Assembly: GCF_004854025.1 (NCBI RefSeq)
Contig: NZ_STGM01000001.1
Location: 248,001 to 312,000 of the forward strand
Reading direction: 5' to 3'
DNA: 64,000 nucleotides
Source: Microbacterium hydrothermale
GTDB lineage: Bacteria > Actinomycetota > Actinomycetes > Actinomycetales > Microbacteriaceae
Shown here piece by piece: positions 1 to 64,000 of the stretch. The position numbers and the translations under genes were made by a program. The notes below the pieces were generated by a model. It did no database searches and had not been told where the DNA came from. It was given only the letters and a program-made list of their open reading frames with translations. Numbering within the stretch: position 1 is the stretch's first letter; every line of letters begins with the position of its first letter.

Positions 1-159
1 GTCGACGAGCTGGGCCTGAAGCCCCGCGTGGCGTACGGTCCTCCGCGTGTCGCGCTGACCGGGCGGCGCGTGTCTCCGCCGCTGTTCGAGTCGATGGAGC
101 TGCTCGGCAAGACCGAGACGCTGCGTCGTCTGGACGCGCTCGTGCAGCACCTGGGCTGA
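1..159 (+). CDS. gltX: glutamyl-tRNA synthetase, C-terminal end (partial)
   Basis: Only the last 52 codons lie in the window; the gene starts upstream. The residues resemble the C-terminal anticodon-binding domain of class I glutamyl-tRNA synthetase, including a stretch reading [19 protein letters not shown] that matches the family's usual tail. The enzyme charges tRNA-Glu with glutamate in the cytoplasm, and in actinobacteria it commonly also mischarges tRNA-Gln for later amidation. A tRNA-Gln gene follows about 100 bases downstream, a frequent neighbour. The stop is TGA. The call rests on a short fragment. Confidence 0.85.
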
Positions 160-198
160 GCGTCTTCGTCGGCGCGACGCGCGCGGGCGAGGCGGGAT

Positions 199-227
199 TT
201 GGCAGGGGAGCGGCTCTCACGTAAGCT
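199..227 (+). promoter_or_regulatory. likely promoter of tRNA-Gln
   Basis: TTGGCA (199-204) and TAAGCT (222-227) are separated by 17 bases, the optimal spacing for the housekeeping sigma factor. The mature tRNA begins 32 bases after the -10 box, leaving room for a short 5' precursor. Confidence 0.6.
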
Positions 228-259
228 TGATCCTCGGCACGAGTTACGGCTCAGCGCCT

Positions 260-331
260 TGGGGTATGGTGTAATTGGCAACACGGCGGTTTCTGGTTCC
301 GTTGTTCTTGGTTCGAGTCCAGGTACCCCAG
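260..331 (+). tRNA. tRNA-Gln (CTG anticodon)
   Basis: The sequence folds as a cloverleaf. The acceptor arm TGGGGTA pairs with TACCCCA, the T arm is CTTGG/CCAGG around TTCGAGT, and the anticodon loop is TTCTGGT with anticodon CTG, which reads the glutamine codon CAG. The discriminator is G. The 3' CCA is not encoded (the DNA continues CAC), so it must be added enzymatically. An intrinsic terminator follows directly. Confidence 0.93.
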
Positions 332-340
332 CACGAAGAA

Positions 341-384
341 AGCCCCGGTCATCGCGAAATAGCGAGAGCCGGGGCTTCTTCTTT
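341..384 (+). terminator. intrinsic terminator after tRNA-Gln
   Basis: AGCCCCGG (341-348) pairs with CCGGGGCT (369-376), with a further TCGC/GCGA pairing inside, followed by the T-rich stretch TCTTCTTT. This is a standard Rho-independent terminator for the tRNA transcript. Confidence 0.85.
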
Positions 385-541
385 GCCCTGGCGGCGACGA
401 CCCCGGCGCGGGGCGGCGCCGCACGACCGCGCGCGAGCTCGACGGTTTCGATGACCTGCCCCGGTGACCGCGGACGCAGCGGGTGAGGGCGAGGGTGACA
501 CCGCGCGCGTCCTCTGGGGTGAGCGGCGTACTGTCTCGCGC

Positions 542-1611
542 GTGCGTGCCCGTTCCCTCTTCCTCGCCCTCGTCGTCGTCTCTCTCGCCCTCGCGGGTTG
601 CGTCGGACCGGCCGCCTCCGCCGACGGCGCCGGGGGTCTCGTGACCGCCGCCCGCGATGGGGGATCCGCGGGCGCGGCGACGATCGCGGCGGCGGGCACG
701 TCGGGCGCCCCGGGCGCTGCGGGCACATCGGGCGCTGCGGGCACATCGGGCGCTGCGGGCGCCTCGGGCGCTGCGGGCACCTCGGGCTGCGGAGCGGATG
801 CCTCCCCGCCGGGTCGAGCTCGACGCGGTCGGTGAGCGTCGCGGGCGTCACGCGCACGGAGCAGCTGCACGTGCCGAACGGATACGACGGTTCGACCCCG
901 ACGCCCGTCATCCTGGCCTTCGTCGGTCACGGCACGTCGACGCAGAAGCTCGAGGGCTCCAGCGGGCTGGACGACGGCGACGCGATCGTGCTCTACCCGC
1001 AACCCGCCGGGAGTGCCCCGCAGAACGGATGGGAGGGCGCCCCCTACGCGTCGGGACAGGACGACGTCGCTTTCGTCGGCGCGCTGCTGGACGACCTCGA
1101 GGCCCACCTCTGCGTCGACACCGCCCGCGTGTTCGCCGCGGGCATCTCCAACGGCGGCGGCTTCGTCTCGCTCCTGTCATGCCGGCTGCCCGCGCGCATC
1201 GCGGCGTTCGCGGTCGTGTCGGGCGCGATCTACCCCGCGGACGACCCCGCCTGCGCGAGCGTCCCCGCCGTGCCGGTGGTCGAATTCCACGGCACCGCCG
1301 ACCCGGTCATCCCGTACGACGGCGGCACCAGTCACGCGGCCGCCCTCGAACCGGTCACGCAGTGGCTCGACGAACAGGCGCAACGAAGCGGGTGCGCCTC
1401 ATCCCCGACGCGGACCGCGATCGGATCCGACGTCACGGAACAGCAGTGGTGCGGATGCCAGGGGCGCGGCGCACTCACGCACTATCGCATCGAGGGCGGT
1501 GGGCACACCTGGCCGGGCGCCACGGCGACGAGCGGACCGGGCGCCACGACGCAGACGATCTCGGCCACCCGGATCATCGAGGACTTCTTCGCGGCGCACC
1601 CGCTGTCGTGA
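542..1611 (+). pseudogene. frame-shifted lipoprotein esterase (PHB depolymerase/feruloyl esterase-like) with a collagen-like linker
   Basis: The N-terminal frame starts at GTG 542 with a lipoprotein signal (basic start, hydrophobic stretch, lipobox LALAGC). It continues through ten Gly-X-Y triplets and stops at 835. The esterase domain lies in the next frame, from about 800 to 1611. It has the nucleophile motif GISNGG, a late HGTADPVIPYDGG segment and a GGHTWPG histidine motif, as in the LpqC/PHB-depolymerase family. One extra base in the CCCC run near 803-807 would join the two frames. It is either a truly broken gene or a sequencing error in a C homopolymer. If repaired, it would be a membrane-anchored, surface-exposed esterase on a collagen-like stalk. 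A TACTGT hexamer ends 7 bases before the GTG. Confidence 0.75.
713..784 (+). repeat. four 18-bp tandem repeats encoding collagen-like Gly-X-Y
   Basis: The unit GGCGCTGCGGGCACATCG starts at 713, 731, 749 and 767, with small changes in copies 3 and 4. In the lipoprotein frame each copy reads GAAGTS or GAAGAS, so glycine falls at every third residue. Copy-number change would alter stalk length but not the reading frame. Confidence 0.9.
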
Positions 1612-1687
1612 GGGCGGCGGGGAGCCGGGGGAGCCGCGTCCGACGGGTTCACAGCCCACGCCGAAGCGCGGACGCGACACTGGGCCC

Positions 1688-1897
1688 ATGGGACTCTTCG
1701 TTCAGCGACCCGAGGAACCGAGCGAGTGGGCGGGCCTGCCCGGCGAACCCGTGCGCGCGCGCACGGCGGCCGAGATGCTGCCCGACGACGACCAGCCCGA
1801 CGCCTCGCCCGCCGCGCTGCTCGGACTCGTCGACGGCTCGGTCGCCTCGATCGAGGTGCCGATCCCCTCGCCGAGCGAGACCGGCGAGACCGACTGA
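1688..1897 (+). CDS. conserved small acidic protein, unknown function
   Basis: This 69-residue soluble acidic protein begins MGLFVQRPEEPSEWAGLPGE. It has no signal peptide, membrane segment or cysteine. Composition and codon use match the neighbours, so it is probably real. I recall similar short proteins in Microbacteriaceae but cannot name a domain. The ATG at 1688 follows a weak GACACT hexamer by six bases and no clear ribosome site is visible, so translation may be leaderless. It stands alone between the broken esterase and a lipoprotein gene. Confidence 0.65.
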   Translation: MGLFVQRPEEPSEWAGLPGEPVRARTAAEMLPDDDQPDASPAALLGLVDGSVASIEVPIPSPSETGETD

Positions 1898-1960
1898 CCC
1901 TCGGGCGTGCGGGGCGGAGGCCCCGCGTGCTCCGTTCCGATCCGCGTGAAGAAGGTCACC

Positions 1961-2380
1961 GTGAAGCGTTCCGCCCTCGTCGTCGCCGCGGTCGCGCTGC
2001 CCCTCGCTCTCGCGGGCTGCGCGCCAGCGGCATCCGATCCCGCTCCCGTCCAGCCGGCACCCGTCACCGCGGCGCCGTCGAGCACCCCGGACCAGCAGGT
2101 GCTCGCCCCCGACGTCGTCTCGCCCGCGACCCTCGCCGGAACCGAGGTGACCGTCGCGATCGGGGGAGCGCTCGTGCTCGACGTCCCCGACGGGACCGAG
2201 GCGGAGTGGACGGGCTCGACGTCCGACCTCTCGATCGCCGAGTTCTCGGCGGGTGGCCCGTCGGAGGGAGCCGTGTTCCGGCCCGGGTTTCAGGTGCGCG
2301 CCGTCGGCACGACGGCGGCCACCGTGACGGGCCCCGACGGGAAGAGCGTCGCCTTCACGATTTCGGTGGTCGCGCCCTAG
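1961..2380 (+). CDS. small secreted lipoprotein, unknown function
   Basis: The protein (139 residues) starts VKRSALVV and carries a clear lipoprotein signal ending LALAGC, so the mature part is anchored by a lipidated cysteine outside the membrane. A Pro/Ala-rich linker follows, then a domain of roughly 85 residues rich in beta-branched residues that resembles an Ig-like or protease-inhibitor-like sandwich. I cannot assign a family with confidence. GTG 1961 is preferred because AAGAAGG lies five bases upstream. An in-frame GTG at 1946 is the alternative and would lengthen the basic N-region. Confidence 0.7.
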   Translation: MKRSALVVAAVALPLALAGCAPAASDPAPVQPAPVTAAPSSTPDQQVLAPDVVSPATLAGTEVTVAIGGALVLDVPDGTEAEWTGSTSDLSIAEFSAGGPSEGAVFRPGFQVRAVGTTAATVTGPDGKSVAFTISVVAP

Positions 2381-2440
2381 GGGAGCGCTGACGGGAGGCG
2401 GGGTCGCGGCGCGCGAGGCGCGGCGGTCCCGTCTCTTGCC

Positions 2441-2485
2441 ATGTGCCCACATTCTGTTGCTCTATGTGGCTTCATGTTGTACTGT
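2441..2485 (+). promoter_or_regulatory. fructose operon promoter with an upstream inverted repeat
   Basis: TTGCTC (2457-2462) and TACTGT (2480-2485) are 17 bases apart. Directly upstream, ATGTG-CC-CACAT (2441-2452) is an inverted repeat, and ATGTGG recurs inside the spacer. Since the first gene encodes a DeoR-type regulator, these ATGTG elements are candidate operator half-sites for autoregulation relieved by fructose-1-phosphate. This is inference from position. Confidence 0.5.
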
Positions 2486-2509
2486 GTGGGAATCTTCGAA
2501 GGAGATCCC

Positions 2510-3295
2510 GTGTACGCAATGGAGCGCCAGAAGCTCATCGAGCGCGAACTGCGCGATGTCGGACGTGTCAGCGTCGTCGATCTCGCCCGTCGCTTCGACG
2601 TGACGACCGAGACGGTTCGTCGCGACCTCGATCGCCTCGAGAGCCTGGGCTCCCTTCGCCGCGTGCACGGCGGCGCCGTCGACATTGGTCGCGCCAGCAC
2701 CGCGGAATCCCCCCTCACGGAGCGTCGCGAGCGACACGGCGACGCGAAGCGCGCGATCGCCGCCGCCGCGGTGGACCTGCTCGGCCCCGACTTCCGCGGA
2801 TCGGTCTTCCTCGACGCGGGGACGACGCCGGCGGCGGTGGCCGCCCTGCTGCCCGACGCGCTGGGCGCGGGCATCGGCGGGGTCGAGGTCGTCACCCACT
2901 CGCTCGAGGCCGCCCACGTGCTCTCCGCCGACGATCGCCTGTCGCTCACCACCATCGGCGGACGCGTCCGCGGCGTCACCGCCGCCGCCGTCGGCGCGCA
3001 CACCGTGCGCACCATCGGTCAGCTGCGTCCCGACCTCGCCTTCGTCGGCACCAACGGCCTCAGCGCCGGGTTCGGCCTCAGCACGCCCGATCCCGACGAA
3101 GCAGCCGTCAAGGCCGCCATCATCCAATCGGCCCGACGCGTCGTCCTCGTCGCGGACGCGGCCAAGTTCGGAGAGGAACTGCTCGTGCGCTTCGCCCAGC
3201 TCGACGAGATCGATGTTCTCGTGACCGATGCGGCTCCGCCCGCCGACCTGGCCGAGGCCCTCGCCGACGCCGATGTCGAGGTGCGTGTCGCATGA
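2510..3295 (+). CDS. DeoR-family regulator of the fructose operon
   Basis: The 261-residue protein has an N-terminal DeoR helix-turn-helix (about residues 4-58, recognition helix around TETVRRDLDRLE) and a C-terminal DeoR sensor domain with the family motifs DAGTT, VTHS and TNG near the middle and end. These regulators are usually repressors that bind sugar phosphates. GTG 2510 is chosen because AAGGAG lies about five bases upstream; ATG 2519 is the alternative. The gene overlaps fruK by four bases (ATGA), so translation is coupled. By position it probably controls fruK, fruA and ptsH. Confidence 0.88.
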   Translation: MYAMERQKLIERELRDVGRVSVVDLARRFDVTTETVRRDLDRLESLGSLRRVHGGAVDIGRASTAESPLTERRERHGDAKRAIAAAAVDLLGPDFRGSVFLDAGTTPAAVAALLPDALGAGIGGVEVVTHSLEAAHVLSADDRLSLTTIGGRVRGVTAAAVGAHTVRTIGQLRPDLAFVGTNGLSAGFGLSTPDPDEAAVKAAIIQSARRVVLVADAAKFGEELLVRFAQLDEIDVLVTDAAPPADLAEALADADVEVRVA

Positions 3296-4257
3296 TCGTC
3301 ACCCTGACCGCCAACCCCTCCGCCGATCGCGCGGTGGTGCTCTCCGAGGCTCTGCAGCCCGGCGAGGTGCAGCGCGCGCTGTCGTCGCGAGAAGACGCCG
3401 GAGGCAAGGGCGTCAACGTCGCCCGCGTCGTCTCGGCGGCCGGGGCTCCCGCCCGCGCCGTCGTGCCCGTGAACGCCCACGACCCGTACCGGCTGCTGCT
3501 GGAAGACACCGGCATCGCGCTCGACCTCGTCGAGGTGGCGGGCCGCGCCCGCGCGAACCTGACCATCACCGACCCGAGCGGCGAGACGACCAAGCTCAAC
3601 CTCCCCGGTGCCACGCTCGACGCCGCCGAGGCGGCCGCCCTCACCGCGGGCGTCGTCGCGGCCGCCGAGGGCGCGACCTGGCTGGTGCTGGCCGGATCGC
3701 TCCCGCCCGGTGTCCCGGCGACGTTCTACGCCGACCTCATCGCCGCCGTCCGCGATCGCTGGGGCTCGAAGGCCCCGCTCGTCGCGGTCGACGCCTCGGG
3801 CGAGGCCCTCGCGGCGGTCGTCGAGACCGCTCGTCCCGACCTCATCAAGCCCAACCACGAGGAGCTCGCCGAGCTCGTCGGCGAGGATGCCGCGGGCGAC
3901 GCCGACGTGCTCGCCGAGGCGACGCGACGAGCCACGGCCCTCGTGCCCGGGCGCCTGGCATCCGCTCTCGTGACCCTCGGTGCCGACGGAGCGCTGCTCT
4001 TCACGGCCGAGGGCGCCTGGCGCGGACGCGCCCCCCAGATCCAGGTCGCCAGCACGGTCGGGGCGGGCGACAGCTCGCTCGCCGGCTACCTGCTGGCCGA
4101 TCTCGACGGGGCCTCGGCCCCCGACCGCCTCGCGCGCAGCATCGCCTACGGCGCCGCTGCCGCGACCCTGCCGGGGACGCAAGCCCCCACTCCGGCCGAT
4201 CTGCCCCCGGGCCCGATCGCCGTTTCCGCCTTCGCCACCCCTCTCGCAACATCCTGA
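3292..4257 (+). CDS. fruK: 1-phosphofructokinase
   Basis: The 321-residue PfkB-family sugar kinase converts fructose-1-phosphate, delivered by the PTS, to fructose-1,6-bisphosphate in the cytoplasm. The first PfkB signature is visible as GGKGVNVARV (about residues 38-47), and the ATP/anion-hole signature as TVGAGDSSLAGYL near residue 250. The N-terminal MIVTLTANPSADR is typical of FruK/LacC. The start ATG overlaps the regulator's stop codon. fruA begins 19 bases after the stop, so one transcript is likely. Confidence 0.93.
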   Translation: MIVTLTANPSADRAVVLSEALQPGEVQRALSSREDAGGKGVNVARVVSAAGAPARAVVPVNAHDPYRLLLEDTGIALDLVEVAGRARANLTITDPSGETTKLNLPGATLDAAEAAALTAGVVAAAEGATWLVLAGSLPPGVPATFYADLIAAVRDRWGSKAPLVAVDASGEALAAVVETARPDLIKPNHEELAELVGEDAAGDADVLAEATRRATALVPGRLASALVTLGADGALLFTAEGAWRGRAPQIQVASTVGAGDSSLAGYLLADLDGASAPDRLARSIAYGAAAATLPGTQAPTPADLPPGPIAVSAFATPLATS

Positions 4258-4276
4258 CCACGAAAGGTCACTGACA

Positions 4277-6343
4277 ATGTCCGACATCATCACTCCGGAG
4301 CTCGTCACCCTCGACGCGCCCCTGGGCACCGACAAGCAGTCGGTGATCCGCGCCCTCGCCGAGCGCGTCGTCGCGCAGGGCCGCGCGACGAGCGCCCAGG
4401 AACTCTTCGACGACGCGTGGGCCCGCGAACAGAAGGACGAGACCGGCCTGCCCGGCGGCATCGGCATCCCGCACGCGCGCAGCGCGTCGGTGACCGAGCC
4501 GACCCTCGCCTTCGCCCGCCTCACTCCGGGCGTCGACTTCGGCGCTCCCGACGGTCCCGCCGACATCGTGTTCCTCATCGCCGCCCCCGCGGGTGCCGAC
4601 GAGGCCCACCTCGCGGTGCTGTCGCAGCTGGCCCGCAGCCTGATGAACGATCAGTTCATGTCTGGCCTTCGCGCGGCCTCGACCCCCGCCGACGCGGTGC
4701 GCATCATCACGGATGCCGTCTCCCCGGCGCCCGCGCCCGTTTCGACCGCCGCTGCCGAGGCCCCGGCCGCCACCCGTGCCGAGGCGCGCACCGCCACCGC
4801 CACGAAGACGAAGAAGATCGTCGCCGTCACCGCGTGCGCGACCGGCATCGCCCACACCTTCATGGCCGCCGACGCGCTCACCGCCGCCGGGGCCGAGACC
4901 GAGGGCGTCGACCTCATCGTCGAGCCGCAGGGGTCGAGCGGCTACAAGGCCCTCCCGCAGAGCGTGATCGACGACGCCGACGCCGTGATCTTCGCGGTCG
5001 ACGTCGACGTGCGCGAGCCGCAGCGCTTCGCGGGTAAGCCCGTCGTGCGCGCCGGAGTCAAGCGCGGCATCGAGCAGCCGAAGCAGCTCATCGCCGAGGC
5101 CCTCGCCGCCAGCGAGAACCCGAACGCCGCCCGTGTGCAGGGCGGTGCCGCGGCGGCATCCGCCTCGGACGCCCCCGTGGTGCAGCAGTCGGTCGGCCGT
5201 CGCATCCAGCGCTGGCTGCTCACCGGTGTGAGCTACATGATCCCGTTCGTCGCCGGTGGCGGTCTGCTGATCGCGCTCGGCTTCCTGCTCGGCGGCTACC
5301 AGGTCACCAAGGATGCCGCGAACATCATCATCCAGAACTCGCTGTGGGACCTCCCCACCGAGAACCTGACCTCGCCGCTCGGCCCGATCGGCCAGTACCT
5401 CGGCTCGGTCGCCTTCATGATCGGTGCGACGTCAATGGGCTTCATCGTCGCCGTGCTCGCGGGCTTCATCGCCTACGCGATCGCCGACCGCCCCGGCATC
5501 GCGCCCGGCTTCGTCGCCGGTGCCGTCGCGGTGCTCATGAACGCCGGCTTCATCGGCGGAATCATCGGCGGTCTGCTCGCCGGTTTCATCGCCTGGTGGC
5601 TCGGTCGCTTCGACGCCCCCCGCTGGCTGCGCGGACTCATGCCCGTCGTCATCGTTCCCTTCCTGGGCTCGATCTTCGCGTCGGGGTTGATGATCCTGTT
5701 CCTCGGGCGCCCGATCGCCGCGCTCATGGCGGCGCTCACCGATGGCCTCACGGGCCTCGCCTCCAGCGGTGCCGGCGCGATCGTCCTCGGCGTCATCCTC
5801 GGTCTCATGATGTGCTTCGACCTCGGCGGCCCGGTCAACAAGGTCGCCTACGTCTTCGCGACGACGGGCCTCGCCGCGGCGAGCCAGACGAACACCGCTC
5901 CCTACCTGATCATGGCTGCGGTCATGGCCGCCGGTATGGTCCCGCCGCTGGCGATGGCCCTCGCCTCGACGATCCTCGCTCGCGGCAAGTTCACCCCGGT
6001 CGAGCGCGAGAACGGTGCCGCCGCGTGGCTGCTGGGCGCCTCGTTCATCTCCGAGGGTGCGATCCCGTTCGCCGCGGCCGACCCGCTGCGCGTCATCCCC
6101 GCCTCGATGGTGGGCGGCGCGATCACCGGTGGACTCAGCATGCTCATCGGCGTGCAGTCCTACGCTCCGCACGGCGGCATCTTCGTGCTGTTCGCGATCA
6201 ACCCCGTGTGGGGTTTCCCCCTCGCGATCATTGTGGGTACGGTCGTGACGGCGCTGATCGTCGTCGCCCTCAAGGGCATCGGCCGGAGCACCAAGGACGC
6301 CGCCGTCACCGAGGCCGCTCCCGTGGCCACGGTCGCCGCGTAA
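4277..6343 (+). CDS. fruA: PTS fructose transporter, fused EIIA-EIIB-EIIC
   Basis: One 688-residue polypeptide imports fructose and phosphorylates it to fructose-1-phosphate. Domains in order: EIIA-Fru (about 5-150, phosphorylated histidine at 66 in GIPHARS), an Ala/Pro-rich linker, EIIB-Fru (about 178-280, phosphocysteine at 187 in TACATGIAHT), and EIIC with eight or more membrane segments (about 306-675). The A-B-C order is the usual actinobacterial FruA layout. AAAGG lies upstream of the ATG. The phosphate donor HPr is the next gene. Enzyme I is not in the window. Confidence 0.95.
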   Translation: MSDIITPELVTLDAPLGTDKQSVIRALAERVVAQGRATSAQELFDDAWAREQKDETGLPGGIGIPHARSASVTEPTLAFARLTPGVDFGAPDGPADIVFLIAAPAGADEAHLAVLSQLARSLMNDQFMSGLRAASTPADAVRIITDAVSPAPAPVSTAAAEAPAATRAEARTATATKTKKIVAVTACATGIAHTFMAADALTAAGAETEGVDLIVEPQGSSGYKALPQSVIDDADAVIFAVDVDVREPQRFAGKPVVRAGVKRGIEQPKQLIAEALAASENPNAARVQGGAAAASASDAPVVQQSVGRRIQRWLLTGVSYMIPFVAGGGLLIALGFLLGGYQVTKDAANIIIQNSLWDLPTENLTSPLGPIGQYLGSVAFMIGATSMGFIVAVLAGFIAYAIADRPGIAPGFVAGAVAVLMNAGFIGGIIGGLLAGFIAWWLGRFDAPRWLRGLMPVVIVPFLGSIFASGLMILFLGRPIAALMAALTDGLTGLASSGAGAIVLGVILGLMMCFDLGGPVNKVAYVFATTGLAAASQTNTAPYLIMAAVMAAGMVPPLAMALASTILARGKFTPVERENGAAAWLLGASFISEGAIPFAAADPLRVIPASMVGGAITGGLSMLIGVQSYAPHGGIFVLFAINPVWGFPLAIIVGTVVTALIVVALKGIGRSTKDAAVTEAAPVATVAA

Positions 6344-6372
6344 ACACCCCCGTCGAATCGGAAGGATTCACC

Positions 6373-6642
6373 ATGGCAGAACGTCAGGCCACCATCGCCA
6401 GCGCCTCGGGCCTCCACGCCCGCCCCGCGAAGCTCTTCGTGCAGGCCGTGCAGGAGAAGAAGGTCCCCGTCACGATCGCGGCCCAGGGCGGCCCCGACCT
6501 CAACGCCGGCAGCATCCTGTCGCTCATGGGCCTGGGCGCCGGTCACGGCACCGTCGTGACGCTCAAGGCCGAGGGTGAGGGCGCCGAGCAGGCGCTCGAC
6601 GAGCTCGTCGCTCTGCTCGAGACCGACCTCGACGCGCAGTAA
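6373..6642 (+). CDS. ptsH: PTS phosphocarrier protein HPr
   Basis: The 89-residue protein carries phosphate from enzyme I to the EIIA domain of FruA. The active-site histidine is residue 15 in SGLHARPA. A serine at position 47 in the NAGSILSLMGLGA segment corresponds to the regulatory Ser46 of low-GC HPr, although I cannot tell whether HPr kinase exists here. GGAAGG sits about eight bases before the ATG. The gene is last in the fructose operon and is followed by a strong hairpin. A single general HPr inside a sugar operon is common in actinobacteria. Confidence 0.95.
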   Translation: MAERQATIASASGLHARPAKLFVQAVQEKKVPVTIAAQGGPDLNAGSILSLMGLGAGHGTVVTLKAEGEGAEQALDELVALLETDLDAQ

Positions 6643-6656
6643 GCACTGATTCTCAG

Positions 6657-6704
6657 AACACCGGATGCCACGGGCCCCAGGGCTCGTGGCATCCGGTGTT
6701 TCCG
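6657..6704 (+). terminator. hairpin between ptsH and a convergent gene, built on a GGATGCC pair
   Basis: AACACCGGATGCCACG (6657-6672) pairs perfectly over 16 bp with CGTGGCATCCGGTGTT (6685-6700) around a 12-base loop. The arms hold GGATGCC and GGCATCC. It sits between converging genes and could end transcription from both sides. There is no long T-run beyond the GTGTT end. Confidence 0.75.
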
Positions 6705-6720
6705 GGACTGACGCGACCGG

Positions 6721-7659
6721 TCAGTCGAACGCGAGCGAGAGGGTGCCGTCCGCGTCGCGCGACACGGTCCCGCTGTAGTGGAACTCGATCGTCGTCGGGG
6801 TTCCGTCCTTCGTCGCAGCGAGCGAGCCCGTTCCTGAGTCGAATCGCCAGGACTCTCCGTCATCGGTGTAGAGACGATCGATGGCGAGGTACCCGTCGCT
6901 CGGGGCGTCCGTCCCCGCGGCGGTGACGCCCTCGAGCGCCGGGGGGCACGACGATCCGGAGAACGCGGCGTCCGCGCATTTCTCGAAAGCCGCGCGGAGC
7001 AGGGGAGTGGCCTTCGATTGCACGAGCGCGAGCTGGTCCTCGGGAACCGCGGGGAGCGAGAGGGGATCGACGTGGAGGCCCGTCGTCGATCCGTCCGGCA
7101 CTTCGTAGAGGAACGATTCGGACCGCTCGAGCACTCCGGTGGGGTCGGAGACCGTCACCTGATACCGACCCGGCCAGGCGGGGCCGTCGACGCGGCCGTC
7201 CGTCACGGGGAGGTCGCAGGCGTCGTCGATCGACATCTGGGCGACCGTCGGGCCGTCGAAGCCGATCGCGAGCCGCCACTCGTCGGGGAAGGCGATGCGC
7301 CACGCGTCCGGCTCGCGCGTGAGGGCGAGGGTGATCGTCGTCGCCGAGGGAGCTTGATAGTCGACTGTCGCCGTCGCCGTGGCTCCGTTCACCTGAAGCT
7401 CCGTCACCTCCGGCGCGGCGATCGCCTTCGAGGTGCTCGAATCCTGGGCGAGAGCGGCACAGATCAATCCGTCGGCGCCGAGCGTCGTCCGCGAGAGCGC
7501 TTCCGAGAACCGCCCATCGGCGACGGCACGCAAGAACGTGTCGACGGTGGTGCGAGCCTCCTCATCGCCGCCGCTCTCCGCAGCAGGCGCCGCGCACCCA
7601 CCGAGCACGGCGACGCCGATGAGGAGCAGCGGCACGATCCGTCGACCCGCGCTGCTCAT
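6721..7659 (-). CDS. secreted lipoprotein, unknown function
   Basis: The 312-residue protein starts MSSAGRR and has a lipoprotein signal with lipobox VLGGC near residue 22. The exported region begins with a segment resembling an NTF2-like fold (TTVDTFLRAVADGRFSEAL), followed by two further sandwich-like stretches. The family is not certain; a membrane-anchored solute- or peptidoglycan-associated protein is possible. It is read toward the ptsH hairpin and appears to be a single gene. The MBL hydrolase gene behind it ends 60 bases upstream on the same strand. Confidence 0.72.
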   Translation of the reverse strand: MSSAGRRIVPLLLIGVAVLGGCAAPAAESGGDEEARTTVDTFLRAVADGRFSEALSRTTLGADGLICAALAQDSSTSKAIAAPEVTELQVNGATATATVDYQAPSATTITLALTREPDAWRIAFPDEWRLAIGFDGPTVAQMSIDDACDLPVTDGRVDGPAWPGRYQVTVSDPTGVLERSESFLYEVPDGSTTGLHVDPLSLPAVPEDQLALVQSKATPLLRAAFEKCADAAFSGSSCPPALEGVTAAGTDAPSDGYLAIDRLYTDDGESWRFDSGTGSLAATKDGTPTTIEFHYSGTVSRDADGTLSLAFD

Positions 7660-7719
7660 GGCAGCGCGGCGATCGTCGGCCAGGCGCCCGCAACGAGAAG
7701 AGGCACGGTATCGGCCCGA

Positions 7720-8358
7720 TCAGACCGCGACCGAGTCGCCCGGCTTCAGGTCGACGAAGGAGCCGCCGTTCTGCTCGACGGCCCACGTCAGGCGGGCGTC
7801 GCCCATCTGCTTGCCCGCTACCGACAGCGTCATGTCGTGGGTCGCGAACACGCGCTCGGGCTTGACTGCGAGGACGTAGTCGATCGCGTCTCCGATCTTC
7901 AGCCACGGCGCTCCGACGGGGGCGGCGAGGAGGGACACCTTCTTGTGCTTCGGCACGGCGTAGGAGTCGCCGGGGTAGTAGAGGGCGTCGTTGACGAGGA
8001 CGCCGACGTTGTCGACCACGGGGATCGACTCGTGGATCACCTCGTGGCGGCCACCGAAGAACTCCAGGTGGAACGGACCGAGGTCGAGGCTGTCGCCGGG
8101 GTGCACCACGGTGACGTCGAACCCCGCGGCCGCGTTACGCACGCCCTCGGGGCCGTAGATCGGCACCTCGGGATGAGCCTTCTGCAGACGCGTGAGGTGC
8201 TCGGGGGTCCAGTGGTCGGCGTGCTCGTGAGTGATGACCACACCCACCAGCCCGGTGAGGTCTTCGAGGGGCGAGGTGAAGCTGCCCGGATCGATGACGA
8301 GCGTGTGCCCGCCTTCGACGACGACGAGGGACGCGTGTTCGTGCTTCGTGAGGCGCAT
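7720..8358 (-). CDS. MBL-fold metallo-hydrolase
   Basis: The 212-residue protein has a metallo-beta-lactamase fold. The metal-binding motif THEHADHW lies near residue 55, and further conserved histidines and aspartates follow in FGGRHEVIH, YYPGDSY and FATHDM. It resembles the UlaG-like/YycJ-like cytoplasmic hydrolases; the substrate cannot be told. ATG 8358 (MRLTKHEHA) is chosen because the fold starts there; an open extension runs upstream but would enter the tRNA-Glu gene on the other strand. No signal peptide is present. Confidence 0.85.
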   Translation of the reverse strand: MRLTKHEHASLVVVEGGHTLVIDPGSFTSPLEDLTGLVGVVITHEHADHWTPEHLTRLQKAHPEVPIYGPEGVRNAAAGFDVTVVHPGDSLDLGPFHLEFFGGRHEVIHESIPVVDNVGVLVNDALYYPGDSYAVPKHKKVSLLAAPVGAPWLKIGDAIDYVLAVKPERVFATHDMTLSVAGKQMGDARLTWAVEQNGGSFVDLKPGDSVAV

Positions 8359-8499
8359 GCTCCGAGTCAACTCCCGGCCGGGGGAGAGCGGCAAGTGCTG
8401 GCGCCCGGGGTGAACATCGCCTAACGGGTCTTCCCAGGGCCGCGCGTTCGCGGTACCGTGGCCGGACACGCCCGGGATATCGGTGGCTCGGCCTCGATT

Positions 8500-8528
8500 T
8501 TGCGTGCGCGTCATTCGTGGTGCATACT
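8500..8528 (+). promoter_or_regulatory. likely promoter of tRNA-Glu
   Basis: TTGCGT (8500-8505) and CATACT (8523-8528) have a 17-base spacer. The mature tRNA starts 17 bases beyond the -10 box, so this fits a housekeeping promoter for the tRNA. Confidence 0.6.
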
Positions 8529-8545
8529 TGAACACGTTGCGACGC

Positions 8546-8618
8546 GGCCCCATCGTATAGCGGCCTAGTACGCCGCCCTCTCACGGCGGTAACGCGGGTT
8601 CGAATCCCGCTGGGGTCA
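8546..8618 (+). tRNA. tRNA-Glu (CTC anticodon)
   Basis: The acceptor arm GGCCCCA pairs with TGGGGTC. The anticodon stem CCGCC/GGCGG holds loop CTCTCAC with anticodon CTC, reading GAG. The T arm is GCGGG-TTCGAAT-CCCGC. The discriminator is A (8618) and an encoded CCA follows at 8619-8621, unlike the tRNA-Gln of this window. Confidence 0.93.
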
Positions 8619-8623
8619 CCAAC

Positions 8624-8665
8624 ACGAGAAAGAGCCTCGACCGGATGGTCGGGGCTCTTTCTCGT
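8624..8665 (+). terminator. terminator after tRNA-Glu
   Basis: ACGAGAAAGAGCCTCGACC (8624-8642) pairs with GGTCGGGGCTCTTTCTCGT (8647-8665) with one G-T pair and a four-base loop. The right arm ends in CTTTCTCGTTG, a T-rich tail on the plus strand. It may also end the minus-strand DUF4349 transcript. Confidence 0.85.
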
Positions 8666-8790
8666 TGTCGCCGACTCTGGCCGGACGGGAAGCCGAATTC
8701 GCGGGTTGGGCCCCACCGCCCGGAGGCGGGGCGCCGTGCGTCGTGCAGCGACGCGAGGAGGTGGACGGAGGGCACCGTGCGCCCGGGTGG

Positions 8791-9864
8791 TCAGTCCGCG
8801 CGGGCCGCGCGGCGGCGGCGGACGAACCGACGCACGCCCCACACCACGGCGGCCACGATGCCCGCCACGGCGATCCAGGGCAGCAGGAAGCCGAGCCCGA
8901 TGACCACCCCGTTGAGCGTCGCCACAAGCCCGTTCCACCCGGCCGCGAGGCCGTCACCGAAGCCCGCGGGGTCGGCGGCGACGGATGCCGTGCGCGCGGT
9001 CAGCTGCACCGTCAACGTCGACATCGCGACCTGCGATGACAGCGACTGGAGGATCTGCCGATCACTGTCGAGCTGCGCCTGGCGCTCGGCGAGGGCCGAT
9101 TCCGCGGCGATGAGGTCGGAGACCGAACCGGCCTGCGCCATGAGCTCGGTCAGGCGGGCGACCGAGGCTTCGCCGGCGGCCACCCGCGCGCGCAGGTCGA
9201 TCGCCTGATCGGTGACGTCGGACCGGGTCACGCTGGTCGCGGTGACCTCGCCCACGGCGCCGAGTCCGTCCATCGCGCTGGCGAGCGCATCCGCGGGGAC
9301 GCGGACGGTGATCCAACCGGGGGAGGGCGTTGCGCCCCTCGTCGCCGCGTCGAGGGGCATCGCGACGCCGCCGTCGCCGAGCTGCGACGACTCGACGTAT
9401 CCGCCGGCCGCGGTGGCGGCGTCGCCGATCGCCCGCACCGCGTCGCCGATGTCGTCGACGGCGACCGTGCTGGATCCCGTGGCGACGATCTCCCGCCCTG
9501 CGTCGGCGGTCGAGGCGGACGCATCGGACCGGGCTCCTGCCCCGCTCTGGTCGGGGGCCACGGGTGCGGAACCCGCCTCCGAGCCCGCGAAGCCCTGCGC
9601 GGACTGATCGGTCGTCGCGCCCTCCGACGCACTGTCCGCCGCGCCGGCGACGGTCGACGACCCGCTGATGCCGGAAGTGGTACCCAGCGCTGGTCCGACG
9701 ATCGCCGCAACCACGACGACGGCGGCCGCGGCGCCGACACCCGTCCAGACGCCGCGTCGGCGACGACGACGGCGGTCGCGCTCGTCGGCGATCCGAGCGA
9801 AGACGGCGGTCTCGATGGCATCCGCTCGGTCGACGGGAAGGGTGGGAAGGGCGGGGGTGTTCAT
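8791..9864 (-). CDS. DUF4349 membrane protein coupled to an ECF sigma factor
   Basis: The 357-residue protein has a cytoplasmic N-terminus of about 40 residues ending in a run of arginines, a membrane segment (about 42-65), a long exported part, and a C-terminal membrane segment (about 322-345) before a basic tail. The exported part contains the DUF4349 pattern: a GSSTVAVDD start, a coiled region with LTELMAQAGSVSDLIAAESAL, and QSLSSQVAMSTLTVQL. The start codon overlaps the sigma factor stop (ATGA). Gene order and topology resemble a sigma/anti-sigma pair, but no zinc-binding anti-sigma motif is visible, so the regulatory role is inference. Confidence 0.8.
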   Translation of the reverse strand: MNTPALPTLPVDRADAIETAVFARIADERDRRRRRRRGVWTGVGAAAAVVVVAAIVGPALGTTSGISGSSTVAGAADSASEGATTDQSAQGFAGSEAGSAPVAPDQSGAGARSDASASTADAGREIVATGSSTVAVDDIGDAVRAIGDAATAAGGYVESSQLGDGGVAMPLDAATRGATPSPGWITVRVPADALASAMDGLGAVGEVTATSVTRSDVTDQAIDLRARVAAGEASVARLTELMAQAGSVSDLIAAESALAERQAQLDSDRQILQSLSSQVAMSTLTVQLTARTASVAADPAGFGDGLAAGWNGLVATLNGVVIGLGFLLPWIAVAGIVAAVVWGVRRFVRRRRAARAD

Positions 9865-10421
9865 GAGGTCTCGGTCTCCATCGCGGTGGCGCGCATCCGG
9901 GACCGGATGCGGGAGAGGCGGTTGCGAACCGTGCCGTGCGTGACGCCCAACGAGGCCGCGGCGGCCTCGTAGCCGTAGCCCTCCGCCGCGCACAGCCGGA
10001 AGATCTCCCGGTCGAGCTCGCTCAACCGGTCGACGGCGGCGAGGATCGCGGCGACCGTCTCGGCCTCGACGACCTGCGCCTCGACGTCGACGAGGGAGGG
10101 GATCTCGGCATCCAGCTGCGCGTGCGACCCGTGACGGCGGCGCGCGCGCAGGCGGTTCTGCGCCTGCAGGCGGCAGATCGTCGCGAGCCAGGGGAGGAGC
10201 GACACCCCCTCGAGGCGCAGGGAGGGGATCTTCCGCCACGCGGTGACGAAGGTCTCCTGCGTCACATCCTCCGCGTCGGCGGCAATCCCGACCAGTCCGA
10301 ACGCGACCCAGTAGACCGGCCGCACGTACGAACGGTAGAGGGTGCGGAACGCCTCATCGGATCCGGCGGCGGCGCGCGCGACCAGCGCCCTGTCGTCGAT
10401 CACGTCGTCGGTCATCGGCAT
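9861..10421 (-). CDS. ECF-type RNA polymerase sigma factor
   Basis: The 186-residue protein has a sigma-70 region 2 (about residues 20-85, with DAEDVTQETFVTAWRKIPSL) and a region 4 helix-turn-helix (about 125-175, with LDREIFRLCAAEGYGYEAAA and GTVRNRLSRIRSRM). Regions 1 and 3 are missing, as expected for the extracytoplasmic-function group. ATG 10421 is preferred, with GAGAG just upstream; ATG 10415 is possible. It overlaps the DUF4349 gene by four bases, so the two are made together. The triggering signal cannot be read from sequence. Confidence 0.9.
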   Translation of the reverse strand: MPMTDDVIDDRALVARAAAGSDEAFRTLYRSYVRPVYWVAFGLVGIAADAEDVTQETFVTAWRKIPSLRLEGVSLLPWLATICRLQAQNRLRARRRHGSHAQLDAEIPSLVDVEAQVVEAETVAAILAAVDRLSELDREIFRLCAAEGYGYEAAAASLGVTHGTVRNRLSRIRSRMRATAMETETS

Positions 10422-10591
10422 CCATCTCTCGTCCGGGCGAGGCTCTGCGAGCACTCTCTCACTGAGAGGTGTCCGCGCGGGGCGGATCGTCTCAACCGGG
10501 TACGCGCGCAATGCGCAGTACGCGCACAAGCCCCGGTTCTCCCGCGACCGCTCGATAGACTCGAGCGTTTCCCCGGACGAAAGGCCCCGTG

Positions 10592-11653
10592 ATGGAGCTG
10601 CAGCTCGACCCGCTCTTCCAGACCATCACGTTGGTGGTGCTGGTCGTCATCCTGATCGCCGATCTGCTGATCATCCTCAAGCGTCCGCACATCCCCGCGC
10701 CCAAGGAGTCGACGCTCTGGGTCGTCTTCTACGTCACCCTCGCCCTGATCTTCGCCGGCGTGCTCTGGATCGTCGCCGGGGGAGAGGTCGCGGGGCAGTT
10801 CGTGGCCGGCTGGCTCACCGAGTACAGCCTCTCGATCGACAATCTCTTCGTCTTCGTGCTGATCATGGGCCAGTTCGCGGTGCCGCGCCGGTACCAGCAG
10901 GAGGTTCTGATGGTGGGCATCATCATCGCTCTGATCCTGCGCGGCGCGTTCATCCTCGTCGGTGCGACGATCATCGAGAACTTCAGCCCGATCTTCTACC
11001 TCTTCGGTCTGTTCCTCGTGTACACCGCGATCCGTCAGGCGTTCCCCGGCGACGACGATGACGACGCCCAGAAAGAGAACCTCATCGTGCGCACGCTTCG
11101 TCGCGTGCTACCGATGAGCGATTCCTACGACGGCAAGAAGGTCATCACCCGGGTCAATGGCAAGAAGCTGTTCACCCCGATGATCATCGTGTTCGTGGCG
11201 ATCGGCGTGACCGACCTGCTCTTCGCGATCGACTCGATCCCCGCGATCTTCGGCATCACGCAGAGCCCGTTCATCGTCTTCACGGCGAACCTGTTCGCCC
11301 TCATGGGGCTCCGCCAGCTGTATTTCCTGCTCGGTGACCTGCTCGACCGCTTGAAGTACCTGCACTACGGCATCGCGTTCATCCTCGCGTTCATCGGCGT
11401 CAAGCTCATCCTGCACGCGATGCACGTCAACGAGCTGCCGTTCCTCAACGGCGGGGAGCCGATCGAGTGGGCGCCCGAGATCTCGACCTGGGTGTCGCTC
11501 GCGGTGATCGTCGTGTCGATGGCCGTGGCCACCGTCGCGAGCCTGATCGCCGCGCGTCGCGAGCCGGCGGCGGAGGGGCGTCAGGATGCCGCCGCCGACG
11601 TCGCCGACGAGAAGGGCACTCCCTCGACGGTGGAGCGCCCCGAGCGCGACTGA
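10592..11653 (+). CDS. TerC-family integral membrane protein
   Basis: The 353-residue protein has about nine membrane segments and the conserved acidic motifs of the TerC/Alx family: EYSLSIDNLFVFVLIMGQF and FVAIGVTDLLFAIDSIPAIF. Members have been linked to tellurite resistance and to manganese export or metallation of exported proteins. ATG 10592 follows AAGG by seven bases; a GTG at 10589 is in frame. The gene diverges from the sigma factor gene. I looked for a manganese (yybP-ykoY) riboswitch upstream and saw no convincing match. Confidence 0.9.
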   Translation: MELQLDPLFQTITLVVLVVILIADLLIILKRPHIPAPKESTLWVVFYVTLALIFAGVLWIVAGGEVAGQFVAGWLTEYSLSIDNLFVFVLIMGQFAVPRRYQQEVLMVGIIIALILRGAFILVGATIIENFSPIFYLFGLFLVYTAIRQAFPGDDDDDAQKENLIVRTLRRVLPMSDSYDGKKVITRVNGKKLFTPMIIVFVAIGVTDLLFAIDSIPAIFGITQSPFIVFTANLFALMGLRQLYFLLGDLLDRLKYLHYGIAFILAFIGVKLILHAMHVNELPFLNGGEPIEWAPEISTWVSLAVIVVSMAVATVASLIAARREPAAEGRQDAAADVADEKGTPSTVERPERD

Positions 11654-11688
11654 CCCGCGCGCGGGGCGTCGGCGTCGTGCGCGGCCCG

Positions 11689-11764
11689 CTCGTCCCACTT
11701 CTAGGAGTGCGTGTTCCACTTAAAGCTGGTCGAGCGCCCGCTGACCGGCCGTAAGTGGGACGAG
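11689..11764. repeat. intergenic nested hairpin element
   Basis: CTCGTCCCACTT (11689-11700) and AAGTGGGACGAG (11753-11764) form a perfect 12-bp inverted repeat around 52 bases. Inside, GTTCCACTT (11712-11720) nearly repeats the left arm, and GGTCGAGCG/CGCTGACC (11728-11746) makes a second hairpin with one bulge. No reading frame fits. It sits between convergent genes and has no T-tract. It could be a small non-autonomous mobile element or a structured RNA. Confidence 0.7.
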
Positions 11765-11853
11765 GGGGCTCGGCCGGGCGGGCGGCATCCGCCGTCGAGA
11801 ACGACTGCTGGCGCCAGGAGGGGGGGACGAGGGGTCCCCGCCGCCCCGGGAAT

Positions 11854-13167
11854 CTAGAACGCGCGCAGATTCGCGTGGAGGCCGCCGTTCACGTACTCCT
11901 CGCGCAGGATGCCGCGCCGCCGCAGGATCGGCACCAGGTCGTCGAGCACGCGGTGCACGGTGACCGGATGCAGGTCTCCCCACAGCAGCACGCCGTCGTT
12001 GCCCCAGGTGCCGAGCTCCTCGATGCGGTCGGCGAACTCGTCGGCGGTGCCCACGAAGCCCGAGCCGTCGTTCAGTCGTCCGAGGCGCGCGTGGGCGGCC
12101 AGCAGCGTGCGCAGGGGAGCGTCGTCGTCGTGCTTTCCGACGAGCCGCTTGATGCTGCCCTCCGACACGTGCTCGCCGAAGATCGACCGGTCGAGCGGCT
12201 CGTCGAGGTCGAGCCCGGTCAGGTCGGTCTCGAGATCGCTCGACTGCTTGCGCGCGATCGCGACGAGGGCCTCGTCGGACGGATCCGCGGATGCCGCCAC
12301 CAGACGGTCGGCCTCCTCCGGCGACGACACCAGCACGGGCTGGATCGCGAAGAGGATCTTGATGTCGGCCGCGGTGCGTCCCGCGGCTTCGGCTGCGGCG
12401 TGGATGCGTCCGCGGTACGCGCGGATGCTCTGCTCGTCGAGGGGAGCCAGCGCGAGCTGCACGTCGGAGTTGTGCCCGGCGAACGACAGTCCGCGCCCCG
12501 AACCGCCCGGGGAGACGATCGCCGGCTCGCCGTCGGTGAACGGCACGGCGTTCAGGGGCCCGTCGAACCCGAAGTGCTCGCCGCGGTGGCGGACGGCATC
12601 CAGCTTCGATCCGTCGGCGTACACGCCTGACTCCTCGTCGACGACCAGGGCGCCCTCGCCCCAGCTCCGCCACAGGCGACGGATGCCGTCGAGCCACTCC
12701 TCGGCTCGGTCGTAGGCCGCGTCGTGTCCGAGCTGGGGAGCCGTGGAGAAGTGCCGCGCGCTGCCGGTGTCGGTGACGACGTTCAGGCCCAGGCGGTGTC
12801 CGCTGAGGTGCTGCAGCGTCGCGAACTGGCGGGCGGCGGTGTAGGGCAGGTACGCCGCCGGGTTCACCGTGGGCACGACCCCGAGGTGCTGCGTCGCCGC
12901 GAACAGGTAGGGGGCGAGCAGCAGCGGGTCGTGCTTGGGACCGCCGAACGCGTGGCGCACGCGGAGATCGATGGTCTCGGCACTGCCGAGGGAGGGGGCG
13001 TCCTCGATGATGAGCAGGTCGAAGCCGGCCTGCTCGAGCGTGCGCGCGGAGTCCTGGTACAGGCCGGGCTCGGTCCAGCGGTGGTTCCACCGCAGATACG
13101 GATGACCCCACCCGTGCGGGCCGAAACCGCGCGCGAGGAACCAGCCGAAGTGCTGGAGCCGGCTCAC
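11854..13167 (-). CDS. LLM-class flavin-dependent monooxygenase (NtaA/SnaA/DszA family)
   Basis: The 437-residue protein belongs to the bacterial luciferase-like family that uses reduced FMN and oxygen. The start VSRLQHFGWFLARGFGPHGWG, the DLLIIEDAPSLG segment and the long C-terminal half fit the NtaA/SnaA/DszA subfamily, which oxidises chelators, antibiotics or organosulfur compounds. The flavin reductase partner is not in the window. The GTG start overlaps the metY stop (GTGA), so both are translated together. This supports, but does not prove, a role in freeing sulfur from an organic source. Confidence 0.87.
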   Translation of the reverse strand: MSRLQHFGWFLARGFGPHGWGHPYLRWNHRWTEPGLYQDSARTLEQAGFDLLIIEDAPSLGSAETIDLRVRHAFGGPKHDPLLLAPYLFAATQHLGVVPTVNPAAYLPYTAARQFATLQHLSGHRLGLNVVTDTGSARHFSTAPQLGHDAAYDRAEEWLDGIRRLWRSWGEGALVVDEESGVYADGSKLDAVRHRGEHFGFDGPLNAVPFTDGEPAIVSPGGSGRGLSFAGHNSDVQLALAPLDEQSIRAYRGRIHAAAEAAGRTAADIKILFAIQPVLVSSPEEADRLVAASADPSDEALVAIARKQSSDLETDLTGLDLDEPLDRSIFGEHVSEGSIKRLVGKHDDDAPLRTLLAAHARLGRLNDGSGFVGTADEFADRIEELGTWGNDGVLLWGDLHPVTVHRVLDDLVPILRRRGILREEYVNGGLHANLRAF

Positions 13168-14474
13168 AGGACCACCGTCTCTCGCTCGGCCACCGGCACG
13201 CCGACGAGCGCCTGCTCGAGGTCGGCGAGGATGTCGTCGACGTCCTCGATGCCGATCGACAGGCGGACGGTCCCGGGGAACACCCCCGCCCGCTCGCGCT
13301 CTTCGACGGTGCGGGCCGAGTGCGAGGTGCTCTGCGGGTGGAGGATCAGCGAACGCACGTCGCCGAGGTGGGTCATGTGCGTGATCAGTCGCACGGACTG
13401 CACGAGATGGCGGGCCGCCTCGAGTCCGCCGCTCAGCGTCACGGTGAAGACCGAGCCGGAGCCGCGTCGCAGGTAGCGCCTGCCGAGCGCGTGGTGCGGG
13501 TGGGACTCGAGTCCGACGTAGTCGACGCGGTCGACCTCGGGGCGCGACTCGAGCCACTGCGCCACGGCGAGCGCGTTGGCGGACTGCCGCTCCACGCGCA
13601 GGCTCAGCGTCTCGATCCCCTGACCGATCAGGAAGGCGTTGAGCGGCGAGGGCGAGGGTCCGAACCGCGGCGCGACGCTCTCGCGGATGTACTGACCGCG
13701 CGCGCGGGGGCCGTGCTTCTCGGCGTAGCTCGCGCCGCCCAGACGGTCGGTCTGCACGAGGTGGGGGAAGAGGTGACCGGATGCCGCGGCGTCGAAGCGA
13801 CCGTCGTCGACGATGACGCCGCCGAGGACCGCCCCTTGACCGGCCAGGAACTTGCTCGCCGAGTGCACGACGATCGCGGCCCCGTGCTCGATCGGGCGCA
13901 GCAGGTAGGGCGTGGTGAACGTGCTGTCGACCACGAGCGGGATGCCGGACTCGGCGCCCACGGCGGCGACGGCCGCGACGTCGAGGACGTCGTTGCGCGC
14001 ATTGGAGAGCGTCTCGGCGAAGAGGGCCTTCGTCCGCGGGGTCACGGCGGCGCGGACGGCATCCAGGTCGGAGACGTCGACGAACGTCGTGTCGATCCCC
14101 AGGCGCGCGAGGTTGTCGAGAAGGAGCCCGCGCGTGCCCTCGTAGATGTGCTCGGAGGCGACGACGTGGTCGCCCGCACCGGCGAGGGCGAGCAGAGCCA
14201 CCGTGACGGCCGCCTGCCCGCTCGAGACGAGGACCGCCTGATCCCCGCCCTCGAGTGCGGCGAGCCGCTCCTCGACGGCCTGCACGGTCGGGTTGCCGGT
14301 GCGGCTGTAGCCGAAGCCCGCCCCGGTGCCGAAGTGGGCGGCCGACTCGTCGAGATCGCTGAAGGTGAAGCCCGCGGTCAGGTAGATCGGCGTCGCGCGC
14401 GGCGCGGCGGGAGCGGTCGCGGAACCCGCGTGCACCTGTCGGGTCGAGAATCCGGTGTCGGCGCCTGCGGCCAT
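13164..14474 (-). CDS. metY: O-acetylhomoserine sulfhydrylase
   Basis: The 436-residue PLP enzyme of the Cys/Met metabolism family makes homocysteine from O-acetylhomoserine and sulfide. The PLP lysine is residue 208 in VHSASKFLAG. The conserved YSRTGNPT, SSGQAA and VVDSTF motifs precede it, and the size is that of MetY rather than the shorter MetB. ATG 14474 is chosen because GGAAGGAGAG lies just upstream. The flavin monooxygenase gene follows with a four-base overlap. I saw no clear SAM riboswitch in the upstream region. Confidence 0.9.
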   Translation of the reverse strand: MAAGADTGFSTRQVHAGSATAPAAPRATPIYLTAGFTFSDLDESAAHFGTGAGFGYSRTGNPTVQAVEERLAALEGGDQAVLVSSGQAAVTVALLALAGAGDHVVASEHIYEGTRGLLLDNLARLGIDTTFVDVSDLDAVRAAVTPRTKALFAETLSNARNDVLDVAAVAAVGAESGIPLVVDSTFTTPYLLRPIEHGAAIVVHSASKFLAGQGAVLGGVIVDDGRFDAAASGHLFPHLVQTDRLGGASYAEKHGPRARGQYIRESVAPRFGPSPSPLNAFLIGQGIETLSLRVERQSANALAVAQWLESRPEVDRVDYVGLESHPHHALGRRYLRRGSGSVFTVTLSGGLEAARHLVQSVRLITHMTHLGDVRSLILHPQSTSHSARTVEERERAGVFPGTVRLSIGIEDVDDILADLEQALVGVPVAERETVVL

Positions 14475-14618
14475 GGGCGCTCTCCTTCCTGCGGGCCGGG
14501 CGCCGCCCCGAAGGACGCGCCCGAGGTGTTCGGGATCGGGCCAGGCTCGCACGCGCGGCGGGGCGAGGGCCAACCGTGCGGCGCCGTGTTACGCGGGAGG
14601 CGGTGTGTCGGCCGGTGG

Positions 14619-14624
14619 TATCGT
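14619..14624 (+). promoter_or_regulatory. -10 box of the leuCD leader transcript
   Basis: TATCGT ends exactly six bases before GTG 14631. Transcription starting at its usual distance would begin at or next to the start codon of the leader peptide, giving a leaderless message. No good -35 box is seen. Confidence 0.5.
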
Positions 14625-14630
14625 GACCGG

Positions 14631-14681
14631 GTGCGGATCGCTCGCCTCCTCCTTAGCGGCCGCGACGAGACCTTGTCCTAG
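14631..14681 (+). CDS. leuCD leader peptide
   Basis: The 16-residue reading frame VRIARLLLSGRDETLS lies 60 bases before leuC. It holds three adjacent leucine codons (CTC CTC CTT at 14646-14654) and a further rare TTG at 14673. A cluster of codons for the pathway's own product is the hallmark of ribosome-mediated attenuation. Its 3' half forms the left arm of the attenuator stem. There is no ribosome site; the -10 box position suggests leaderless translation. Confidence 0.7.
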   Translation: MRIARLLLSGRDETLS

Positions 14682-14709
14682 GCCTCTCTCGTCGCGGAGT
14701 TCGTCGCGG
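14660..14709 (+). promoter_or_regulatory. leuCD attenuator with two competing right arms
   Basis: CCGCGACGAGA (14660-14670) pairs perfectly over 11 bp with TCTCGTCGCGG (14687-14697). The same left arm can instead pair with CGTCGCGG at 14702-14709, so two exclusive structures are possible. The left arm lies inside the leader peptide reading frame, so a ribosome held at the leucine codons would change which pairing forms. There is no T-tract; Rho-dependent or translational control is possible. Confidence 0.55.
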
Positions 14710-14741
14710 GCCTCACACCCCTTCCGAGGAGAAACGCCACC

Positions 14742-16235
14742 ATGAGCAGCACATCGATCGACGGCATCCACGTTCCGGACCGCCCCCGCACCCTGGCCGA
14801 GAAGGTCTGGGACGACCACCTCGTGGTCAAGGGCGAGGACGGACAGCCCGACCTCATCTACATCGACCTGCACCTCGTGCACGAGGTCACCAGCCCTCAG
14901 GCCTTCGACGGTCTGCGCGCCGAGGGTCGTCCCGTGCGTCGTCTCGACCTGACGATCGCCACCGAGGACCACAACACCCCGACCCTCGACATCGACAAGC
15001 CGATCGCCGACCTCACGAGCCGCACGCAGATCGACACCCTCCGTCGCAACGCCGACGAGTTCGGGGTGCGCATCCACTCGCTCGGCGACAAGGAGCAGGG
15101 CATCGTCCACGTGGTCGGGCCGCAGCTCGGTCTGACCATGCCCGGCATCACCGTCGTGTGCGGCGACTCGCATACCTCGACGCACGGCGCCTTCGGCGCG
15201 ATGGCGTTCGGGATCGGCACGAGCGAGGTCGAGCACGTGCTGGCCACGCAGACGCTGCCGTTGAAGCCGTTCAAGACCATGGCGATCACGGTGGAGGGCG
15301 AGCTCAAGCCCGGCGTGACGGCGAAGGACATCATCCTCGCGATCATCGCCAAGATCGGCGCGAACGGCGGTCAGGGCTACGTGCTCGAGTTCCGCGGCAG
15401 CGCCATCCGGTCCCTCTCGATGGAGGGGCGCATGACCATGTGCAACATGTCGATCGAGGCGGGTGCCCGCGCCGGCATGATCGCCCCCGACGAGACGACC
15501 TTCGCCTACGTCAAAGACAAGCCGCACGCCCCGCAGGGCCAGGACTGGGACGACGCGGTCGCGTACTGGCGCACCCTGCCGAGCGACGAGGGAGCCGTCT
15601 ACGACGCGGAGGTCTTCCTCGACGCGAACGAGCTCGAGCCCTTCGTCACCTGGGGCACGAACCCCGGTCAGGGCGTGTCGCTGAGCGACGTCGTGCCGAC
15701 CCCGGCCGACATCGTCGACCCGAACGAGCGCGCCGCCGCCGAGCGGGCGCTGGAGTACATGGACCTCGAGGCCGGCACGCCCATGAAGGACATCCCGGTG
15801 GATGCCGTGTTCATGGGCTCGTGCACCAACAGCCGCATCGAAGACCTCCGCGCTTTCGCCTCCGTCATCGAGGGCCGCACGAAGGCCGAGAACGTCCGCG
15901 TCATGGTCGTGCCGGGATCGGCCCGCGTGCGTCTCGAGGCGGAGGCCGAGGGGCTCGACAAGGTCTTCACCGACTTCGGCGCCGAATGGCGTTTCGCCGG
16001 ATGCTCGATGTGCCTGGGCATGAACCCCGACCAGCTGGCTCCGGGGGAGCGGTGCGCGTCGACGTCGAACCGCAACTTCGAGGGCCGTCAGGGCAAGGGG
16101 GGTCGCACGCACCTCGTGTCGCCGCTCGTCGCCGCGGCCACGGCCGTACGGGGGACGCTGTCGAGTCCCGCCGACCTGGACCCCCTGCCCGGGCAGAACG
16201 CGCCCGCGACCGTTTCGACCAGGGCGGAGGCCTGA
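14742..16235 (+). CDS. leuC: 3-isopropylmalate dehydratase, large subunit
   Basis: The 497-residue aconitase-family subunit isomerises 2- to 3-isopropylmalate in leucine synthesis. It binds a 4Fe-4S cluster: the ligands appear in [11 protein letters not shown] (near residue 360) and CSMCLGMN (near 425). The substrate motif [14 protein letters not shown] lies near residue 140. GAGGAG is placed well before the ATG. It has the bacterial LeuC length and ends two bases before leuD. Expression is probably set by the leucine leader directly upstream. Confidence 0.96.
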
Positions 16236-16236
16236 C

Positions 16237-16833
16237 ATGGAGAAGTTCACCACGCACACCGGTGTCGCCGCCCCGCTGAAGCGCTCCGCGGTCGACACCG
16301 ACCAGATCATCCCCGCGGTGTTCCTCAAGCGCGTCACCAAGACCGGCTTCGACGACGCGCTCTTCTCGAACTGGCGGCAGGACCCCGGGTTCGTGCTCAA
16401 CCAGGACGCCTACCGCTCGGCATCCGTCCTCGTCGCCGGTCCCGACTTCGGCACCGGATCCAGCCGCGAACACGCCGTGTGGGCCCTGCGCGACTACGGT
16501 TTCCGCGTCGTGCTGAGCCCGAAGTTCGCCGACATCTTCCGCGGCAACGCCGGCAAGCAGGGCCTGGTCACGGGCGTGATCTCGGAGGACGACCTCGAGC
16601 GCATCTGGGCCGTGATCGAGGCGCAGCCGGGGATCGGGATGACGGTCGATCTCACCGCGAAGACCGCCACGGTCGGCGACCTCCAGGTCTCGTTCGACAT
16701 CGACGATTACACTAGGTGGCGGCTTCTCGAAGGGCTCGACGACATCGGGCTCACGCTGCGTGACGAAGACAAGATCACGCAGTTCGAGGCGCGCCGCGAG
16801 GCATGGCGGCCGCGGACCCTTCCGGTCCGCTGA
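16237..16833 (+). CDS. leuD: 3-isopropylmalate dehydratase, small subunit
   Basis: The 198-residue swivel-domain partner of LeuC completes the active site. The motifs [13 protein letters not shown] near the start and [14 protein letters not shown] (about residues 71-84) are diagnostic. It starts one base after the leuC stop, so the two subunits are made in step. The last codons form a hairpin (GCGGACC/GGTCCGC at 16812-16830) ending exactly at the stop, followed by a perfect palindrome before murA. Confidence 0.96.
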
Positions 16834-16837
16834 GCCC

Positions 16838-16859
16838 GATCGACCCGATCGGGTCGATC
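16838..16859. repeat. 22-bp perfect palindrome between leuD and murA
   Basis: The arms GATCGACCC and GGGTCGATC flank a central GATC, and the whole site equals its own reverse complement. Together with the hairpin at the leuD end it may slow or end transcription, or serve as an operator for murA. There is no T-run. Confidence 0.7.
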
Positions 16860-16896
16860 TGCCGCCCCTCGTCCACGAAGTGAGGTCCACCCCCCT

Positions 16897-18270
16897 ATGA
16901 GCACACTCGTCACCGATTCCGGAGACCGCACCCCCGGACAGCCGGACTGGGAATCGGCCGAGACCCTGGCCATCCGCGGCGGACGTCCGCTGCGCGGAAC
17001 GGTCGAGGTCAAGGGCGCGAAGAACCTCGTGACCAAGGCGATGGTGGCGGCCCTCCTGGGCGAGACCACGAGCACCCTGCGCGACGTCCCGATGATCAGC
17101 GACGTCAAGGTCGTCCGTTCGCTCCTCGAGGTGCACGGCGTCACGGTCACCGAGGGCGAGGAAGAGGGCACCCTGCACCTCGACCCCTCGGGCGCCGTCG
17201 CCGCGCACTTCGAGGAGATCGACGCGCACGCCGGGGCGTCTCGCATCCCGATCCTCTTCTGCGGCCCCCTGCTGCACCTGCTCGGCGAGGCGCTCATCCC
17301 CGACCTCGGCGGATGCCGCATCGGCGACCGCCCCATCAACTTCCACATGGACGCGCTGCGCGCCTTCGGTGCGGTCGTCGACAAGAGCTACGAGGGCATC
17401 CGCATCACGGCCCCCAACGGCCTGCACGGGGCGAACATCACGCTGCCGTACCCCAGCGTCGGCGCCACCGAGCAGGTGCTGCTGACCGCCGTGCGCGCCA
17501 AGGGCGTGACGGAGCTGCGCAACGCGGCGATCGAGCCCGAGATCATGGACCTGATCGCCGTGCTGCAGAAGATGGGCGCGATCATCTCCTACGAGCCCAA
17601 CCGCGTGATCTTCATCGAGGGCGTCGACAGCCTCGTCGGCTACGACCACCGCGCGATCTTCGACCGCAACGAGGCCGCCTCCTGGGCCTGCGCGGCGCTC
17701 GCGACCGACGGCGAGATCTTCGCCAAGGGCGCGCGTCAGCAGGACATGCTCACGTTCCTCAACGTCTTCCGCAAGGCCGGCGGCTGGTTCGACGTGCGCG
17801 AGGACGGCATCCTGTTCCGTCGCGGCGAGGCCCTGAAGCCCGTGATGGTCGAGACCGACGTGCACCCCGGCTTCATGACCGACTGGCAGCAGCCGCTCAT
17901 CGTCGCGCTCACGCAGGCCACCGGAACCTCGACCGTGCACGAGACGGTCTACGAGAACCGGCTCGGGTTCACCGCGGCCCTGAACAAGATGGGCGCCGAC
18001 ATCGTCGTGCACCCGAAGGGCATCGACAGCCCCGATCGCCGCGTCCCGCGTCGCGACCTCGAGCAGGCCGCCGTCATCAACGGACCGACCCCCCTGCACG
18101 CCGCCGACGTCGAGGTTCCCGACCTGCGCGGCGGGTACAGCTACGTCATCGCGGCCCTCGCGGCCGAGGGCGAGTCGACCGTCCGCAACATCGGGATCAT
18201 CCGGCGCGGCTACGAGAAGTTCCTCGAGAAGCTCACGGCCCTGCACGCCGACTTCGACGTCGTGGGCTGA
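16897..18270 (+). CDS. murA: UDP-N-acetylglucosamine 1-carboxyvinyltransferase
   Basis: The 457-residue enzyme adds enolpyruvate to UDP-GlcNAc, the first committed step of peptidoglycan synthesis. The catalytic cysteine (fosfomycin target) is residue 140 in LGGCRIGDRP, and the conserved Lys-Asn pair is K42-N43 in GAKNLVTK. An N-terminal extension of about 20 residues precedes the fold. ATG 16897 lies downstream of GAGGTCC. It begins a run of envelope genes (plsC, gpsA, ddl) in the same direction with tight spacing. Confidence 0.95.
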   Translation: MSTLVTDSGDRTPGQPDWESAETLAIRGGRPLRGTVEVKGAKNLVTKAMVAALLGETTSTLRDVPMISDVKVVRSLLEVHGVTVTEGEEEGTLHLDPSGAVAAHFEEIDAHAGASRIPILFCGPLLHLLGEALIPDLGGCRIGDRPINFHMDALRAFGAVVDKSYEGIRITAPNGLHGANITLPYPSVGATEQVLLTAVRAKGVTELRNAAIEPEIMDLIAVLQKMGAIISYEPNRVIFIEGVDSLVGYDHRAIFDRNEAASWACAALATDGEIFAKGARQQDMLTFLNVFRKAGGWFDVREDGILFRRGEALKPVMVETDVHPGFMTDWQQPLIVALTQATGTSTVHETVYENRLGFTAALNKMGADIVVHPKGIDSPDRRVPRRDLEQAAVINGPTPLHAADVEVPDLRGGYSYVIAALAAEGESTVRNIGIIRRGYEKFLEKLTALHADFDVVG

Positions 18271-18274
18271 CACC

Positions 18275-19021
18275 GTGGCGACCTCCTCCTCGCCTGAGAA
18301 GAGCCGCCCGAGCGCGTTCTGGCCGCTCGCCGCGATCATCGTGCCCGTGACCGGACTGTTCGCGCGCATCGAGATCCGCGGTGTCGAGAACCTCCCGAAA
18401 GACGGGGCGTACGTGCTCGCCCCGAACCACAACTCGGAGTTCGACCCGGTGATCGTCGCGGTCGCCGTGTGGCGCCTCGGTCGCGCGCCGCGGTTCATGG
18501 CGAAGGAGAGCCTGTTCCGGGTGCCCGTGCTGGGTGCGGCGCTGAAGGCGACGGGCATGGTGCCCGTCCCGCGCACCTCGACGAGCGCCAACCAGTCGAT
18601 GAAGGCGGCCGAGCAGATCGCCCGCGACGGCCGCGGGGTCATCGTCTACGCCGAGGGCACTCTCACGCGCGACCCCGACCTGTGGCCGATGCGCGGCAAG
18701 ACCGGCGCCGTGCGCCTCGCCCTCGCCGGCGATCTGCCGCTCATCCCGATGGCGCAGTGGGGCGTGCAGCAGATCCTGCCGCGCTACGGCAAGCTGCGCT
18801 TCCCCCGTCGCTCGCGAGTGATCGTCGAGTTCGGGCCGGCGATGGACATGTCGGAGTACGCCGCCGCGCCCACCCAGCCCGCGACATTGACCCGCGCGAC
18901 CGACGCGATGATGAACCGCATCACCGAGATGCTCTCGGGCATCCGCGGACTGCCCGCGCCCGCCGAACGCTGGAACCCGTCGCAGCACGGACAGAACGAA
19001 ACGGGCCGCCTTGACGCGTAA
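18275..19021 (+). CDS. plsC: 1-acyl-sn-glycerol-3-phosphate acyltransferase
   Basis: The 248-residue acyltransferase converts lysophosphatidate to phosphatidate at the inner face of the membrane. The catalytic block appears as NHNSEFDPV (a variant of the HX4D motif, near residue 50), followed by FMAKESLF and YAEGTLTRDP. A hydrophobic N-terminal stretch may dip into the membrane. The GTG start comes four bases after murA, and the 3' end overlaps gpsA, so it is in the same operon. Confidence 0.9.
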   Translation: MATSSSPEKSRPSAFWPLAAIIVPVTGLFARIEIRGVENLPKDGAYVLAPNHNSEFDPVIVAVAVWRLGRAPRFMAKESLFRVPVLGAALKATGMVPVPRTSTSANQSMKAAEQIARDGRGVIVYAEGTLTRDPDLWPMRGKTGAVRLALAGDLPLIPMAQWGVQQILPRYGKLRFPRRSRVIVEFGPAMDMSEYAAAPTQPATLTRATDAMMNRITEMLSGIRGLPAPAERWNPSQHGQNETGRLDA

Positions 19022-20153
19022 GAGTCAGACGCCGATCGCGGGGCCGAAGGTCGCCGTCGTCGGTGCGGGCAGCTGGGGCACGACGTTCGGCAAGATCCTC
19101 GCCGACGGCGGAGCGTCCGTGGTCATGTGGGCGCGGCGACCCGAGCTGGCCGCCGAGATCACCGAGTCCAAGCGCAACAGCCGCTACCTCTCGGGCATCA
19201 ACCTTCCGCGCACGATGACGGCCACGACCGACCTCGCCGAGGCGCTGCGCGGGGCCGAGCAGATCTACCTGTCGGTGCCGAGCCAGTCGCTGCGCGAGAA
19301 CCTCGCCGCGATCCGGCCCTTCGTCGAAGACACCGACGTGCCGCTGGTGTCGCTCATGAAGGGCGTCGAGAAGTCGTCGGGCCTGCGCATGAGCCAGGTC
19401 ATCGAGCAGGTGCTGGAGTGCGATCCGGCGCGCATCGCGGTGGCATCCGGTCCCAACCTCGCCCTTGAGATCGCGCGCGAGCAGCCGACGGCCGCCGTCA
19501 TCAGCTCGCTCAGCCCCGAGACGGCGGAGGCCGTGGCCCGGCGGGCGCGCAACCGGTACTTCCGCTCCTTCGTGAACACCGACGTCATCGGCACCGAGTT
19601 CGGCGGCGTGCTGAAGAACCTCATCGCCGTGGCGATCGGGATCGTCGACGGGGTGGGGTACGGCGAGAACACCAAGGCGTCGATCATCACGCGCGGCCTC
19701 GTCGAGATGACCGACTTCGCCGTCGCACAGGGCGCGCAGCCCGAGACGCTGCAGGGCCTCGCGGGACTGGGAGACCTCATCGCGACGTGCCAGTCGCCGC
19801 TCAGCCGCAACAACACGGCGGGGCGACTGCTCGGGCAGGGGTACGGCTACAAAGAGGTCGTCACCCAGATGCAGCAGACCGCCGAGGGGCTGGCATCCGT
19901 GGCCCCCGTGCTCCAGCTCGCGAAGCAGGTCGGTGTCGACATGCCCATCGTGCAGCAGGTGAAGATGGTGCTCGACGGGACGATGGATCCCCGTGACATC
20001 GCGCCGCACCTGACGACAGACGACGACCAGCCGCAGGGCGAGAGGACGCAGAATGACCAGACCGGTGGTGGTGGTGCTCTTCGGCGGGCGCTCCAGCGAG
20101 CATTCGATCAGTTCCGCCACGGCGGGCGGGGTGCTGCGGGCGATCGACCGTGA
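19011..20153 (+). CDS. gpsA: glycerol-3-phosphate dehydrogenase [NAD(P)+]
   Basis: The 380-residue enzyme makes sn-glycerol-3-phosphate from dihydroxyacetone phosphate for lipid synthesis, supplying the substrate chain that leads to PlsC. The Rossmann motif VGAGSWGTTFGK lies at about residues 17-28, and the catalytic lysine region is FGGVLKNLIAVA. The likely TTG start overlaps plsC by 11 bases. The frame stays open 101 bases into ddl, giving an extra tail of about 35 residues beyond the usual end (MDPRDIAPHL). That tail is odd; a lost stop or a frameshift near 20030 is possible. Confidence 0.92.
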   Translation: MTRKSQTPIAGPKVAVVGAGSWGTTFGKILADGGASVVMWARRPELAAEITESKRNSRYLSGINLPRTMTATTDLAEALRGAEQIYLSVPSQSLRENLAAIRPFVEDTDVPLVSLMKGVEKSSGLRMSQVIEQVLECDPARIAVASGPNLALEIAREQPTAAVISSLSPETAEAVARRARNRYFRSFVNTDVIGTEFGGVLKNLIAVAIGIVDGVGYGENTKASIITRGLVEMTDFAVAQGAQPETLQGLAGLGDLIATCQSPLSRNNTAGRLLGQGYGYKEVVTQMQQTAEGLASVAPVLQLAKQVGVDMPIVQQVKMVLDGTMDPRDIAPHLTTDDDQPQGERTQNDQTGGGGALRRALQRAFDQFRHGGRGAAGDRP

Positions 20154-21138
20154 CCGCTTCCGGGTCATCCCGGTCGGCATCACCCGCGACGGCGCCTTCG
20201 TCCTCGAGGACGACGACCCCGACAAGTTCGCGCTGATCCCCGCCGCCCTGCCCGAGGTGCGCGACAACGGCACCCGCGTGCGGCTGCCCGACTCGACGCT
20301 CTCGCGCGAGTGGACGGTGACGGATGCCGCGGGCACGCGCTCGCTCGGCGAGGTTGACGTCGTGCTGCCGATCCTGCACGGCCGCTTCGGCGAGGACGGC
20401 ACGGTGCAGGGTCTGCTCGAGCTGCTCGGCATCCCGTACGCCGGTGGGGGCGTGCTGATGTCGGCGATCGGCATGAACAAGCACGTGACGAAGCAGGTGC
20501 TCCGCGCCGCGAACGTGCCGGTGGTGCCCTGGGTGGCCGTCACGCGCGCCGACCTCGCCCGCGACCGCGGTCTCTGGGAGCGCCGCATGCGTGCGCTCGA
20601 CCTGCCGGTGTTCGTCAAGCCGAACGAGGCGGGTTCCAGCGTCGGCGTCACCAAGGTGTCGCGCTGGGAGGATCTGGATGCCGCGCTCGACATCGCCTTC
20701 GCCGAGGACGGCCTCGTGCTGGTCGAGAAGGCCATCGTCGGCCGCGAGGTGGAGTGCGGCGTGCTGCCCGGCCGCGACGGCGGGCCCGTGCGCGTGAGCG
20801 TCGCGGGAGAGATCGTCGTCACCGGTCGCGAGTTCTACGACTTCGAGGCGAAGTACCTCGATGCGCCCGGCGTCGAACTGGTGTGCCCCGCCGACCTGGC
20901 CGACGGCGAGCTCGCCGAGATGCAGCGGATCGCCGCGCAGGCGTTCGAGGCGATTGGCGGACAGGGCCTCGCGCGGGTCGACTTCTTCTACACGGGGACC
21001 GAGTTCTACGTGAACGAGGTCAACACCATGCCCGGGTTCACGCCGATCTCGATGTTCCCGACCTGCTGGATCGCCTCGGGGCTGTCGTACCCCGACCTGA
21101 TCAGCGATCTGCTGGACGCCGCGCTCGAGAAGGCCTGA
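20053..21138 (+). CDS. ddl: D-alanine--D-alanine ligase
   Basis: The 361-residue ATP-grasp enzyme joins two D-alanines for the peptidoglycan stem peptide. The N-terminal FGGRSSEHSISSATA motif, the ATP-grasp stretch FVKPNEAGSSVGVTKV and the C-terminal NEVNTMPGFTPISMFP are the family landmarks. The last contains the magnesium ligands and the serine-methionine region. It starts inside the 3' end of gpsA in another frame, so translation may be coupled. It ends the murA-plsC-gpsA-ddl run. Confidence 0.96.
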   Translation: MTRPVVVVLFGGRSSEHSISSATAGGVLRAIDRDRFRVIPVGITRDGAFVLEDDDPDKFALIPAALPEVRDNGTRVRLPDSTLSREWTVTDAAGTRSLGEVDVVLPILHGRFGEDGTVQGLLELLGIPYAGGGVLMSAIGMNKHVTKQVLRAANVPVVPWVAVTRADLARDRGLWERRMRALDLPVFVKPNEAGSSVGVTKVSRWEDLDAALDIAFAEDGLVLVEKAIVGREVECGVLPGRDGGPVRVSVAGEIVVTGREFYDFEAKYLDAPGVELVCPADLADGELAEMQRIAAQAFEAIGGQGLARVDFFYTGTEFYVNEVNTMPGFTPISMFPTCWIASGLSYPDLISDLLDAALEKA

Positions 21139-21187
21139 GCCGGCGGGGCGCCGCCCGCCGACTCCGTGCGGTGGGCCCCTGGCCCGT

Positions 21188-21697
21188 CTAGGGCGTCGGC
21201 GTCGGGGTGGGGGAGGCCGTCGCGTCGGAGGCGGTGGTGCACACCGATCCGGTCGGCTGCAGATACGACCGGATCAGGGGGCCGAGCGCTTGCGCGACGT
21301 CGCCGCTGCTGGCCTCTTCGTAATCGAGGTAGACCTGCAGCGCCGGCGTGCGGCCGAAGGTCGTGAGCGTGTAGCGGTTCTCGGCGGCCTGCGACTCGTC
21401 GACCAGCCAGTCCACGCCGTCGAACGAGCGGCAGGGCAGGGTCGAGGGGCCGGGGGTCTCGAGGCCGCAGGTCATGAGGATCGCGGCGGGGTCGCCCCAC
21501 GCTCCGGTCGCCTGCGCGTCGGTCCACCGACGCTCCTGTCCCGAGATCGTCTGCGGCAGGCGAGCGACGATGTTCGCGCACGCGGGGTCGTTGGCATCCT
21601 TCGCGGGCTCCATCGCGACCGTCGTGCTGCACGCCGCGAGGCCCGGGAGCAGGGCGAGAGCGGTCAGCAGGGCGAGGGGACGACGGGAGCGGGGCAC
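21188..21697 (-). CDS. DUF3515 family lipoprotein
   Basis: The 169-residue protein has a lipoprotein signal ending GLAAC and a mature domain matching the actinobacterial DUF3515 pattern: an early DPACANIVARLP, a TCG motif after GDPAAILM, and FDGVDWLVDE. It ends in Thr-Pro repeats. Function is unknown. The family is typically found between ddl and thiL, exactly the position here, but on the opposite strand. It converges on ddl and diverges from thiL, whose -10 box lies just upstream. Confidence 0.85.
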   Translation of the reverse strand: MPRSRRPLALLTALALLPGLAACSTTVAMEPAKDANDPACANIVARLPQTISGQERRWTDAQATGAWGDPAAILMTCGLETPGPSTLPCRSFDGVDWLVDESQAAENRYTLTTFGRTPALQVYLDYEEASSGDVAQALGPLIRSYLQPTGSVCTTASDATASPTPTPTP

Positions 21698-21722
21698 CCC
21701 TCCAGGCTAATAGCGTGGGAGG

Positions 21723-22727
21723 GTGACCGACGCCGACACCAGCCGTGAGACCACCGTGGGAGACCTGTCCGAGGGGCAGATCCTCCGCGGCATCCTGGAC
21801 CGCCTTCCGCCCTCGCAGGCGCCGGTCGGTCCGGGCGACGATGCCGCTGTCCTCGCGATGCCCGACGGGCGCGTGGTCGCCACCACCGACACGCTCGTGC
21901 ACGGTCCGGACTTCCGGCTGGCGTGGTCGGCGCCCTTCGACCTCGGCTTCAAGGCCGCCGCGGTCAACCTCGCCGACGTCGCGGCCATGGGGGCGCGGCC
22001 GGTCGCCCTGCTCGTCGCCCTCGCGATGCCCGACAAGACGCCGGTGTCGTTCGTGCGGGCGCTCGCGGACGGTCTCGCGGCCGCGTGCGCGGAGCTCGCC
22101 CCCGGCTGCGCGGTCGAGGGCGGCGACCTCACGGTCTCGGACACCCTCACCCTCGCGGTCACGGCCCTCGGCAGCCTCGACGGCCGTGACCCGGTGCGCC
22201 GTTCGGGGGCTCGCGCGGGTGACGGGGTCTACGTCATCGGCGAACTCGGCGAGGCCGCGCGGGGACTCGAGATCCTCTTCCGGCGCTTCACCGACGACGA
22301 CGGGGCCCCTCTCGCGCTGACCCCGGAGGCCCGCGCGGCGCTCGACCCCGTCGACGCGCGGGCCGTCTCGCGTCAGCTCGCCCCGCGCCCGCCGATCGCC
22401 GCGGCCCTGGAGGCCGCGGCATCCGGCGCCACCGCGATGATGGACCTCTCCGACGGACTGGTGCTGGATGCCACGCGCCTGGCCGACGCGTCCGACGTCA
22501 CGATCGAGATCGACAGCGCCACCCTCGGCGAGGAGCCGGTCCGCGCGCTCGACGGCGGCGAGGACCACGGTTTCCTCGTCACCTTCGCCCCGGATGCCGC
22601 TCCCCTCGGCCGCCGCATCGGATCGGTCGTCTCGCGGACGACCGACGCGGTGCGGGTTGACGGCCGCGCGTGGGAGGGCCCGGGCGGGTGGGATCCCTAC
22701 CGGGATTGGGACGCGCGCCGCGGCTGA
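21723..22727 (+). CDS. thiL: thiamine-monophosphate kinase
   Basis: The 334-residue enzyme phosphorylates thiamine phosphate to thiamine diphosphate. Family motifs of the PurM/ThiL fold are present: GPGDDAAVL (about residues 36-44), a conserved TTDTLVHGPDF, FKAAAVNLADVAAMGA with the metal-binding aspartate, and MDLSDGLVLDA near residue 240. The GTG start lies six bases after TAGCGT, which suggests a leaderless message, although GGGAGG overlaps the same space. No TPP riboswitch is seen. Confidence 0.93.
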   Translation: MTDADTSRETTVGDLSEGQILRGILDRLPPSQAPVGPGDDAAVLAMPDGRVVATTDTLVHGPDFRLAWSAPFDLGFKAAAVNLADVAAMGARPVALLVALAMPDKTPVSFVRALADGLAAACAELAPGCAVEGGDLTVSDTLTLAVTALGSLDGRDPVRRSGARAGDGVYVIGELGEAARGLEILFRRFTDDDGAPLALTPEARAALDPVDARAVSRQLAPRPPIAAALEAAASGATAMMDLSDGLVLDATRLADASDVTIEIDSATLGEEPVRALDGGEDHGFLVTFAPDAAPLGRRIGSVVSRTTDAVRVDGRAWEGPGGWDPYRDWDARRG

Positions 22728-22797
22728 GACCGGGACCCTCTCCGACGGCCGACGGGAGCCGGCGGGCCGAACGGCCGGGGCGTCGCCCCGGGTGCGG

Positions 22798-23361
22798 TCA
22801 CGACGCGGGGCGTCCCCACCACATCGTCGTGTCGCCGTAGGCGCGGTCGCGGTCGGCCTCGAGACCCACCGCGTCCCACGCGGGTGCGGGGGAGCGCTTC
22901 GCTCGTTCCACGATGACCGTGGCGTCGGGGCCGAGCCGCGGCGCGAGGGCGACGAGCACCGCCGTGAGCTCGGCCTCGCCGACGTCGTAGGGCGGATCGA
23001 TGAAGACCAGGTCCCACGTCTGCGCGGATGCCGCGAGGTAGGTCGTGACGTTCGCGCGGTGCACGCGCGCGGGGGCGGAGACGCCCGCCGTGCGCAGTCT
23101 CTCGGCGTTCTTGCGGATGAGGGCGGCGGCGGGAGCCGCGAGTTCGACCAGGTCGGCCGAGGCGGCGCCGCGGCTGAGGCTCTCGAGGCCCAGCGCGCCG
23201 GAACCGGCGTACAGGTCGGCGACGCGGGCGTCGTCGACGAGGCCCGCGGCGTCGAGGGCGCCGAAGAGCGACTCGCGGACGCGGTCGCTCGTGGGGCGCG
23301 TGCCCTTCGGGGGGACGTCGAGGACGGTGCCGCCGGCGCGGCCCGAGATGATGCGCGTCAC
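22798..23361 (-). CDS. rsmD: 16S rRNA (guanine966-N2)-methyltransferase
   Basis: The 187-residue SAM-dependent methyltransferase modifies G966 of 16S rRNA. It starts MTRIISGRAGG and shows the family motifs RPTSDRVRESLFGAL, the SAM-binding LYAGSGALGLESLSRGA, and the catalytic FIDPPYD. GTG 23361 is the start. In actinobacteria it usually neighbours recG and coaD. Here it diverges from recG, with both starts about 80 bases apart. Confidence 0.93.
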   Translation of the reverse strand: MTRIISGRAGGTVLDVPPKGTRPTSDRVRESLFGALDAAGLVDDARVADLYAGSGALGLESLSRGAASADLVELAAPAAALIRKNAERLRTAGVSAPARVHRANVTTYLAASAQTWDLVFIDPPYDVGEAELTAVLVALAPRLGPDATVIVERAKRSPAPAWDAVGLEADRDRAYGDTTMWWGRPAS

Positions 23362-23443
23362 CGCTCCAGCCTAGGGTTCCCGACTGCCGGGAATCGGTTG
23401 CGCCCGGCGCGGGCATGTCGGAGGTCGTCCCTAGACTCGGACC

Positions 23444-25621
23444 ATGCCCGGTTTCTCGCTCGCCTCCCGTCTCGACGGGGCCGTCGGCGGCAAGACGGCG
23501 ACGGCGTTCGACAAGGCCTTCGGCGTCACGACGGTGGGCGAGCTCCTCGAGCACTACCCCCGGCGCTACGCGCGCCGCGGCGAGCTCACGCCGATCGCGA
23601 CCCTGCCGCTGGGCGAGCCCGTGACGATCGTCGCCGAGGTGGTCAGCGCGAGCGAACGCCGCATGCAGAACCGCCGCGGATCCCTGCTCGAGGTCGTCAT
23701 CAGCGACGGCGACGGACGCATGTCGCTCACGTTCTTCAACCAGCCCTGGCGGCTGAAAGACCTGACCCCCGGTCGGCGCGGCATCTTCTCGGGCAAGGTG
23801 GGCGAGTACCGCCGCCAGACGCAGCTGACCAACCCCGACTACGAGCTCTTCGACGACATCGCCGAGGCGCGCGCCGAGGCCGAGGTCACGGCCAAGCGGC
23901 CGATCCCGATCTATCCCGCGACGAGCACCGTGCCCAGCACCCTCGTGCAGAAGACGATCGCCCTCGTGCTCGACGGCCTGGGCGAGATCGACGATCCGCT
24001 GCCCGAAGACCTCCGCGCCCGTCGGGGGTTGCTGGGAGCCCGCGCGGCGCTCGAGCGCATCCACCGTCCCGAGAACGACGACGACATCCCGCCCGCGGTG
24101 GAGACCCTGCGCATGCAGGAGGCCTTCGTGCTGCAGACCGCCCTCCTCCAGCAGCGCCAGTTCGTGCGGGCGCTGTCGGCGGCGAAGAGGCCCGCCGCGC
24201 CCGGGGGGCTGCTCGAACGGTTCGACGCGATCCTGCCGTTCGAACTCACCCCCGACCAGCAGAGCGTGGGTGCGCAGCTCGCCGCCGATCTCGTCGGCGG
24301 TTGGCCGATGAACCGGCTCGTCCAGGGCGAGGTGGGATCGGGCAAGACCCTCGTCGCCCTGCGCGCGATGCTGCAGGTCGCCGAGTCGGGCGGGCAGTCC
24401 GCCCTCATCGCCCCCACCGAGGTGCTCGCCGGTCAGCACCTCCGCTCGATCGCGCGGATGCTGGGTCCGCAGCTCGCGCCCGAGCTCATGCCCACCCTGC
24501 TGACCGGGCAGATGCCGGCGGCCGAACGCCGCAAGGCGGCTCTGCGGGTGGCGTCCGGACAGGCGCGCATCGTCGTCGGCACCCACGCGCTGCTCAGCGC
24601 CACCACCACTTTCGCCGACCTCGGTTTCGTCGTCGTCGACGAGCAGCACCGGTTCGGCGTCGACCAGCGCGAGGCGCTGCGGTCGAAGGGCGACTCCCCG
24701 CACACGCTCGTCCTCACGGCGACCCCGATCCCGCGCACGGTGGCGATGACGGTGTTCGGCGACCTCGACGTCTCGACGATCCGCACCATGCCCGCGGGGC
24801 GAGCCGGCATCCAGTCATTCGTCGCCCCGCTGGCCGAGAAGCCCGGCTGGTTCGCACGGGTGTGGGACCGCGTGGCCGAAGAGGTCGCCCTCGGTCGGCA
24901 GGCGTTCGTCGTCTGCCCCGCGATCGACGCCGAGCAGGTGTCCGCCGACGGCAAGAGCGACGAACCCGCCGACGCGCCCGCCGCCGCGAGCGGCGAGGGC
25001 AACCGCACGCGTTGGGGCGTCGTGCAGGTCGAGGCGCTCCTGTCGAGGCTGCCCTCGTTCGCCGACATCCGCGTGCAGATCCTGCACGGCAAGATGGCCT
25101 CCGACGAGAAGGATGCCGTCATGCAGGCCTTCGCGCGGGGCGACATCGACGTGCTCGTCGCCACCACGGTCATCGAGGTCGGCGTCGACGTGCCGAACGC
25201 GTCGACGATGGTCATCCTCGAGGCCGACCGGTTCGGCGTCTCGCAGTTGCACCAGCTGCGCGGCCGCGTCGGCCGCGGGGGATTGCCGGGGTTGTGCCTG
25301 CTCGTCACCGAGGCGTCTCCGGGCACCTCGGCGCGCTCGCGCGTCGAGGCCGTCGCGGCGACCCTCGACGGGTTCGCCCTGGCCGAGGTCGACCTCGAGC
25401 TGCGCGGCGAGGGCGACGTCCTAGGGGGAGCGCAGTCGGGGGCGCGGTCGTCGCTGCGTCTGCTGCGGGTCGTCACCGACGCCGCCCTCATCACCGAGGC
25501 GCGGGCCGAGGGCGAGCGCGTGCTCGCCGACGATCCGACCCTCCAGCGGCATCCGGGCCTCGCCGCCGCCCTCGAACGCCGGGTCGGCGTCGAGGAGCGG
25601 GCCGCGCTGGCGAAGTCCTGA
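23444..25621 (+). CDS. recG: ATP-dependent DNA helicase RecG
   Basis: The 725-residue helicase rewinds stalled forks and moves Holliday junction branches. An N-terminal wedge/OB domain (about 1-170) precedes two RecA-like helicase domains. Walker A is GEVGSGKT (295-302), the DEXH box is DEQH (399-402), and TATPIPRT follows. The C-terminal LRGRVGRG motif is present. TAGACT ends six bases before ATG 23444, consistent with leaderless translation. The size matches actinobacterial RecG. Confidence 0.96.
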   Translation: MPGFSLASRLDGAVGGKTATAFDKAFGVTTVGELLEHYPRRYARRGELTPIATLPLGEPVTIVAEVVSASERRMQNRRGSLLEVVISDGDGRMSLTFFNQPWRLKDLTPGRRGIFSGKVGEYRRQTQLTNPDYELFDDIAEARAEAEVTAKRPIPIYPATSTVPSTLVQKTIALVLDGLGEIDDPLPEDLRARRGLLGARAALERIHRPENDDDIPPAVETLRMQEAFVLQTALLQQRQFVRALSAAKRPAAPGGLLERFDAILPFELTPDQQSVGAQLAADLVGGWPMNRLVQGEVGSGKTLVALRAMLQVAESGGQSALIAPTEVLAGQHLRSIARMLGPQLAPELMPTLLTGQMPAAERRKAALRVASGQARIVVGTHALLSATTTFADLGFVVVDEQHRFGVDQREALRSKGDSPHTLVLTATPIPRTVAMTVFGDLDVSTIRTMPAGRAGIQSFVAPLAEKPGWFARVWDRVAEEVALGRQAFVVCPAIDAEQVSADGKSDEPADAPAAASGEGNRTRWGVVQVEALLSRLPSFADIRVQILHGKMASDEKDAVMQAFARGDIDVLVATTVIEVGVDVPNASTMVILEADRFGVSQLHQLRGRVGRGGLPGLCLLVTEASPGTSARSRVEAVAATLDGFALAEVDLELRGEGDVLGGAQSGARSSLRLLRVVTDAALITEARAEGERVLADDPTLQRHPGLAAALERRVGVEERAALAKS

Positions 25622-25663
25622 GCCTTCCGCCTCGGCGCGACGGCCGCTCGATAGGCTGGCGGC

Positions 25664-26161
25664 ATGGACCCCCGGATCGCCGTCGTCCCCGGCTCGTTCG
25701 ACCCGCCCACCCTCGGACACCTCGACGTCATCCGGCGCGCGGCCGGTCTGTTCGACCAGCTCCACGTGCTGGTGGTGCACAACCCCGGCAAAGAGGCGAT
25801 GCTGCCCATCGCCCAGCGTCAGAGCCTGCTCGAGCAGTCGATCCAGGAGGCCGGCGTCGAGGGCGATGTGATCGTCGCGGCGTGGAGCATGGGCCTGCTC
25901 GTCGACTACGCGACCGATGTCGGCGCGAAGGTGCTCGTGAAGGGCATCCGCTCGCAGGTCGACGTGGCGTACGAGACCCCGATGGCGATCGTCAACCGCG
26001 ACCTCGCCCACGTCGAGACGGTGTTCCTGCTGCCCGATCCCTCCCACGCCCTGGTGTCCAGTTCGCTGGTGCGTCAGGTCGCCGGTCTCGGCGGAGACGT
26101 GTCGCCGTACGTGCCGCCCGCTGTGGCGCGGTTCCTCGACACCGGCGCGCGCGGACTCTGA
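25664..26161 (+). CDS. coaD: phosphopantetheine adenylyltransferase
   Basis: The 165-residue enzyme catalyses the fourth step of coenzyme A synthesis, joining AMP to 4'-phosphopantetheine. The nucleotidyltransferase motif [17 protein letters not shown] is at the N-terminus (the TxGH histidine near residue 18), and the SSSLVRQVA motif lies near residue 130. The length equals the family standard. TAGGCT ends six bases before the ATG. It follows recG by 42 bases with its own promoter-like box. Confidence 0.96.
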
Positions 26162-26252
26162 GCCTTCCCCTCGCGCGCCGACGCCGGCGCTCGCGCGACG
26201 CGTTCCGGCCGCCCGGCCTCCGTCCAGGGGCGCGCGGGTAGCATTGTCGACC

Positions 26253-26813
26253 GTGAGAACCCACCGTCCCGGTCCCTTCCAGCTCCCCGTGCGCGACATC
26301 GAGCGCAAGCCGGGTGAGATGCGCGAGCACTCGCTCGACATCCCCGCCCCCGAGAAATGGGGGGAGGGTCTCGTCTCCGTGCCGGAGGGCGAGGTGCTCG
26401 AACTCGAGGTGCGCTTGGAGTCCGTGCACGAGGGCATCCTCGTCTCGGGCACCGTCGACACCACCGCCGCCGGGGTGTGCGGGCGCTGCCTCATCGACAT
26501 CACCGAGCCTGTCGAAGTCGAGTTCCAGGAACTTTTCGCGTATCCTGAGGGAGAAGCGAGTGACTTCGACGTTCAAGACGACCACGTGGATCTTGAAAAT
26601 CTGGTCCGGGATGCCATTGTCCTGTCGCTTCCGTTCCAGCCGGTGTGTCAGCCGGATTGCCCCGGGCTCGACCCGAACACGGGCGAGAGGCTGACGGAAA
26701 GCCCCGGCGAACCGGAGCAGTCGCCCGTCGATTCCCGATGGGCTGCGCTCCAGCAGTACACCTCAGACCACGGCGATGCGCTCCGCGCCGCCCCCAAGAC
26801 AGAGAAGAGCTAG
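26253..26813 (+). CDS. DUF177 (YceD) family protein
   Basis: The 186-residue protein belongs to the YceD/DUF177 family, commonly found directly before rpmF and linked to 23S rRNA or ribosome metabolism. The CGRCLID motif (about residue 75) and the C-terminal CQPDCPGLDPNTG cysteines are typical and may bind metal. GTG 26253 lies eight bases after TAGCAT. A TTG at 26244 is in frame but falls inside that box. The stop lies two bases before rpmF. Confidence 0.88.
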   Translation: MRTHRPGPFQLPVRDIERKPGEMREHSLDIPAPEKWGEGLVSVPEGEVLELEVRLESVHEGILVSGTVDTTAAGVCGRCLIDITEPVEVEFQELFAYPEGEASDFDVQDDHVDLENLVRDAIVLSLPFQPVCQPDCPGLDPNTGERLTESPGEPEQSPVDSRWAALQQYTSDHGDALRAAPKTEKS

Positions 26814-26815
26814 AC

Positions 26816-27025
26816 ATGGCAGGTAACCCCCCGAAGCGGAAGGTCTCCCGCTCCAACACCCGTTCGCGTCGCGCCCAGTGGAAGGCTGAAGCCCCCGCCC
26901 TGGTCAAGACCATCGAGAACGGCAAGGTCGTCTACAGCCGCCCCCACCAGGCGAAGGTCGTCACCGACTCGCAGGGCACCGAGCTCTTCCTCGAGTACAA
27001 GGGCCGCAAGGTCGCCGACGTCTGA
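26816..27025 (+). CDS. rpmF: 50S ribosomal protein L32
   Basis: The 69-residue basic protein starts MAGNPPKRKVSRSNTRSRR, as L32 does, and ends LEYKGRKVADV. It has no cysteine, so it is the zinc-independent form. Cysteine-containing L32 binds zinc, and many actinobacteria carry a second copy, so a zinc-responsive paralogue may lie elsewhere. It is translated directly after DUF177, two bases apart. Confidence 0.95.
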   Translation: MAGNPPKRKVSRSNTRSRRAQWKAEAPALVKTIENGKVVYSRPHQAKVVTDSQGTELFLEYKGRKVADV

Positions 27026-27035
27026 TCGGTGATCC

Positions 27036-27728
27036 GTGACGCGTAACAACGTCGAGCGCTCAGCGCTCACCGAGAAGCTCGGGGTCGACATCGACCCCGA
27101 GCTTCTTTCTCTTGCCCTGACGCATCGTTCCTTCGCCTACGAGAACGGCGGCATCGCGCACAACGAGCGCCTCGAGTTCCTCGGTGACTCCGTGCTCGGC
27201 CAGGCGGTGACGGTGCGTCTGTTCACGCGGCATCCCGACCTCGACGAGGGAAGCCTCGCCAAGCGGCGTGCCAGCGTCGTCTCCACCGTCGCGCTGGCCG
27301 AGGTGGCCCGCACCATCGGCCTCGGGCCGCACGTGCGGCTCGGACGCGGCGAAGTGCTCACCGGCGGTAGCGACAAGGATTCGATCCTCGCCGACACGAT
27401 GGAGGCGCTCATCGGAGCGACGTTCCTGTCGGCGGGCCCCGACGCCGCGACCGCGATGGTGCTGCGTCTGGTCGAGCCGCTCCTCGCCGACCCCGAGCGC
27501 TACGGCGCGGCGATGGACCCGAAGACGAGCCTGCAGGAGATCGCGGCGCGACTCGGTCTGCCCGCCCCCGTGTACGCCGTGGACGCCACCGGCCCCGATC
27601 ACGATCGACGCTTCACGGCGACGGTGACCGTGGGCGATGTCGCGACGACGGGCGAGGGCACGAGCAAGAAGCAGGCCGAGATGGCCGCCGCCCTCACCGC
27701 GTGGCGCGAGCTCGACGCGCGTGCCTGA
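27036..27728 (+). CDS. rnc: ribonuclease III
   Basis: The 230-residue double-stranded RNA nuclease processes rRNA precursors and structured messages. The signature NERLEFLGDSVLG lies near residue 38, the second catalytic acid is in DTMEALIGA, and a C-terminal double-stranded RNA-binding domain begins near residue 155 (DPKTSLQEIAARLG to KKQAEMAAALTAW). GTG 27036 is ten bases after rpmF. The 3' end overlaps mutM by eight bases. Confidence 0.96.
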   Translation: MTRNNVERSALTEKLGVDIDPELLSLALTHRSFAYENGGIAHNERLEFLGDSVLGQAVTVRLFTRHPDLDEGSLAKRRASVVSTVALAEVARTIGLGPHVRLGRGEVLTGGSDKDSILADTMEALIGATFLSAGPDAATAMVLRLVEPLLADPERYGAAMDPKTSLQEIAARLGLPAPVYAVDATGPDHDRRFTATVTVGDVATTGEGTSKKQAEMAAALTAWRELDARA

Positions 27729-28611
27729 GCTCCCCGAGGTCGAGGTCGTGCGCGCGGGCCTCGAGCCCGCCGTGCACGGCGCGACGATCGTCTCGGTCGA
27801 CGTGCGCGACGAGCGCGCCCTCACCCGGCACACCGGGGGAGCGGCGCACTTCGAGGCGCACCTCACCGGTCGGCGCATCGCGGCGGCCGTCCGGCGCGGC
27901 AAGTTCCTGTGGATGCCGGTGTCGGACGACGAGGCGGTCGTCACGCACCTCGGAATGAGCGGGCAGATGCTGCTGCGGGCGCCGGGCTCTCCCGAGGAGC
28001 GGCACGAGCGCATCCGCCTCGAGATCGAGCACCCCGAGCACGGCGACCTCTCGGTGGTCTTCGCCGATCAGCGCACCTTCGGCTCCCTCGCGGTCGACGA
28101 CCTGGTCGACACGCCCGACGGTGCCGCCGGCGGGAGGGGTTCCGCGCTCGCACGGGTCCCCACCCAGGTGGCCCACATCGCGCGCGATCCGCTGGATCCC
28201 GCCTTCGACGCGGGACGGTTCCGGGCGCGGGTGGCGCGGACGTCGTCGGGCATCAAGCGCGTGCTGCTGGATCAGACCGTCGCCAGCGGCATCGGCAACA
28301 TCTACGCCGACGAGTCGCTGTGGGCGGCCCGCATCCACCCTGAGACGCCGGGTTCGGCGCTGCCGACCCGGGCCGTGAACCGCCTGCTCGCCGAAGTGCA
28401 GGCGGTGCTCGAGAAGGCGCTGGCCGAGGGCGGGACGAGTTTCGACGCGCAGTACGTCAACGTCAACGGGCAGGCGGGCTACTTCGCCCACTCGCTCAAC
28501 GCCTACGGGCGCACTGGTCAACCGTGCCCGCGGTGCGGCCGACCGATCGTGCGCGTGTCATTCATGAACCGCTCGAGCCACTTCTGCCCGCACTGCCAGC
28601 GTCGGCGCTGA
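27721..28611 (+). CDS. mutM: formamidopyrimidine-DNA glycosylase
   Basis: The 296-residue Fpg/MutM removes 8-oxoguanine and nicks the abasic site. After removal of the first residue the chain begins PELPEVEVVRAGL, giving the catalytic proline and glutamates. The helix-two-turn-helix part is IKRVLLDQTVASGIGNIYADE, and the C-terminal zinc finger is CPRCG ... CPHC. The GTG start overlaps rnc. The rnc-mutM pairing is common in actinobacteria. Confidence 0.96.
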   Translation: MPELPEVEVVRAGLEPAVHGATIVSVDVRDERALTRHTGGAAHFEAHLTGRRIAAAVRRGKFLWMPVSDDEAVVTHLGMSGQMLLRAPGSPEERHERIRLEIEHPEHGDLSVVFADQRTFGSLAVDDLVDTPDGAAGGRGSALARVPTQVAHIARDPLDPAFDAGRFRARVARTSSGIKRVLLDQTVASGIGNIYADESLWAARIHPETPGSALPTRAVNRLLAEVQAVLEKALAEGGTSFDAQYVNVNGQAGYFAHSLNAYGRTGQPCPRCGRPIVRVSFMNRSSHFCPHCQRRR

Positions 28612-28631
28612 CGCGCTCCGCACGCGGAAGC

Positions 28632-28679
28632 CGCCGGCATCCGTCGCCCCGGGCAGGCCTGCGGCGACGGATGCCGGCG
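28632..28679. terminator. hairpin between convergent mutM and GNAT genes, built on a GGATGCC pair
   Basis: CGCCGGCATCCGTCGCC (28632-28648) pairs perfectly over 17 bp with GGCGACGGATGCCGGCG (28663-28679) around a 14-base loop. It lies between two stop codons facing each other, so it probably works as a two-way terminator even though no T-run follows. Confidence 0.75.
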
Positions 28680-28689
28680 ATTCACGCGA

Positions 28690-29772
28690 TCAGTCGAGCA
28701 CCTTCTTCCAGACGCCCTCGTACGAGATCGGCGCGAAGCCGATGCGTTCGTTGATCGAGAGCATCGGGCGGTTCTCTTCGGCGTTGTACGTCATCACGCG
28801 CGGAGACTCCGGGGCGACGTCGTGCCACGCGAGCAGACCCGCGCACTTGACGAGCATGCCGAGCCGATGACCGCGGTGAGCGGCGACGACGAGGGTGTCC
28901 TCCTGGCTCGTCGCGGCGGTGCGGTCCTTGCCGATGACCAGTTCGTTGAAGGCCGCGAGCTCGCCGCTGTCGACGTGCTGGGCCGCGGTGACGAGCATGT
29001 GGCGTCCCGCGTCGGTGTATCCCGCTTCGTAGCGGCGCACGCGCGCGGCATCCCACACCTCCTCGTCGAACTCCAGATCGGCCGACGGCGCGTCGGTGAC
29101 CATGCGCGACTTCATCCACGCGAACGAGTCGACGAATTCGTCGGGGGTCGGCAGCGTCCACTGCACCACGCGGTAGCCGGCTGCAGCGGTCTCCGCCTCG
29201 GCCAGCAACGACTCGAGGTGCGGACGCGATCCGTCGAGCTCGAGCCGGCTCACCCGCACGATCTGTTCGAGGGTGCACCCGGATGCCGTGAGGAAGCGCG
29301 CGGCGTGATCCTCGGGGATCGAGCCGAACCCCGTGGGGGCCGCGAGTCGCGGTCCGTCGGCGGCGGGATGCTCCGCCCAGGCCTGCAGGACCGTGCGTCC
29401 CTCGGCGCGGGCGATGCGCTCGATCTCGGCGAACGCGGCGCGGCCGATGCCGTGGCCCCACGCGGAGCGTCGCAATTCGATGAGCCAGAAGCCGGTGCGC
29501 GCCCCGTCCTCCTGGGGGAGGTCGAGGCCGACGCGCCCCACGACGTCGCCGTGGAACACGACGATCCACGAGAACCGCTTCATTTCGGGTTTCGGTTGGT
29601 ACAGCGGGAGCAGTTCGTCGGCCGGCATCGAGGAGTCTTCGTGGCCCGAGATCTCGGCGTAGATGAGGTTGCGCAGACGCACCATCTCGCGGAAGTCCGC
29701 GGCATCGGGCGCGTCGAGCGAAGAGGGGATGTGGAGGGGGCGCAGCTCGAGGCCGGCGGGGAGGGAGGTCAT
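28690..29772 (-). CDS. GNAT-family N-acetyltransferase, two GNAT-like halves
   Basis: The 360-residue protein looks like a tandem GNAT. The first half has WGHGIGRAAFAEIERIA as its acetyl-CoA loop (near residue 110), and the second has VVAAHRGHRLGMLVKCAGL (near residue 300). It may acetylate a small molecule or antibiotic; the substrate is unknown. It resembles, but does not clearly match, mycothiol synthase, which is shorter. It is the third gene of a minus-strand run with the 98-residue and 37-residue genes. Confidence 0.8.
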   Translation of the reverse strand: MTSLPAGLELRPLHIPSSLDAPDAADFREMVRLRNLIYAEISGHEDSSMPADELLPLYQPKPEMKRFSWIVVFHGDVVGRVGLDLPQEDGARTGFWLIELRRSAWGHGIGRAAFAEIERIARAEGRTVLQAWAEHPAADGPRLAAPTGFGSIPEDHAARFLTASGCTLEQIVRVSRLELDGSRPHLESLLAEAETAAAGYRVVQWTLPTPDEFVDSFAWMKSRMVTDAPSADLEFDEEVWDAARVRRYEAGYTDAGRHMLVTAAQHVDSGELAAFNELVIGKDRTAATSQEDTLVVAAHRGHRLGMLVKCAGLLAWHDVAPESPRVMTYNAEENRPMLSINERIGFAPISYEGVWKKVLD

Positions 29773-29837
29773 GAGAATGCTTTCGTGTCGGAGGGGATGG
29801 CGGTGGGGCCGACGTCGCGGACGTTCGACCCCACCTC

Positions 29838-30134
29838 TCAGAACGGCGGGCGGCTGAAGGCCGCGGCGCTCTGCCAGGCCCGCTCGCGCTTGTCGCGCTC
29901 GGCCTGGATCTTCTGCGCGCGATACGCGCTGACCGCCTGGTGGTCGAGGGCGCGAGCGCGATCGGCGTGCCGGGTCAGCAGCCAGAGGCCGAGACGCAGG
30001 GACAGCCGGTCGAACAAACCCAGCGGGCGGTAGGCGGTCGTGTCGAAGGTGACCGAGGTCGGTGTCGGTGTGGTGGTGGTGGTGGTGGGCGCGGCCGAAG
30101 TGTGCTGCGGCGCGCGCGCGAACAACGCGTTCAT
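29838..30134 (-). CDS. small basic protein, unknown function
   Basis: The 98-residue protein has a Thr/Pro-rich stretch (about 14-28), then YRPLGLFDRLSLRLGLWLL, an amphipathic or weak membrane helix, and a charged, Arg/Lys-rich C-terminal half with RDKRERAWQ. GGAG lies eight bases before the ATG. No named domain is recognised. It stands 128 bases after the 37-residue gene, and a GGACCG/CGGTCC hairpin lies in the gap. Co-transcription is likely. Confidence 0.65.
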   Translation of the reverse strand: MNALFARAPQHTSAAPTTTTTTPTPTSVTFDTTAYRPLGLFDRLSLRLGLWLLTRHADRARALDHQAVSAYRAQKIQAERDKRERAWQSAAAFSRPPF

Positions 30135-30262
30135 GCGGAGGCTCCGTGAGAAGAAGACGAGGAAGCGACGCGCCGGACGGGCGCGTGGCGGGACCGTGAA
30201 CGGTCCGGGCGAGCAGAGGGCTCGCGGGAAGCGGAGACGGAGGGCGTCTCGACGCGACGGGA

Positions 30263-30376
30263 TTACCCGAGACGGGAGGGCATGCCGACGGCGGAGGTCA
30301 CTTCGGAGACGGGTGCGGAGAGCACGGGGACGGCGGCGAAGCCGTGGGCGGTGAAGCCGGTCGTGTTGCGAATCAT
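30263..30376 (-). CDS. 37-residue small protein with strong expression signals
   Basis: The frame MIRNTTGFTAHGFAAVPVLS (first 20 residues) continues to ...VGMPSRLG and a TAA stop. It is too short for default gene callers, but AAAGGAGG lies eight bases before the ATG and a TTGACA promoter lies further upstream. Codons end mostly in C or G, as in real genes here. The peptide is mildly hydrophobic with no clear membrane helix. It could be a small functional protein or a translated leader for the two genes behind it. Confidence 0.6.
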   Translation of the reverse strand: MIRNTTGFTAHGFAAVPVLSAPVSEVTSAVGMPSRLG

Positions 30377-30413
30377 GGAAGGAACCTCCTTTCGACGTCG
30401 GTTGCGACCCCCG

Positions 30414-30443
30414 ACGCTAGCGAACGTATTCAGCGAATGTCAA
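30414..30443 (-). promoter_or_regulatory. strong-looking promoter before the 37-residue gene
   Basis: On the minus strand, TTGACA (30443-30438) and TAGCGT (30419-30414) have an 18-base spacer. TTGACA is a perfect -35 box, rare in this GC-rich window. The start codon lies 37 bases beyond the -10 box. Confidence 0.6.
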
Positions 30444-30563
30444 GCTGTCTTCCAGAAATGACGGTCTGTCGGGCGCGTCTGCGCGGTCGGATCGGCCCGG
30501 TTCCGCGGAATTCCGGGGCTGTTCGGATAGCGTGGAGCGCCGGGCCGATCGAGGGAGGGTGAC

Positions 30564-33500
30564 GTGCATCTCAAGAGCGTCACGCTCAAGGGCTTCAAGT
30601 CGTTCGCGCAGGCGACGACCTTCGCGCTCGAACCCGGCGTCACCTGCATCGTGGGCCCCAACGGCTCGGGCAAATCCAACGTCGTCGACGCGCTCGCCTG
30701 GGTGATGGGGGAGCAGGGCGCGAAAACCCTCCGCGGCGGAAAGATGGAGGACGTCATCTTCGCCGGCACCTCGACGCGCGGCCCCCTCGGCCGCGCCGAG
30801 GTGCAGCTGACGATCGACAACGCCGACGGCGCTCTGCCGATCGACTACAGCGAGGTCACGATCAGCCGCACGCTGTTCCGCACCGGCGCGAGCGAGTACG
30901 CGATCAACGGCCAGACCTGCCGCCTGCTCGACGTGCAGGAGCTGCTCAGCGACTCCGGCCTGGGCCGCGAGATGCACGTCATCATCGGCCAGGGGCGTCT
31001 CGACACCGTCCTGCAGGCGACCGCAGAAGACCGACGCGGCTTCATCGAGGAGGCCGCCGGCATCCTCAAGCACCGTCGGCGCAAAGAGAAGACCGCGCGC
31101 AAGCTCGAGGCGATGGAGACGAACCTCACGCGCCTGAGCGATCTGGCGGGAGAGTTGCGCCGCCAACTCAAGCCCCTCGGCAAACAGGCCGAGATCGCGC
31201 GCGAGGCGGCGACGATCGCGGCCGTGGTGCGCGACGCGAAGGCGCGTCTCTACGCCGACGACCTCGTGCGGCTGCGGACGCAGCTGGCCGACGCGGCGCG
31301 CGCGGAGAGCGAGCGTCACACCGAGCGACTGGGGCTGCAGGAGCAGTCCGACGGTCTGCGTCAGCGGGTCGAGCGCCTCGAGAACGACCAGCGCTCCGAG
31401 GCGGTCGACCGCGCGCGCAGCGTCGCCTTCGCCCTCGAGCAGGTGCAGGAACGCCTCCGCGGGCTCTACACGCTCGCCGGGCAACGCCTCACCCTTCTCG
31501 CCGACGACGACGACGGAGTGGGTTCCGGCTTCGCTCCGACCGTCTCGCAGCGCACCATCGACGACGTGCGCGCCGAGATCGAGGACATCGCGGCCGGTCT
31601 CGGCGACGCGCAGGATGCCGCCGCCGACGCGGGTCGTGCCGTCGCGCGCGCCCGGGCCGACCTCGACGCCCTCGACGTCGACATCGCCGCCCAGAGCGCC
31701 CTCGTGTCGGAGCATGACCTCAAGATCCAGTCGCTGCGCGGCACGGCCGCGGCGGCGAACTCGGCCCTCGCGGCCGTGCAGGGCGGTCTCGACCGGCAGC
31801 AGCGCGCACTGGACGCCGCGCTCGTCCGGCGCGCGGAGGCGGAGCGGGCTCGGGCCGAGCTCGACCCCGACGTGGTCCCCGAGGCGTCGACGGCCGAGCA
31901 CGCGGCGGCGTACGAGCGGGCGCAGCGTGACGCGAACGAGGTGGAGACCTCGGTGGCAGGACTTCGCGAGCGCTTGCACGCCGCCGAACGCGAGCGCGAC
32001 GCGCTGTCGGCCCAGACCACGGCCCTCGGCCGTGCCCTCGATGTGCGCAACGCCGCCGCCGACCTCGTCGCCGCGGGTGCCCCGGGCGTGCGCGGCCTCG
32101 TCGCCGACGACGTCAAGGTGACCGCGGGATACGAGACCGCGATTGCTGCGGCCCTCGGCTCCCTCGCGGAGGGGCTGCTCGTCGACGCCCCCGACGACGC
32201 GATCGCCGCCGCGCGCACGGCCGCGACCTCCGACCTCGGACGCGTCGAGATCGCGATCGCGGGCGTCTCGTCGGACACGCACCCGCCGGAGCTGGACGCG
32301 ACCCCCGCGGTCGAGGTGGTCACCGCGTCGCCCGGGGTGGTCGGCATCCTGAGTCGGACCGTCATCGTCGACGATCTCGACGCCGCCGCCGCGCTGCGCG
32401 ACCGCCTCGCCGCGGACGTCACCGTGGTCACGCGCGCCGGCGAGATGCTCACCGCCCACACGCTGCGCGCCGGATCCGACTCGGGGCGGTCGCGACTCGA
32501 ACTCGCCGCCGAACGCGACGCCGCCGCCGAGCGGCTGGCCGAGATCATCGTGGTCGCCGACTCGCTGCGGGAAGCCCTCGGCGACGCGCAGCGCACGCTG
32601 TCGGATGCGCGTCAACGCACCAAAGAGACCCTGTCGACCCTCCGCGCTCACGACGCCGCCCTGGCGAGCCACGCCGAGAAGGTCAACCGGGTGACCGTCC
32701 GCCACGAGGCTGCGGTTGCGGAGTGCGAGCGCCTCGCGGCCGGTGTCGCCCAGGCGGAGACGGCCGTGACCGAGGCGGAGGCCGCCGCGCGGCGGGCCGA
32801 CGAGGCACTGACCCGCGCGCTGGAGGCGCCCCGACCCCTGCTCGACGCCTCGGCGCGGGAGCCGCTCGCCGCGGAGGTCGAGGCCGCGCGCGAGACCGAG
32901 ATGCGCGCGCGCCTGGACATCGAAACGCTCAAGGAGCGGGTCCGCGCCGGTGAGGCGCGCATCGTGCAGCTCGAGCAGCAGCGCGAGCGCGAACGCGCGG
33001 CCGCCGAGGAGGCGGCGCGTCGCGCCGTCATCCGCCGCGCGCAACGCGAGATCGCCGCGGAGGTCGCCGGAGCGCTGCCGGCCCTGCTCGACTCCGTGGA
33101 CCGTTCCGTCAGTCAGGCGCGCGTCGAGCTCGCGGCCGCCGAGACCGCGCGCGCCGCCGTGACCGAGGAGCTCACACGCGCCCGGAGCGAGGAAGCCGCC
33201 GTGCGCGAGCGGCTCGCGCGGCTCACGGAGAGCGTCCACGGGCTCGAGCTGCAGATGCACGAGAAGAAGCTGCACGTCACGAGCCTGCTGGACCGCGTAC
33301 GCTCCGAGCTCGCGCTCGACGAAGACATTCTCGTTTCGGAATACGGCCCCGACCAGCTCGTTCCGCGAGAAGATGGCGCGGATCCGGTCGCCTTCGACCG
33401 CCCCGGGCAGAAGCGCCGCCTGCAGGAGGCGGAGCGCAAACTCGGCCGGCTCGGCCGGGTGAACCCGCTCGCCCTCGAGGAGTTCGCCGCCCTCGAGCAG

Positions 33501-34082
33501 CGCCACGCCTTCTTGACGGAACAGCTCTCCGACCTCCAGCAGACCCGCGCCGACCTGCAGACGATCATCGCCGACCTCGACGAGAGGATGCAGACGATCT
33601 TCGTCGCCGCCTTCGAGGACACCCGCGCGGCCTTCACCGAGATCTTCCCGATCCTCTTCCCGGGCGGGTCGGGCAGCATCTCGCTCACCGAACCGGACTC
33701 TCCGCTGACGACGGGGATCGAGGTCGCCGTGCGACCCGTCGGCAAGAAGATCGAGCGCCTCTCGCTGCTCTCGGGCGGAGAGCGGTCGCTGGCCGCGGTG
33801 GCGTTCCTCACATCGATCTTCACGGCGCGACCGAGCCCGTTCTACATCCTCGACGAGGTCGAGGCGGCGCTCGACGACGCGAACCTCGGCCGCCTGCTCG
33901 GCGTCTTCGAGAAACTCCGCGCGAGCAGCCAGCTCATCGTGATCACGCACCAGAAGCGCACGATGGAGATCGCCGACGCCCTCTACGGCGTCTCGATGCG
34001 GCAGGACGGCGTGTCGGCCGTCGTCGGGCAGCGGGTCGGCGACCGCGCCGCCGCCCGGGGCGAGGCCGCCCCCGTAAGCTGA
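30564..34082 (+). CDS. smc: chromosome segregation protein SMC
   Basis: The 1172-residue ATPase forms the condensin core that organises and separates chromosomes. The N-terminal Walker A is GPNGSGKS (31-38). Two long coiled-coil regions flank a hinge (about 480-640, with GVRGLVADDVKV and glycine motifs). The C-terminal signature LLSGGERSLAAVAFL and Walker B FYILDEVEAALDD complete the head. GTG 30564 follows GGGAGGG. ftsY begins four bases after the stop. ScpA and ScpB are not in the window. Confidence 0.97.
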   Translation: MHLKSVTLKGFKSFAQATTFALEPGVTCIVGPNGSGKSNVVDALAWVMGEQGAKTLRGGKMEDVIFAGTSTRGPLGRAEVQLTIDNADGALPIDYSEVTISRTLFRTGASEYAINGQTCRLLDVQELLSDSGLGREMHVIIGQGRLDTVLQATAEDRRGFIEEAAGILKHRRRKEKTARKLEAMETNLTRLSDLAGELRRQLKPLGKQAEIAREAATIAAVVRDAKARLYADDLVRLRTQLADAARAESERHTERLGLQEQSDGLRQRVERLENDQRSEAVDRARSVAFALEQVQERLRGLYTLAGQRLTLLADDDDGVGSGFAPTVSQRTIDDVRAEIEDIAAGLGDAQDAAADAGRAVARARADLDALDVDIAAQSALVSEHDLKIQSLRGTAAAANSALAAVQGGLDRQQRALDAALVRRAEAERARAELDPDVVPEASTAEHAAAYERAQRDANEVETSVAGLRERLHAAERERDALSAQTTALGRALDVRNAAADLVAAGAPGVRGLVADDVKVTAGYETAIAAALGSLAEGLLVDAPDDAIAAARTAATSDLGRVEIAIAGVSSDTHPPELDATPAVEVVTASPGVVGILSRTVIVDDLDAAAALRDRLAADVTVVTRAGEMLTAHTLRAGSDSGRSRLELAAERDAAAERLAEIIVVADSLREALGDAQRTLSDARQRTKETLSTLRAHDAALASHAEKVNRVTVRHEAAVAECERLAAGVAQAETAVTEAEAAARRADEALTRALEAPRPLLDASAREPLAAEVEAARETEMRARLDIETLKERVRAGEARIVQLEQQRERERAAAEEAARRAVIRRAQREIAAEVAGALPALLDSVDRSVSQARVELAAAETARAAVTEELTRARSEEAAVRERLARLTESVHGLELQMHEKKLHVTSLLDRVRSELALDEDILVSEYGPDQLVPREDGADPVAFDRPGQKRRLQEAERKLGRLGRVNPLALEEFAALEQRHAFLTEQLSDLQQTRADLQTIIADLDERMQTIFVAAFEDTRAAFTEIFPILFPGGSGSISLTEPDSPLTTGIEVAVRPVGKKIERLSLLSGGERSLAAVAFLTSIFTARPSPFYILDEVEAALDDANLGRLLGVFEKLRASSQLIVITHQKRTMEIADALYGVSMRQDGVSAVVGQRVGDRAAARGEAAPVS

Positions 34083-34086
34083 AGCA

Positions 34087-34959
34087 ATGGCTGAGAACTC
34101 CTGGTCGCTGGGCCGCGCGCTGCGCGGGTTGTTCGTCAAACCCACCATCGACGAGACGACCTGGGACGACCTCGAGACCGCGCTGCTCACGGCCGACTTC
34201 GGCCCCGACGTCACCGAGCGTCTGATCGACGAGCTGCGCGAGAAGGTCGAGCGCTACCGCACCACCGACCCGCGCGACCTCCAGCGCATGCTGCGCGAGA
34301 CGCTCGAGGAGCACTTCGCGAAGTTCGACACGACCCTGCGCCTCACCGAGCGTCCCGCCGTCGTCCTCGTCGTGGGCGTGAACGGCGTCGGAAAGACCAC
34401 GACGATCGGCAAGTTCGCGAAGTTCCTGCAGCGCTACGGCCGGTCCGTCGTCGTGGGCGCCGCCGACACCTTCCGCGCCGCCGCGGTCGACCAGCTGGCG
34501 ACCTGGGCCGAACGCGGGGGAGCCACGATCGTCCGTCCGCAGCACGAGGGCCAGGACCCGGCATCCGTCGCGTTCCAGACCGTCGCGCACGCCAAGGAGA
34601 CCGCGACGGAGATCGTGCTGATCGACACCGCCGGCCGCCTGCACACCAAGGGCGGCCTGATGGACGAGCTCGGCAAGATCAAGCGCGTGGTCGAGAAGCA
34701 GGCGCCGATCAGCGAGGTGCTGCTCGTCCTCGACGCCACGACCGGCCAGAACGGGTTGATGCAGGCGCAGGCCTTCCTCGACAGTGCGGGGGTCACCGGC
34801 CTCGTGCTGACCAAGCTCGACGGCTCGGCCAAGGGCGGCTTCGTGCTGGCGGTGCAGGAGCGCACCGGCATCCCGGTGAAGCTGCTGGGGCAGGGCGAGG
34901 GCATCGGCGATCTCACCGGATTCACCCCGCACGTCTTCGCCGCGTCGCTGGTCGACTGA
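34087..34959 (+). CDS. ftsY: signal recognition particle receptor FtsY
   Basis: The 290-residue GTPase docks ribosome-SRP complexes at the membrane. The G1 motif is GVNGVGKT (97-104), followed by DTFRAAAVDQL, DTAGRLHTKGGLMDEL and TKLDGSAKGG. The acidic N-terminal A domain of E. coli FtsY is missing; only the short N domain precedes the G domain, so membrane binding must use the N-terminal helix. TAAGCT, the last bases of smc, ends six bases before the ATG and may allow independent leaderless expression. Confidence 0.96.
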   Translation: MAENSWSLGRALRGLFVKPTIDETTWDDLETALLTADFGPDVTERLIDELREKVERYRTTDPRDLQRMLRETLEEHFAKFDTTLRLTERPAVVLVVGVNGVGKTTTIGKFAKFLQRYGRSVVVGAADTFRAAAVDQLATWAERGGATIVRPQHEGQDPASVAFQTVAHAKETATEIVLIDTAGRLHTKGGLMDELGKIKRVVEKQAPISEVLLVLDATTGQNGLMQAQAFLDSAGVTGLVLTKLDGSAKGGFVLAVQERTGIPVKLLGQGEGIGDLTGFTPHVFAASLVD

Positions 34960-35030
34960 GCGCATAGCGCACCGCGGGCCCGTGGCGGGTCTGCTTCCCG
35001 AAGGCCGCGGGTGATGCTTACATGGGACTC

Positions 35031-35531
35031 ATGGCGATCGAGCACGATTTCTTCGGACTCCTCGAGTCGGGCCCCGACGGGTCGATCTTCTGGAGCGAGA
35101 ACGTCGAGTTCGGCGACCAGAGCGTCACCGTCGACCTGACCGCACCCGACCAGGACGACGTCTCGGTCGAGGCGCTCGACGTGGCGGCATCCCTCATCTC
35201 CTCGCTCGAGGCGATCGACCTGGCCGCGCGCAACGCGATGGTCAACGAGCTCGACTCGCGCACGAGCGAGGTGACCGAGTACATCCTGCAGCAGCAGGCG
35301 ACCCTGGGCGAAGAGCTCGACGACCTGCTCGTCGACGCCTCGGGCGACACCCACATCGACGTCATCAAGGCGCTGCAGCTGATGAGCATGACCATCCTCG
35401 CCGACGAGCACGGGGGCGCCGACCCGTTCGCGGTGCTCGAGTACGCGCTCGACCCCGATGCGACCGACGACGTGCTGCTGGTCAACCTCGCCTCGGACGG
35501 GCGGGTGCAGTCGGTCACCAGCGCCGACTGA
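35031..35531 (+). CDS. DUF2004 domain protein
   Basis: The 166-residue acidic, soluble protein fits the DUF2004 family, whose function is unknown. It starts MAIEHDFFGLLESG and has a central helical segment around DSRTSEVTEYILQQQATLGEELDDLL. ATG 35031 is preferred over 35022 because TACATG (35019-35024) ends exactly six bases before it, the spacing seen at other leaderless genes here. No membrane or signal sequence is seen. The next gene starts three bases after its stop. Confidence 0.75.
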   Translation: MAIEHDFFGLLESGPDGSIFWSENVEFGDQSVTVDLTAPDQDDVSVEALDVAASLISSLEAIDLAARNAMVNELDSRTSEVTEYILQQQATLGEELDDLLVDASGDTHIDVIKALQLMSMTILADEHGGADPFAVLEYALDPDATDDVLLVNLASDGRVQSVTSAD

Positions 35532-35534
35532 GTC

Positions 35535-35963
35535 GTGCAGACCTTCCTGCCGTACCCGTCGTTCGTCGCGTCGGCGCAGGCATTGGATGCCAAGCGCCTG
35601 GGCAAGCAGCGGGTGGAGACGTTCCAACTGCTCAGGGCCCTGACCGTCCCCGACCACGGGTGGCGGCACCACCCCGCGGCGAAGATGTGGGACGGTCACC
35701 TGCCCGCGCTCGTCTCGTACGGTCTCGTGATCACCGACGAGTGGATCGCGCAGGGCCATGCTGACACGCTGCGCGAGAAGATCCTGGCGTTCGCTCCCGA
35801 GGTCGACGGCCTCGCGCAGGAAGACCTCGATCTTCCGCCGTGGATCGGCGACGAGGCGTTCCACCTCGCGCACCGCTCCAACCTCGTGCGCAAGGATCCG
35901 GAGTTCTACGCCGCGCGGTTCGGCGCGGTCCCGGACGACCTGCCCTACGTCTGGCCGGTCTGA
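35535..35963 (+). CDS. MSMEG_6728-family protein (pyrimidine-dimer DNA glycosylase-like)
   Basis: The 142-residue protein starts MQTFLPYPSFVASAQALDAK and contains LGKQRVETFQLLRAL and WRHHPAAKMWDGH, a pattern I recall for the actinobacterial MSMEG_6728 group, distantly related to T4 endonuclease V. A DNA repair role for UV damage is therefore possible but unproven. GTG 35535 lies three bases after the DUF2004 stop, so the pair is co-translated. Confidence 0.75.
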   Translation: MQTFLPYPSFVASAQALDAKRLGKQRVETFQLLRALTVPDHGWRHHPAAKMWDGHLPALVSYGLVITDEWIAQGHADTLREKILAFAPEVDGLAQEDLDLPPWIGDEAFHLAHRSNLVRKDPEFYAARFGAVPDDLPYVWPV

Positions 35964-35969
35964 GGCCTC

Positions 35970-36296
35970 TCAGGCCCCGTGGAACACCGGGATCACCAAG
36001 TAGATCCCGTACACGACCGCCGCGGCGACCCCCGCTAAGCACACTCCTCCGGCGAGCGTCGCGGCGAGGGGACGAGGGTGCTCGCGGTGCTCCACCACGG
36101 CCCGGGGGCCCTCGGGGTCCTCGCCGGGCGGAACCCGCACATCGGGCGCACCGACGGCGAGGAGACGGATGCCGAGAGCGTACAGACCCACGATGATCAG
36201 GGTCGCCGACAGTCCGACGACGAAGACGAGCGCGATCGAGCCCCCCTCGGTGTCGAGCCAGGAGCCGGCGGCGGCGGTGCGGACGAGGGGCATCAT
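35970..36296 (-). CDS. small two-helix membrane protein coupled to the phosphate transporter
   Basis: The 108-residue protein has two membrane helices (about 20-45, IALVFVVGLSATLIIVGLYA, and 83-105, LAGGVCLAGVAAAVVYGIYL) with a Pro/Glu-rich loop between. The start ATG overlaps the pit stop (ATGA), so the two are translated together. No domain name is recognised. An accessory subunit of the transporter is possible. No PhoU-like partner is present beside pit. Confidence 0.7.
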   Translation of the reverse strand: MMPLVRTAAAGSWLDTEGGSIALVFVVGLSATLIIVGLYALGIRLLAVGAPDVRVPPGEDPEGPRAVVEHREHPRPLAATLAGGVCLAGVAAAVVYGIYLVIPVFHGA

Positions 36297-37471
36297 GCGC
36301 GTTCTCCTTCGGGCTGACGGGCGCCGGGGCGACCGACGTGGTCGGCATCCAGGGAATCGTCGTTGACGGTGTCGGCGGAGACGGGCTTGCGCCGCGCGAG
36401 GACGAACAGGCCGACGCACACGGCGAGTCCGAGGACGAGGACGATCACCAGCCCGACGAGCCCGCCGCTCGCGGCCCAGGCCGCGAGCCCGCCCGCGATG
36501 GCCGCGGCGGGGAGGGTGACCACCCACCCGAACGCGATCCGCGTCACGACGTTCCAGTGCACCGAGGCGAGACGCTTGCCGAGACCCGAGCCGATGACGG
36601 CGCCCGAGGTGACCTGGGTGGTCGAGAGGGGGAAGCCCAACGTCGACGAGATGAGGATCGTCGAGGCGGCGCTCGTCTCGGCGGCGAAGCCCTGCGGCGG
36701 TTTCACGTCGGTGATGCGCTTGCCCACCGTCCGCATGATCCGCCATCCGCCGAGGTAGGTGCCCAGGGCGATCGCGAGTCCGGCCGAGAGGATGACCCAC
36801 AGCTGCGGGCCCGTGCCGGCCTCTTGGAAACCGGCGACGATCAGGGTCAAGGTGATGACGCCCATCGTCTTCTGCGCGTCGTTGGTGCCGTGCGCGAGGG
36901 ACACCAGCGACGCCGACACGGTCTGCCCGTGCCGGAACGCGGTGGAGGAGCCGGCCACGGTGGCCATCTTCGTCACCCGGTAGACGACGAAGGTCGCGGC
37001 CAGGGCGATGAGTCCGGCGATGAACGGGGACAGCAGCGCGGGCAGGACGATCTTCGACAGCACGCCGCCCCATTCGACCGCCTGCACGCCCACCCCGATG
37101 ACGGCGGCTCCGATCAGTCCGCCGAAGAGCGCGTGCGTCGAGCTCGAGGGCAGTCCGAGCCACCACGTGAGGAGGTTCCAGACGACGGCGCCCATGAGAC
37201 CGGCGAAGATCATCGGCACGGTGATCGAGGGCAGTCCCCGGTCGTCCTGAGCGAGGATCCCCTCGGACACGGTCTTGGCGACAGCCGTCGACAGGAACGC
37301 GCCGACGAGGTTGAGGATCGCGGAGATGAGCACCGCGACCTTCGGCTTCAGCGCTCCGGTCGCGACCGACGTCGCCATGGCGTTCGCGGTGTCGTGGAAG
37401 CCGTTCGTGAAGTCGAAGAAGATCGAGAGTGCGACGACGAGGAGGACAGGGACGAGGACGGTGAGTTCCAC
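36293..37471 (-). CDS. pit: inorganic phosphate transporter, PiT family
   Basis: The 392-residue membrane protein has about ten helices and moves phosphate, probably as a metal-phosphate complex driven by protons. The two PiT signature repeats are visible: FDFTNGFHDTANAMATSVA near the N-terminus and SLAHGTNDAQKTMGVITL in the middle. The start is ATG 37471. The C-terminus ends in a charged cytoplasmic tail and overlaps a small membrane protein gene. Low-affinity phosphate uptake is the expected role. Confidence 0.93.
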   Translation of the reverse strand: MELTVLVPVLLVVALSIFFDFTNGFHDTANAMATSVATGALKPKVAVLISAILNLVGAFLSTAVAKTVSEGILAQDDRGLPSITVPMIFAGLMGAVVWNLLTWWLGLPSSSTHALFGGLIGAAVIGVGVQAVEWGGVLSKIVLPALLSPFIAGLIALAATFVVYRVTKMATVAGSSTAFRHGQTVSASLVSLAHGTNDAQKTMGVITLTLIVAGFQEAGTGPQLWVILSAGLAIALGTYLGGWRIMRTVGKRITDVKPPQGFAAETSAASTILISSTLGFPLSTTQVTSGAVIGSGLGKRLASVHWNVVTRIAFGWVVTLPAAAIAGGLAAWAASGGLVGLVIVLVLGLAVCVGLFVLARRKPVSADTVNDDSLDADHVGRPGARQPEGERA

Positions 37472-37600
37472 CGCAGCTCCGTTCGCGAGGTGGTGCCGGG
37501 TCGCGGGTCGGTTGGCCCGGCGACACGGTAGACCTCGGAGGTGACGCGACGGTGCCCTTCCACCGCGGGGGCGGACGGGTCTACTCTGCGCCTCGCCCGG

Positions 37601-38626
37601 TCAGACCGCCTGCGCGAAACCGGCGGCGGCGGCGGCGATGTCCTTCGCGAGGTGCGCCAGGTGCGGCGGGATCTCGCGGCCCTTCGACATCATCGACTGC
37701 GCCCACAGGCGACCCGCGCGGTACGACGAGCGCACCAGCGGACCCGCGAGCACCCCGAGGAAGCCGATGCGCTCCGCCTCTTCTTTGAACTCGACGAACT
37801 CGGCGGGCTTGACCCAGCGCTGCACGGGGAGGTGCCGCGGGGTGGGCCGCAGGTACTGCGTGATCGTGATGATGTCGGTGCCCGCGTCGTGCAGATCGCG
37901 CAGCGCCTGCACGACCTCCTCGGGCTCCTCTCCCATCCCGAGGATGAGGTTCGACTTCGTGATGAGGCCGGCGTCGCGGGCCGCGCTCAGCACGCCGAGC
38001 GAGCGCTCGTAGCGGAACGCCGGGCGGATGCGCTTGAAGATGCGCGGTACCGTCTCGACGTTGTGGGCGAAGACCTCGGGGCGCGACGAGAAGACCTCGT
38101 CGAGGTGCGCGGGGTTGCCGGAGAAGTCGGTGGCGAGGATCTCCACGCCGGTGCCGGGGTTCTCGGCGTGGATGCGCCGCACGGTCTCGGCGTGAAGCCA
38201 CGCTCCCTCGTCGGGCAGGTCGTCGCGCGCGACACCCGTGACCGTGGCGTAGCGCAGCTGCATCCGGGTGACGCTCTCCGCGACGCGCCGGGGCTCGTCG
38301 CGGTCGTAGTCGGCGGGCTTGCCGGTGTCGATCTGGCAGAAGTCGCATCGGCGCGTGCACTGCGACCCGCCGATGAGGAAGGTCGCCTCTCGGTCCTCCC
38401 AGCACTCGAAGATGTTCGGGCAGCCGGCCTCCTGGCAGACCGTGTGCAGCTCCTCGGTCTTCACCAGGTTCTGCAGGGCGGTGTACTCCGGCCCCATGCG
38501 CGCCTTCGTCTTGATCCACTCGGGCTTGCGTTCGATGGGGGTCTCGGCATTGCGCACCTCGAGGCGCAGCAGCTTGCGCCCGTTGGGGGCGGTGGATGCC
38601 GCGGGGCCCGTGCCGCATGCGCTCAC
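37601..38626 (-). CDS. lipA: lipoyl synthase
   Basis: The 341-residue radical-SAM enzyme inserts two sulfurs into the octanoyl group on E2 or GcvH proteins. Both iron-sulfur clusters are visible: the auxiliary cluster ligands at C64, C69 and C75, and the SAM cluster CTRRCDFC with C90, C94 and C97. The GTG start (VSACGTG) overlaps the lipB stop by four bases. Together LipB and LipA make the endogenous lipoate pathway. Confidence 0.96.
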
Positions 38627-39261
38627 GCGGCGACCGCCGCGTACTCGGCGCGGAACACGCGCTCGATCGACCCGACGATGTCGCGGGGGGTGACGTCGGC
38701 GCCGACGATCTCGCTGACGGTGGTCACCCCGGCATCCGAGATGCCGCACGGCACGATGTGGCGGAATCCCGCGAGGGTGTTGTCGCAGTTGACGGCGAAG
38801 CCGTGCATGGTCACTCCTTTTTCGACGCGGACTCCGATCGCCGCGACCTTGTCGACACCGAGGGGGCGTCGGACCCAGACTCCGCTGCGGCCCTCGACGC
38901 GGAAGCCGTCGACGCCGTGCGCCGACAGGGCGTCGATGAGCAGTCCCTCCAGGCGCCGGACGTGGGCCACCACGTCGATGGGCTCGGGAAGGCGCACGAT
39001 CGGATAACCGACCAGCTGTCCCGGACCGTGCCAGGTGATCTTGCCGCCGCGATCGACGTCGATCACGGGTGTGCCGTCATCGGGCCGCTCGTGCGCCTCG
39101 GTGCGTTTGCCGGCCGTGTAGACGGCCTCGTGCTCCAGCAGAAGCAGGGTGTCGCCGCGCTCGCGCGCCACGACGTCGGCGTGCACGCGGCGCTGGTGGG
39201 CCCAGCCGTCGAGGTAGGGCACGTAGTGCGGGGCGAGGCCCGCGTGCTGGATGTCGATCAT
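38623..39261 (-). CDS. lipB: lipoyl(octanoyl) transferase
   Basis: The 212-residue enzyme moves octanoyl from acyl carrier protein to the lipoyl domain of dehydrogenase subunits. The catalytic cysteine is residue 172 in VPCGISD, and the partner lysine is 138 in [10 protein letters not shown]. The [18 protein letters not shown] motif is also present. GGGAG precedes ATG 39261. It is co-translated with lipA and diverges from a TetR gene; a palindrome in the 5' region may be the TetR operator. Confidence 0.95.
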
Positions 39262-39278
39262 CGACAGCTCCCGCCTTG

Positions 39279-39293
39279 TTGGATTGCGTCCAA
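39279..39293. promoter_or_regulatory. candidate TetR operator
   Basis: TTGGA-TTGCG-TCCAA is an inverted repeat with a five-base spacer in the 66-base gap between the divergent lipB and TetR genes. It would lie in the 5' region of lipB and upstream of the TetR -10 box. Binding is inferred from position and symmetry only. Confidence 0.4.
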
Positions 39294-39327
39294 GAATACA
39301 TGGCGCCGTGCGATCTAGGCTGAGGGC

Positions 39328-39876
39328 GTGACCTCCGAGCCTCGCAGCGGCCGCCCGCGCGCCTCCTCGCGCGAGGTGCTGTCGGAAGCCGCCACCGAGC
39401 TGTTCCTCGAGCAGGGCTACGACGCCACCAGCGTGTCGGACATCACCCGACGCGCCGGAGTGAGCCGGTCGAGCTTCTTCAACTACTTCTCCGCCAAGAG
39501 CGACGTGCTCTGGGCGGGTTTCGACCAGCAGGCGGATGCCGGGATCGCGCTGCTGCGCGAGGGGCTCCCGGTTGCCGAGGCGCTGACGGCGATCGGCCGT
39601 GGCCTCGCCCCCGACGCGTTGGCCCTCGCGATCACCCACGCGGACGCGATGGGCATCGCCGCCGAACTCGACCGTGACCGCGCCGTGCGGCAGTTCCGGC
39701 TGCAGCGCGAGATCGCCTCGCGGCTCGCGCACGACGGGATGCCGGAGCTCGCCGCTCAGGTGCGCGGGGGTGCGCTTTCGGCTGCCGTCCTGGCCGCCGT
39801 CTGGGCGTGGGCGGACCGCACGGCATCGGGGCGCCCGCTCGTCGAGCTGCTCGAAACCGCGATCGCCCTGACGTGA
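39328..39876 (+). CDS. TetR-family transcriptional regulator
   Basis: The 182-residue protein has an N-terminal TetR helix-turn-helix (about residues 11-57), seen in ATELFLEQGYDATSVSDITRRAGVS and FFNYFSAKSDVLW. The C-terminal ligand-binding part is not assignable. TAGGCT ends six bases before GTG 39328, so the message is probably leaderless. By divergence it may control itself and possibly lipBA. Confidence 0.9.
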   Translation: MTSEPRSGRPRASSREVLSEAATELFLEQGYDATSVSDITRRAGVSRSSFFNYFSAKSDVLWAGFDQQADAGIALLREGLPVAEALTAIGRGLAPDALALAITHADAMGIAAELDRDRAVRQFRLQREIASRLAHDGMPELAAQVRGGALSAAVLAAVWAWADRTASGRPLVELLETAIALT

Positions 39877-39989
39877 ACGGGGGCCGGCGCCGCGGCATCC
39901 GCGATTCGGGAGACCCTGAGGTCGCGCCACCAGGCCCGTCCCCGGCGAGGGCGGCGAATGCGCCCCGGCCCGCGTAAACTCGACTCATC

Positions 39990-41534
39990 ATGGCGACTTT
40001 CGGCACCCTCTCCGACCGGCTCACAGAGACCTTCCGCAACCTCCGGAAGAAGGGCCAGCTCACGCCCGCCGACGTCGACGGGACGGTGCGCGAGATCCGT
40101 CGTGCCCTCCTCGACGCCGACGTGGCCCTGCCCGTCGTCAAGGAGTTCACCGCCGCCGTCCGCGAACGCGCGCTCGGCGACGAGGTCAACCGCGCGCTGA
40201 ACCCGGCGCAGCAGGTCGTGCAGATCGTCAACGACGAGCTCATCGGCATCCTCGGCGGGCAGCAGCGCCGCCTGCAGTTCGCCAAGAACCCGCCGACGGT
40301 CATCATGCTCGCCGGCCTCCAGGGCTCGGGAAAGACCACCTTCGCCGGCAAGCTCGCGAAGATGCTCGAGAAGGACGGCCACACCCCGCTCCTCGTCGCG
40401 TGCGACCTGCAGCGCCCCAACGCCGTCAACCAGCTCCAGGTCGTCGCCGAGCGCGCCGGGGCCGCGATCTACGCGCCCGAGCCGGGCAACGGCGTCGGCG
40501 ACCCGGTGACGGTCGCGCGCGACGGTGTCGCGTACGCCACGCGCCAGCAGCACGACATCGTCATCATCGACACCGCCGGTCGCCTCGGCGTCGACGCCGA
40601 GCTGATGAAGCAGGCCGCCGACATCCGAAAGGCGACCCAACCCGACGAGGTGCTCTTCGTCATCGACGCCATGATCGGCCAGGATGCCGTCAACACGGCG
40701 AAGGCGTTCCAGGACGGCGTCGACTTCACCGGTGTCGTGCTGTCGAAGCTCGACGGCGACGCCCGCGGCGGCGCCGCGCTGTCGGTCGCCTCGGTCACCG
40801 GTCGCCCCATCATCTTCGCGTCGACCGGTGAGGGACTCGACGACGTCGAGCCGTTCCACCCCGACCGCATGGCATCCCGCATCCTCGACCTCGGTGACAT
40901 CCTCACCCTCATCGAGCAGGCGCAGCAGGCCTTCGACGAAGCCGAGGCGATGAAGGTCGCCGAGAAGCTCGCGACGGAGACCTTCACGCTCGAGGACTTC
41001 CTCGAGCAGATGCAGCAGATGAAGAAGATGGGCTCCATGAAGAAGATGCTCGGGATGCTCCCGGGCATGGGGAACATGAAGCAGCAGCTCGAGGACTTCG
41101 ACGAGCGCGAGATCGACCGCACCGAGGCCATCATCCGCTCGATGACGCTGGCCGAGCGTCGCAACCCCAAAATCCTCAACGGCTCGCGCCGCCTGCGCAT
41201 CGCGCGCGGTTCGGGCATGACCGTCACCGACGTCAACCAGCTCGTGCAGCGCTTCGACCAGGCCGCCAAGATGATGAAGACCGTCGCGCGCGGGGGGGTG
41301 CCCAACATCCCCGGCATGGGTCCCGTCGGCGGCAAGCCCGGCGCGTCGAGCAAGCGCGGCAAGCAGCAGAAGGCGAAGGGGTCGCGCTCCGGCAACCCGG
41401 CCAAGCGCGCCGCCGAGAACGCCGGCATCGCGGCATCCGCCCCCGCCACCGGGTCGGGCTTCGGCCTGGGCGGAGCGAAGGCGCCGAGCGAGGCCGACCT
41501 CGCCGAGCTGCAGAAGATGCTCGGCCGCGGCTGA
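39990..41534 (+). CDS. ffh: signal recognition particle protein Ffh
   Basis: The 514-residue GTPase binds signal peptides and 4.5S RNA to target membrane proteins. The N domain (about 1-90) is followed by the G domain with GLQGSGKT (109-116), DTAGRLGVD and SKLDGDARGG. The M domain is methionine-rich (QMQQMKKMGSMKKMLGMLPG) and carries the RNA-binding SGMTVTDVNQL. TAAACT lies nine bases before the ATG. Its receptor ftsY is 5 kb away in the same direction. Confidence 0.97.
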   Translation: MATFGTLSDRLTETFRNLRKKGQLTPADVDGTVREIRRALLDADVALPVVKEFTAAVRERALGDEVNRALNPAQQVVQIVNDELIGILGGQQRRLQFAKNPPTVIMLAGLQGSGKTTFAGKLAKMLEKDGHTPLLVACDLQRPNAVNQLQVVAERAGAAIYAPEPGNGVGDPVTVARDGVAYATRQQHDIVIIDTAGRLGVDAELMKQAADIRKATQPDEVLFVIDAMIGQDAVNTAKAFQDGVDFTGVVLSKLDGDARGGAALSVASVTGRPIIFASTGEGLDDVEPFHPDRMASRILDLGDILTLIEQAQQAFDEAEAMKVAEKLATETFTLEDFLEQMQQMKKMGSMKKMLGMLPGMGNMKQQLEDFDEREIDRTEAIIRSMTLAERRNPKILNGSRRLRIARGSGMTVTDVNQLVQRFDQAAKMMKTVARGGVPNIPGMGPVGGKPGASSKRGKQQKAKGSRSGNPAKRAAENAGIAASAPATGSGFGLGGAKAPSEADLAELQKMLGRG

Positions 41535-41548
41535 CCGCCGACGGCGTC

Positions 41549-42292
41549 CTAGGGCAGGACGTCGGCGTCCTGCAGGGCCGACATGACGGTCTGCTCGATC
41601 GCGCGCTGACCACGGGCGGTGGGATGAACGTCGTCCTCCTGCATCCATTCGGGGTGGCCGCGCAGCGGCTGTCCGACGTCGAGGAACGTTCCGCCCACCG
41701 ACTCCACGGCGTCACGTAGGGCGTCGGAGGTGACGGCGGTGTCGTCCGGCACCTCGTCCTCGTCGTTCCAGATGGTGCTGAGGCCCACGATGCGCGCATC
41801 TGGTGCCGCGTCGTGCAGCTCGGTCACGGTGTCGGAGGTGTCGGCGCGGATCTCGTCGGCATCCTCCCAGAAGTCGTTGCTCGAGGACTCGACGATCAGC
41901 AGCTGCGGCTGAAGGGCGGCGACCGCCGGTACGAAACCGGCGTAGGTCGTGCCGCAATCGCCCTGCACGACGAAACCCATGCCGGGGCACGCGAGGTTGG
42001 TCATCGAAACCGTGCCGCGACCGGCCAGGAGCACCGGCCACGCCTCGGCGGGGTCGAGGCCGAAGCCCGACATGAGCGAATCGCCGAGGGCGACGGTGCG
42101 CACGGGCGCGGGCGCCGACGCCGCGGCACCCGTGATCGTCGCGGTCGGGTGCGGTGTCGGCAGCTCGGCGGCGCCGAACGACGGCGCGGGTGCGGCGTCG
42201 ACCGGTTCGGCCGCGCAGCCCGCGAGAAGCGTCACCGCTCCCGTGCACAGGGCCAGCAGCGAGATCGCCCATGCGCGGCGTCCGGAGGTCAT
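41549..42292 (-). CDS. SGNH/GDSL-family lipoprotein hydrolase
   Basis: The 247-residue protein has a lipoprotein signal ending TLLAGC and, after a Pro/Ala-rich linker, a GDSL-type hydrolase domain. The nucleophile motif ALGDSLMSGFG lies near residue 70, an SSNDFW block near residue 137, and a late DDVHPTARGQ motif gives the Asp-x-x-His. It is probably an exported esterase or lipase of unknown substrate. It converges on ffh; the stop codons are 14 bases apart. Confidence 0.87.
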   Translation of the reverse strand: MTSGRRAWAISLLALCTGAVTLLAGCAAEPVDAAPAPSFGAAELPTPHPTATITGAAASAPAPVRTVALGDSLMSGFGLDPAEAWPVLLAGRGTVSMTNLACPGMGFVVQGDCGTTYAGFVPAVAALQPQLLIVESSSNDFWEDADEIRADTSDTVTELHDAAPDARIVGLSTIWNDEDEVPDDTAVTSDALRDAVESVGGTFLDVGQPLRGHPEWMQEDDVHPTARGQRAIEQTVMSALQDADVLP

Positions 42293-42341
42293 GACGTGAT
42301 CCTAGGAGGACGCGCCTATGAGCGAGCGCGGAGGTCTCCCT

Positions 42342-43505
42342 CTAGACGCGCAGGGCGGCGAGGTGCTCGCGCAGTGTCGGGCCGCCGCGGAACTCGCGGA
42401 TGAGGTGGTGGACGACCTCGCGGAGGTCTCCGTCGGCCGCCTCGGCGACGGCGATCTGCCGCGCCGAACTGCCGCCGGTGGCGAGGATCGTCTCGAGGCT
42501 CGCGAATTCGCGCGCGCACTTGAGCTCGAGCGCGACGTCGGCGAGCTCCTCCATCGTCTCGCGCAGGTGCTCCACGACCGGTCGCTGCGTGCCCTCCCGG
42601 TCGACGATCACCCGCGCGTCCAACCCGTAGCGGGCGGCGCGCCACTTGTTCTCGCGCGCGTACCAGGGCGGGATGCCGGGTAGTTCGCGTCCCTCGTCGA
42701 GGAGGCGCGAGAAGTGCTCCACGAGGGTCTGCGCCAGGGCGGCGACCGCCGCGAGTTCGGGCAGCGTCGACATACCGTCGCACGCGCGGATCTCGACCGT
42801 GCCCCACTTGGGCGCCGGACGGATGTCCCAGCGCACCTCGCTGGCATCCGCCATGACTCCCGTGCGCACCATGTCGTCGAGGTAGCCCTCGAAGTCGTCC
42901 CACGTCTGCAGCTGCCAGGGGAGGCCCGCGGTCGGCAGCTGCTGGAAGACCAGCGCGCGGTTGGAGGCGTAGCCCGTGCGCTCCCCGGCCCAGAAGGGGC
43001 TGGATGCCGAGAGCGCCTGCAGGTGGGGGAGGAAGACGGTCAGGGCGTTGACGATCGGGATGACCTTGTCGACGTCGTCGACGCCGATGTGCACGTGGAT
43101 GCCCCAGATCATCATGTTGCGTCCCCACCACTGCGTGCGCTCGATGAGGGTGTGGTACCGCGTCTTGTCGGTGACCTGCTGGTCGAACCACTGCGCGAAC
43201 GGGTGGCTGCCCGCGCACAGCAGCTCGACGCCGCGGGGCTCCGTCTCTTCGCGGAGGGCGCAGATGGCGTCGCCGATGTCGTCGACCGCCTCGGCGACGG
43301 TGTGACCGACCCCGCTGGTCACCTCGACGGTGTTGGTGAGAAGTTCCCCGGTGACCGTGAACCGCTCGAGGGCCGACTTCTCCTCGAGCTCGTCGAGGAT
43401 CTCGGGAGCGCGGGGGACGAGGTCGCCGGTCTCGCGGTCGGCGAGCATGAGCTCCCACTCCAGACCCACGGACGAACGCGTCGATGCAGCGAACGGCAGC
43501 CTCAT
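42342..43505 (-). CDS. carboxylate-amine ligase, YbdK family (glutamate-cysteine ligase type 2)
   Basis: The 387-residue protein matches the YbdK/GCS2 group. It starts with GLEWELMLAD (near residue 12) and has GIHVHIGVDDVDKVI with the conserved histidines, ASSPFWAGERTGYASNRA, and EIRACDG. E. coli YbdK joins glutamate and cysteine weakly, while actinobacteria rely on mycothiol, so the true substrate is uncertain. It appears to be a single gene and diverges from rpsP. Confidence 0.88.
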   Translation of the reverse strand: MRLPFAASTRSSVGLEWELMLADRETGDLVPRAPEILDELEEKSALERFTVTGELLTNTVEVTSGVGHTVAEAVDDIGDAICALREETEPRGVELLCAGSHPFAQWFDQQVTDKTRYHTLIERTQWWGRNMMIWGIHVHIGVDDVDKVIPIVNALTVFLPHLQALSASSPFWAGERTGYASNRALVFQQLPTAGLPWQLQTWDDFEGYLDDMVRTGVMADASEVRWDIRPAPKWGTVEIRACDGMSTLPELAAVAALAQTLVEHFSRLLDEGRELPGIPPWYARENKWRAARYGLDARVIVDREGTQRPVVEHLRETMEELADVALELKCAREFASLETILATGGSSARQIAVAEAADGDLREVVHHLIREFRGGPTLREHLAALRV

Positions 43506-43599
43506 GCGGTCAGTCTGACACGGGGTCCCGACCCGCGGATCGTCCGCTACCCTCCGTGTCGCGGCGTGTCGCCTGTCACCGCGGGGTCCGAGCGTCTGG

Positions 43600-43727
43600 C
43601 AGAATAGAGGGCTGGACCCGCTACTCGACCCTCTATCCAGTATCGGTCCACCCTTTTGAGCTTCCGCCGGGTGTGCACCCCACTCTCCAGGCGTTCGGTT
43701 CGTTCGTTTTCATCATTTGGAGTCATC
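43600..43727 (+). promoter_or_regulatory. rpsP promoter and 5' leader
   Basis: CAGAAT (43600-43605) is a likely -10 box about 120 bases before rpsP. The early leader holds TAGAGGG (43605-43611) facing CCCTCTA (43629-43635), a possible hairpin at the RNA 5' end. GGAG lies six bases before the GTG. No clear -35 box is seen. Confidence 0.4.
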
Positions 43728-44141
43728 GTGGCTGTCAAGATCCGTCTCAAGCGCCTCGGAAAGATCCGCGCGCCCTACTACCGCATCGTCGTCGCCGACT
43801 CGCGCACCAAGCGCGACGGTCGCGTCATCGAGGAGATCGGCAAGTACCACCCGACCGAGGAGCCCTCGTTCATCGAGGTCGACTCGGAGCGCGCGCAGTA
43901 CTGGCTGTCGGTCGGCGCCCAGCCCACCGAGCAGGTCGCCGCCATCCTCAAGCTCACGGGCGACTGGGGCAAGTTCAAGGGCGACAAGGACGCGAAGTCC
44001 ACCGTCAAGGTCCGCGAAGAGAAGGCCGCCTACGAGGCCGACTCGTCGAAGAAGTCGGTCATCAAGCCGAAGGCCGAGAAGAAGGCCGACGCTCCCGCCG
44101 AGGCGCCCGCTGAGGACGCCGCCGAGACCTCGGCCGAGTAA
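43728..44141 (+). CDS. rpsP: 30S ribosomal protein S16
   Basis: The 137-residue protein starts [20 protein letters not shown] and contains the S16 core (about residues 1-85) with the [12 protein letters not shown] motif. The C-terminal part is an Ala/Glu/Lys-rich extension, common in actinobacteria and absent in E. coli. It starts the conserved rpsP-khpA-rimM-trmD operon for ribosome and tRNA maturation. Confidence 0.96.
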
Positions 44142-44146
44142 TCCCC

Positions 44147-44377
44147 GTGCTTTCCGCCGCGCTCGAACACGTCGTCAAGGGGATCGTCGATCACCCGGAT
44201 GCCGTGACCATCCGTTCCAGCTCCTCGCCCCGCGGCGACGTGCTGGAGGTTCGCGTGCACCCCGATGACCGGGGCCGCGTGATCGGGCGCGGCGGACGCA
44301 CCGCCAAAGCACTGCGCACGGTGGTGTCGGCTCTGGCCGACGGCCGCCGTGTGCGCGTCGACGTCGCCGACGACTGA
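44147..44377 (+). CDS. khpA: KH-domain RNA-binding protein KhpA
   Basis: The 76-residue protein is a single KH domain with the GRVIGRGGRTAKALRTVVSA motif that binds single-stranded RNA. It forms a complex with KhpB in other Gram-positives and affects envelope growth. It is placed between rpsP and rimM, as usual. GTG 44147 lies five bases after the S16 stop, and the TGATG overlap with rimM indicates coupling. Confidence 0.93.
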   Translation: MLSAALEHVVKGIVDHPDAVTIRSSSSPRGDVLEVRVHPDDRGRVIGRGGRTAKALRTVVSALADGRRVRVDVADD

Positions 44378-45033
44378 TGGCGACCGGCGACACCGCGGGC
44401 GCTCAGCCCGCCAAGACCCAGCTCCGCGTCGGGCGTCTCGTCAAGGCGCACGGGCTCAAGGGAGCCTTCAAGCTCGAGCTCTACACCGACGACCCCGACG
44501 GGCGCTTCACGCCCGGGAGCACCTTCACCCTGCAGGTTCCGGAATCCTCGCCGTGGCACGGCCGCGAGCTGACGGTCCGCGAGTTCCGCTGGATGAACTC
44601 CCACCCGGTGGCGTTCTTCGAGGGCGTCGACGACCGCACGGCCGCCGAAGAGCTCGTGAAGGCGATCCTCTGGATCGACCAGGACACCGACGACGCGCCC
44701 GCCGAAGACGACGCGTGGTACGACCACCAGCTCGTCGGCCTCGACGTCGTGCGCGAAGGCGCGGTCATCGGCCGTGTCACGCGGGTCGACCACTTCCCGG
44801 CGCAGGATCTGCTCATCGTCACCCCGACGGGCGACGACCGCGAGGTGCTCGTGCCGTTCGTCAGCGCGATCGTGCCCGAGGTCGACATCGCCGGGGGCCG
44901 CGTCGTCGTGACGCCGCCCGCGGGCCTGTTCGAAGAGCTGCCGCCCGAGGCCGACGACGAACCCGCCCCGACCGAGGTCGAGACGCCGCAGGACGACGCG
45001 GCCACTGACGCCGCCGCCGACCGCGAGGACTGA
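44377..45033 (+). CDS. rimM: ribosome maturation factor RimM
   Basis: The 218-residue protein helps assemble the 30S head and binds S19. The N-terminal RimM barrel (about 15-100, with [17 protein letters not shown]) and the PRC-barrel (about 105-180, with [11 protein letters not shown]) are both visible. The last 35 residues are strongly acidic and probably disordered. It overlaps the khpA stop by one base and ends one base before trmD. Confidence 0.94.
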
Positions 45034-45034
45034 C

Positions 45035-45724
45035 GTGCGCATCGACGTCGTGTCGATCTTCCCGACCATCTTCGACGCGCTCGAGGTCTCGCTGCTCGGA
45101 AAGGCCCGGCAGACCGGCCTTCTCGACGTGCGCGTGCACGACCTGCGCGAATTCACGCATGACCGCCACCGCACGGTCGACGACACGCCCTACGGGGGCG
45201 GCGCCGGAATGGTGATGAAGCCGGAGCCCTGGGGCGAGGCGCTCGACGCGATCGTCGGCGACGCCGACCCGCGGCCCGTCATCGTCTTCCCCTCGCCCGC
45301 GGGGGAGCGCTTCACGCAGTCGATCGCCCGCGAGCTCTCCGCGGCCCCGCATCTCGTGTTCGGCTGCGGTCGCTACGAGGGCATCGACGAGCGCGTCTTC
45401 GACTACGCCGCGGAGCACGGCGACGTGCGCCTGCTCTCGCTCGGCGACTACGTGCTCAACGGCGGGGAGGTCGCCGTGATGGCGATGGTCGAGGCGATCG
45501 GCCGCCTCGTCCCGGGCGTCGTCGGCAACCCCGAGAGCCTCGTCGAGGAGTCCCACGAGGACGGCCTGCTCGAGTACCCCTCGTATACCAAGCCCTCGGT
45601 CTGGCGCGATCGCGAGGTCCCGCCGGTGCTGCTCAGCGGCAACCACGGCGCCGTCGCGTCCTGGCGACGCGAGCAGCAGCTCGAGCGCACGCGCGCACGC
45701 CGCCCCGACCTCCTCGCCGACTGA
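45035..45724 (+). CDS. trmD: tRNA (guanine37-N1)-methyltransferase
   Basis: The 229-residue SPOUT enzyme methylates G37 next to the anticodon to keep the reading frame. The motifs [15 protein letters not shown] (near residue 55), [11 protein letters not shown], and the knotted [15 protein letters not shown] are diagnostic. GTG 45035 follows rimM by one base. It is the last gene of the operon; a GGATGCC-pair hairpin lies downstream. Confidence 0.96.
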
Positions 45725-45827
45725 GTCCGCTCGGTACGGCGGTCTGGGGCCGGCCCTCCGGTGGCACGGGGCCCGCGAATCCGGGGCGTTCCCGGACGGA
45801 GCGTCGCCGCCGCGCGGCCGGAGACGA

Positions 45828-45859
45828 CGGATGCCGCGACCTCGAGGCCGCGGCATCCG
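45828..45859. terminator. hairpin between convergent trmD and map, built on a GGATGCC pair
   Basis: CGGATGCCGCG (45828-45838) pairs perfectly over 11 bp with CGCGGCATCCG (45849-45859) around a ten-base loop. It sits about 100 bases after trmD and 11 bases beyond the map stop. No T-run follows, so efficiency is uncertain. Confidence 0.65.
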
Positions 45860-45869
45860 GATCCCGGCG

Positions 45870-46652
45870 TCAGTCGACGCCGAGGAACGAACGGTCGGTG
45901 AGGACGATCGGGCCGTCTGCGGTGATCGCCACCGTGTGCTCGGAGTGCGCCCCGCGCGAGCCGTCGGCGCTGCGGAGGGTCCAGCCGTCGGGGTCGGTGA
46001 CGAGCTCGTCGGTGGTCTGCAGGAACCACGGCTCGAGGGCGACCACCAGGCCCGCGCGCAGCGGGTAGCCGCGTCCGGCCTTGCCGTCGTTGGCGACGTG
46101 CGGGTCGCCGTGCATGGTGCGACCCACGCCGTGTCCGCCGAAGTCGGTGTTGATGCTCAGCCCCTCCGCGCGCGCGATGGCGGCGACGGCGGCCGAGATG
46201 TCGCCGATCTTGTGCCCGACCGTCGCGGCGTCGATCGCGGCCGCGAGGGCGCGCTCGGTGGTGTCGATGAGGGCCAGGTCTTCGTCGCGGGGCGTTCCGA
46301 CGACGAAGGAGACGGCGGAATCGGCGACCCAGCCGTCGACGGAGGCTGCGAAGTCGAGCGAGACGAGGTCACCGTCGCGCAGCGCGTAGTCGTGGGGGAG
46401 TCCGTGCAGGACGGCGTCGTTGATCGAGGTGCACAGCACCTTGCCGAAGGGGCTCGCCCCGAAGGAGGGGTGGTAGTCGATGTAGCACGACTCGGCCCCG
46501 GCCGCGCGGATCATGTCGTGCGCGCGACGGTCGAGGTGCAGGAGGTTCGTGCCCACCTTCGTCTCGTCGCGCAGCGTGGCGAGAACCTCCGCCACGAAGC
46601 GGCCCGCGGGGCGCATCGCGTCGATCTCGGCCGGCGTACGCAGTTCGATCAT
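45870..46652 (-). CDS. map: type I methionine aminopeptidase
   Basis: The 260-residue metalloprotease removes the initiator methionine. Metal ligands appear in LVSLDFAASVDGWVADSA (two aspartates), GGHGVGRTMHGDP (histidine) and ALEPWF (glutamate), with a last glutamate near SEHTVAIT. ATG 46652 (MIELRTPAEID) is preferred because GAAAGGGA lies upstream. Many actinobacteria have two copies, so another may exist elsewhere. Confidence 0.94.
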   Translation of the reverse strand: MIELRTPAEIDAMRPAGRFVAEVLATLRDETKVGTNLLHLDRRAHDMIRAAGAESCYIDYHPSFGASPFGKVLCTSINDAVLHGLPHDYALRDGDLVSLDFAASVDGWVADSAVSFVVGTPRDEDLALIDTTERALAAAIDAATVGHKIGDISAAVAAIARAEGLSINTDFGGHGVGRTMHGDPHVANDGKAGRGYPLRAGLVVALEPWFLQTTDELVTDPDGWTLRSADGSRGAHSEHTVAITADGPIVLTDRSFLGVD

Positions 46653-46788
46653 GGTGGTTCCCTTTCGTCGAACTCCCATTCTCTCCGATCGATGTCGACG
46701 CGCACGCGGATGCGAATGCGGATGCAGACGGGCCCGCGCCATCGAATCCTCAAAGGCGCCGCACATGCTCGCCGCCTAGCATCGGCTC

Positions 46789-47280
46789 ATGGTGCTGCGT
46801 CGACTGTTCTTCCGCTGGTTGTTCCCGGCCGCCTTCGTGTTGCCGCTGTGGCTGTTCGTGGGCTGGATCGTGTTCTCCGGCGGCAGCGGCTGGGCCCTGC
46901 TCTGGCTGTTCGTCGCCGTCCCCGCGGTGTTCGTGTCGCAGCTCCTGTTGACGCTGCTCATCCGTGCGCGGGCGAGCGTCCGCGAGAGCCGGGCGGTGTC
47001 GTGGCGCGATCTGGGCGGCCTCGGCCTCTGGCATGTCGTGATCATCGCACTCGGGCTCTTCGACTCGCGCGTGTTCTTCCCCCTGCTCGTGCTGTCGGTC
47101 GTCGGCGCTCTCGTGCTCTTCTGGTCGTCGCTCGCGCAGGTGTGGAACGAGGCGCGCGGTGCGGTGACGGTGCTGCACGCCACGGACGGCACCGCGTACA
47201 TCCCGCCGGCCCCGGAGCGCCCCCAGCCCCGCGTCGAGGGCGACGTGATCGTGGTGTCGGAGACGCGTCGGCCGGACTGA
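46789..47280 (+). CDS. membrane protein, unknown function
   Basis: The 163-residue protein has four predicted helices: about 8-28, 33-55, 82-96 and 99-118, the last three rich in Leu/Val/Phe. The C-terminal tail is cytoplasmic, Pro-rich and acidic. No family is recognised. TAGCAT ends six bases before ATG 46789, the leaderless pattern seen at other genes here. It is divergent from map. Confidence 0.75.
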   Translation: MVLRRLFFRWLFPAAFVLPLWLFVGWIVFSGGSGWALLWLFVAVPAVFVSQLLLTLLIRARASVRESRAVSWRDLGGLGLWHVVIIALGLFDSRVFFPLLVLSVVGALVLFWSSLAQVWNEARGAVTVLHATDGTAYIPPAPERPQPRVEGDVIVVSETRRPD

Positions 47281-47313
47281 GCCCGGTGGAGCGGCGGCGT
47301 CGGACGCGACGTT

Positions 47314-47342
47314 TTGGTGGCCGCGCCCGGACATGGCACAAT
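47314..47342 (+). promoter_or_regulatory. rplS promoter
   Basis: TTGGTG (47314-47319) and CACAAT (47337-47342) are 17 bases apart. The start codon lies 126 bases beyond the -10 box, leaving a long 5' leader with a pyrimidine-rich CACCTTTTCCCCTTTTATC stretch. Control of L19 at the RNA level is possible, but no known leader motif was recognised. Confidence 0.5.
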
Positions 47343-47467
47343 AACCCTTTGTGCCCTGACCGGCTCTGCCTCAGGGGAGTCCGCCGCATCCCGCGGCCCC
47401 GGGCACGCCTCACCTTTTCCCCTTTTATCGTGCGATCGACCTGTGGCGGTCGCAGGAAGTGACGATC

Positions 47468-47815
47468 ATGCAGATCCTCGACTCCGTCGACGCGGCTTCG
47501 CTGCGCTCCGACATCCCCGCCTTCGGCCCCGGCGACACCGTCAAGGTGCACGTCAACATCACCGAAGGAAACCGCTCGCGTATCCAGGTGTTCCAGGGCG
47601 TCGTCATCGGCCGCTCGGGCGACGGCGTGCGCGAGACCTTCTGCGTCCGCAAGGTCAGCTTCCAGGTCGGCGTCGAGCGCACCTTCCCGGTCCACAGCCC
47701 CGTGATCGACCACATCGAGGTCGTCACGCGCGGTGACGTGCGTCGCGCCAAGCTGTACTACCTGCGCAACCTGCGCGGCAAGAAGGCCAAGATCAAGGAG
47801 AAGCGCGACCGCTGA
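47468..47815 (+). CDS. rplS: 50S ribosomal protein L19
   Basis: The 115-residue protein contains the L19 core: [43 protein letters not shown], and the basic end [16 protein letters not shown] 47468 is preferred over GTG 47459 because AGGAAG lies eight bases before it and the resulting length is standard. It sits at the 30S/50S interface. A terminator follows. Confidence 0.96.
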
Positions 47816-47828
47816 GTCGACTCTCTTC

Positions 47829-47867
47829 GAACGCCCCGTGGATTTCACCACGGGGCGTTCGGCGTTT
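47829..47867 (+). terminator. intrinsic terminator after rplS
   Basis: GAACGCCCCGTGG (47829-47841) pairs perfectly over 13 bp with CCACGGGGCGTTC (47848-47860) around a six-base loop, followed by GGCGTTTT. It separates rplS from lepB. Confidence 0.85.
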
Positions 47868-47955
47868 TCGCGGCGACGTGGTCACGGGCCGGCGGCCGGG
47901 TGTGCGACCCTTGTTGCTGCGGTTCTCCGGCGTGCGGGGACCCGGTGAAGGAAAC

Positions 47956-48708
47956 ATGAGCGACCAGACCGCCTCGACCCCGGATGCCACCTCCTCGGCA
48001 TCCCGTTCCACCGTCCGCCGTCGGGGCTGGGGCGCGTTCCTGCGCGACCTGCTGGTGATCGTCGTGATCGCGCTGCTGGTGTCGTTCCTGGTCAAGACCT
48101 TCGTCGTGCGCTCGTTCTACATCCCGTCGGCGTCGATGGAGAACACGCTGATGATCAAGGACCGCATCCTCGTCGACGAGCTCACCCCGCGGTTCGGGGA
48201 GTACTCCCGCGGCGACGTCGTGGTCTTCCGCGATCCGGGCGGATGGCTCGACAACACGCCGACCCCGCAGCGGTCGCCCGTCGTCGAGGGGGTCGATTGG
48301 GTGCTCTCGCTGTTCGGCCTCTCCGCGCCCGACAGCGACGACCACCTCATCAAGCGCGTGATCGGCACGGCCGGCGACCACGTGGTGTGCTGCAACGCCC
48401 TGGGGCAGACGACCGTCAACGGCGTCCCCCTCGATGAGAGCTACGTGCGCCTCGCGCCGGGAGCGACGGCCCCGGAACCCGTCCCGTACGACGTGACCGT
48501 GCCCGAGGGGTCGCTGTGGGTCCTGGGTGACAACCGCAACTCCTCGCGCGACTCGCGCTTCAACCAGGCGCAGCCGGGGCAGGGCTTCGTCCCCGTGGAC
48601 AACGTCGTCGGACGTGCCTTCCTCATCACCTGGCCGTTCGACCGCTTCGGCCTCATCGACTTCCACCACGAGGTGTTCGCGGGGGTGCCCGCGCCGGGGG
48701 CGCCGTGA
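47956..48708 (+). CDS. lepB: signal peptidase I
   Basis: The 250-residue membrane protease cleaves signal peptides of exported proteins. An N-terminal membrane anchor (about 31-50) precedes the catalytic serine 60 in PSASMENTL and lysine 133 in IKRVIGTAG. The GDNRNSSRDSR motif near residue 195 closes the active site. GAAGGAAAC precedes ATG 47956. It overlaps rnhB by four bases. An insert around 95-128 is longer than in E. coli-like minimal forms. Confidence 0.95.
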   Translation: MSDQTASTPDATSSASRSTVRRRGWGAFLRDLLVIVVIALLVSFLVKTFVVRSFYIPSASMENTLMIKDRILVDELTPRFGEYSRGDVVVFRDPGGWLDNTPTPQRSPVVEGVDWVLSLFGLSAPDSDDHLIKRVIGTAGDHVVCCNALGQTTVNGVPLDESYVRLAPGATAPEPVPYDVTVPEGSLWVLGDNRNSSRDSRFNQAQPGQGFVPVDNVVGRAFLITWPFDRFGLIDFHHEVFAGVPAPGAP

Positions 48709-49358
48709 TCGAGCCCACCCTGACTCTCGAGCGGCGGCTGCTCAAGGAGCACTCCCTCGTCATCGCCTGCGACGAGGTCGGACGCGGCGCCCTCGCCGGC
48801 CCCGTCGCCGTGGGGGCGGTCGTGCTCGACGCGGCGCGCTCGCGCAAGCGGGTCCCGGTGGGGCTGCGCGACTCGAAGCTCGTGCCCGAGGCGCGTCGCC
48901 CCGAACTCGCCGCGCGGGCGGCGGCCTTCGTGCAGCACAGTGCCGTGGGCTGGGCCAGTTCGGTCGAGATCGACGAGATCGGCATCATCCGGGCGCTGGG
49001 TCTCGCCGCCGTCCGGGCGATCGCCGACCTCCGCGCGCACGGCGTCGTCGCCGAGGACGCCCTCGTCATCCTGGACGGCAACCACGACTACATCACCCCG
49101 GCGGGCGAGCCGCACCTGACGGTGACGCCCATCGTCAAGGCCGACCGCGACTGCGCGAGCGCGGCGGCGGCATCCGTCATCGCGAAGGTCGCGCGCGACA
49201 CCCTGATGACGGGACTGCACGACGATCTGCCCGCCTACGGCTGGGCGCGCAACAAGGGCTACGCGAGCCTCGATCATCGCTCGGCGATCACGGAGCACGG
49301 GATGACCGTGCACCACCGGCACTCGTGGGCGATCGCCGCGGCCCCGACGCTGTTCTGA
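48705..49358 (+). CDS. rnhB: ribonuclease HII
   Basis: The 217-residue enzyme removes ribonucleotides from DNA-RNA hybrids. The acid motif CDEVGRGALAGPVAVGAVV (near residue 24) and the LDGNHDY aspartate, followed by KADRDCASAAAASVIAKV, are typical. GTG 48705 overlaps the lepB stop, so both are co-translated. The pair lepB-rnhB followed by a DUF2469 gene and yraN is a standard actinobacterial order. Confidence 0.95.
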   Translation: MIEPTLTLERRLLKEHSLVIACDEVGRGALAGPVAVGAVVLDAARSRKRVPVGLRDSKLVPEARRPELAARAAAFVQHSAVGWASSVEIDEIGIIRALGLAAVRAIADLRAHGVVAEDALVILDGNHDYITPAGEPHLTVTPIVKADRDCASAAAASVIAKVARDTLMTGLHDDLPAYGWARNKGYASLDHRSAITEHGMTVHHRHSWAIAAAPTLF

Positions 49359-49435
49359 CCTCCCCGCACGGCGGACGCGCCCGGGGGAGGGCCCGTGCGG
49401 CCCGCTCCGCGTCACCCGCCTAGGATGGGAGGACC

Positions 49436-49759
49436 ATGGATGACGACGTCTTCGAGGACTACGACCGCGAACTCGAACTGGCCCTGTACCGCGAGTACCG
49501 CGATGTCGTGCGCCAATTCACCTACGTGATCGAGACCGAGCGTCGGTTCTACCTCGCGAACGATGTGAACGTCGTGCGCCGCGACACCGAGCACGACTTC
49601 TACTTCGAGATCTCGATGACCGACGTGTGGGTGTGGGACATCTATCGCGCCGACCGCTTCGTGAAGTCGGTGCGGGTGCTGACGTTCAAGGACGTCAACG
49701 TCGAAGAGCTCTCGCGCCACGACTTCCAGCTGCCCGACGAGCTCTCGCTCGACAACTGA
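49436..49759 (+). CDS. DUF2469 family protein
   Basis: The 107-residue acidic protein fits the DUF2469 family, with MDDDVFEDYDRELELALYRE at the start and DVWVWDIYRADRFVKSV later. It is highly conserved in actinobacteria and of unknown function. TAGGAT lies nine bases before ATG 49436 and GGGAGG overlaps the gap. It sits between rnhB and yraN as in relatives, which suggests a role tied to DNA or envelope upkeep, but this is not shown. Confidence 0.88.
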   Translation: MDDDVFEDYDRELELALYREYRDVVRQFTYVIETERRFYLANDVNVVRRDTEHDFYFEISMTDVWVWDIYRADRFVKSVRVLTFKDVNVEELSRHDFQLPDELSLDN

Positions 49760-49852
49760 CGACTCCTCCCCACCCCTCGTCCTCGTCGTTTCGTCCACGG
49801 ATGAGCGGATCCGTCCCCGCGCGCGGATGAGCAGGATGCCACGCTCTCGGGC

Positions 49853-50215
49853 ATGGCAGCGAAAGATGAGCTCGGCAGAGCCGGAGAAGACCGCGCCGTC
49901 GCGTATCTGATCGACGACGGCTACCGCATCCTCGCGCGCAACTGGCGATGCCCCCAGGGCGAGATCGACATCGTCGCGGAGCGCGCGGACAGCCTCGTCG
50001 TGGTCGAGGTGAAGACGCGGCGGAGCGAGGACTACGGTCATCCCTTCGAGGCCGTGGACCGACGCAAGGCGGAGCGTCTGTGGCGCCTGTCGATGGCCTG
50101 GATCGCGCAGCATCCGGAGCACGCGCGGGGCAGGCGACTCCGGGTCGACGTGATCGGCTTGGTGGGCGACGACCCCGCCGCGGCGCGTCTCGAACATCTC
50201 GAGGACGCCCTGTGA
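49853..50215 (+). CDS. YraN family (UPF0102) nuclease-like protein
   Basis: The 120-residue protein has the UPF0102 pattern of a Holliday-junction resolvase-like fold: GRAGEDRAVAYL, ILARNWRCPQGEIDIVA and LVVVEVKTRRS, whose acids resemble the PD-(D/E)xK site. Its activity is not established. It overlaps comM by four bases (GTGA), and dprA follows, so it belongs to a DNA-processing operon. Confidence 0.9.
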   Translation: MAAKDELGRAGEDRAVAYLIDDGYRILARNWRCPQGEIDIVAERADSLVVVEVKTRRSEDYGHPFEAVDRRKAERLWRLSMAWIAQHPEHARGRRLRVDVIGLVGDDPAAARLEHLEDAL

Positions 50216-51738
50216 CCGTCGCGCGGACGTGGGCCGTCGCCCTGACGGGGCTGCGCGGCGATCTCGTCGAAGTGGAGGCCGACGTCTCGTCGCAGACGCC
50301 GGAGTTCGCGATCATCGGTCTCGCCGACAAGGCCCTGGGCGAGGCGGGCCGGCGCGTGCGCAACGCCTGCGCGAACCGCGGACTCGATCTCCCCAAGCGA
50401 CGCATCACCGTGAACCTCTCGCCCGCGAGCCTGCCCAAGCGCGGGTCGGGGTTCGACGTGGCGATCGCCGTCGCCGCCCTCGCCACGTCGGTGCGGATGG
50501 ATGCCACGAGCGTCGCGCAGACGGTCCACATCGGCGAACTGGGTCTCGACGGCCGCCTGCGTCCCGTCGCGGGGGTGCTGCCCGCCGTCGTCGCCGCCCG
50601 TGCGGCAGGGCTCCGCCGGGTGGTCGTCCCCGCGGCGAACGCGGCCGAGGCGGCCCTGGTCGAGGGCGTCGAGGCGCGGGCCGCCACCTGCCTCGCCGAC
50701 GTCGTCCGGTGGCACGGAGGGAGCAGCGACGCTCCGGACCTGACGGCCGTCGCCCTCCCCGAGGCCCCTGAGCCGTCGGACGCCGCGCTCGACCTGGCCG
50801 ACGTCGTGGGCCAGCGGGAGGCCGTCGACGCCCTCGTCGTGGCGGCGGCCGGCGGACACCACATCCTCATGAGCGGGCCGCCGGGGGCGGGCAAGACGAT
50901 GCTCGCGCGGCGGTTGCCGGGCATCCTGCCCCCGCTCGACGACGAGGCGGCGCTGTCGGTGGCCTCGGTGCGCTCTCTTGCGGGGGAGTCGGTGACGCGG
51001 CTCTCGCGGACACCCCCGTTCGAGAACCCGCACCACGGCGCGACGGCGGCCGCGCTCATCGGGGGCGGCTCGGGAATCATCCGTCCCGGAGCCATCGCGC
51101 GGGCGAGCGAAGGGGTGCTGTTCCTCGACGAAGGCGGCGAGTTCCCGGCCAGCGTGCTCGACGCCCTGCGCCAGCCTCTCGAGAACGGGGTGATTCAGGT
51201 CCACCGGTCGGGCGTGACCGCGACGTATCCGGCGCGGTTCCAGCTCGTGGTCGCGACCAACCCGTGTCCGTGCGGTCAATACGGCGTGCCGGGCGGGAGG
51301 TGCGAGTGCGCGCCCCAGGCGATTCGTCGTTACACCCGTCGACTGTCGGGGCCCCTTCTCGATCGCATCGACATCGACCTGCGGCTCCAGCGCGTGTCGT
51401 CCGCGCGACGAGACGACGCCGCGCTCGCGATGACGTCGACGCAGGCCCGGGCGGTGGTCGCCGAAGCTCGTGCGCGGGCGGCGCGACGCTGGAACGAGAC
51501 GCCGTGGCGGCGCAACGCGGACGTCCCGGGCACGTGGCTGCGCGGGCCGGCCGCCCCGGGTGGCGACGTGCTCGCGCCCCTCGACTCCGCCCTGCGGCGC
51601 GGTGCCCTCACGCTGCGGGGCTACGACCGTCTGCTGCGCGTCGCGTGGACCGTCGCCGACATCGCCGGGCACGACCGACTCGACCGAGCCGACATCGGTC
51701 GAGCGCTCTACCTGCGACGGGGGGCGAACGCCGCATGA
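50212..51738 (+). CDS. comM: YifB/ComM family Mg-chelatase-like AAA+ ATPase
   Basis: The 508-residue protein has a Lon-protease-like N-terminal domain (about 15-165, [21 protein letters not shown]), an AAA+ Mg-chelatase domain with Walker A GPPGAGKT (222-229) and the FLDEGGEF segment, and a C-terminal lid with CPCGQYG. In naturally competent bacteria ComM is a hexameric helicase that widens the recombination tract of incoming DNA. It is translationally linked to yraN and dprA, all of DNA-processing type. Confidence 0.93.
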
Positions 51739-52919
51739 CGACCCTCGACCTGTCGGAGGGCTTCGCCCGCGCCGCGATCGACGGGCTGCGCCCGGGGGAG
51801 GATGCCGCGGTGACCGGCGATCCCGTGGAGGCCTACGCCCGCGCCGTGTGGAGCGTCCTCGTCGAACCGGGCGACAGCGAGGCCGGGGTCCTGATCGCGG
51901 CGGTCGGTGCGGCGGCCGCGCTGCGCGTGGTGGCGGAGGCGCGGGGCGACGCGCTCGACCGCGCCCGGGAGCGATGGCTGCCGAGGATGCGGGCCTCGGC
52001 CGTCGCGTCGGCTCTCGATGCGGCCCGCCGGTGCGGGGCGAGACTCGTCGTGCCGGGCGACGGCGACTGGCCCGTCCGGGTCGACGATCTCGATGCGCAC
52101 GCCCCGGTCGCGCTCTGGCGGCGCGGAACGGGGGCACCGGCGGCCGCGCCCGCCGTGGCCCTGGTGGGCGCGCGGGCGGCGACCGCGTACGGCGAAGGCG
52201 TCGCCGTCGACCTCGCGGCGGATCTCGCGACAGCCGGCGTGGTCGTGGTCTCGGGCGCGGCCTACGGCATCGACGGGGCCTGTCACCGGGGGGCTCTCTC
52301 CGCGGGAGGTCGGTCCGTGGCCTTCCTCGCCGGGGGAGTGGATCGACCGTATCCGCGGGGCCACGAGGCACTCCTGGACCGCATCGCGGCGACCGGCGCC
52401 GTGTGGAGCGAGACGCCGTGCGGATCGGCGCCCACCAAGTGGCGGTTCCTGGCCCGGAACAGGCTGATCGCGGCTCTCGCCGATGCGGTCGTCGTCATCG
52501 AGGCGGGATGGCGCAGCGGCTCGCTCAACACCGCCGGTCACGCGGCGAGCCTCGGGCGGCGGCTCGGTGCGGTTCCGGGGCCCGTCACGAGCGCGGCGTC
52601 GGCGGGCTGTCATCGGGTGCTGCGGGAGTTCGACGGCGTATGCGTGACCTCGGCGGCCGACGTCCTCGAGATGCTCGGTGCGGGCGCCCCGACACAGCCC
52701 ACGGTCGTCGGCGGCGCCACCGACGACACCACGCGACTCTTCGACGCCCTCTCGCCGAGGTCGGCGCGCTCGATCGACGACGTGGCGCGACGGAGCGGCT
52801 TGGCACGAGGCCAGGCCGAGATGCTGCTCGGGTTCGCCGAGTTGGAGGGGCGCGCCGTGCGCGACGACGGCGGTGCGTGGCGCTCCGTGGGCCGCGGGCC
52901 GGGCTCGGGCCCGGGCTGA
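51735..52919 (+). CDS. dprA: DNA-processing protein DprA
   Basis: The 394-residue protein binds single-stranded DNA and loads RecA during natural transformation. The Rossmann-like core is visible in [54 protein letters not shown] and [17 protein letters not shown]-terminal winged-helix part ends [16 protein letters not shown]. The start overlaps comM by four bases. The stop lies inside the first copy of a 46-bp tandem repeat. Confidence 0.95.
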
Positions 52920-52992
52920 CGACGGGGAAGGGCGCGAGAGCGCGACGGGCTCGGGCCCGGGCTGACGACGGGGGAGGGCGCGAGAGCGCGAC
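52901..52992 (+). repeat. two 46-bp tandem repeats at the dprA 3' end
   Basis: The block 52901-52946 is repeated at 52947-52992 with one base difference (GGGGAAGG against GGGGGAGG). Each copy contains GGGCTCGGGCCCGGGCTGAC, so the dprA stop is duplicated. A recent duplication or slippage is likely, and each copy can fold through GCTCGGGCCCGGGC. Confidence 0.92.
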
Positions 52993-53062
52993 GGGCGATC
53001 GGGCTCTCCGCCTCCCCGCGCGTGCTCCGGAGTCCCCGGCGATCGCACGCCACAGTGGACGG

Positions 53063-54076
53063 GTGCGCACCTCAGCAGCGGTCCGGGCCTACCTGACCCA
53101 CCTCTCGGATGTCCGGCGCCTGTCCGCCGCCACGGTCCGCGCCTACCGCTCCGACCTCGACGACCTGGTGCGGGCTCTCGACGACCCCGAGATCACCGCC
53201 ATCGACGTCGAGGGCCTGCGCGAGTGGCAGTGGCGCGCGGCGCAGTCGGGGTTGTCGAAGGCCACGGCGGCGCGTCGTGCATCGACCGTGCGCGGGTTGT
53301 TCGCCTGGGCGGGCGAGACCGGCCTCGTGACCGCGGATCCGTCCGCACGGCTCGTCTCGCCCAAGCGAGGCCGCACGCTGCCGGCGGTCGCGACCGAGGA
53401 CGCCCTGTCCGACGTCCTGTCCGAGGCGGCCGCCCGGGCGCGGGAGGGCGACCCCCTCGCGCTGCGCGACCACGCCCTGCTGGAACTGATCTACGCCTCC
53501 GGTGCGCGCGTGTCGGAGATCTGCGGGCTCGACGTCGACGACATCGACCACCAGCGACGGACCCTGCGGCTGCTCGGAAAGGGCGACAAAGAACGTGTGG
53601 TCCCGTTCGGGCTCCCCGCCGAACACGCCCTTCAGGCCTACTTGGTGAGGGGCCGCCCCGCCCTGAGGGCCCGGGCGGTGGAGTCCGATCCCGAACGCGC
53701 GGAGAGCGCCGCCGAGCGCATCGGCTCCTCCCGTGGTCGGGGCGGCGCTGCATCCCCGGGAGGAGGCGCGTCCCCGTCGTCGCGGCCGCGAGGATCCGCG
53801 CGCGCCGTCTTTCTCGGCGCGAAGGGGGCACGTCTCAATCCCCGCGCGGTGCACGCCCTGGTCTCGCGGACCGTGGGACCCCGACTGGGCACGGAGGCGC
53901 TGGGTCCCCACGCCCTCCGACACTCCGCCGCCACGCACCTGCTCGATGGCGGGGCGGACCTCCGCGCCGTCCAGGAGATCCTCGGTCACGCGAGCCTGGG
54001 CACCACGCAGATCTACACCCACGTCTCAGCGGAGCGGTTGCGCGAGGCCTACCGTCTCGCCCACCCCCGCGCGTGA
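53063..54076 (+). CDS. xerC: tyrosine recombinase XerC
   Basis: The 337-residue recombinase resolves chromosome dimers at dif with XerD. The SAM-like DNA-binding domain (about 5-90) and the catalytic domain carry all active-site residues: R149, K173, H283, R286, H309 and the nucleophile Y318 (TTQIYTH). It is longer than the usual ~300 residues because of a Gly/Ser/Arg-rich insert at about 202-246, between the beta-sheet lysine and the HxxR helix. GTG 53063 follows GTGGACGG. The position after dprA is typical of chromosomal XerC, not of a phage integrase. Confidence 0.92.
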
Positions 54077-54115
54077 CGCTGGCGTGCACGCCGGGGCACC
54101 CCGTACCGTGAAGGG

Positions 54116-54757
54116 GTGACGACCCGTCGATTCGCCCTCGCCGGGGCCGGTGCCCTCCTCGCCGTCCTGGTCGTCACTTCCTGCGCGGCGCAGCCGCAGC
54201 CCGTGGAGACGCGCCTCCCTCCCGGCTACGGGGCCTCCAGCGCCCCGTCTGCGGCATCCGTCCCCTCTCCCTCCGTCGTGACGACATCGCCGGCACCGGA
54301 CGCGCAGCCCACTCCCGCTCCGATCGTCACCGTTTCCGCGGCTCCGTCCTCCCCGGGCGACGAGGCGGGTGCCCTCACGTGCGCCGACGGGGGAAGTCAG
54401 AGCATCTCCGGCGCGGAGCAGACGGTCCGCCTCACCGGAACGTGCGGCGAGGTGACGGTGTCGGGTTCGGCCCTCACCGTCGACGCCTCCGGGGCCACGA
54501 TCGGGACGCTCCGGATCTCCGGCGACCGCGCGCGCGTGACCGCGGCGGGCATCGACGCGCTCGTCGTTCAGGGGAACGACGGATCGGTCGGCTCCGCGGG
54601 CGCGATCGGCAGCGTCGACCTGAGCGGGGACCGCACCACCGTGGAGGCGGCGGGAGCGATCGCCACGGTCGCCGTGCGCGGCCAGGACAACGTCGTGCGG
54701 GCCGGTGGAGGCGTGGGCTCCTCGACGGTGGAGGGACGCGGGAACACGGTCGGCTGA
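54116..54757 (+). CDS. DUF3060 lipoprotein
   Basis: The 213-residue protein has a lipoprotein signal ending VVTSC, a long Pro/Ser/Thr linker (about 25-80), and a DUF3060 domain. That domain is a repeated beta-strand pattern of the type TVSGSALTVDASGATIGTL ... VEGRGNTV that should fold as a small beta-helix. The function is unknown. It is convergent with the M23 gene; their stop codons are nine bases apart. Confidence 0.85.
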   Translation: MTTRRFALAGAGALLAVLVVTSCAAQPQPVETRLPPGYGASSAPSAASVPSPSVVTTSPAPDAQPTPAPIVTVSAAPSSPGDEAGALTCADGGSQSISGAEQTVRLTGTCGEVTVSGSALTVDASGATIGTLRISGDRARVTAAGIDALVVQGNDGSVGSAGAIGSVDLSGDRTTVEAAGAIATVAVRGQDNVVRAGGGVGSSTVEGRGNTVG

Positions 54758-54765
54758 CCCCCGGT

Positions 54766-55278
54766 TCAGCAGCAGGGGAGGAGGACCGCCCGCGGAACCC
54801 CGCCCAGGAGGCGCAGCGGGTTGATGTACTCGCCCTCGAGTCGGACGCCGAGGTGCACGGACCCCGGTGCCGTGTGTCCACCGCGGCTCACGACCGCGAT
54901 CCGCTGGCCCGTCCGCACGTGGTCCGCCACCGCGAGGTCGGAGTCCACCGGCTCGTAGGAACTGACGAGACCATCGCCGTGGTCGATCGTCAGGACGCCG
55001 CGCCCCGCGACCTCGCCCCGGAAAGCGACGACCCCGTCGGCGGGCGCCAGGACATCGGTGCCGGCGACGTCGATGCCGCGGTGCCCCGGGCCGTAGGGGT
55101 GGGCGGGCGCTTCGTAGGGGCGGACGATGCGCACCGGGGCGACCGGCCACGTCCAGCCGCGATCGGGCACCGGGTCGGCGGCCACGGCGCCCGTCGGAGC
55201 GACGGCGAGAAGAAAGGTCGCGACGAGCACGAGGGCGGATGCGAGCAGCCGGAGGCGAGGCGGGAGCGACGGACGCAT
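54766..55278 (-). CDS. M23-family peptidase domain protein
   Basis: The 170-residue secreted protein has a signal peptide (about 1-36) and an M23/LytM-like domain. The histidine-aspartate pair appears in GHRGIDVAG and a later histidine in SVHLGVRL, but the second HxH motif is degenerate (VHLGV), so activity is uncertain. Such domains cut peptidoglycan or activate other hydrolases. The start is ATG 55278. The gene is divergent from rpsB, as in many actinobacteria. Confidence 0.88.
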   Translation of the reverse strand: MRPSLPPRLRLLASALVLVATFLLAVAPTGAVAADPVPDRGWTWPVAPVRIVRPYEAPAHPYGPGHRGIDVAGTDVLAPADGVVAFRGEVAGRGVLTIDHGDGLVSSYEPVDSDLAVADHVRTGQRIAVVSRGGHTAPGSVHLGVRLEGEYINPLRLLGGVPRAVLLPCC

Positions 55279-55374
55279 GTCGCGAGTCTGGCCACCCCGC
55301 TCCCTTCCCGCGGGCGCGCGCGGCGGTGCGGGGGATGATCGGGGGCGCGCACGCGAGGGGGAGGACCCGTCCTG

Positions 55375-55591
55375 TATGCTGAGTGGTGCATCCCGCTCGT
55401 CGGGATGACTCCGCGTGCCCACAGCGCACCGTGTCGATCTGCGATCGGCGCACAGCGCGGCATCCACACCCCATGGTCCTCCGCTCCGGCGGGTGGCGGG
55501 TGTGCGCCGGGCACCAGGCTCGTCAGACGGTCCGTCTGGCGCGAACAACCACAACCACGGCGCATGAGCGCCCAGAAACAGGAGTACGACC
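55375..55591 (+). promoter_or_regulatory. rpsB promoter and long 5' leader
   Basis: The 313 bases between the M23 gene and rpsB hold no gene. TATGCT (55375-55380) is the likely -10 box; a -35 box is not clear. The leader of about 205 bases contains two small hairpins: CATCCCG/CGGGATG (55389-55407) and CAGAC/GTCTG (55524-55538). S2 controls its own leader in other bacteria, so feedback is possible here. Confidence 0.45.
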
Positions 55592-56455
55592 ATGGCCGTC
55601 GTCACCATCCGCCAGCTGCTCGACAGCGGCGTTCACTTCGGACACCAGACCCGCCGGTGGAACCCGAAGGTCAAGCGCTTCATCCTGACCGAGCGCAGCG
55701 GCATCCACATCATCGACCTGCAGCAGTCGCTCGGCTACATCGACAAGGCGTACGAGTTCGTCAAGGAGACCGTCGCGCACGGCGGCACCATCCTCTTCGT
55801 CGGCACCAAGAAGCAGGCGCAGGAAGTCCTCGCCGAGCAGGCGACCCGCGTGGGCCAGCCCTACGTCAACCAGCGCTGGCTCGGTGGCCTCCTCACCAAC
55901 TTCCAGACGGTGTCGAAGCGCCTCGCCCGCATGAAGGAGCTCGAGGAGCTCGACTACGAGAACCCGGCTGAGAGCGGCTTCACCAAGAAGGAGCTGCTGC
56001 TCAAGAAGCGCGAGCTCGACAAGCTGCACAAGTCGCTGGGCGGTATCCGCAACCTGCAGAAGACCCCCTCGGCCATCTGGGTCGTCGACGCCAAGCGCGA
56101 GCACCTCGCGGTCGACGAGGCCAAGAAGCTCGGCATCCCCGTCATCGGCATCCTCGACACCAACGCCGACCCCGACGAGTTCCAGTACCCGATCCCCGGC
56201 AACGACGACGCGATCCGCTCGGTGAGCCTGCTCACGCGCATCATCGCCGACGCCGCGGCCGAGGGCCTGATCCAGCGTCACCAGCCCGCCGGTGAAGAAG
56301 AGGCCGCAGAGCCCCTCGCCGAGTGGGAGCGCGAGCTGCTCGAGACCCCCGCCGAGTCGACCGAGGCCCCGGCCGCCGAGTCGACCGACGAGGCTCCCGC
56401 CGCCGAGGCGACCGAGGCTCCCGCCGCCGAGGCCGAGGCCACCGACAGCAAGTAA
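55592..56455 (+). CDS. rpsB: 30S ribosomal protein S2
   Basis: The 287-residue protein shows the S2 core: [46 protein letters not shown] and [21 protein letters not shown]. The last 50 residues are an acidic Ala/Glu/Pro-rich tail with repeated EAPAAE units, common in actinobacteria. AGGAG lies upstream of the ATG. It is the first gene of rpsB-tsf; the spacer holds tandem hairpins. Confidence 0.97.
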
Positions 56456-56513
56456 GCCGCGCGACCGCCGCGTCACCCTTCGGTGAACGGCCGGTCACCC
56501 GCACAGGCTACGA

Positions 56514-56626
56514 TCCGGCGGGGTCGTGACCGCGTCCGCTCCGCGACGCGAGCCACGATCCCGCCGGGCTCCTCTTCACGGTGGGGTCGTGACCGCCCCT
56601 CCTCGGGGGATGACACGGCCCCGCTG
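56514..56626 (+). ncRNA. two tandem hairpins in the rpsB-tsf spacer (candidate structured RNA)
   Basis: Hairpin 1 pairs 56514-56528 with 56554-56568 over 15 bp including two G-T pairs. Its loop holds a second stem CGCGTC/GACGCG. Hairpin 2 pairs 56579-56591 with 56614-56626 over 13 bp including three G-T pairs, with an upper CCCC/GGGG stem. Both left arms contain GGGGTCGTG and start 63 bases apart. Sites that differ between the copies still pair, so the structure looks selected. A role in setting tsf level is likely; its mechanism is unknown. Confidence 0.55.
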
Positions 56627-56668
56627 GGCTCACATCTAGAACGCAAACGACAAGGAGACCGCCACACC

Positions 56669-57496
56669 ATGGCAAACTTCACGATCGCCGACATCAAGGC
56701 GCTGCGCGAGCAGCTCGGCACGGGCATGGTCGACACCAAGAAGGCGCTCGAAGAGGCTGACGGCGACGTCGAGAAGGCCGTCGAGATCCTGCGTCTCAAG
56801 GGCGCGAAGGGCAACGCGAAGCGTGCCGACCGCTCGACGAGCGAGGGCCTCGTGGTCGCTCGCGAGAACGCCGGCTCGGTCACGCTGCTCGAGCTCGCCT
56901 GCGAGACCGACTTCGTCGCCAAGAACGAGCGCTTCATCGCTCTGGCCGACAAGGTCGTCGACGCGGCCGCCGCCGCCGGCGCCGACTCGGTCGAGGCCGC
57001 TCTGGCCGCCGACGCCGAGGGCAAGACCGTCGAGCAGCTCATCTCCGACGAGGCCGCGATCATCGGCGAGAAGGTCGAACTCCGCCGCGTGCGCACGATC
57101 TCGGGCGACAAATTCGAGGTCTACCTTCACAAGACCAGCAAGGACCTGCCCCCGCAGGTCGGCGTGGTGCTCGCCTACACCGGTGACGACGCCGAGACCG
57201 CTCGCTCGATCGCGCAGCACATCTCGTTCGCGAACCCCTCGTACCTCACCCGCGACGCCGTGCCCGAGGCCGACGTCGAGAAGGAGCGCGAGATCGTCAC
57301 CGAGATCTCGCGCAACGAGGGCAAGCCCGAGGCCGCCCTGCCGAAGATCGTCGAGGGCCGCGTCAACGCGTTCTTCAAGCAGGTCGCCCTGCTCGACCAG
57401 GACTACGCGAAGGACAACAAGCTGTCCGTCGCCAAGGTCGCGTCCGACGCCGGTCTCACCCTGACCGACTTCGCCCGCTTCAAGGTCGGCGCGTAA
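56669..57496 (+). CDS. tsf: elongation factor Ts
   Basis: The 275-residue nucleotide-exchange factor recharges EF-Tu. The N-terminal UBA-like part MANFTIADIKALREQLGTGM and the ACETDFVAKNERF motif (near residue 75), which contacts EF-Tu, are present. AAGGAG lies ten bases before the ATG. An open frame runs upstream through the spacer, but its composition is not coding. A terminator follows the stop. Confidence 0.97.
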   Translation: MANFTIADIKALREQLGTGMVDTKKALEEADGDVEKAVEILRLKGAKGNAKRADRSTSEGLVVARENAGSVTLLELACETDFVAKNERFIALADKVVDAAAAAGADSVEAALAADAEGKTVEQLISDEAAIIGEKVELRRVRTISGDKFEVYLHKTSKDLPPQVGVVLAYTGDDAETARSIAQHISFANPSYLTRDAVPEADVEKEREIVTEISRNEGKPEAALPKIVEGRVNAFFKQVALLDQDYAKDNKLSVAKVASDAGLTLTDFARFKVGA

Positions 57497-57505
57497 GCAG
57501 TCGTG

Positions 57506-57540
57506 AAAGGCCCGGGATGCCACGGCATCCCGGGCCTTTT
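57506..57540 (+). terminator. intrinsic terminator after tsf, built on a GGATGCC pair
   Basis: AAAGGCCCGGGATGCC (57506-57521) and GGCATCCCGGGCCTTT (57524-57539) form a perfect 16-bp stem with two bases between, so the last pairs must open. The stem ends in TTTT. It holds GGATGCC and GGCATCC back to back. Confidence 0.93.
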
Positions 57541-57623
57541 CCCTGCCCGCGCTCCGATCGGTTCCGCCGTATCGGTCCGCCACAGCGGGGAGATAGTTTG
57601 TTCAAGACGAGAGGACACCACAC

Positions 57624-58343
57624 GTGATCGATGAAGCCACCAAGCGCCGCCGGGTTCTGCTCAAGCTGTCGGGGGAGGCGTTCGGCGGAGGCCAGTTGGG
57701 TGTCAACCCCGACGTGGTCAGCCAGATCGCCCGTGAGATCGCCGAGGCGGTGGACCGGGTCGAGATCGCGATCGTGGTCGGCGGCGGCAATTTCTTCCGC
57801 GGCGCCGAACTCAGCCAGCGGGGCATGGACCGCGGGCGTGCCGACTACATGGGCATGCTCGGCACCGTGATGAACTCCCTCGCCCTCCAGGACTTCCTCG
57901 AGCAGGCGGGCGCGGCCACGCGCGTGCAGTCCGCGATCTCGATGACCCAGGTCGCCGAGCCTTACATTCCGCGTCGTGCGGTGCGGCACCTCGAGAAGGG
58001 GCGCGTCGTGATCTTCGGCGCCGGCGCGGGTCTGCCGTACTTCTCGACCGACACCGTCGCCGCCCAGCGGGCCCTGGAGATCGGCGCGACCGAGGTGCTC
58101 GTCGCGAAGAACGGCGTCGACGGCGTCTACACCGCCGACCCGCGCGTGGACCCCAGCGCCACCAAGCTCGACCACCTCACCTACAACGACGCCCTGCAGA
58201 AGGGGCTCAAGGTGGTCGATTCGACGGCGTTCAGCCTCTGCATGGACAACGGCATCGACATGCGCGTGTTCGGTATGGAGCCGGCCGGCAACGTCACCCG
58301 TGCCCTGCTCGGCGACGAGATGGGAACGCTCGTCACCGCGTGA
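57624..58343 (+). CDS. pyrH: UMP kinase
   Basis: The 239-residue amino-acid-kinase-family enzyme makes UDP from UMP. The motifs [15 protein letters not shown] at the start, [23 protein letters not shown] and [25 protein letters not shown] are characteristic. GTG 57624 is chosen from the start [16 protein letters not shown] (57594-57599) may be its -10 box, 24 bases upstream. It is followed by frr, its usual partner. Confidence 0.96.
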
Positions 58344-58418
58344 CGCGCCGCGCGGGCCCGGGGAGCCGGGCCCGCGCGCGACTAGAGTGGGAAGTCAGTT
58401 CCAACGAATGGAGTCACC

Positions 58419-58973
58419 GTGATCGCCGATGTCCTCGCCGATGCCGGAGCGCGTATGGATCGCGCCGTGGAGGCCGCCAAGGAGGACTTCGCGACCGTCC
58501 GCACCGGACGCGCGAACCCCCAGATGTTCCAGAAGGTCCTGGTCGACTACTACGGGTCGCCCACCCCTCTCGCCCAGCTCGCCTCGCTGAACAACCCCGA
58601 GGCACGCACGCTCGTCATCAACCCCTACGACAAGTCCGCGTTGAAGGCCATCGAACAGGCCATCCGCGACATGCCGAACCTGGGGGTCAACCCCACGAAC
58701 GACGGCACCATCGTGCGCGTCACCATGCCCGAGCTCACCCAGGACCGCCGCAAGGAGTACGTCAAGATCGTGCGCGGCAAGGGCGAGGACGCCAAGGTGC
58801 AGGTGCGCAACCTCCGCCGCAAGGCGAAGGACGACCTCGACGCCCTCAAGAGCGACGTTGGCGAGGACGAACTCGTCCGCGCCGAGAAGGAGCTCGACGC
58901 CGTCACGCGCACGCACGTCGACCTGATCGACGAGGCGCTCAAGCGCAAAGAGGCAGAGCTCCTCGAGGTCTGA
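58419..58973 (+). CDS. frr: ribosome recycling factor
   Basis: The 184-residue protein splits the post-termination ribosome together with EF-G. The start [19 protein letters not shown], the [13 protein letters not shown] motif and the late [16 protein letters not shown] helix match the family and its standard length. GGAG lies seven bases before GTG 58419. It is 75 bases after pyrH; TAGAGT near 58383 could be a second promoter. Confidence 0.97.
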
Positions 58974-58978
58974 CCCGC

Positions 58979-60028
58979 ATGCCCGACGTCCCTGAAACCG
59001 GCGATGCCGAGCCGGTCGACACGCTCGACGGCCGTCGGGGCGGGTCGGCGCGCCGTTCCCCGGCCACCGGCGAAGGGGTGACGGCGATCGAGTCGCAATT
59101 GCGCGCGATGCGGTCGGATGCCGAGCAGCACATCGCCCACGCGCGCGCGGAATTCGATCAGGCCAACGAGCGTCTGAAGCAGCGGACCGGTCGCGACGTC
59201 ATCGTCGCCACGCTCATCGGGGTGGCGATCGGTGCGATCGTGATCGCCTCCCTGATCTTCGTCAAGTGGGCGTTCGTGCTGTTCGCCGCGGCGGCGATGG
59301 TGCTGGGCGTCCTCGAGTTCAGTCGAGCGCTGCGCGTCGCCGGTCGGCGCGTCGACGTGGTGCCCCAGCTGGCGATGGGCTTCGTGCTGCTGCTCAGCGG
59401 CTTCTTCCTCGGAGCCTGGGTGCACTGGATCGCCGCTCTCGTCGCCGTCAGCGTCGTGATCGTGTGGCGCTTGGTCGCGCAGCTGTTCGCCGCCGACGGT
59501 CGCGCCCGCATCGAGGTGGTCGGCGACGTCCTCGTCGCCGGCTTCGTGCAGTTGTACGTCCCGTTCCTCACCAGCGTCGCCATGATCCTGCTGGCGCAGC
59601 CTCGCGGGGAGTGGTGGGTTCTGGCCTTCCTCATCCTCGCCGTGGCGGCCGACACGGGCGCCTACATCTCCGGTCTGACCTTCGGCCGCGGCGGGCGGCA
59701 TCCGATGGCGCCGCGCATCAGCCCCAAGAAGACGTGGGAGGGCTTCGCCGGCGCCTGCGTCGCGGCGCTCGTCGCCGGTGCGCTGCTCGCGGCCTTCATG
59801 CTGCAGGTGCCGTGGTGGGCCGGTCTGATCTTCGGAGCCGTCGTGCTCGCGACTGCGACGGTCGGCGACCTCGGCGAGTCGATGGTCAAGCGCGACCTCG
59901 GCATCAAAGACATGAGCTCGTGGCTCCCCGGGCACGGGGGAGTGCTCGACCGCCTCGACTCGATCCTGCCGTCGGCGACGGCCGCTCTCGTGATGTTCTA
60001 CCTGCTCGCCCCGTTGGGAGTGTCATGA
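58979..60028 (+). CDS. cdsA: phosphatidate cytidylyltransferase
   Basis: The 349-residue membrane enzyme makes CDP-diacylglycerol from phosphatidate and CTP. A soluble N-terminal extension of about 75 residues precedes eight or so membrane helices. The C-terminal CDP-DAG signature is visible: VGDLGESMVKRDLGIKDMSS, then PGHGGVLDRLDS. It starts five bases after frr and overlaps the next gene by four bases. PlsC, encoded earlier in this window, makes its substrate. Confidence 0.94.
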   Translation: MPDVPETGDAEPVDTLDGRRGGSARRSPATGEGVTAIESQLRAMRSDAEQHIAHARAEFDQANERLKQRTGRDVIVATLIGVAIGAIVIASLIFVKWAFVLFAAAAMVLGVLEFSRALRVAGRRVDVVPQLAMGFVLLLSGFFLGAWVHWIAALVAVSVVIVWRLVAQLFAADGRARIEVVGDVLVAGFVQLYVPFLTSVAMILLAQPRGEWWVLAFLILAVAADTGAYISGLTFGRGGRHPMAPRISPKKTWEGFAGACVAALVAGALLAAFMLQVPWWAGLIFGAVVLATATVGDLGESMVKRDLGIKDMSSWLPGHGGVLDRLDSILPSATAALVMFYLLAPLGVS

Positions 60029-60600
60029 CCGAGACCCCGATCCACGACAGGGTGTCGGCGACACCCTTCCCCGACGCGCCCGGGCGCGCGAAAGGGTACG
60101 AGAAGCGCGCCGTCGACGCGTTCCTCGCCCGCGCGCGGGAGGCCTTCGAGGCCGACGACGACGGCGTCCTGCGCTCGTCCGAGGTGCGCGCGGTGTCGTT
60201 CCCCCTGGTCCGCGGCGGCTACGCCGTGGCTCCGGTCGACGCCGCCCTCGGGCGGGTCGAAGACGCGTTCGCCGCACGCGAGCGCGAGCACGCGCTGTCG
60301 CGCCTGGGTGCGCGCGCGTGGGTGGCCGAGACGCGCGACACCGCCCAGGTCGTCCTCGACCGGCTGAGCCGGCCCCGGGGGCAACGGTTCGAGCGCGTAT
60401 CTTTTCTGCACTACGGCTATCGCGTCGACGAGGTCGACGTCGTCGCCGATCGGATCGCGCGCTATCTCGCCGCCGGTGACCCCGTGACTCCCGATCAGGT
60501 GCGCGCCGTGGCCTTCCGCCTCCAGCGCGGCGGTTACCGCGAGACCCAGGTCGACGCCGTGCTCGACGCGGTCGTCGAAGTCATGCTCGCCGTCGGATGA
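60025..60600 (+). CDS. DivIVA-motif repeat protein
   Basis: The 191-residue protein carries four copies of a short DivIVA-like motif, Gly-Tyr-x4-Val-Asp-x-h: GYEKRAVDAFL, GYAVAPVDAAL, GYRVDEVDVVA and GYRETQVDAVL. Full DivIVA proteins have one such motif followed by a long coiled coil; this one has no long coiled coil. It may bind membranes or growth-site proteins. It is translationally coupled to cdsA (ATGA), which links it to envelope growth. Confidence 0.78.
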   Translation: MTETPIHDRVSATPFPDAPGRAKGYEKRAVDAFLARAREAFEADDDGVLRSSEVRAVSFPLVRGGYAVAPVDAALGRVEDAFAAREREHALSRLGARAWVAETRDTAQVVLDRLSRPRGQRFERVSFLHYGYRVDEVDVVADRIARYLAAGDPVTPDQVRAVAFRLQRGGYRETQVDAVLDAVVEVMLAVG

Positions 60601-60649
60601 GGCCTCGGGATGACACCCGCCCCGGGGCGTCGGTAGACTCGTCGGCACT

Positions 60650-61366
60650 GTGACTTCTGGTTCGGATCTCTCGCGTCGATCGTCCGCCCGCGTCGCCCGT
60701 CGAGGCGCCGGGGCCATCGACGTGATCCCCCCGGCACTCCCTCGTCGCGCGGCGCCGCGGTGGTCGCGTCGTCGTGGGGTGGTCGGCGTGTTCGGCGCCT
60801 GCGCCGCCGTGCTGTTCGCCGCGGCCTACGTCGGCCCCATGGGTGCCTCGCTGCTGCCCGCGCAGGCCGAGGAGCCGCACACGGTCACGCTCTACGCCGA
60901 GGGCCTCGGCGACACGCAGGCCGTGTCGACGACGGGCGAGAAGCAGGCCCCCGACCTGCAGCGCTCGAGCTACAACGTCTACGTCAAGCCGAAGCCCACG
61001 CCCACGCCGACGCCGTCGGCCACGCGCGATTCGGGCTCGTCCGCCGGCGACGGCGGCGGCAGCAGCGGCCCGCTCTTCTACACCGGCGGAGGCGCGCCGG
61101 CCGAGTGGATGGCCGCCGCCGGGATCTCCGAGTCCGACATGGGCTACGTCGACTACATCGTCAGCCGCGAGAGCGGATGGAACCCCAACGCCACGAACCG
61201 TTCGTCCGGCGCGTGCGGTCTCGTCCAGGCGCTGCCGTGCAGCAAGGTCCCCGGCAACGGGTACGACCCCGTCGACAACCTGCGGTGGGCCACCGGGTAC
61301 GCCACGGGGCGCTACGGCAGCTGGGAGGGCGCGTACGCCTTCTGGACGAGCAATCACTGGTGGTGA
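60650..61366 (+). CDS. lytic-transglycosylase-like exported protein
   Basis: The 238-residue protein has a basic N-terminus, one membrane segment or signal anchor (about 44-64), a linker with KPKPTPTPTPS, and a C-terminal lysozyme-like domain of about 80 residues. That domain has the catalytic glutamate in SRESGWNPNATN, GACGLVQALP and ATGYATGRYGSW. Such proteins cut peptidoglycan during growth. GTG 60650 lies ten bases after TAGACT. It is a single gene after the DivIVA-motif gene. Confidence 0.85.
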   Translation: MTSGSDLSRRSSARVARRGAGAIDVIPPALPRRAAPRWSRRRGVVGVFGACAAVLFAAAYVGPMGASLLPAQAEEPHTVTLYAEGLGDTQAVSTTGEKQAPDLQRSSYNVYVKPKPTPTPTPSATRDSGSSAGDGGGSSGPLFYTGGGAPAEWMAAAGISESDMGYVDYIVSRESGWNPNATNRSSGACGLVQALPCSKVPGNGYDPVDNLRWATGYATGRYGSWEGAYAFWTSNHWW

Positions 61367-61375
61367 GCGGCATCC

Positions 61376-61663
61376 ATGCCCCGCTCGCGTAAGCGCCGCC
61401 CCGATCCGGGTCGCGGCGACGATTCCCTCAATCGCCTGATCGCGGGCTGGAAGCGCACCGAGGTCAAACGCGGCGCGGAATGGACCGTCCAGCCGCTCTC
61501 GGGGCCGCAGGCCGTGAAGGACTACGTGTGCCCCGGCTGCGGGCGCACCGTCACCGCCGGAACCCCTCATCTCGTCGTCTGGCGCGCGGACGGCGTCCTC
61601 GGCGATGCGGCGGACCTCGCCGCACGCCGGCACTGGCACACGCACTGTTGGAGGATCGCCTGA
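61376..61663 (+). CDS. small zinc-ribbon-like protein
   Basis: The 95-residue protein has a basic N-terminus and a CPGCGRTV ... HWHTHCW arrangement of cysteines and histidines that could bind one zinc ion. It is soluble. Similar proteins are often labelled ATP/GTP-binding in databases with little support, so I leave the function open. It overlaps the hydrolase gene by one base and lies nine bases after the transglycosylase-like gene. Confidence 0.72.
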   Translation: MPRSRKRRPDPGRGDDSLNRLIAGWKRTEVKRGAEWTVQPLSGPQAVKDYVCPGCGRTVTAGTPHLVVWRADGVLGDAADLAARRHWHTHCWRIA

Positions 61664-62385
61664 TGGAGATTCGCGGACCCGTTCTGCTCCCCGCCCGCCG
61701 CGAAGAGGTCGAGCTGCGCACGGTCGACGAGCTGACGCTCGTGGGCGAGCTCGCCCTTCCGCTCGAGCGCGAGCCCGTCGCGACCCTGGTGACCCTGCAT
61801 CCGCTGCCCACGGCGGGCGGTTTCATGGACTCGCACATCCTCCGCAAGGCCGCGGGGCGGCTTCCCGCCCTCGCCGATCTCGCGGTGCTGCGGTTCAACA
61901 CCCGGGGGACGACCTCTCCGCGCGGGACGAGCGAGGGCGCTTTCGACGGGGGCGCGAACGAGTGCTTCGACGTCGCGGCGGCGATGGACCTCGTGCGGGA
62001 GCGCGGCCTTCCGCGCCCGTGGCTGGTGGGGTGGTCGTTCGGCACCGAACTCGCGTTGAAGTACGGACGCGACCACGACATCGAGGGCGTCATCCTGCTC
62101 TCCCCGCCGCTGCATCGCGCGAGCGCCGACGAGGTCGCGGCGTGGGCGGGGGATCAGCGTCGCATGGTCGTGCTCGTGCCCGAGTTCGACGACTACCTGC
62201 GACCCGCCGAGGCGCGCGAGCGGTTCTCGTCGGTCCCGGATGCCACCCTCATCGCGGTCGAGGGGGGTAAGCACCTCTGGGTCGGCGAGACGCAGACCCG
62301 CCGCGTGCTGACCGAGATCGTCGCCGCCGTGAACCCCGACGCGCTGCCGCTGCCCACCGAGTGGGACGGCGACGTCGTCGACTGA
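61663..62385 (+). CDS. alpha/beta hydrolase
   Basis: The 240-residue soluble protein has the alpha/beta-hydrolase pattern: TLHPLPTAGGFMDSHILRKA in place of the oxyanion-loop HG motif, the nucleophile elbow VGWSFGTELAL (Ser near residue 126), an acid in VPEFDDYL, and a late GGKHLWVG histidine. It resembles the short YpfH or dienelactone-hydrolase-like group acting on peptides or esters. It is co-translated with the zinc-ribbon gene and converges on the transporter gene. Confidence 0.85.
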   Translation: MEIRGPVLLPARREEVELRTVDELTLVGELALPLEREPVATLVTLHPLPTAGGFMDSHILRKAAGRLPALADLAVLRFNTRGTTSPRGTSEGAFDGGANECFDVAAAMDLVRERGLPRPWLVGWSFGTELALKYGRDHDIEGVILLSPPLHRASADEVAAWAGDQRRMVVLVPEFDDYLRPAEARERFSSVPDATLIAVEGGKHLWVGETQTRRVLTEIVAAVNPDALPLPTEWDGDVVD

Positions 62386-62387
62386 CC

Positions 62388-63464
62388 TCAGCGCTCGTTC
62401 TGCCGCGGGATGATGACCTCGCGGTAGATGATGAGGATGCTCGCGGCGACGGGGATCGCGATGAGGGCTCCGAGCAGGTTGAGCAGTGCCCCGCCCGCGA
62501 GCGCCGAGATGACGACGACCGATCCCGGCACCGACACCGCCCGGTTCATGATGCGCGGAGAGATGACGTACGCCTCGATCTGCATGTAGACGAGGTAGTA
62601 GATGGCGGCCGCGACGATGGCCCAGCCCGGCGTCCCGAGCCCCGGGATGAGGCACGTCAGCACGATGATCGTCGACCCCGTCAGGGTGCCGACGAGCGGG
62701 ATGAGCGAGAAGAAGAACGCGATCACGGCGAGCACGGCCGGGAAGGGCGCGTTGATGATCGTCAGGAAGATCGCGCTCAGCACGCCGTTGATCACGCCGA
62801 GGCTGACCTGCCCCATGACGTAGTACCCGACGGAGTCGGTGATCTTCTCGGCGAGCTCGATGAACCGCGCGCGCTTGGACGCCGGGACCAGCTGGTACAC
62901 CGCCGACTTGAGCGAGGGGGTGGATGCCGTGAAGTAGATCGTCAGGATGAGCACGATGAACGCCCCGCCCAGGCCCGCCGCCACCGCGCCGGCACCGGTG
63001 AGGAGGGAGTTGCCGATCGCCGTCGAGATGGAGCCGACGTCGAGGGTCGTGAACCAGTGCTGGACGCCCGCCCAGACCTCGTCGATCTTGAGCCAGGGGA
63101 GGGTGTCGGACGCCCACTGCTGCACCTGCGCGACCACCTCGTTCCAGCGGCCCGGCTGCAGCAGCTGCTCGATCTGTGCGACCAGCTGCGCGATCTGGCT
63201 GACGATGATGGGCACGACCATGAAGATGATCCCGGCGAAGATGCCGAGGACCGCCAGGATCGTCACCAGGACGGCCGCCCAGCGCGGCAGTCCTCGTCGC
63301 TCCAGGAACGAGACGACCGGGTCGAGGCCCAGGGAGAGGAAGAGCGCGGTACCGACGTACAGAAGGATCGTCGACAGGTTCTGCACACTGCCGATCAGCA
63401 GCAGGCCGACGCCGACGCCGAGCGTCGCCAGCAGCGCGACCCGGAAGGGATTGTGGATCTTCAT
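62388..63464 (-). CDS. AI-2E family transporter
   Basis: The 358-residue membrane protein has about eight helices and the family hallmarks: an N-terminal pair of helices, a cytoplasmic domain around residues 75-150, and the C-terminal IAFFFSLIPLVGTLTGS and QIEAYVISPRIMNRAVSV motifs. The family was named from TqsA, but many members are sodium/proton antiporters, so the substrate is unknown. The start is ATG 63464. Confidence 0.88.
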   Translation of the reverse strand: MKIHNPFRVALLATLGVGVGLLLIGSVQNLSTILLYVGTALFLSLGLDPVVSFLERRGLPRWAAVLVTILAVLGIFAGIIFMVVPIIVSQIAQLVAQIEQLLQPGRWNEVVAQVQQWASDTLPWLKIDEVWAGVQHWFTTLDVGSISTAIGNSLLTGAGAVAAGLGGAFIVLILTIYFTASTPSLKSAVYQLVPASKRARFIELAEKITDSVGYYVMGQVSLGVINGVLSAIFLTIINAPFPAVLAVIAFFFSLIPLVGTLTGSTIIVLTCLIPGLGTPGWAIVAAAIYYLVYMQIEAYVISPRIMNRAVSVPGSVVVISALAGGALLNLLGALIAIPVAASILIIYREVIIPRQNER

Positions 63465-63638
63465 GCCGAACGACTCCCGCCTCAGCCGGGCGAGCGTGCC
63501 CGTCTCGTCAGGATAGTGACCGCGGGGCCCCGCATCGGCGAGCCACGAGCCTCGCCGCGAACTTTCAGCCGCCCTCGGATAGTCTGAAACGTCGATTCTT
63601 CGGTGGCGCCCGAGCTGCCGGTGGGGATGGTGTGAAGC

Positions 63639-64000
63639 GTGAGATTCGTCTGGGCCGTGGTGGCGTTCGTCATCGCCGCCGCCATGATCGGTGCCGGCAT
63701 CGCCCAGCGCACGGTCTTCCAGGGGCCGTCCGAGACCACGAAGGCGGTGCAGACCGAGGGAGCCTCGGCCTACACCCTCATCGACGGCTCGGTGCTCACG
63801 AGCGTCCCGGGAGCGCAGACCCTGCGCGTCGAGGGCGACGGGGCCGTTTTCCTCTCCTACGGCCGCACCGCTGATCTGAAGGCGTGGCTCGCCGATGTGG
63901 ACTACACCGCGGTGACCGTGAACGGCGAGGGCGAGGTGCAGACCGCCGACCAGGCGCCGACGGTGACCCCCGCGTCCGCCGCCACCACGGGCGGACGCAG
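63639..64000 (+). CDS. exported or membrane-anchored protein, 5' part only
   Basis: The first 120 residues are inside the window. The chain starts VRFVWAVVAFVIAAAMIGAG, a signal or anchor helix, then an extracytoplasmic part with beta-strand-like stretches (YTLIDGSVLTSVPGAQTLRVEGDGA) and a Thr/Ala-rich segment at the cut. No family is recognised. Short proteins of this kind often carry further membrane helices later. TAGTCT at 63578-63583 is a possible -10 box. Confidence 0.7.
   Translation, partial: MRFVWAVVAFVIAAAMIGAGIAQRTVFQGPSETTKAVQTEGASAYTLIDGSVLTSVPGAQTLRVEGDGAVFLSYGRTADLKAWLADVDYTAVTVNGEGEVQTADQAPTVTPASAATTGGR

Follow-up and report, generated by a model that had tools for sequence, protein, structure and literature searches.

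GGATGCCR, a genome-wide word of Microbacterium hydrothermale that may work like a DNA uptake sequence

The genome of Microbacterium hydrothermale carries one short word, GGATGCC, mostly followed by a purine (GGATGCCR), far more often than its composition or its proteins predict, and codon choice is bent towards it. We put the probability at roughly 0.55 that GGATGCCR is a genome-wide self-identity word working in the manner of the uptake sequences found in Neisseriaceae and Pasteurellaceae. The word came to attention through four intergenic hairpins of a single window, and these hairpins are a by-product of its larger, genome-wide use.

Four hairpins built from GGATGCC pairs

The window is the whole 64,000 nt stretch that was analysed (C1:248001-312000; the genome comprises 18 contigs and 3.58 Mb). 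It contains four hairpins with perfectly paired stems (16, 17, 11 and 16 bp), in every one of which GGATGCC occurs together with its complement, and all four were found exactly where the original prediction had placed them. An independent gene caller again put three of them between convergent genes and the fourth, which had been described as following tsf with a T-run, between tsf and pyrH, with TTTT at its end. Three other hairpins of the window, named as lacking the motif (341-384, 8624-8665 and 47829-47867), are indeed free of GGATGCC. The features are as follows, with gene positions from our own gene caller and Pfam matches from a run on the eight genes that neighbour the hairpins.

796-62928, 45 on the plus strand and 54 on the minus strand: GGATGCC copies, 99 in all, mostly in genes
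6657-6700, no strand assigned: hairpin between convergent genes, perfect 16 bp stem with motif pair, fold of -41.8 kcal/mol
28632-28679, no strand assigned: hairpin between convergent genes, perfect 17 bp stem with motif pair, fold of -45.0 kcal/mol
45828-45859, no strand assigned: hairpin between convergent genes, perfect 11 bp stem with motif pair, fold of -24.4 kcal/mol
56669-57496, plus strand: tsf (EF-Ts; PF00889), the gene preceding the fourth hairpin
57506-57539, plus strand: hairpin in the tsf-pyrH gap, perfect 16 bp stem with GGATGCC/GGCATCC, TTTT at its end, fold of -31.0 kcal/mol
57624-58343, plus strand: pyrH (PF00696, amino acid kinase family)

The first hairpin has a gene for an HPr-domain protein on its left and a gene without a Pfam match on its right; the second lies between genes for an Fpg-type glycosylase and a GNAT protein, and the third between trmD and an M24 peptidase gene. 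The name pyrH rests on the gene's relatives and on its location, with tsf on one side and frr on the other. It served as the query for named relatives, and the protein it encodes shares 99% identity with its counterpart in Microbacterium sp. RU1D. The hairpin at 57506-57539 is the probable tsf terminator. A hairpin is present 3′ of tsf in most of the family loci viewed by eye. The motif pair occurs there only in the two closest relatives (L038 and L039), with a near form in Microcella (L057) and other hairpins in more distant loci.

A hairpin was scored where 11 bp or more paired perfectly around a loop of 2-34 nt. By this rule the window holds eight intergenic hairpins, four of them with the motif. 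In a sample of 464 kb of the same genome (400 kb plus the window), the motif is present in 9 of 53 intergenic hairpins and in none of the 16 hairpins within genes, and the window is therefore richer in motif hairpins than its genome. GGATGCC is nevertheless the commonest 7-mer of intergenic stems in this sample, with nine occurrences as against four for the next non-overlapping word. A check on the share of hairpins that hold the motif thus gave a divided answer: no other word is equally common in stems, but motif-free stems, of which there are 44, are commoner than those with the motif. Separately, a predicted gene contains, at 27073-27106, a motif-free hairpin whose 16 bp stem is perfect and whose loop measures 2 bp.

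Ordinary intrinsic terminators whose stems share a GC-rich word by chance would fit the hairpin that follows tsf in most family loci and the TTTT of 57506-57539. However, a T-run outside the perfect stem accompanies only one of nine motif hairpins, compared with 7 of 44 others, in the 464 kb sample; this rule counts bases outside the perfect stem only and hence misses the TTTT of 57506-57539. Moreover, the 802 copies of GGATGCC in the same sample fall mostly in genes (676), with 121 in intergenic DNA and 5 on edges. The copies inside genes contradict ordinary terminators as a full explanation, which we regard as very improbable. Some motif hairpins may terminate transcription, but the label of terminator signal suits GGATGCC less well than that of a genome-wide word which hairpins sometimes incorporate.

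Abundance, codon choice and pairing of the word

The 99 copies in the window compare with 15.0 expected under an order-2 Markov model. The whole genome has 6,126 copies, divided almost evenly between the strands (3,010 and 3,116), and within 40 kb blocks of one contig we likewise found no strand bias. Density in the 464 kb sample is 1.67 per kb in genes and 2.07 per kb between genes. At least one copy is found in 83% of 1 kb fragments and 97% of 3 kb fragments of this sample, which is enough for an uptake-sequence role. The base 3′ of GGATGCC is G or A in 758 of the 802 copies, and we therefore write the word as GGATGCCR.

Codon choice in genes was analysed by synonymous shuffling, since the reversed word, CCGTAGG, contains TAG and is a poor control. 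In a shuffle that preserves every protein and its codon usage, GGATGCC ranks first among 4,434 7-mers (676 copies against 175 expected; z 37.7), and it is again the top 7-mer (236 against 67) in a stricter shuffle of the first 160 kb that also preserves the bases flanking each codon. Codon pairs bear the same mark. Where the preceding codon ends in G, Ala-Ser is encoded by GCA-TCC in 168 of 437 cases (3.5 expected), compared with 11 of 622 after other bases (5.0 expected); Asp-Ala is encoded by GAT-GCC in 273 of 449 cases after G (31 expected) and in 37 of 1,050 after other bases (73 expected). Two synonymous shuffles and the codon-pair tables together rule out codon habit alone. The corresponding losses are shared out: for Ala-Ser after G, five of the six main alternatives stand at 0.31-0.64 of expectation and GCG-AGC at 0.97, and for Asp-Ala after G the alternatives stand at 0.45, 0.37 and 0.68. 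A loss spread over several alternatives speaks against a single mutable precursor. We also looked in genes, with the first of these shuffles, for an excess of one-mismatch forms, and the 21 one-letter neighbours of GGATGCC occur at 0.17-1.42 of expectation.

Copies of the word are paired in a preferred arrangement. Genome-wide, 148 inverted pairs with a gap of 0-20 were found where motif density predicts 55 (2.7-fold), whereas direct pairs at the same gaps number 56, half of the 110 expected (both strands). Allowing gaps of up to 40 in the 464 kb sample, we found that 9 of 20 inverted pairs between genes belong to longer stems, of 11 bp or more, compared with none of 27 pairs in coding sequence. 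Smaller samples of other genomes gave no clear excess of inverted pairs: 5 and 4 inverted against 4 direct in G114, the genome of the family with most copies; 5 and 0 inverted against 6 direct in five named Microbacterium loci; and no inverted pairs in G032, the genome of the genus poorest in GGATGCC.

At larger distances, of 41-200 bp, neighbouring copies alternate in direction, by 116 to 49 in the M. hydrothermale genome (L001-L020 plus the window) and by 59 to 33 in G114 (L134, L135 and L176-L180). The 22 control 7-mers show no such alternation (1,948 to 2,288), and it was not seen in a small sample of another genome, G018 (4 to 8).

A chromosome-organising protein that needs a binding site about every 600 bp would be in keeping with this alternation, with a mean spacing of 577 bp and with copies both in genes and between them. 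Against it, the spacing is uneven (CV 1.29), and a change of dialect, as described below, would require a housekeeping protein to change at thousands of sites. There is also no strand polarity in the 40 kb blocks of one contig, so that a KOPS-like guide for FtsK is rejected. We consider a site of this kind improbable.

Distribution, dialects and conservation

GGATGCC is unevenly distributed among relatives. The 35 genomes of the genus have 1,273 to 6,796 copies each, and 23 genomes from other families of the same order have 541 to 2,007. Across 150 Microbacteriaceae genomes the range is wide, with a maximum of 7,364 in G114 (3.9 Mb). Named examples include Microbacterium sp. 70-16 (7,067 in 3.1 Mb), M. 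jejuense (6,036), Microbacterium sp. RU1D (5,920), M. hominis (5,376), M. paludicola (1,881) and Microbacterium sp. Marseille-Q6965 (958), together with three Cryobacterium genomes (2,958 to 3,209) and two of Curtobacterium (1,264 and 1,330). Relative to an order-2 expectation in 20 kb loci, the word stands at 2.0 to 9.3 in eight named Microbacterium and at 0 to 2.2 in Streptomyces and Mycobacterium.

Some genomes of the family favour a different but similar word. G032 has fewer copies of GGATGCC than any other of the 35 genomes of the genus but abounds in GGATGGCC: 107 copies in genes against 23 expected (185 kb), and 1,938 genome-wide (983 and 955 per strand) against 134-278 in the 34 other genus genomes. 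In genus g26, represented by two genomes, the favoured word is AGGATCCG. G061 has 43 copies in genes against 8 expected and 1,735 genome-wide (898 and 837 per strand), and the second genome has 777; the next highest of the 150 family genomes are two of genus g56, with 558 and 510. One g56 genome, G091, favours CGGATCC (190 against 67 expected). G114 uses GGATGCC without the purine rule, and weaker words around CGGATG(C) in G068, G004 and G026 are leads. All dialect words have GGAT in common, and the main ones are GGAT...CC with 0, 1 or 2 bases in between.

The same search found no comparable word in samples of Marseille-Q6965 (G212) and Curtobacterium (G216), in samples of Streptomyces, Mycobacterium and Arthrobacter/Pseudarthrobacter, or in samples of several family members, a search that is underpowered for samples of 20-40 kb. 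The highest z in the named samples was 6.6, compared with 11.7 to 23.2 for the best words of five genomes. Two further observations concern individual genomes. An 8-mer, AAGCCGTA, occurs 14 times in 60 kb of G018 (L032-L034) against 0.6 expected and is perhaps a local repeat. In G061 (L137, L193-L196), runs of nine A/T occur 22 times in predicted genes against 1.9 expected, which may point to errors of gene calling or to slippery tracts.

In the two closest loci, of 86% and 85% identity, the motif is intact at 27 of 28 sites, compared with 259 of 620 for control words (Fisher p 2e-9) that were matched by GC pattern, not by codon position. In nine more distant loci the difference is small, with 40 of 114 motif sites intact against 614 of 2,427 for control words; motif positions therefore turn over.

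These results bear on the idea that a mutation or repair bias, aided by codon habit, makes and keeps a functionless word. A C-to-T change in GGACGCC would yield the word, and GGACGCC stands at 0.53 of expectation in genes. However, the codon loss falls on several alternatives, GGAC words are depleted generally, no single mutable precursor yields the dialects that carry inserted bases, and nearly all sites are intact in the two closest loci. Such a bias is, in our judgement, a poor candidate.

A motif-free stretch of 15.5 kb at C1:150326-165829 (L008 and L009) has 60% GC, compared with about 71% for the genome, and the starts of its ORFs suggest a surface-polysaccharide cluster. Genome density predicts about 27 copies of GGATGCC here, but the composition of the island itself predicts just 2.4, and one was counted, at its edge. 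The island is thus unenriched rather than avoiding the word, and the absence is weak by itself.

Five of seven phages likewise show no clear enrichment: Min1 (16 copies against 12.8 expected), SanaSana (2 against 5.2), Clayda5 (9 against 5.9), Sharkboy (5 against 5.2) and Lynlen (8 against 5.4). The other two, Efeko (L206; 19 against 3.7) and Scamander (L207; 23 against 3.7), both 17 kb Orlajensenviridae, carry GGATGCC at about host density. Neither follows the host purine rule, and their word use is odd overall, with extreme use of words such as CGCCGGC and several neighbour words absent.

A mark of self in DNA modification or defence, in which a methylase or phage-defence system reads the word and spares the cell's own DNA, is compatible with phages that are mostly unenriched and with two that are rich, and changes of a specificity subunit could be what the dialects track. 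The two rich phages, however, break the purine rule and are odd in their word use as a whole. Restriction targets are, moreover, avoided as a rule, not enriched. We therefore hold such a mark to be unlikely.

Likeness to known words and a possible route of uptake

The only uptake sequences known to us are those of two Gram-negative families, and what drives their evolution is unsettled. The DUS of Neisseriaceae are 10-12 bp long. GGATGCC resembles them in its thousands of copies, both coding and intergenic, in forming intergenic hairpins from inverted pairs and in varying by dialect around one core. Excerpts of PMC3630211 state that inverted pairs are present in all genomes with DUS dialects, that one dialect arose by a one-base insertion and that kingDUS has 5,918 copies in 2.4 Mb, a density like that of the 7,067 copies of GGATGCC in Microbacterium sp. 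70-16. The differences from DUS are an unrelated sequence, a length of 7-8 bp and a Gram-positive host. The USS of Pasteurellaceae, as described in excerpts of PMC1939737 and PMC6776037, is a frequent, non-palindromic word with dialects by clade and no preferred orientation along the chromosome; about 10% of copies are inverted repeats, and there are USS-rich and USS-poor phages (PMC6776037). GGATGCC has counterparts to all of these features in an unrelated sequence. The likeness to uptake sequences that had been proposed from the hairpins of the window thus extends to copy number, symmetry, hairpin pairs, dialects, conservation in close relatives and competence genes. It fails in one respect: one-mismatch forms of USS are in excess according to an excerpt of PMC1939737, whereas those of GGATGCC are not, which also sets the word apart from DUS.

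Literature searches for GGATGCC and GGCATCC returned unrelated matches only, and no uptake sequence in Actinomycetota is reported in the literature searched, a body that excludes most subscription journals and bioRxiv preprints. HIP1 of cyanobacteria is a very frequent short palindromic word whose role is unsettled. GGATGCC is asymmetric, although the core GGATCC of the G091 dialect is palindromic. A frequent form of HIP1, GGCGATCGCC, is tabulated in the excerpt of PMC1939737.

GGATGCC might also be a Chi-like recombination signal whose reader is an end-resection helicase-nuclease other than RecBCD, such as AdnAB. Chi of E. coli is strand-biased, and inverted pairing in hairpins is, to our knowledge, not a trait of Chi; GGATGCC is balanced between the strands, both in whole-genome counts and within 40 kb blocks of one contig. 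RecC (PF04257) was found in none of 150 family genomes, with an E. coli positive control that matched, and RecC absence together with strand symmetry rules out RecBCD and Chi as such. Still, both are short words over-represented in core genomes, and enrichment in the two small phages could shield their ends. Chi words are short, frequent and conserved, and according to a table of PMC1939737 their one-mismatch forms are just mildly over-represented. On balance we think a Chi-like role doubtful.

Returning to uptake, competence genes are present. ComEC occurs in 148 of the 150 family genomes and, being near-universal, does not track the motif and is of no use as a discriminator. In M. hydrothermale a ComEA-like protein (SLBB and HHH_3) adjoins it. 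A T2SSE-family match is found in all 150 genomes, but the best score in M. hydrothermale (8.7e-44) falls short of the PilB class of many others (about 1e-135 to 1e-142), and no PilB-type ATPase of that class was found in its genome. A Tad-like pilus is therefore the likelier partner, judging from these scores; a paper on Micrococcus luteus concerns Flp-pilus-dependent transformation (PMC4322843). A link between the motif and PilB-type ATPases was rejected, as copies per Mb are alike in 41 genomes with and 27 without (p 0.34) among the 68 family genomes of at least 2.4 Mb.

We propose that the competence apparatus would include a DNA-binding component with a preference for DNA bearing the word, perhaps ComEA or a subunit of a Tad/Flp pilus, and that DNA of the same species would consequently enter the cell and recombine more often. 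Such recombination would spread and repair GGATGCCR wherever protein sequence allows. Intergenic copies would often come to lie head to head, an arrangement that can also serve as a terminator hairpin, and lineages of Microbacteriaceae would have shifted the word (GGATGCC, GGATGGCC, AGGATCCG, CGGATCC) around a GGAT...CC core, as uptake dialects do. Several results count against the uptake reading, namely the near-universal ComEC, the missing PilB link, the lack of a one-mismatch excess, the unclear pairing in other genomes, the small conservation difference in distant loci, the two word-rich phages of one family and the several Microbacteriaceae in which no word was found.

We give about even odds to a broader proposal, that an uptake language spanning the family, with dialect switches inside a genus, arose independently in Microbacteriaceae; it would be the first of its kind in a Gram-positive phylum and would raise barriers to gene exchange between bacteria of soil and plants. 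Should GGATGCCR not serve uptake, another process would still set and maintain one word about 6,000 times per genome. If the uptake reading is true, the word would be a third, independent case of uptake sequences, with dialects across a large Gram-positive family, and would make possible comparative tests of the reader of the word, of dialect switching and of species isolation. GGATGCCR on donor DNA would then be a practical handle for the transformation of Microbacterium.
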